Shown here: positions 1-16,395 of the stretch, in pieces
Layout: each line of letters starts with the position of its first letter
Position numbering within the stretch: position 1 is the first letter of the stretch
Assembly: GCA_003660555.1 (NCBI GenBank)
Contig: QMUK01000020.1
Span: 1-16,395 of the forward strand
DNA from: Thermococci archaeon
GTDB lineage: Archaea; Hadarchaeota; B88-G9
Direction: 5' to 3'
DNA: 16,395 nucleotides
The notes under the pieces: model-generated
Told to the model about the DNA's origin: nothing
Database searches by the model: none
Seen by the model: only the letters and a program-made list of their open reading frames with translations
Made by a program: the position numbers and the translations under genes

Positions 1-163
1 GATACAAACGCTCTGTACCTATCTACAAAGCTTTAGCCGGCATACTTGTGCCAAAAGACATTGTCGTATATACAGAAAAGGAGATCGAAGAATGGAGCAA
101 TGTGCCTTTAGCATTCATAACAACTATAGGAAGGGGAAGGTAATTTATGAAAAGCAAGATTGA
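1..163 (+). pseudogene. C-terminal end of an MNT-type nucleotidyltransferase, frameshifted near its end
   Basis: Reading from base 3, the frame gives YKRSVPIYKALAGILVPKDI and then VVYTEKEIEEWSNVPLAFIT. This is the usual C-terminal pattern of small archaeal MNT nucleotidyltransferases, normally the antitoxin or AMPylating partner of a HEPN protein: a K-x-x-x-P-x-Y-x-A-L segment, then PxDIVVxT, then an acidic helix. The family normally ends in E-G-K-V-I-Y-E. That tail is present here (GKVIYEKQD) but in another frame, 134-163, because the first frame hits TAA at 141-143. A small indel in the AGGAAGGGGAAGG purine run near 129-140 explains the switch. The N-terminal catalytic GSxxxG part lies outside the window, so its integrity is unknown. 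The family call is from motif memory. The frameshift is seen directly, though a sequencing error in the purine run cannot be excluded. Confidence 0.7.
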
Positions 164-491
164 TTTAGTCATAAGCTGGTTCAAAATCGAGGCTATTGTT
201 GATACATGAGCAACTGTGCTTGTTTTACCCCAAAATGTCATCAATAAGCTTAGTTTAAGAAAGGCGAGGGAAGTGAAAGTGAGGTGTGCGAATAACAAAA
301 CGGAACAATACATGACGTTGTAACTCCAGAAGTTCGTGGTAGAGCATGTGAATTCAACGTCTTGGCAGAACCAGAAGGTTCCAACCTCTCGTTGGTCAGA
401 CAGTATTTGAGCAGAGCTCATAGTTGATCCGAGCACGAGGAAGGTCATTCCAAATCCTAGATCACTAGAGAAGCCAATAGTGAAGATTTAA
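147..491 (+). pseudogene. Degraded retropepsin-like (clan AA) aspartic protease
   Basis: Three pieces in shifting frames line up as one protein. Frame from 147: FKIEAIVDT, a TGA at 207-209, then ATVLVLPQNVINKLSLRKAR and EVKVRCANNKTE. Frame from 317: VVTPEVRGRACEFNVLAEPE. Frame from 417: LIVDPSTRKVIPNPRSLEKP, ending at TAA 489-491. This matches small single-domain retropepsin-like proteases of prokaryotes, with VDTGA at the active site and a terminal IVDPxTxKVIPNPRSPE signature. The catalytic DTG glycine codon (GGA) appears to have become TGA. There are at least two frame changes, with a probable third near 400-417. The gene is almost certainly dead. The first dozen residues (MKSKIDLVISWF) do not look like the family and may be a HEPN gene start joined by deletion; that part is inference. 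Confidence 0.75.
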
Positions 492-1100
492 CGGCAACTT
501 CGTCTAATACTCGATGTCCGAAATTCATTCGAGCTGTCCGAGAAAAGAGATTTTTAAGATGAATCCATATGAAAGACGAAAAATGAAAAACACTGAAAAC
601 AGATTGCCGAGGATCGAAATATCATTGTTGGGAATTTCAGCAATAGCTCTTGCAGGAATACCTTGCATTGTGCCAATTCAAACGGAAAAACATGGAAGCT
701 TAGCATGTACCATTTTGGCTAGATGCTAGGAGATGGGAAAGTCACATAGAGTAGAGTAGTAGTAGACCATTTGACCAAAATCTCAGTTGAGATAGAGAAG
801 GGATGTGATCGCTCTTTTGACTAAAGGGTTCAAGTGATGTCTGCTTCGTTAACACCACAGGAGTGTCCAAGATAGAATACAATAATGATGTGAAGAATGA
901 GTGGAGAATCTGTTGTTTAAAAACTGAAGAGTTTGAAATACCACTACCAGAAATATTAAACGTAAAATCAGCAGGCTTGCGTCTCCGATTCGTGCTTCCG
1001 CATCTAGGCGATAAATCATAGAGCGTTTCACAAACAATGAGTTTAACGTGACCTCTAGGATTGGCACTAATGCACTGGGATTGAATTCTCAGAGCATCAA
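492..1100. other. Gene-poor stretch, no recognisable gene
   Basis: About 600 bases between the protease remnant and the sRNA promoter. All six frames are broken by stops. The longest open stretches are a 71-codon frame at 514-729 (+) and a stop-free 66-codon run at 821-1018 (+), which includes the phrase KTEEFEIPLPEILN. Neither has a convincing start, ribosome binding site or recognised family. Composition lacks the heavy purine skew of the genes further right. The stretch is probably decayed coding DNA continuous with the two pseudogenes. No repeats, terminal inverted repeats or transposase motifs were seen. Confidence 0.5.
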
Positions 1101-1102
1101 TC

Positions 1103-1109
1103 TTTTAAA
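1103..1109 (+). promoter_or_regulatory. TATA-like box for the C/D sRNA
   Basis: TTTTAAA lies 24-30 bases before the start of the C box at 1133. With archaeal spacing (TATA centre about 26 bases before the start site), transcription would begin at about 1130-1132, just where the sRNA should start. The same transcript could continue into the CBS gene. Confidence 0.5.
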
Positions 1110-1129
1110 CGATTGGGAGAGAATCAGTG

Positions 1130-1184
1130 CAGATGATGAATGTCGTCTCGCCTGAGCAATGATGAGCACGGAGGTGTCTGAATA
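1130..1184 (+). ncRNA. C/D box guide sRNA (2'-O-methylation guide)
   Basis: All four boxes are present in order with canonical archaeal spacing. C box ATGATGA is at 1133-1139, D' box CTGA at 1152-1155, C' box ATGATGA at 1159-1165 and D box CTGA at 1178-1181. Both guide stretches are exactly 12 bases (1140-1151 and 1166-1177), and D' and C' are separated by 3 bases. This is the compact symmetric form that binds L7Ae, Nop5 and fibrillarin. By the N+5 rule the D' guide would modify the fifth base (G) of GCGAGACGACAU, and the D guide the fifth base (C) of ACACCUCCGUGC. I could not match either target to a named rRNA or tRNA site from memory. The terminal stem flanking C and D is weak. RNA ends are estimated. 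The gene ends a few bases before the ribosome binding site of the CBS gene. Confidence 0.9.
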
Positions 1185-1188
1185 ATAG

Positions 1189-1195
1189 GGAGGTG
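1189..1195 (+). promoter_or_regulatory. Shine-Dalgarno site choosing TTG 1201
   Basis: GGAGGTG with 5 bases before TTG at 1201. The GTG at 1195 is inside this site, so TTG 1201 is preferred as start of the CBS gene. Confidence 0.6.
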
Positions 1196-1200
1196 TGTGT

Positions 1201-2121
1201 TTGAAAAGGGGTGCCGAAATATTTGCTTCTGACAGGGGTAAGAGTAGGGAGAGAGGTCCGCTGGAGTTCAAGTCCCATTTAGTTGAAAGAGAAGGAGACC
1301 TGGGACTATTATGTAGGAAGGACGTGATCACAGTCTACTCTTCCACCAGAATAGAGGAAGCTATAGAGGAAATGGTTAGGGCTAAGATAAAGAAACTTCC
1401 AGTAATAGACGCTGGAACTAAGAGACTGCTAGGAATGGTTACTAGTTACGACATAGCGGATTTCCTCGGAGGCGGCGAGAAGCACAACATAATAACTAAG
1501 AGACATAATGGAAACTACCTCTCGGCCATAAACGAGCCTGTTAGAGAAATAATGGCGAGTGATATACCAAGAGCCTATGTAGAGGAGAGCTTAGAAGAAG
1601 CCATGGAGAGATTAGTAAAGAGTAAGTACACTGGTATGCCTGTATTAGACGAAAACGATAGGGTAGTTGGAATAATAACGGAGAGAGATTTCATCAAACC
1701 AATAGCCGGTTTAGAGACTGGAATAAGTGTTAGAGACGTAATGACTGAGGAAGTTTTAACTCTACCTCCAGGTGCTCCCCTAATAGATGCAATGAGGGCT
1801 ATGGTAAGGAACGTCTTCAGGAGAATACCAATCACAAGCGAAGGATCCCTTTTAGGAATAATCACCACGATTGACATACTGAGTCACTTCATAGAGAAGG
1901 AGACGTTTTCCAAGATAAGATCCTCTGGATTGGAGATTGTTCTAAATGAGGAGGTATCCAGACTGATGACCAAGGAGGTAATAACAGTATCCCCAGATAA
2001 AGACGTCGGATATGCTTCGAAAATAATGCTGGATAGGGAAATAGGCGGTCTGCCAGTTTTGTCAAATGGAGAATTGGTTGGAATTGTGACCGAGAAGGAC
2101 GTCATTTCTTCTTTTATTTGA
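1201..2121 (+). CDS. Four-CBS-domain protein
   Basis: About 306 residues from TTG 1201 (308 if the in-frame GTG at 1195 is used). After a basic N-terminal segment (KRGAEIFASDRG, then GPLEF) there are four CBS motifs, at roughly residues 37-90, 114-168, 176-231 and 251-306. Each contains the typical V-x-x-h-M or KDVITV start and a GhhTxxDhh end: GMVTSYDIADF, GIITERDFIKP, GIITTIDILSH and GIVTEKDVISS. Two Bateman modules of this sort usually bind adenine nucleotides or SAM and act as energy or ligand sensors. No catalytic domain is attached, so the output is probably protein-protein contact or an effect on the next gene's product. The next gene follows after about 10 bases and is likely cotranscribed. 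The family call is firm; the ligand is unknown. Confidence 0.92.
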   Translation: MKRGAEIFASDRGKSRERGPLEFKSHLVEREGDLGLLCRKDVITVYSSTRIEEAIEEMVRAKIKKLPVIDAGTKRLLGMVTSYDIADFLGGGEKHNIITKRHNGNYLSAINEPVREIMASDIPRAYVEESLEEAMERLVKSKYTGMPVLDENDRVVGIITERDFIKPIAGLETGISVRDVMTEEVLTLPPGAPLIDAMRAMVRNVFRRIPITSEGSLLGIITTIDILSHFIEKETFSKIRSSGLEIVLNEEVSRLMTKEVITVSPDKDVGYASKIMLDREIGGLPVLSNGELVGIVTEKDVISSFI

Positions 2122-2131
2122 AGTGATCGAA

Positions 2132-2884
2132 ATGAGGAGGAGGATAGTGCATATATCCGATACGCACATAACTCCCTTGGGAAGGTTTCTCTCGGACGTA
2201 TACGATGCAATGGTAGAGAAAATAAACGAAGAAAGAGCTGATCTAATAATACATTCTGGAGACGTGACAGACTACGGGTTTCTACAGGAATATAAATTAG
2301 CCAGAGATAGATTGGCAGAGTTCGAACTGGAACCTTTGGTAATTCCAGGGAATCACGATTACAGGAACTTAGGTCATACTCTCTACCCAGAGTTCATAGG
2401 GGAGACACACACAGTCATGGAGGTTGAAGACTTAGGCATAATAGCTATAGACACCAGTGTCCCTGATTTAAACGAAGGGAGACTCGGGAGAACTGGTCAG
2501 ACTCACCTGATGAGTGGTCTAAGAGAGTTTCAAGAGCTCATTAAAGTCGTGGTTCTCCATCATCACTTGGTCCCAGTTCCGGAGGCGGGAAGAGAGAGAA
2601 ACCTGATAGACGATGCCGGGGACGTCCTCAAAATAATATGTGAGAATGGAGCAGACCTAGTTCTCTGTGGCCATAGACACGTCCCAAATGCTATTAAAGT
2701 CGAGAATACTGTGATAGTAAACGCTGGAACTCTTTCTTCTGTCAAAACAAGGGGATATCATGGGAATTCATACAATCTGCTAGAGATTACAGAGAAGAGA
2801 ATTAGAGTAAAGGTAATCAGATACTTAGATGGAAATTTCGACGTGGAAATGGAAAAAGAGTACAAGAGGATGGATTCTCCCTGA
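2132..2884 (+). CDS. Calcineurin-type metallophosphoesterase (CpdA/cyclic-nucleotide phosphodiesterase-like)
   Basis: 250 residues with the complete metallophosphoesterase signature: D10-x-H12 in HISDTHI, GD44 in HSGDVTD, GN74H75D in IPGNHDY, a histidine cluster near 143-145 (VVLHHHL), and GH181xH183 in CGHRHVP. These residues hold a two-metal centre that hydrolyses phosphoesters. Length and layout resemble the CpdA/ICC class, but the substrate cannot be read from sequence. ATG 2132 is chosen because GTGATC at 2123-2128 matches the outer part of the anti-Shine-Dalgarno complement at normal spacing. A GTG at 2123 would add three residues but has no site of its own. No signal peptide, so the protein is cytoplasmic. 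It sits directly behind the CBS gene, which suggests nucleotide-responsive control of this enzyme (inference). Confidence 0.9.
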   Translation: MRRRIVHISDTHITPLGRFLSDVYDAMVEKINEERADLIIHSGDVTDYGFLQEYKLARDRLAEFELEPLVIPGNHDYRNLGHTLYPEFIGETHTVMEVEDLGIIAIDTSVPDLNEGRLGRTGQTHLMSGLREFQELIKVVVLHHHLVPVPEAGRERNLIDDAGDVLKIICENGADLVLCGHRHVPNAIKVENTVIVNAGTLSSVKTRGYHGNSYNLLEITEKRIRVKVIRYLDGNFDVEMEKEYKRMDSP

Positions 2885-2952
2885 AACCTCAAGTGACGAA
2901 ATTTCACTGAGATCATGGCTTTAATATCAAGCAGTAAGGTGTCGACATTATA

Positions 2953-4143
2953 TTACTTTGCTATCTGATCCATTCCTGCGCTTATTATCTCCTCTGCTTT
3001 TCCTATCCCCTTTCCTAGCTCTATATCGAATCCTAAGTCCTTTAATGTCATTTCCAGTGCTGAAATCGTGATTAATACTTCTCTCTCTGTTATGCTCCCC
3101 ATGTGACCTATCCTGAATATTTTCCCTGAGAGATGGTCTTGGCCTCCGGCTATTATCACTCTGTATTTGCTTCTCATCCTCCCTCTGAGTTCCTTGTCCT
3201 CTATTCCTTCAGGAATCTTCACAGCAGTGACTGTCCTAGATTCATATCCTCTTTCTGGGAATAGTTCCAGTCCCATTTCCCTTACTGCACTCCTCACAGC
3301 ATCAGAAAATATCTCATGTCTCTTTATGCTGTTCTCGAGACCTTCAACGTTTACTATGTAGTCCAAAGCCTCTCTGAGAGCATAGAAGAGTGGCACGGAT
3401 GGTGTATATGGTGTCTCTGGAACTTCCTTCTCCAAACTCCTCTTGTACCTCTTTAGATCTAGGTAATACGTCCTCCTCCTATTTCCTTTCTCTTCTATCC
3501 TCTCCCAAGCCCTCTCACTTACTGATATCATTGCCAAACCTGGAGGAGTTGCTAAACACTTTTGAGACCCAGCAATCGCTAGATCTATCCCGAAATCGTC
3601 TACCCTTATGTCGTCTCCTCCCAGGGACGAGATAACGTCTAGTACGTATAAGGCCTCGCTTTCCTCCCTTATTACCTTTCCTATCTCCCTTATTGGATTT
3701 CTTATGCCTGTGGAGGTTTCATTATGTACTACAGCTACTACTTCCACATCTGGATTCTCTCTCAGCATGTCCCTTACTAAATCCGGTCTCAGGGCTTTTC
3801 CCCACTCTAGTTTCACTTCTATTACATCTGCACCATAAGATTTCGCTATATCCACGAATCTCTGGCTGAATTTTCCATAAACTGGTACTAAAACCTTATC
3901 ACCCTCTGATACCGTGTTGGAAATAGCTGCGTCCATGCAAGCAGTTCCTGAACCAGTCACTATGAACACGTCCCCTTTAGTTCTGAAAATCTCTTTCATC
4001 ATTTCTACACATTCCTTTAGGATTTCAGAGAAGTCTTTGCTTCTATGTGACATTATCGGCTTAGACATTTCTCTTAGAACCTTACTCGAAACCGGTGTCG
4101 GGCCTGGAATCATTAGGAGATCTCTCTCGTCCCACAACTCCAT
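2953..4143 (-). CDS. Class V PLP aminotransferase (alanine-glyoxylate / serine-pyruvate type)
   Basis: 396 residues, normal for the family. The N-terminus has the substrate loop MIPGPTPVSSKVLREMSKPI (residues 11-30) followed by MSHRSKDF. The cofactor region TGSGTACMDAA (63-73), the pyridine-contacting Asp169 in VLDVISS and the Schiff-base Lys195 in AGSQKCLATPPGLA are all present. The C-terminal domain contains GGQDHLSGKIFRIGHMGSI, typical of the AGT/SPT branch. The likely reaction is amino transfer from serine or alanine to glyoxylate or pyruvate; in archaea such enzymes may serve glycine or serine metabolism. ATG 4143 has no good ribosome binding site. A TATA-like box lies about 28 bases upstream, which fits a leaderless message. 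The gene is convergent with the phosphoesterase and divergent from the next gene. Confidence 0.93.
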   Translation of the reverse strand: MELWDERDLLMIPGPTPVSSKVLREMSKPIMSHRSKDFSEILKECVEMMKEIFRTKGDVFIVTGSGTACMDAAISNTVSEGDKVLVPVYGKFSQRFVDIAKSYGADVIEVKLEWGKALRPDLVRDMLRENPDVEVVAVVHNETSTGIRNPIREIGKVIREESEALYVLDVISSLGGDDIRVDDFGIDLAIAGSQKCLATPPGLAMISVSERAWERIEEKGNRRRTYYLDLKRYKRSLEKEVPETPYTPSVPLFYALREALDYIVNVEGLENSIKRHEIFSDAVRSAVREMGLELFPERGYESRTVTAVKIPEGIEDKELRGRMRSKYRVIIAGGQDHLSGKIFRIGHMGSITEREVLITISALEMTLKDLGFDIELGKGIGKAEEIISAGMDQIAK

Positions 4144-4167
4144 CCCCCTGGGGGGAAGGTAGTCAGT

Positions 4168-4174
4168 CTTTTAA
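4168..4174. promoter_or_regulatory. TATA-like box, probably bidirectional
   Basis: CTTTTAA on the + strand reads TTAAAAG on the - strand, with its centre 28 bases from the aminotransferase ATG and a purine-rich AAAGG just upstream, like a BRE. That fits a leaderless - strand transcript. Being nearly palindromic, it could also drive the + strand SAM gene, starting near 4198 with a leader of about 25 bases. Confidence 0.45.
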
Positions 4175-4222
4175 CCTTTCCCCAATTCTAGTGATCACAC
4201 ACCTACTCGCTGGGTGGGAAGC

Positions 4223-5008
4223 TTGCCCAGACCCATCTTCTTCCTGAGTGATTTCGGCACCAAAGATTGGTACGTAGCGAGTGTCAAGTCAAAAATAATT
4301 AGTATAAGTCCTAATTCTTATATAGTAGATGTTACTCACGAAATAGAGCCGTTTAATATTCTTCAGGGAGCTTTCGTTCTTTATAACTTGTCTAAGGATT
4401 TGTCGTCAGAAAGCGTTATACTTGGGGTAGTGGATCCAGGGGTGGGTACCTCTAGGAGAGGGATAGTGATAGAGACCTCCAAGGGAAATTACTACGTGGG
4501 GCCCGATAACGGATTGTTATATCCAGCATCGTCCTCAGAAGGGATATCGAGGGCCTTTCACATACTGGAAAGTGGAGATGAGTCCAAAACTTTTCACGCC
4601 AGAGATTTGTTTGCACCCGTTTCTGCTCTTCTTTCCTACGGGGAAATCCCAGCGAATTTAAGAGAAATTTCTCCTGAAGAATTGAAAAAACTGGAAATCC
4701 CAGATGCTGTGATATCTGAGAAAACCTGCGTGGCCAAAATACTACATTCAGATAGATTCGGAAATCTAATAACTAACGTGAGAGATTGGTCCCTAGAAAC
4801 CGAGGAGGAAGTAGAACTCTTAACCAGTAAGGGTGAAAAGCTAGTTGTGAGATTTCTCGAAACATATGGGGAAGCTAGAGACAGGGAAATCATTATCCTG
4901 AGAGGCAGTTCTGGATTTCTGGAGATTTCTATAAAGGAAGGAAATGCCAGAGAGATTACAGGTCTTGTCCCTGGTGAAGAAGTAGTCCTGAGAAGAAGAA
5001 AAAAGTAA
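4223..5008 (+). CDS. SAM hydroxide adenosyltransferase / S-adenosylmethionine hydrolase (DUF62 family)
   Basis: About 261 residues. The family splits S-adenosylmethionine to adenosine and methionine using water or hydroxide, and is related to bacterial fluorinase and chlorinase. Signature segments are FFLSDFGTKDWYV at the N-terminus, VDVTHEIEPFN, GVVDPGVGTSRRG, YYVGPDNGLL and FHARDLFAP. The hydrolase-type Asp-Arg-His triad appears present: the Asp of VVDPG, the Arg seven residues later and the His of FHARD. The C-terminal beta domain contains HSDRFGNLITN. TTG 4223 is preferred over GTG 4214 because GGTGGG at 4212-4219 precedes it at a proper distance and the protein then starts just before the conserved DFG strand. 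The 30-base gap to the next gene suggests cotranscription with the exported repeat protein. Confidence 0.92.
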   Translation: MPRPIFFLSDFGTKDWYVASVKSKIISISPNSYIVDVTHEIEPFNILQGAFVLYNLSKDLSSESVILGVVDPGVGTSRRGIVIETSKGNYYVGPDNGLLYPASSSEGISRAFHILESGDESKTFHARDLFAPVSALLSYGEIPANLREISPEELKKLEIPDAVISEKTCVAKILHSDRFGNLITNVRDWSLETEEEVELLTSKGEKLVVRFLETYGEARDREIIILRGSSGFLEISIKEGNAREITGLVPGEEVVLRRRKK

Positions 5009-5038
5009 ATTCACGCATTTCATACTCGGGGGGGTAAT

Positions 5039-7081
5039 TTGAGGTACCTAATCGTATCCATGTTAGTTTTGGTTTCGATGGTTCAGCCAGGAGTTAAAGA
5101 AGAAAGAGATGTTTTAGATGAAGCTCTAGATGAAATTGACGTGGAAAAGCTAGGATTCCAAATAAAGGATAGTTGGATATACTTCCCGAGAAGCGAATAC
5201 ACCCTGCCTTTCTTCTGGGGGATATTCCAAGAGCCGCTCAGAATCTATGAATTCTCAGACACTTTAGCGAATTCAGCTAATAGAACTAGAAGTGGCGAGT
5301 ACTCTAGATTCGCCTGGAATTGTCTATTGAGAATGGGATACAAGGTCTCCCTCTACGGACCTAACTTATTCCTAGACGAAAACAGGACTATTGATCAAAT
5401 AAGGGAAATGTATCTCCTGAAAATGGAGCCAATAAGAGGAAAAAGCTTTTCCCAGGTTTCATTCGACTTAGAGAAGGAATACTCCGAGAAGTTAAATGCT
5501 CTCCCAGACGAAGTGGATTCAACCCTCGCTAGACTTCTCCAAGGATTAATCGAGTCTTGGAAGTGGCGTGAAATAGCATTCAGAAATTGTAAGAGTTCTG
5601 TTTTCGGAATAAGAGACTTCACCTCTACCCAGCCGGATGGAACTAAGTTCTATCCGGAAGTACAAGACCTAGAGAGTTGTTTGGACTTCCCATCCCTGTA
5701 TTACTCAGGGATGATTCTCCTCTATACAATTGAAGAATTAAGAGACGATTTGTCCTCCATTAGTGACTTGAAATTAAAGGAGAAAGTAGAACTAGAAACT
5801 CCTCTGGGGAAAGTGATAGTAGGTAGTTCCGAGAAAGACGTTCACGAATTGGAAGACGTGTTCCTATTACTCGACTTGGGAGGAGATGACTACTACTCCG
5901 GAGAAATAGCCTCTACCTCAGAGAAGGTTGGGGTCTCTCTCCTGATAGACTTGGGAGGAAATGATGAATATGAGGGAAAGATCTCCTCTGGGACAATGGG
6001 ATCCTCTCTGCTACTAGACGTTGAAGGCAACGACAAATACTCCTCGAGTGGATACTCTCAAGGGCTAGCTTTCTTCGGATTCTCCTTTCAAATAGATGAG
6101 AATGGAGATGACAAGTACTTCCTAATGGGAGAAGCTGGGCAAGGGGCTGGCATATTCGGTCTGGGAGTATTAATGGACTCCAAAGGGAACGACTTCTATT
6201 ACTGCATGGGAGATTGCCAAGGATATGGTGGAGTCGGAGGTTTCGGTTCTCTGGTTGATCTCGATGGAGATGACTCCTATAAAGCTGAATGGGATCCTAG
6301 GGTCATAGACAGGAGTGATTACCACACGAATGGAGAGTGTAACTACAGCAATGCTCAAGGAGCTGGATTCGGCAGAAGGGGAGATGGCTCAGATGGACAC
6401 ATTTGGTCAGGAGGTCTAGGTGTTTTATTGGACCTTAAAGGAAATGATGAATATGAAGCCGGTACTTTCTCTCAGGGGATAGGATACTGGTTTGGTGTTG
6501 GAATACTTTACGATAAAGCTGGAAACGATCATTATAAGAGTGCTTACTTTACCCAAGGCTCTTGCGCTCATTACTGCATAGGAGCTCTCCTTGATCTTGG
6601 AGGAAACGATTCACATGAGCTATTCTCTACTGCAGGAGCAGCGTACGGTTTCGGATGGGACTTTGGGATCGGTTTCTTCCTAGATAAAGGAGGGGACGAC
6701 TCTTATAGTGCAAAGAGGATAAGTTTCGGATGTGCCGAGGTAAATTCAATAGCTATTTTCTTAGAGCTGGGAGGGAATGACTCATATCACTTTAATGGGA
6801 AATTGGGATTTGGAGCTTCTGACAAAAGAGGGAGATATCATCCGGAGATAGGTATGATGAGGTACGAGGTACCATCGATTGGAATATTCGTTGACGTCCA
6901 CGGTGAAGACATCTACGATTGGGAAGAAGGGATTGCGGAGAATGACTCTAAGTGGTTCAGTCCCCCTAGGAAAGAATGGGGAAAGATGATTAGGAGGGGG
7001 ATCGGAATAGATTCAAACGAAGGGTACATAGGTTTCATTGAAGAAATAGAAAAATTGAAAGAAACGTTGGGAAGTAGTTAG
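5039..7081 (+). CDS. Exported protein with twelve GND-Y repeats (probable beta-solenoid)
   Basis: 680 residues from TTG 5039, preceded by a run of seven G (5028-5034). Residues 1-16 (MRYLIVSMLVLVSMVQ) form a short signal peptide. Residues about 20-270 are mostly polar and probably helical, with no family I recognise. Residues about 274-640 hold twelve copies of a unit of the form hhhD-h-x-G-N/D-D-x-Y, then a glycine-rich turn often containing QGxG. The GND aspartates are at 284, 309, 332, 358, 385, 412, 470, 497, 524, 554, 581 and 624, so the usual period is 27. Long inserts follow the 6th and 11th copies. CMGDC (389-393) and CAHYC (509-513) lie in repeats 5 and 8 and could form disulfides outside the cell. 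The pattern loosely resembles RTX calcium-binding turns but has a much longer unit. There is no C-terminal anchor or catalytic motif. Function is unknown; a surface or secreted binding protein is a guess. Confidence 0.85.
   Translation: MRYLIVSMLVLVSMVQPGVKEERDVLDEALDEIDVEKLGFQIKDSWIYFPRSEYTLPFFWGIFQEPLRIYEFSDTLANSANRTRSGEYSRFAWNCLLRMGYKVSLYGPNLFLDENRTIDQIREMYLLKMEPIRGKSFSQVSFDLEKEYSEKLNALPDEVDSTLARLLQGLIESWKWREIAFRNCKSSVFGIRDFTSTQPDGTKFYPEVQDLESCLDFPSLYYSGMILLYTIEELRDDLSSISDLKLKEKVELETPLGKVIVGSSEKDVHELEDVFLLLDLGGDDYYSGEIASTSEKVGVSLLIDLGGNDEYEGKISSGTMGSSLLLDVEGNDKYSSSGYSQGLAFFGFSFQIDENGDDKYFLMGEAGQGAGIFGLGVLMDSKGNDFYYCMGDCQGYGGVGGFGSLVDLDGDDSYKAEWDPRVIDRSDYHTNGECNYSNAQGAGFGRRGDGSDGHIWSGGLGVLLDLKGNDEYEAGTFSQGIGYWFGVGILYDKAGNDHYKSAYFTQGSCAHYCIGALLDLGGNDSHELFSTAGAAYGFGWDFGIGFFLDKGGDDSYSAKRISFGCAEVNSIAIFLELGGNDSYHFNGKLGFGASDKRGRYHPEIGMMRYEVPSIGIFVDVHGEDIYDWEEGIAENDSKWFSPPRKEWGKMIRRGIGIDSNEGYIGFIEEIEKLKETLGSS
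5858..6956 (+). repeat. Twelve coding tandem repeats, mostly 81 bp
   Basis: In-frame repeats inside the exported protein gene. The conserved core encodes LLDLGGNDxY-like sequences with spacings of 25, 23, 26, 27, 27, 58, 27, 27, 27, 30, 27 and 43 residues (first spacing is copy 1 to copy 2, last is copy 11 to copy 12, with 27 predominating). DNA copies are well diverged, so this is an old protein repeat, not a recent tandem duplication. Confidence 0.85.
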
Positions 7082-7105
7082 TTGTTCACTCCTAATCCCA
7101 TGATC

Positions 7106-7111
7106 TTTTTT
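7106..7111 (+). terminator. T-rich terminator after the repeat-protein gene
   Basis: Six T bases about 25 bases after the TAG stop at 7079-7081, in the short gap between two convergent genes. It fits the U-rich intrinsic termination of archaea. It overlaps the last bases of taw1 on the other strand. Confidence 0.4.
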
Positions 7112-8030
7112 ATTGTGCTATCTTTATCCCACTCTTTCTTTTTGAGATTAGCACCACTCTGCTTTCTTTTGATTCCGAAACTATGTGATACCCTAGTTCT
7201 TTTGAGAGCTCCTCTGAGAACTTCAGTATTTCCCAATGTTTGGGCATGTTCCCCGGATTCAATCTGTATCTGGAATAACCCAGATTCATGTAGGCCTTTG
7301 GCTCTATGAAATCCGGCTCGGCAATTGAGTCCAATTTGACGTAATCCTCAACGAATGGCATGTTCCATCCCTTCACCAGAGTGTGTCTTATCACTCTCCT
7401 AGTCCCTAGAGAAGGTAATAGTCTCAAGGTCTCTATTAGAGATTCCCAAGCTCTTGGAACTCTCGGAAGGTTTAGGGCTTCGAAGACTCTTTCGTTAGGT
7501 GCTGTGACACTGACGTACAGTTGAGTTGGGAGAGGATCGAGTTCTTCCAAAGCCTTGGGATTCGTGCCGTTGGTCACTAGGAAGGTAGTGAAGCCTTTCC
7601 TGTGAGCTTCCTCTATGAACTCTCCTAGTTCTGGATAGAGAGTTGGTTCTCCAGCCAGGGAAATAGCTATGTGTTTTGGTTCCATTGCCTCTTCGAATTT
7701 CTCCTTATTTACCTTTGGATTTCCACCAAAACCACTTATCAGTGCTCTTTGTGCCTCTATGGATTTCTCCAGTAAATAGGATGGATCGTCCCACTCTTTC
7801 ATCTCAACGTATGGGTAGTTGTTATACCTCCAGCAAAAGAGGCAGTTCAAATTACAGTGAAAGACAGAGGGGGTCATTTGAATACATCTATGACTTTCTA
7901 TCCCGTAAAACTTCTGCTTGTAGCAGTATCTGTCACCTCTGAGAGACTCCTTTGTCCAGTGGCAAAGCTTAACTCCCCCTGCTTTTCCGACCAGTTTATA
8001 TCCCTGCCTAAGGAGTAGTTCCCTCTGCAT
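7110..8030 (-). CDS. taw1: tRNA 4-demethylwyosine synthase (Taw1/TYW1)
   Basis: 306 residues, the size of archaeal Taw1, which lacks the flavodoxin domain of eukaryotic TYW1. It is a radical-SAM enzyme that condenses N1-methylguanosine-37 of tRNA-Phe with two carbons of pyruvate to build the tricyclic base of wybutosine. The radical-SAM cluster ligands are C59, C63 and C66 in HCNLNCLFCWR. C23, C36 and C49 are the ligands of the second Fe-S cluster, with the same mutual spacing as in characterised archaeal Taw1. ISLAGEPTLYPEL (GEP loop), FLVTNGT and LYVSVTAPN complete the barrel. The start ATG 8030 has GGGAGGA directly upstream. The gene is transcribed away from the methyltransferase operon, a second RNA-modification unit. 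Confidence 0.95.
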   Translation of the reverse strand: MQRELLLRQGYKLVGKAGGVKLCHWTKESLRGDRYCYKQKFYGIESHRCIQMTPSVFHCNLNCLFCWRYNNYPYVEMKEWDDPSYLLEKSIEAQRALISGFGGNPKVNKEKFEEAMEPKHIAISLAGEPTLYPELGEFIEEAHRKGFTTFLVTNGTNPKALEELDPLPTQLYVSVTAPNERVFEALNLPRVPRAWESLIETLRLLPSLGTRRVIRHTLVKGWNMPFVEDYVKLDSIAEPDFIEPKAYMNLGYSRYRLNPGNMPKHWEILKFSEELSKELGYHIVSESKESRVVLISKRKSGIKIAQ

Positions 8031-8052
8031 GTTCCTCCCTAGGGTAGGAGAG

Positions 8053-8059
8053 TTTAAAA
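8053..8059. promoter_or_regulatory. TATA-like box between taw1 and the methyltransferase operon
   Basis: TTTAAAA lies 26 bases from the taw1 ATG on the - strand. It directly abuts the methyltransferase ATG at 8060, so it is too close to serve that gene. Its use by taw1 would give an almost leaderless message despite the ribosome binding site present, so the assignment is uncertain. Confidence 0.25.
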
Positions 8060-9010
8060 ATGTTGCCCAAGACTCTAGCTAGGAAATACGGACTACGGGA
8101 ATTCATGGTAAAGAGATATATTGAAATATTTGGAGTTAAAGGGACGAAAGAATTTCTAGATAAAGTTGAGAAGGGTATTAGCAGCTACGTACGTGTGAAC
8201 ACCATAAGAGGAAGAGAGGAGGAGATAACATATCGGCTGATGGAAAAGGGATTCGATCTCAAAGACACTTTCGTCCCACACGTTTACTCCATAAAAGGAG
8301 ATTTTTCTCCATCCAGTAGCCTGGAGTATCTAAGAGGAGAGATTTTTCTTCAAGACTTGAGTTCAGCATATGCTTCTTTTTCATTGGGGGTTAAAGAGGG
8401 GGAGAGGGTGCTTGACATGTGCTCAGCTCCAGGGGCTAAGACTACGCACATAGCTCAATTAATGCGTAACAAAGGTGAGATCCTAGCAGTAGATTCTTCC
8501 AAGACTAGGGTTTTATCGTTGATTTACAACCTAGCTAGATGTGGTGTGAGAAATTGCTACGTATGGATAGAGGATTCAAGGAAACTTCCATCGATGATAA
8601 AGAGCAAGTTCGATAGGGTGTTATTAGATGCTCCTTGTACTGGAGAAGGAGTGATTTCGAAAGATAGATCTAGAAAATTATCCAGAGTCGAAAAAGACTA
8701 CTCAATAATGAGTTCCATTCAGAAGGAATTGATATCATCCGGACTTTCTCTTCTAAAAGAGGGAGGAATACTCGTGTACTCCACCTGTTCAATATCGCCG
8801 GAGGAGAATGAAGAAGTCATATCATATGCTTTAGAAAAGTTCCAAGTAGAGATTATTCCACTGGAATTCGGTGAGAGAGGACTGAAAAGCTTTATGGGTA
8901 GAAAATATCCGAGAGAGGTGACTAAATGCCGTAGGTTTTATCCACACGTTCACGATACCTATGGATTCTTCTTGGCTAAATTGAGGTTGGTGAAGGAGGT
9001 GAAAACTTGA
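8060..9010 (+). CDS. RNA (cytosine-C5) methyltransferase, NOL1/NOP2/Sun family
   Basis: 316 residues. Family members methylate C5 of cytosine in tRNA or rRNA with SAM through a cysteine adduct. Motif I is LDMCSAPGAKTTHIAQL (119-134). The acidic ribose-binding motif is AVDSS (143-147). Motif IV is LLDAPCTGEGV with C193. Motif VI is YSTCSISPEENE with C243, the catalytic nucleophile. C193 of the PC motif is the release cysteine. A short RNA-binding N-terminal domain (about 1-115, SSYVRVNTIRG) precedes the Rossmann core. There is no PUA domain in the same chain. Instead a PUA-like protein is encoded immediately downstream with overlapping stop and start. ATG 8060 follows GTAGGAG with 9 bases. Whether the target is tRNA (Trm4-like) or rRNA is undecided. 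Confidence 0.93.
   Translation: MLPKTLARKYGLREFMVKRYIEIFGVKGTKEFLDKVEKGISSYVRVNTIRGREEEITYRLMEKGFDLKDTFVPHVYSIKGDFSPSSSLEYLRGEIFLQDLSSAYASFSLGVKEGERVLDMCSAPGAKTTHIAQLMRNKGEILAVDSSKTRVLSLIYNLARCGVRNCYVWIEDSRKLPSMIKSKFDRVLLDAPCTGEGVISKDRSRKLSRVEKDYSIMSSIQKELISSGLSLLKEGGILVYSTCSISPEENEEVISYALEKFQVEIIPLEFGERGLKSFMGRKYPREVTKCRRFYPHVHDTYGFFLAKLRLVKEVKT
8995..9002 (+). promoter_or_regulatory. Shine-Dalgarno site for coupled TTG 9007
   Basis: GGAGGTGA inside the end of the methyltransferase gene, 4 bases before TTG 9007. That TTG overlaps the upstream TGA stop (9008-9010) as TTGA, an arrangement suited to translational coupling. Confidence 0.7.
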
Positions 9011-9489
9011 CTCCCAGTTGGTTCAAATCACTAAAAAGATGGGTCGAAAATTTGAATTCTGAGTATGAGGATGAGATAATGAAATTCATGAAATGGTGCC
9101 TAGACAGTGAGATTCTGATTAAGAAAGAGAATTTAATTCTTCTATTAACTTCAAGGAGCTCCTTCCTAAATAGAAGTGTATTCTCTGGGATCCCTCTGGG
9201 AGAAATAGGTTCAAGGGAGAGATTCATCCCTCATCCAGAAATCTCTTCGGTAATAGGCCCATTCCTGAAGAAAGCATATTCCTCTGAGAAAGGAGCAGTG
9301 CTCTTTACATATGGGAGAGATCTGTTCATAGAATCTGTCTTAGGATATTCAGAGATGCCGAGAGATGAAGAGTGTCTTTTAATCTGTGACGCTTATGGCA
9401 GAGACTTCGGAATAGGAAGGTACAAAAGAGGAGAAAGGATAATAGTGAATCTACTAGACCGAGGGCTTTACTTGAGGAAGGGATACTGA
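9007..9489 (+). CDS. PUA-like RNA-binding protein, partner of the methyltransferase
   Basis: 160 residues. The helical N-terminal part contains WFKSLKRWVENLNSEYEDEI. The middle has GIPLGEIGSRERFIPHPEI (61-79), resembling the linker and PUA-like C-terminal region of NOL1/NOP2/RsmF methyltransferases. Residues about 97-160 read as a PUA-type fold: VLFTYGRDLFIESVLG, then CLLICDAYGRDFGIGRYKRG, then DRGLYLRKGY, the usual final strand motif D-x-G-x-Y-L-R. It also resembles the PUA half of Nip7. It most likely supplies RNA recognition for the methyltransferase or acts in ribosome assembly. The TTGA overlap and strong ribosome binding site argue for a fixed ratio with the enzyme. I infer the fold from sequence pattern only; the exact family is not certain. 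Confidence 0.72.
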   Translation: MTPSWFKSLKRWVENLNSEYEDEIMKFMKWCLDSEILIKKENLILLLTSRSSFLNRSVFSGIPLGEIGSRERFIPHPEISSVIGPFLKKAYSSEKGAVLFTYGRDLFIESVLGYSEMPRDEECLLICDAYGRDFGIGRYKRGERIIVNLLDRGLYLRKGY

Positions 9490-9502
9490 GGTGGTAGATT
9501 AC

Positions 9503-10345
9503 ATGGTGAAGGTTGCAGTACACTCCTCGGATTGCGACGGAATACTCTCCGCCTCTCTAATACTGTTGAAATACCCAGAGGCAGAAATAGATTTCCTAAC
9601 AGTAGAAGAAGCTAAAGAGACCAATAAAGAATATGACATAGCTGTAGATCTCCCTAGGCCTAGGAAATGTAGGCTTTGGATAGATCATCACGAGAGCAAC
9701 TCTGATCTCAAAAGAAATGGAGATTACTTTGATCCTAACGCTAATTCTGCAGCTTCTCTCTTGGTCAAGGCATTGGATCTAGAGAGATCGAAAATAGCTA
9801 GGGAAATAGTCGAGATGGCTAACCTAGCTGATACCGGAAGACACACGGATGATCTCCTGATACTAGACAGAGTGATAAAGTGGAACCAAGGAAACAAAGA
9901 GAAGCTCCTAGCTATAGCAAGGGCTGTTTCCAAGTCTGGCAGAGATTTCATGAGGGAAGAGCTAATATCCTCAGAGTGGAGGAAGATTAAACCTGAGATC
10001 GAGAGATTCAACAAGAAAATAGAGGAAATAATTTCAAGGGTTACGGAAGGGGCGAGAGTGGCTCTAATAGACGAGAGAGGTTCCTTACCATACATAGTGA
10101 GCAAAGATTTGGGCGTGAGGCTTTTAGATAAGTTCGAGGTAGTAGCTCTAGTATATGAAGTAAAAGACGGTCTAAGAATTTCTTTTAGGAGCAAAAACGA
10201 GAATGTGGAGGAAATTGCGAAGAAATTGGGCGGAGGGGGACACGTGCATGCGTCTGGATCATCAATAACGGAGGGAGAGCTATATAAAGTGGTTGAGGAA
10301 ATCTCCAGGAGGTGGGGTCCGGTTGTTTACTTCAGAGTACGATGA
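9503..10345 (+). CDS. DHH/DHHA1 family phosphoesterase
   Basis: 280 residues from ATG 9503, which lies 9 bases after GAGGTG (9488-9493). An in-frame GTG at 9491 would overlap that site and add four residues. The N-terminal DHH domain has motif I HSSDCDGILSA (7-17), motif II AVDLP (D49), motif III DHHESN (61-66) and motif IV NLADTG (D110). The DHHA1 domain carries GGGGHVHASG (243-252), the substrate-binding GGGH motif. Relatives include RecJ, NrnA and archaeal nano-RNases or pAp phosphatases, so the likely substrates are short oligonucleotides or nucleotide phosphates, with Mn as metal. It is too small for a full RecJ with OB domain. It is third in the operon with the RNA methyltransferase and overlaps the next gene by 23 bases. 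Confidence 0.88.
   Translation: MVKVAVHSSDCDGILSASLILLKYPEAEIDFLTVEEAKETNKEYDIAVDLPRPRKCRLWIDHHESNSDLKRNGDYFDPNANSAASLLVKALDLERSKIAREIVEMANLADTGRHTDDLLILDRVIKWNQGNKEKLLAIARAVSKSGRDFMREELISSEWRKIKPEIERFNKKIEEIISRVTEGARVALIDERGSLPYIVSKDLGVRLLDKFEVVALVYEVKDGLRISFRSKNENVEEIAKKLGGGGHVHASGSSITEGELYKVVEEISRRWGPVVYFRVR
10308..10314 (+). promoter_or_regulatory. Shine-Dalgarno site for TTG 10323
   Basis: GGAGGTG inside the end of the DHH gene, 8 bases before TTG 10323. It selects a start that removes the unconserved upstream codons of the frame beginning at 10293. Confidence 0.65.
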
Positions 10346-10832
10346 AGTGCAAATACTAATCCACGGGAGAGCTGGGCAGGGAGTCGTGCTCTTGGGATAT
10401 CTCTTAGGGAAGATAGCCTCGGAATGTGGATTTAACTGTCTTCAGACGAGTAGCTACGGTGCAGAGGCGAGAGCTGGGAACTCGTCCTCGGAGGTGGTTA
10501 TATCTAAGAGTGAAATAGAGTTCCCCGGAGTTCTCGAGGCAGATGTGCTTGTCCTGCTCTCTGAAGGATTCGAGAGTCTACTAAACAAGTGTAAGAGAGA
10601 TTGCCTAATAATAAAAACAGAGGGGGTGCGCTCCCCTCCGATTGGGAATACCATAGAAATTCCAGCTTTAAAGATCTCCAAGGAAATAGGTAGTCCCAGA
10701 GATGTGAATTTAGTCATATTAGGCTTCCTAGTTAAAAAGCTTGGATTGGATAAGGGAGTTTCCTTGAAGATCTTGGACGAAATGGAACTGAATAAAAGAG
10801 CATTTGAATCTGGATATTCCCTGCTGGATTAG
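10323..10832 (+). CDS. 2-oxoacid:ferredoxin oxidoreductase, gamma subunit (orphan)
   Basis: 169 residues from TTG 10323. The subunit carries the conserved IHGRAGQGVVLLG segment (13-25; family GxGGQG) and the SSYGAEARAGNSSSEVVIS segment (43-61), which corresponds to SYGxExRGGxxxxxVxIS of POR/KOR/VOR gamma chains. In complete enzymes it pairs with alpha and beta chains that bind thiamine diphosphate and Fe-S clusters and decarboxylate pyruvate, 2-oxoglutarate or branched 2-oxoacids with ferredoxin as acceptor. No alpha, beta or delta gene is present anywhere in this window, and the RGG motif is changed to RAG. It overlaps the DHH gene by 23 bases. The partners may be encoded elsewhere, or the protein may have another role; the sequence cannot decide. 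Confidence 0.87.
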   Translation: MFTSEYDEVQILIHGRAGQGVVLLGYLLGKIASECGFNCLQTSSYGAEARAGNSSSEVVISKSEIEFPGVLEADVLVLLSEGFESLLNKCKRDCLIIKTEGVRSPPIGNTIEIPALKISKEIGSPRDVNLVILGFLVKKLGLDKGVSLKILDEMELNKRAFESGYSLLD

Positions 10833-10835
10833 CAG

Positions 10836-10871
10836 ATCTTCAATTGGAGGAAGATTAACATTCTTTTCTTT
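10836..10871 (+). terminator. Possible hairpin plus T-rich terminator
   Basis: ATCTTC at 10836-10841 pairs with GAAGAT at 10850-10855 across an 8-base loop. The T-rich run TTCTTTTCTTT follows at 10861-10871. It sits just after the oxidoreductase stop and before the convergent DUF460 stop. The stem is short, so the T-rich tract may matter more than the hairpin. Confidence 0.35.
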
Positions 10872-10886
10872 GGTCAAAAATTCCAG

Positions 10887-12881
10887 TTACTTCTTAATTT
10901 CCATCTTCCTCTCTTTTCTATACTCGGATAATTCTCTCTCAAGCCACTCCATCTTCTCTCTAGCTCTTCTCAACGACAAATCAGACAGTTTCTCCCTAAT
11001 TTTTTCCTCTAATTCTGTTTTGTTAGCTATGGCGAAATCTCCTATCCTCTTGACACTTACTTCGTCTTTCTCTATAACAGGCAGTCCTCCACCCTCAAAG
11101 ACCTCTTTAGCTTGATGAGACATGTTTCCATGGCATATCACTGCCCTAATCTTCCTATTTAGGAGTTCAAGTGCAGTTTGGGATCCTCCTCCACTTGGAT
11201 CCAAGATGAGAACTACGTCTCCTCTCTTTATTCCATATAGAGAATCTACCTCCGCTATACATTCTTTAGTGAATCTCTCTAGTACTTTCAGTGGAATTGC
11301 CTCTCCTCTAACTTCTAAGAGTCTCATTCTTCTCATTTCATTTATTTTCTTCATTAGCTCCATGTTTCTTCTTCTTTCTTCCTCCAATTCTTCCCTAAGC
11401 TTTGAGATTATCCTATTCCTCAGAGATATTGCCTCGTCCCTTTTCAGCTCTTTGAATTCCTCTTCAGTGATTTCACGTAATTTATTCTCTAACCTTTTTA
11501 TTTTCTCTCTCAGTTCAATTACTTCATCGAGGTACTCGTCTCTCTCACTCTTTAATCTCTTAATAGTCTCTTCAAGCTCTTTTATCCTCTTGTTCTTCCT
11601 TTCAAGTAACTTTAATGCTTTTTCACTTATTACTTCCTCTCTCCTCTCCTCCATTTTTTCTTCTCTGGGTTTGGATTTCTCTCTTTCCCTTATCGACGAA
11701 ATTACGTCTGAAAGCTTTTCTCCTTTAAGAACTCTTGCTTTAACCTCTTCTTCAAACTCTTCCATCCCTAAGTCTTTTAACCTTGAATAGATGTTCTCTA
11801 ACTTACTTTTATATCTGCTGAGAGCATATAAGGCCGATGCCAGAGCATCTCTTTCGTGATCATTGTCTAAATCGATTTCAACTTCTTTAACAATCCTATT
11901 CTTCTCCTCTACACTCAGAGGTATGCTGGGGCTGAATAACACTGAGTTAAACGAAGAAGATATCTTTTCCACTAATTTGGGTGGATTAGGTACATCACAA
12001 GCTACCAAGACAGGAGTCCCTACCTCACCTATTCTTCGTATCATCTCTCCGAGAGAGAAAGATTTAGAGCTCTCCACTCCTAGTGGATTCCCTCTCAAAT
12101 CCAAGAATGCCATAGCCTTAGTAGTTCCTGGATCTATTCCGACTATTATTGGCTTCTTCTGTGGAGAAGTTCTTTCCTCCGAGAGTGGAACGAAATCGAG
12201 CTTCTCTCTTTCAACTGGAATTATCGAGATTTGTATGTCTCCCTTTCTTCTTCTCACTACTCCCTCTAACTTCTCTCTGCCTGCATAAACTGTGAATTCC
12301 ACCCTGGAATATCCTCCATCCGCACTCTTAGCTACTACATCGTATTCCAGTCCTCTTTCTCTGAATCTATCCTCTATCCGCCTTGATACCTCCCTTATGA
12401 GGGAGTGTATTCTCCTTCGATATCTGTCTTGGCTAAATCCGCCTCTACCAAGGCTTCTCCCCCTACTAACCACCACTCTGGTTTCCTCTTCAAAAACCAA
12501 TACCTTGTAGCCAACTCCCCTTAGAACTAGCCTAGCGCACGCTATTGCTTCTTCCATTGAGCCATTTCCAACTTCTATTCCATGTTCACCCGCTAAAACC
12601 CGTAGAGGCTTACTCTCTCCAGGCCTACCTGTTACCTGTACGAGCGAGGTCTCGGGAGGAAGTCTCGAGTAAAAACTTATTAATCCCTTACTATCGAAGA
12701 GTTCATATATGTTGTCTACAGCTAGGTACTTGGGCCTTATCTCACTTATGAGTCTGAGAAGCCTGTACTTATTTAGGAACTCCTCTTTGAATAGCACCTC
12801 CTCTTCTGAGTTCAATACCACTACGGAATACCTAGGCGGCTCCTTAGATTGGGGCGATCCCTTAGATATGTCCACTCCCAT
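10887..12881 (-). CDS. DUF460-type RNase H-fold protein with long coiled coil
   Basis: 664 residues from ATG 12881. The N-terminal module (1-130) has MGVDISKGSPQS and YLAVDNIYEL. A second module has IVGIDPGTTKAMAFLDLRG with D250, VACDVPNPP with D296, and NDHERDALASALYA with D345. This IDPG... H-x-x-D-A series is the RuvC/RNase H-fold metal pattern. Residues about 407-519 are an almost pure charged coiled coil. A C-terminal globular part follows, with ILDPSGGGSQTALELL, AVICHGNMSHQA and KRIGDFAIA, and a final basic helix. The family is archaeal and described as predicted RNase H-like nucleases; no proven function is known to me. GAGGT lies only two bases before the ATG, and a better GGAGGTGG lies 13 bases before it. 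Coding could extend to 12944 without a stop, but that extension overlaps mre11 and looks unconserved. Confidence 0.85.
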   Translation of the reverse strand: MGVDISKGSPQSKEPPRYSVVVLNSEEEVLFKEEFLNKYRLLRLISEIRPKYLAVDNIYELFDSKGLISFYSRLPPETSLVQVTGRPGESKPLRVLAGEHGIEVGNGSMEEAIACARLVLRGVGYKVLVFEEETRVVVSRGRSLGRGGFSQDRYRRRIHSLIREVSRRIEDRFRERGLEYDVVAKSADGGYSRVEFTVYAGREKLEGVVRRRKGDIQISIIPVEREKLDFVPLSEERTSPQKKPIIVGIDPGTTKAMAFLDLRGNPLGVESSKSFSLGEMIRRIGEVGTPVLVACDVPNPPKLVEKISSSFNSVLFSPSIPLSVEEKNRIVKEVEIDLDNDHERDALASALYALSRYKSKLENIYSRLKDLGMEEFEEEVKARVLKGEKLSDVISSIREREKSKPREEKMEERREEVISEKALKLLERKNKRIKELEETIKRLKSERDEYLDEVIELREKIKRLENKLREITEEEFKELKRDEAISLRNRIISKLREELEEERRRNMELMKKINEMRRMRLLEVRGEAIPLKVLERFTKECIAEVDSLYGIKRGDVVLILDPSGGGSQTALELLNRKIRAVICHGNMSHQAKEVFEGGGLPVIEKDEVSVKRIGDFAIANKTELEEKIREKLSDLSLRRAREKMEWLERELSEYRKERKMEIKK

Positions 12882-12895
12882 TACCTCTATGTTAC

Positions 12896-12908
12896 CACCT
12901 CCGAGGTG
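12896..12908. promoter_or_regulatory. Palindrome with back-to-back Shine-Dalgarno sequences
   Basis: CACCTC-C-GAGGTG is a perfect inverted repeat with one central base. On the + strand GAGGTG is 6 bases before the mre11 TTG at 12915. On the - strand GGAGGTG(G) lies before the DUF460 ATG at 12881. The two start codons are only 33 bases apart, so each gene's TATA box must lie inside the other gene. Confidence 0.6.
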
Positions 12909-12914
12909 TTGGGG

Positions 12915-14123
12915 TTGAAGATTGGAATCATATCCGACACACATCTTGGGTTCGGCTCAGGTCCCAGAGAGATGGACTGTTTCTCCCAAGCAGAGGAGGC
13001 TTTCTCCATAGGCATGAGTGAAGCAGACGTTATATTGTTTGCTGGGGATCTCTTCGACTCAGGGTATCCTAAACCTAAGAGTTGGTACGTCGCCATGGGG
13101 ATACTCTCAAAGAGGTTTTCCAAAGACGATTCTTGGGACGGAGAGTTCATTTCTAGAGACAGAGAATTGAGCGCAAATCATCTCAGGGGTATCCCAGTCG
13201 TGGCTATACATGGAAATCATGAGATTAGGAGGCCAATAAATCCAATAGAGGCCTTACACAAGTCTTCTCTCCTAATAAACCTCCATGGGGAGTCTGTAGT
13301 ACTTGAGGGGAGTGATGGGAAACTAACGATACATGGAATGGGATTTGTCCCAGATAAGTACGCAGCTAAAGCCCTCTCCTCCTGGTCCCCCTCTCCAGAG
13401 GAGGGATTTAACGTGCTGATGCTCCATCAATCAGTCCTAGGATATGTCTATCCAAACGAGAGACCTCTAGAAATTGGAGAAATACCAAAAGGGTTTGATC
13501 TATATGTTTTCGGACACATTCATACGCCTAACAGGGGAGAAATACACGGAAAACCTCTGCTTATTCCAGGTAGCACTGTGAGGACTCAATTGTCCAAATC
13601 CGACTTAAAGGAGAGGGGAATATTCCTATTCGATGTTGAAAAGGGGGTAGACTTCTTCGTAAAGCTTAGGAGACAGAGAACTCTAATTATAAAGGACTTC
13701 CACTTCAAGGACGCCACTGTCAGAGAAATCGAAAAAGAGGTCAGGGAGTTCCTAAATGAGTTTCCTTGGGAGAATTATGAGCTAGGACCCCTAATCAGAA
13801 TTAGAATTCTTGGAGAGCTGAAAGATGGAGAAAGAAAAAGCGATCTTGACCTAAAGGCAATATCAGAAGAGTTTAAGGGAAAAGGAATAATTAGTTTTTC
13901 TAATAGACTCACATCAAAGTTCATGAGGAGATTGGGGAGGATAAGGATGGCTAGAAGAGGATTTCTTAGTGTAAAGGAGTTGGCTCTCTCTATCATAGAG
14001 GAGGAGTTCGGGGAAATGCATTCGATTAGTCCAAGGGAGATTTTTCAAGTTTTGGAGTCTGACTTACCAGATGAAGATGTTTTAGAGAGGTTAAGGAGGT
14101 TATTACTTGATAACCGAAGTTAA
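12915..14123 (+). CDS. mre11: DNA double-strand break repair nuclease Mre11
   Basis: 402 residues from TTG 12915. Mre11 is a Mn-dependent 3'-5' exonuclease and endonuclease that works with Rad50 in end resection. The phosphoesterase ligands are all present: D8 and H10 in ISDTHLG, D45 in AGDLFDSG, N101 and H102 in HGNHE, H171 in LHQSVLG, and H201 and H203 in FGHIHTP. D8 and H10 have the same numbering as in the Pyrococcus enzyme. A capping domain and a C-terminal basic helical region (about 330-402, RLTSKFMRRLGRIRMARRG) follow, the latter probably binding Rad50. Between motifs II and III there are about 20 extra residues (near FSKDDSWDGEFISRDRELSA) compared with my memory of the Pyrococcus spacing. 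The stop overlaps the rad50 start by 17 bases. Confidence 0.95.
   Translation: MKIGIISDTHLGFGSGPREMDCFSQAEEAFSIGMSEADVILFAGDLFDSGYPKPKSWYVAMGILSKRFSKDDSWDGEFISRDRELSANHLRGIPVVAIHGNHEIRRPINPIEALHKSSLLINLHGESVVLEGSDGKLTIHGMGFVPDKYAAKALSSWSPSPEEGFNVLMLHQSVLGYVYPNERPLEIGEIPKGFDLYVFGHIHTPNRGEIHGKPLLIPGSTVRTQLSKSDLKERGIFLFDVEKGVDFFVKLRRQRTLIIKDFHFKDATVREIEKEVREFLNEFPWENYELGPLIRIRILGELKDGERKSDLDLKAISEEFKGKGIISFSNRLTSKFMRRLGRIRMARRGFLSVKELALSIIEEEFGEMHSISPREIFQVLESDLPDEDVLERLRRLLLDNRS
14095..14100 (+). promoter_or_regulatory. Shine-Dalgarno site for rad50 TTG 14107
   Basis: GGAGGT inside the mre11 end, 6 bases before TTG 14107. It fixes the rad50 start and implies coupled translation. Confidence 0.65.
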
Positions 14124-16395
14124 ACTGAGAAATTGGAAATCCCATTCCAACACTAGAATTGAATTCTCTCCTGGGACGAACTGCATAATAGGAATAATGG
14201 GCGCAGGTAAGAGTTCCATATTAGAGGCAATCACTTTCGCTTTTTTCTCAGAAACACCATCCACCAGAGAGAAGAAGATTAGGATAGACGACTTGATAAG
14301 AAGTAGACCGAACAGAGAGAGATGGGCTGAGGTTGAGGTCTCATTCATAGCACAAGATGGAAATGAATACAGAGTAAAAAGAAGGATAGAACTAGGGAGG
14401 GGAACTACACATTCAGAGCTCAGAGACAGAGACGGGAAGTTGCTAGCTGGACCTAGATCAAGAGAAGTTACCAGAGCGGTGGAAGAGCTCATAGGAGTCG
14501 GATTCGATGTATTCACCAGAGCTGTTTACAGTGAACAAAACAGGATAGATCAATTCCTCACTGTCTCTAGAGGGAGGAGAATTGAGAAAATAGACGAAAT
14601 GTTGGGGATAGACAAGCTAAAAGATATGAGAGAAAGGGGGAGAAAGATTCTGAGATTGATCTCGATTAAAGCTGAGGAGGTTCTGGACACAATTGAGTCC
14701 CTAGAGAAAAATAAACCAAAGGAGAAGTTAGATAGATTGAAGTCGGAACTCTCCAAGAAAGAAGAAGAAGTTAGAAGAGCATCAATGGAGCTAAAAGATT
14801 TAATAAAAAGAGAGAAAAAGTTAAAAGATGAGGTATCTAGACTGGAGGAGACAAAGCGGAAAATAGATCTAGCGAAACAAAGAATTGAATTTCTTTCGGA
14901 GCAAATCAAGTCTTGGAAGTCTGAGTTGGATGAAATTGGAGAGCCAATTGAGGACTCTAGAGAAGTTGCAGAAAGGAAGTTGGATGTGCTGATGAAAGAA
15001 AGAGAGGAGATAACTAAGATCTCAGATGAAATTACTAAACTGGAGATGGAGCGCAACAGAATGCTAGGAAAGATAGAAAGTCTAGAAAAAGAGATATCTG
15101 AGCTGAGAGACGAAATAGTAGACTTGCCAGACGAGAAAGTCGTCCTTGAACTATCAGAGAAGGTTTCTGAACTCGAGAAAGAAATAATAAAAGACGAATC
15201 AAACCTAGGTGATCTAATTGGGGAAATAGGTAGAAAGAAAGGCTTATTGGAGGAAATATTACGTGAAGTTTCCAAGATGGATCAAAGGATTAAAGAACTC
15301 GAAGAGAAAGTGAAGGATAGCATTTCCTTAGAGGAGGTTGAATCTGAACTCGATGACGCGAAGGAAAAGCTTAACCAAACCTTGGAGGAGATCTCATCTC
15401 TCAAGAGGATACTCCTATTGAAGAGAGAGGGAATGAATGTAATCATGGAGGGAGTATGCCCCGTCTGCGAGAGGAGACTCTCGGAAAGTGAGATATCATC
15501 CCTAATGAGCAAGACGTCCTCGGAATTAGAGAAACTATCCTTCGAGATCTCTTCATTAGAAAGAGAGAGAGAAAGATTGACATCAGTAATAAATGACTTA
15601 GAAGATAAAAAAAGAAGAGCAATCGAGACTGAGAACCTATTGAAAATTATGGAGGAATTAATTCATCAAAAGAAGAGAAAAGAAAGTGAGAGCTCCTCGT
15701 TGACTGAAGAGCTAGAATCTCTTTCAAGGAAAGAGAGATCATTGAAAGAACAGATATCTAGAAAAAAGGAGATATTGCAATCACTTAGAGAAAAATTGTC
15801 CGAAGTAGAGAGTAAATTAAAGAAAAAAGAAGAGTTAGCGAAGAGAATCTCTAAGAGAGAGACTATCTTATCCGAGTACAAATCTCTGGAGATGAGGATC
15901 TCCGAACTCAGAAACAAAATGACCAAAGATCCCAGAGAACTAGAAAAGGAGGTAGAGGCTCTCAAATTAACTGTTCGGGCACTAGATCTGAAGGAGAAAA
16001 TAATGCGAGCTAAAGAAGAGATTTCCTCAATCAGAAAGGAGTTGGAAGGAACAAAATTCGATGAATCTAACTTTAATCTGAAGAGAGAGCTGCTTTTATC
16101 TTTAGAACGAGAAATAGGGGAGAAGAACAACTTCTTAATAAGTTCAAGAGAAACGATGTCGGAAATGAAGAAAAATATCTCATCCTTGGAGGAAGAAGTA
16201 AACATATTGGAGAAAAAGAGAGCTGAACTTAACGAAATATTGGAAATAGAGCAGCTATTGAAGAGATTCATTCACGCTTTGGAAAGAGCACAGGTAAGAC
16301 TCAGAGAAGAATTCGTTGAGTCAGTAAACGATGTCATGGCTGAGATATGGCCCTTCTTGTATCCGTATGGAGATTACACTGGAATAAGGCTAGAA
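14107..16395 (+). CDS. rad50: DNA double-strand break repair ATPase Rad50 (3' end missing)
   Basis: 763 residues are present with no stop; the gene leaves the window. Rad50 is the SMC-like ATPase of the Mre11 complex, bridging DNA ends. The N-terminal ATPase lobe starts ITEVKLRNWKSHS and has Walker A GIMGAGKSS (29-37, K35). The usual NGAGKS is MGAGKS here, so the Asn before GAGKS is replaced by Met. The Q-loop is AVYSEQNRIDQF with Q144. Coiled coil of heptads runs from about 170 to 745. It is broken at GVCPVCERRL, where C451 and C454 form the CxxC zinc hook that dimerises two Rad50 molecules. The last residues (WPFLYPYGDYTGIRLE) start the C-terminal lobe; signature LSGGE, Walker B and D-loop should follow to the right. 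Start TTG has GGAGGT 6 bases upstream and overlaps mre11 by 17 bases. Confidence 0.95.
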   Translation, partial: MITEVKLRNWKSHSNTRIEFSPGTNCIIGIMGAGKSSILEAITFAFFSETPSTREKKIRIDDLIRSRPNRERWAEVEVSFIAQDGNEYRVKRRIELGRGTTHSELRDRDGKLLAGPRSREVTRAVEELIGVGFDVFTRAVYSEQNRIDQFLTVSRGRRIEKIDEMLGIDKLKDMRERGRKILRLISIKAEEVLDTIESLEKNKPKEKLDRLKSELSKKEEEVRRASMELKDLIKREKKLKDEVSRLEETKRKIDLAKQRIEFLSEQIKSWKSELDEIGEPIEDSREVAERKLDVLMKEREEITKISDEITKLEMERNRMLGKIESLEKEISELRDEIVDLPDEKVVLELSEKVSELEKEIIKDESNLGDLIGEIGRKKGLLEEILREVSKMDQRIKELEEKVKDSISLEEVESELDDAKEKLNQTLEEISSLKRILLLKREGMNVIMEGVCPVCERRLSESEISSLMSKTSSELEKLSFEISSLERERERLTSVINDLEDKKRRAIETENLLKIMEELIHQKKRKESESSSLTEELESLSRKERSLKEQISRKKEILQSLREKLSEVESKLKKKEELAKRISKRETILSEYKSLEMRISELRNKMTKDPRELEKEVEALKLTVRALDLKEKIMRAKEEISSIRKELEGTKFDESNFNLKRELLLSLEREIGEKNNFLISSRETMSEMKKNISSLEEEVNILEKKRAELNEILEIEQLLKRFIHALERAQVRLREEFVESVNDVMAEIWPFLYPYGDYTGIRLE

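Follow-up and report, generated by a model that had tools for sequence, protein, structure and literature searches.

The window, by which is meant the whole 16.4-kb stretch of DNA that was analysed, carries at positions 1133–1181 what is very probably a genuine, ordinary double-guide archaeal C/D box sRNA targeting 23S rRNA. Its two predicted methylation sites, G2529 and C2501 in the organism's own 23S numbering, would be the two partners of the closing pair of helix 88, equivalent to the E. coli pair C2395-G2421, beside the E site of the ribosome. This is a known kind of RNA, to which the sRNA adds a well-supported further case, its expression and the methylation being predicted from the sequence. 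The gene lies on contig C20, one of the 150 contigs of a 1.3-Mb archaeal MAG in which the rRNA is carried by contig C2. The sRNA has four boxes in the order C-guide-D'-spacer-C'-guide-D, and the features of the locus are as follows:

1103–1109, + strand: TATA-like TTTTAAA, 24–30 nt 5' of the C box (from the sequence)
1133–1139, + strand: C box ATGATGA, fitting the RTGATGA consensus and aligned in Rfam snoPyro_CD
1140–1151, + strand: D' guide ATGTCGTCTCGC, 12 nt, predicted target 23S G2529 (own numbering)
1152–1155, + strand: D' box CTGA (from the sequence and the four-box pattern)
1156–1158, + strand: spacer GCA between D' and C', 3 nt (from the sequence)
1159–1165, + strand: C' box ATGATGA (from the sequence and the four-box pattern)
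1166–1177, + strand: D guide GCACGGAGGTGT, 12 nt, predicted target 23S C2501 (own numbering)
1178–1181, + strand: D box CTGA (from the sequence and the four-box pattern)
1188–1193, + strand: GGGAGG, likely Shine-Dalgarno sequence of the CBS gene, 6 nt past the D box, with a spacing that suits TTG 1201
1195–2121, + strand: gene for a four-CBS-domain protein (PF00571, four stretches, 189.5 bits)

All four boxes agree exactly with the motifs of the C/D box class (RUGAUGA for C and C', CUGA for D and D'), and the two 12-nt guides and 3-nt spacer have the lengths of that class (guides near 12 nt, short spacer). The box identities, the guide and spacer lengths and the position of TTTTAAA given in the preliminary description were all correct on re-reading of the sequence, and its assignment of the element to the C/D box sRNAs is borne out by the exact boxes and by Rfam C/D matches at a relaxed threshold. 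At the curated threshold, Rfam reported nothing in the window; at the relaxed threshold, the ten best matches between positions 1000 and 1300 were all to archaeal C/D box families, the top match being snoPyro_CD (1129–1184, 32.4 bits, E = 3.4e-5, for a gathering score of 45). A terminal stem flanking the C and D boxes is common in archaeal C/D sRNAs, and was taken here as not required; no such stem was found around the boxes, the flanks GCAG and ATAA being unpaired, and the 3-bp stem of snoPyro_CD is not formed in 1129–1184, where its three pairs are non-standard. The complete four-box pattern matches 1133–1181 alone in the window and had no match on either strand of eight simulated genomes of equal size and dinucleotide make-up, in agreement with the earlier judgement that the arrangement is very unlikely by chance. 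A looser three-box pattern yields by chance about four matches per simulated genome.

The preliminary description left both targets unplaced, and considered that the modification might be lineage-specific. It is true that the genome contains the full 12-base D' target nowhere except in the sRNA gene itself; a search allowing one mismatch matched, besides the sRNA gene, only three unrelated contigs and was set aside. The 9-bp cores of the guides, however, match 23S rRNA at G2529 and C2501 when pairing is scored in the correct guide register, with a threshold of at least nine Watson-Crick pairs covering nucleotide N+5, which is the published significance rule (PMC4644070); by this rule, both guides have significant matches in the organism's own 23S rRNA. 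The D' guide forms nine uninterrupted Watson-Crick pairs with 23S 2525–2536 (guide positions 3–11; predicted Gm2529), and the D guide forms nine with 2497–2508 (also guide positions 3–11; predicted Cm2501), in agreement with the base types, G for D' and C for D, predicted earlier. Both duplexes are mismatched at guide position 2, which leaves 9 bp, short of the ideal, and the D duplex additionally has wobbles at positions 1 and 12. The match of a single guide is weak, as about 7–9% of shuffled guides equal it. The two predicted sites are separated by 28 nt, and double guides are defined by two targets within 100 nt (PMC4644070); with shuffled guides, a joint match within that distance had a chance of 3.4e-4, and with random 12-mers that precede CTGA in this genome, one of 1.8e-4. 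No comparable guide matches were found in the organism's own 16S rRNA, in the 23S rRNA of another archaeal genome (G048, considered below) or in E. coli 16S and 23S rRNA, and the top scores among 37 distinct tRNAs, part of the full set, were 7, versus 9 and 8.5 for 23S rRNA. For guides that remain unmatched over 12 bases, these results recommend scoring the register of core pairing before calling them orphan or lineage-specific.

Genes for all the sRNP proteins are present in the genome: fibrillarin (320 bits, contig C2), Nop5 (235 bits, C43) and L7Ae (115 bits, C28). A three-box search of the genome found nine distinct places, versus about four expected from simulation, so some of them are chance matches; those on C3 (L097), C42 (L105), C121 (L107), C6 (L099) and C29 (L103) show the full set of four boxes, or near variants of them, and the sRNAs on C6 (23S 2684 and 2711) and C121 (23S 201 and 239) resemble double guides. 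As a positive control, the D' guide of the C6 sRNA matches the 23S position aligned to E. coli C2606, a site for which methylation was predicted in all six thermophiles (PMC4644070), and this match supports the method of target placement.

D' guides in the same register occur in other archaea as well. A search of 394 archaeal genomes used a pattern made up of a C box, a D' guide over the same positions and an equally spaced CTGA; 21 genomes contained it, namely the one studied here and 20 of the 393 others, versus a single match for a reversed control pattern. C'- and D-like boxes follow in all 20 of the other genomes, which belong to three families, and four of ten scanned loci among the genomes with the pattern are Rfam sR55. 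The D' guides of these genomes read GTCATCCC (once GTCATCTC), as compared with GTCGTCTC here, and they agree with the archaeal consensus of RF02540, GGGAUGACA. Covariation between guide and rRNA was read for the D' guide in one other genome, G048, which has the rRNA sequence AGGGATGAC and the guide GTCATCCCT; the corresponding sequences here are GAGACGACA and TGTCGTCTC, two pairs being altered on both sides. With its own rRNA, each guide forms a perfect nine-base duplex, and the swapped combinations have wobbles or mismatches at the two altered pairs. The D' target is best supported by these two compensatory changes between separate RNAs. The D' modification, a methylation predicted from sequence, is not lineage-specific, and in this respect the earlier suggestion does not hold. 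Three other approaches were discarded: comparison of the sRNA region with the DNA of 60 relatives gave chance matches only, repeats of TGATGAGCACGGAGGT in other archaea lay in surrounding sequence without C/D boxes, and the other matches to GTCGTCTC followed by CTGA within the phylum were without C/D architecture.

C2501 and G2529 occupy the paired columns 50 and 78 of the Rfam archaeal 23S model RF02540 (column 1 being own position 2452), and form the outermost pair of helix 88. In E. coli numbering, C2501 is C2395 by alignment; for G2529, the helix pairing points to G2421, whereas plain alignment, with a 2-nt loop gap, gives 2422. A published simulation model has A76 of the E-site tRNA in contact with G2421 and the nucleotide next to it (PMC7658246). 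Yeast has two snR48-guided methylations, Gm2791 and Gm2793, labelled as E-site modifications (PMC8307265), and yeast C2764 is equivalent to E. coli C2394 (PMC8430933); by offset from C2764, rather than by alignment, we infer that yeast Gm2791 corresponds to E. coli G2421, and is thus the counterpart of G2529. A literature search on the lineage and on helix 88 guides returned no direct report, the site lists of PMC4644070 lying outside this search. Together, these observations suggest an old, testable modification site, with predicted methylations on both partners of the helix 88 closing pair and a D' site common to distant archaea and perhaps to yeast.

The sRNA gene directly precedes the CBS gene, for which the in-frame TTG at 1201 is a likelier start than the listed GTG at 1195. 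The TTTTAAA at 1103–1109 is a possible promoter of the sRNA, judging from its sequence, or perhaps of a joint sRNA-CBS transcript; a scan for sigma-70 promoters and terminators, a method ill-suited to archaea, returned nothing. The sequence GGAGGTGT is present twice, at 1170–1177 in the D guide and at 1189–1196 at the ribosome-binding site of the CBS gene, and the D-guide copy could pair with 7 nt at the 3' end of 16S rRNA. The nearest public record, NJEE01000042.1 (Candidatus Bathyarchaeota archaeon ex4484_205), is 99.1% identical over 4.2 kb and contains the sRNA unchanged, which argues against an assembly error; the two stretches are so similar that identity of the sRNA says little about selection. 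No such sRNA adjoins the CBS homologues retrieved from more distant genomes (about 30–43% identical). The proposal that retention beside the CBS gene in close relatives be used as a test therefore proved weakly informative, with one relative at about 99% keeping both and the distant homologues standing without the sRNA. Elsewhere in the window, no open reading frame with a Pfam match is found in positions 1–1100, where frames +3 (3–140) and +2 (128–160) look like the end of one protein split by a frameshift, and short fragments further along resemble a second broken gene; family searches with these pieces gave nothing significant, and this region probably consists of decayed genes upstream of the intact sRNA. 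Positions 5039–7081 contain a 680-aa open reading frame in which glycine- and aspartate-rich motifs (LLDLGGNDxY) recur and for which Pfam gave no match, and positions 10887–12944 (- strand) encode a DUF460 protein (PF04312, 143 bits) whose long C-terminal part is charged and resembles a coiled coil.

The sRNA, if expressed, would present two kink-turn motifs (C/D and C'/D') for binding by L7Ae, which would recruit Nop5 and fibrillarin. The D' guide would pair with 23S rRNA around G2529, the D guide would do so around C2501, and fibrillarin would methylate the 2'-O of both nucleotides. The two strands of helix 88 would be held in one sRNP, which might therefore also act as a folding chaperone before their release. 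A cis effect of the sRNA on the adjoining CBS gene is possible by analogy. Shared transcription, with sRNP assembly trimming the transcript shortly past the D box, hence at the CBS ribosome-binding site, such that each transcript yields either guide RNA or CBS protein, is an unlikely refinement; if it did occur, it would tie a metabolic sensor-type gene to the capacity for ribosome modification.

A different reading would make the element a kink-turn leader of the CBS gene, mainly regulating that gene by binding L7Ae or an sRNP in cis and blocking or removing the Shine-Dalgarno sequence. The gap of 6 nt from the end of the D box to GGGAGG and the interval between sRNA and CBS gene, which is devoid of an obvious separate promoter, would suit such a leader, and precedents exist: Sulfolobus L7Ae represses its own mRNA through a k-turn in the 5' UTR (PMC5539422), and C/D sRNA genes that overlap the 5' end of a downstream gene lower its expression (reviewed in PMC7994747). 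Guides would be superfluous in a leader, and here the two pair in register with 23S rRNA and one of them covaries with it; the element is missing beside distant CBS homologues, and C/D sRNAs are also found elsewhere in the genome. Regulation of the CBS gene as the main function is thus very improbable.

The possibility that this is a C/D sRNA whose main target lies elsewhere than in 23S helix 88, for example in a tRNA or at the 3' end of 16S rRNA, derives from the Shine-Dalgarno-like GGAGGUG in the D guide, with which 7 nt of the 16S 3' end (CACCUCC) can pair, and from the finding that, for roughly one in three archaeal C/D sRNAs, there is no significant rRNA match (PMC4644070). The 16S match is two pairs shorter than the 23S matches and leaves the other guide without a partner site, and the best tRNAs in the partial set scanned score below both 23S sites, making another main target very improbable. 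The last alternative is a chance mimic, produced by repeated ATGATGA and CTGA words or by the short overlapping frames MMNVVSPEQ and MMSTEVSE: two mini-ORFs in tandem, meeting at ATGA, can be read from the stretch, and three-box patterns are common by chance. The simulations never reached the complete four-box pattern, however, and neither a double in-register rRNA match nor cross-species covariation would be expected of mini-ORFs, so that coincidence can be considered extremely improbable. The double-guide sRNA directed at helix 88 is the reading retained.

Among known systems, sR55 (RF01307), found in genomes of family f9, has the same D' guide register and 23S position, and shares the C/D architecture. 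The identity of its D' target is based on the register relative to CTGA and on the RF02540 consensus, the genome in which the target nucleotide itself was read being G048, whose sRNA lies outside sR55. The sRNA described here scores 14 bits with RF01307, below the gathering threshold of 35, the D guides differ, and the f9 sR55 loci have a conserved ORF (MLGFLRRKK...) downstream instead of a CBS gene. In the f9 loci L138–L145, the sR55-like sRNA stands directly before this ORF (M(L/I/F)GFLRRKK... YLSEPTILYHT) and its D box is overlapped by GAGGTG, which resembles a ribosome-binding site, so overlap of an sRNA with the 5' end of a gene recurs. The four boxes align with snoPyro_CD (RF00095), a general Pyrococcus C/D sRNA, over the full model length (1–58), whereas the score remains below the gathering value, the guides are unrelated and the terminal stem is unformed. 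The double guides of Dennis et al. (2015; PMC4644070) are alike in having two guides, at least nine pairs covering N+5 and targets within 100 nt, and the sRNA would bridge the strands of one helix, as proposed for sR15 and sR17 of N. equitans; it differs in belonging to a lineage outside that study and in having predicted sites that are partners of a single base pair. This targeting of paired nucleotides, together with the covariation of guide and rRNA, lends modest extra interest to what is otherwise the addition, to a poorly studied archaeal lineage, of a C/D guide RNA with both predicted targets placed. Yeast snR48, which guides Gm2791 and Gm2793 in 25S rRNA (PMC8307265), likewise directs 2'-O-methylation at the E site, the comparison being one of inferred position rather than of sequence.
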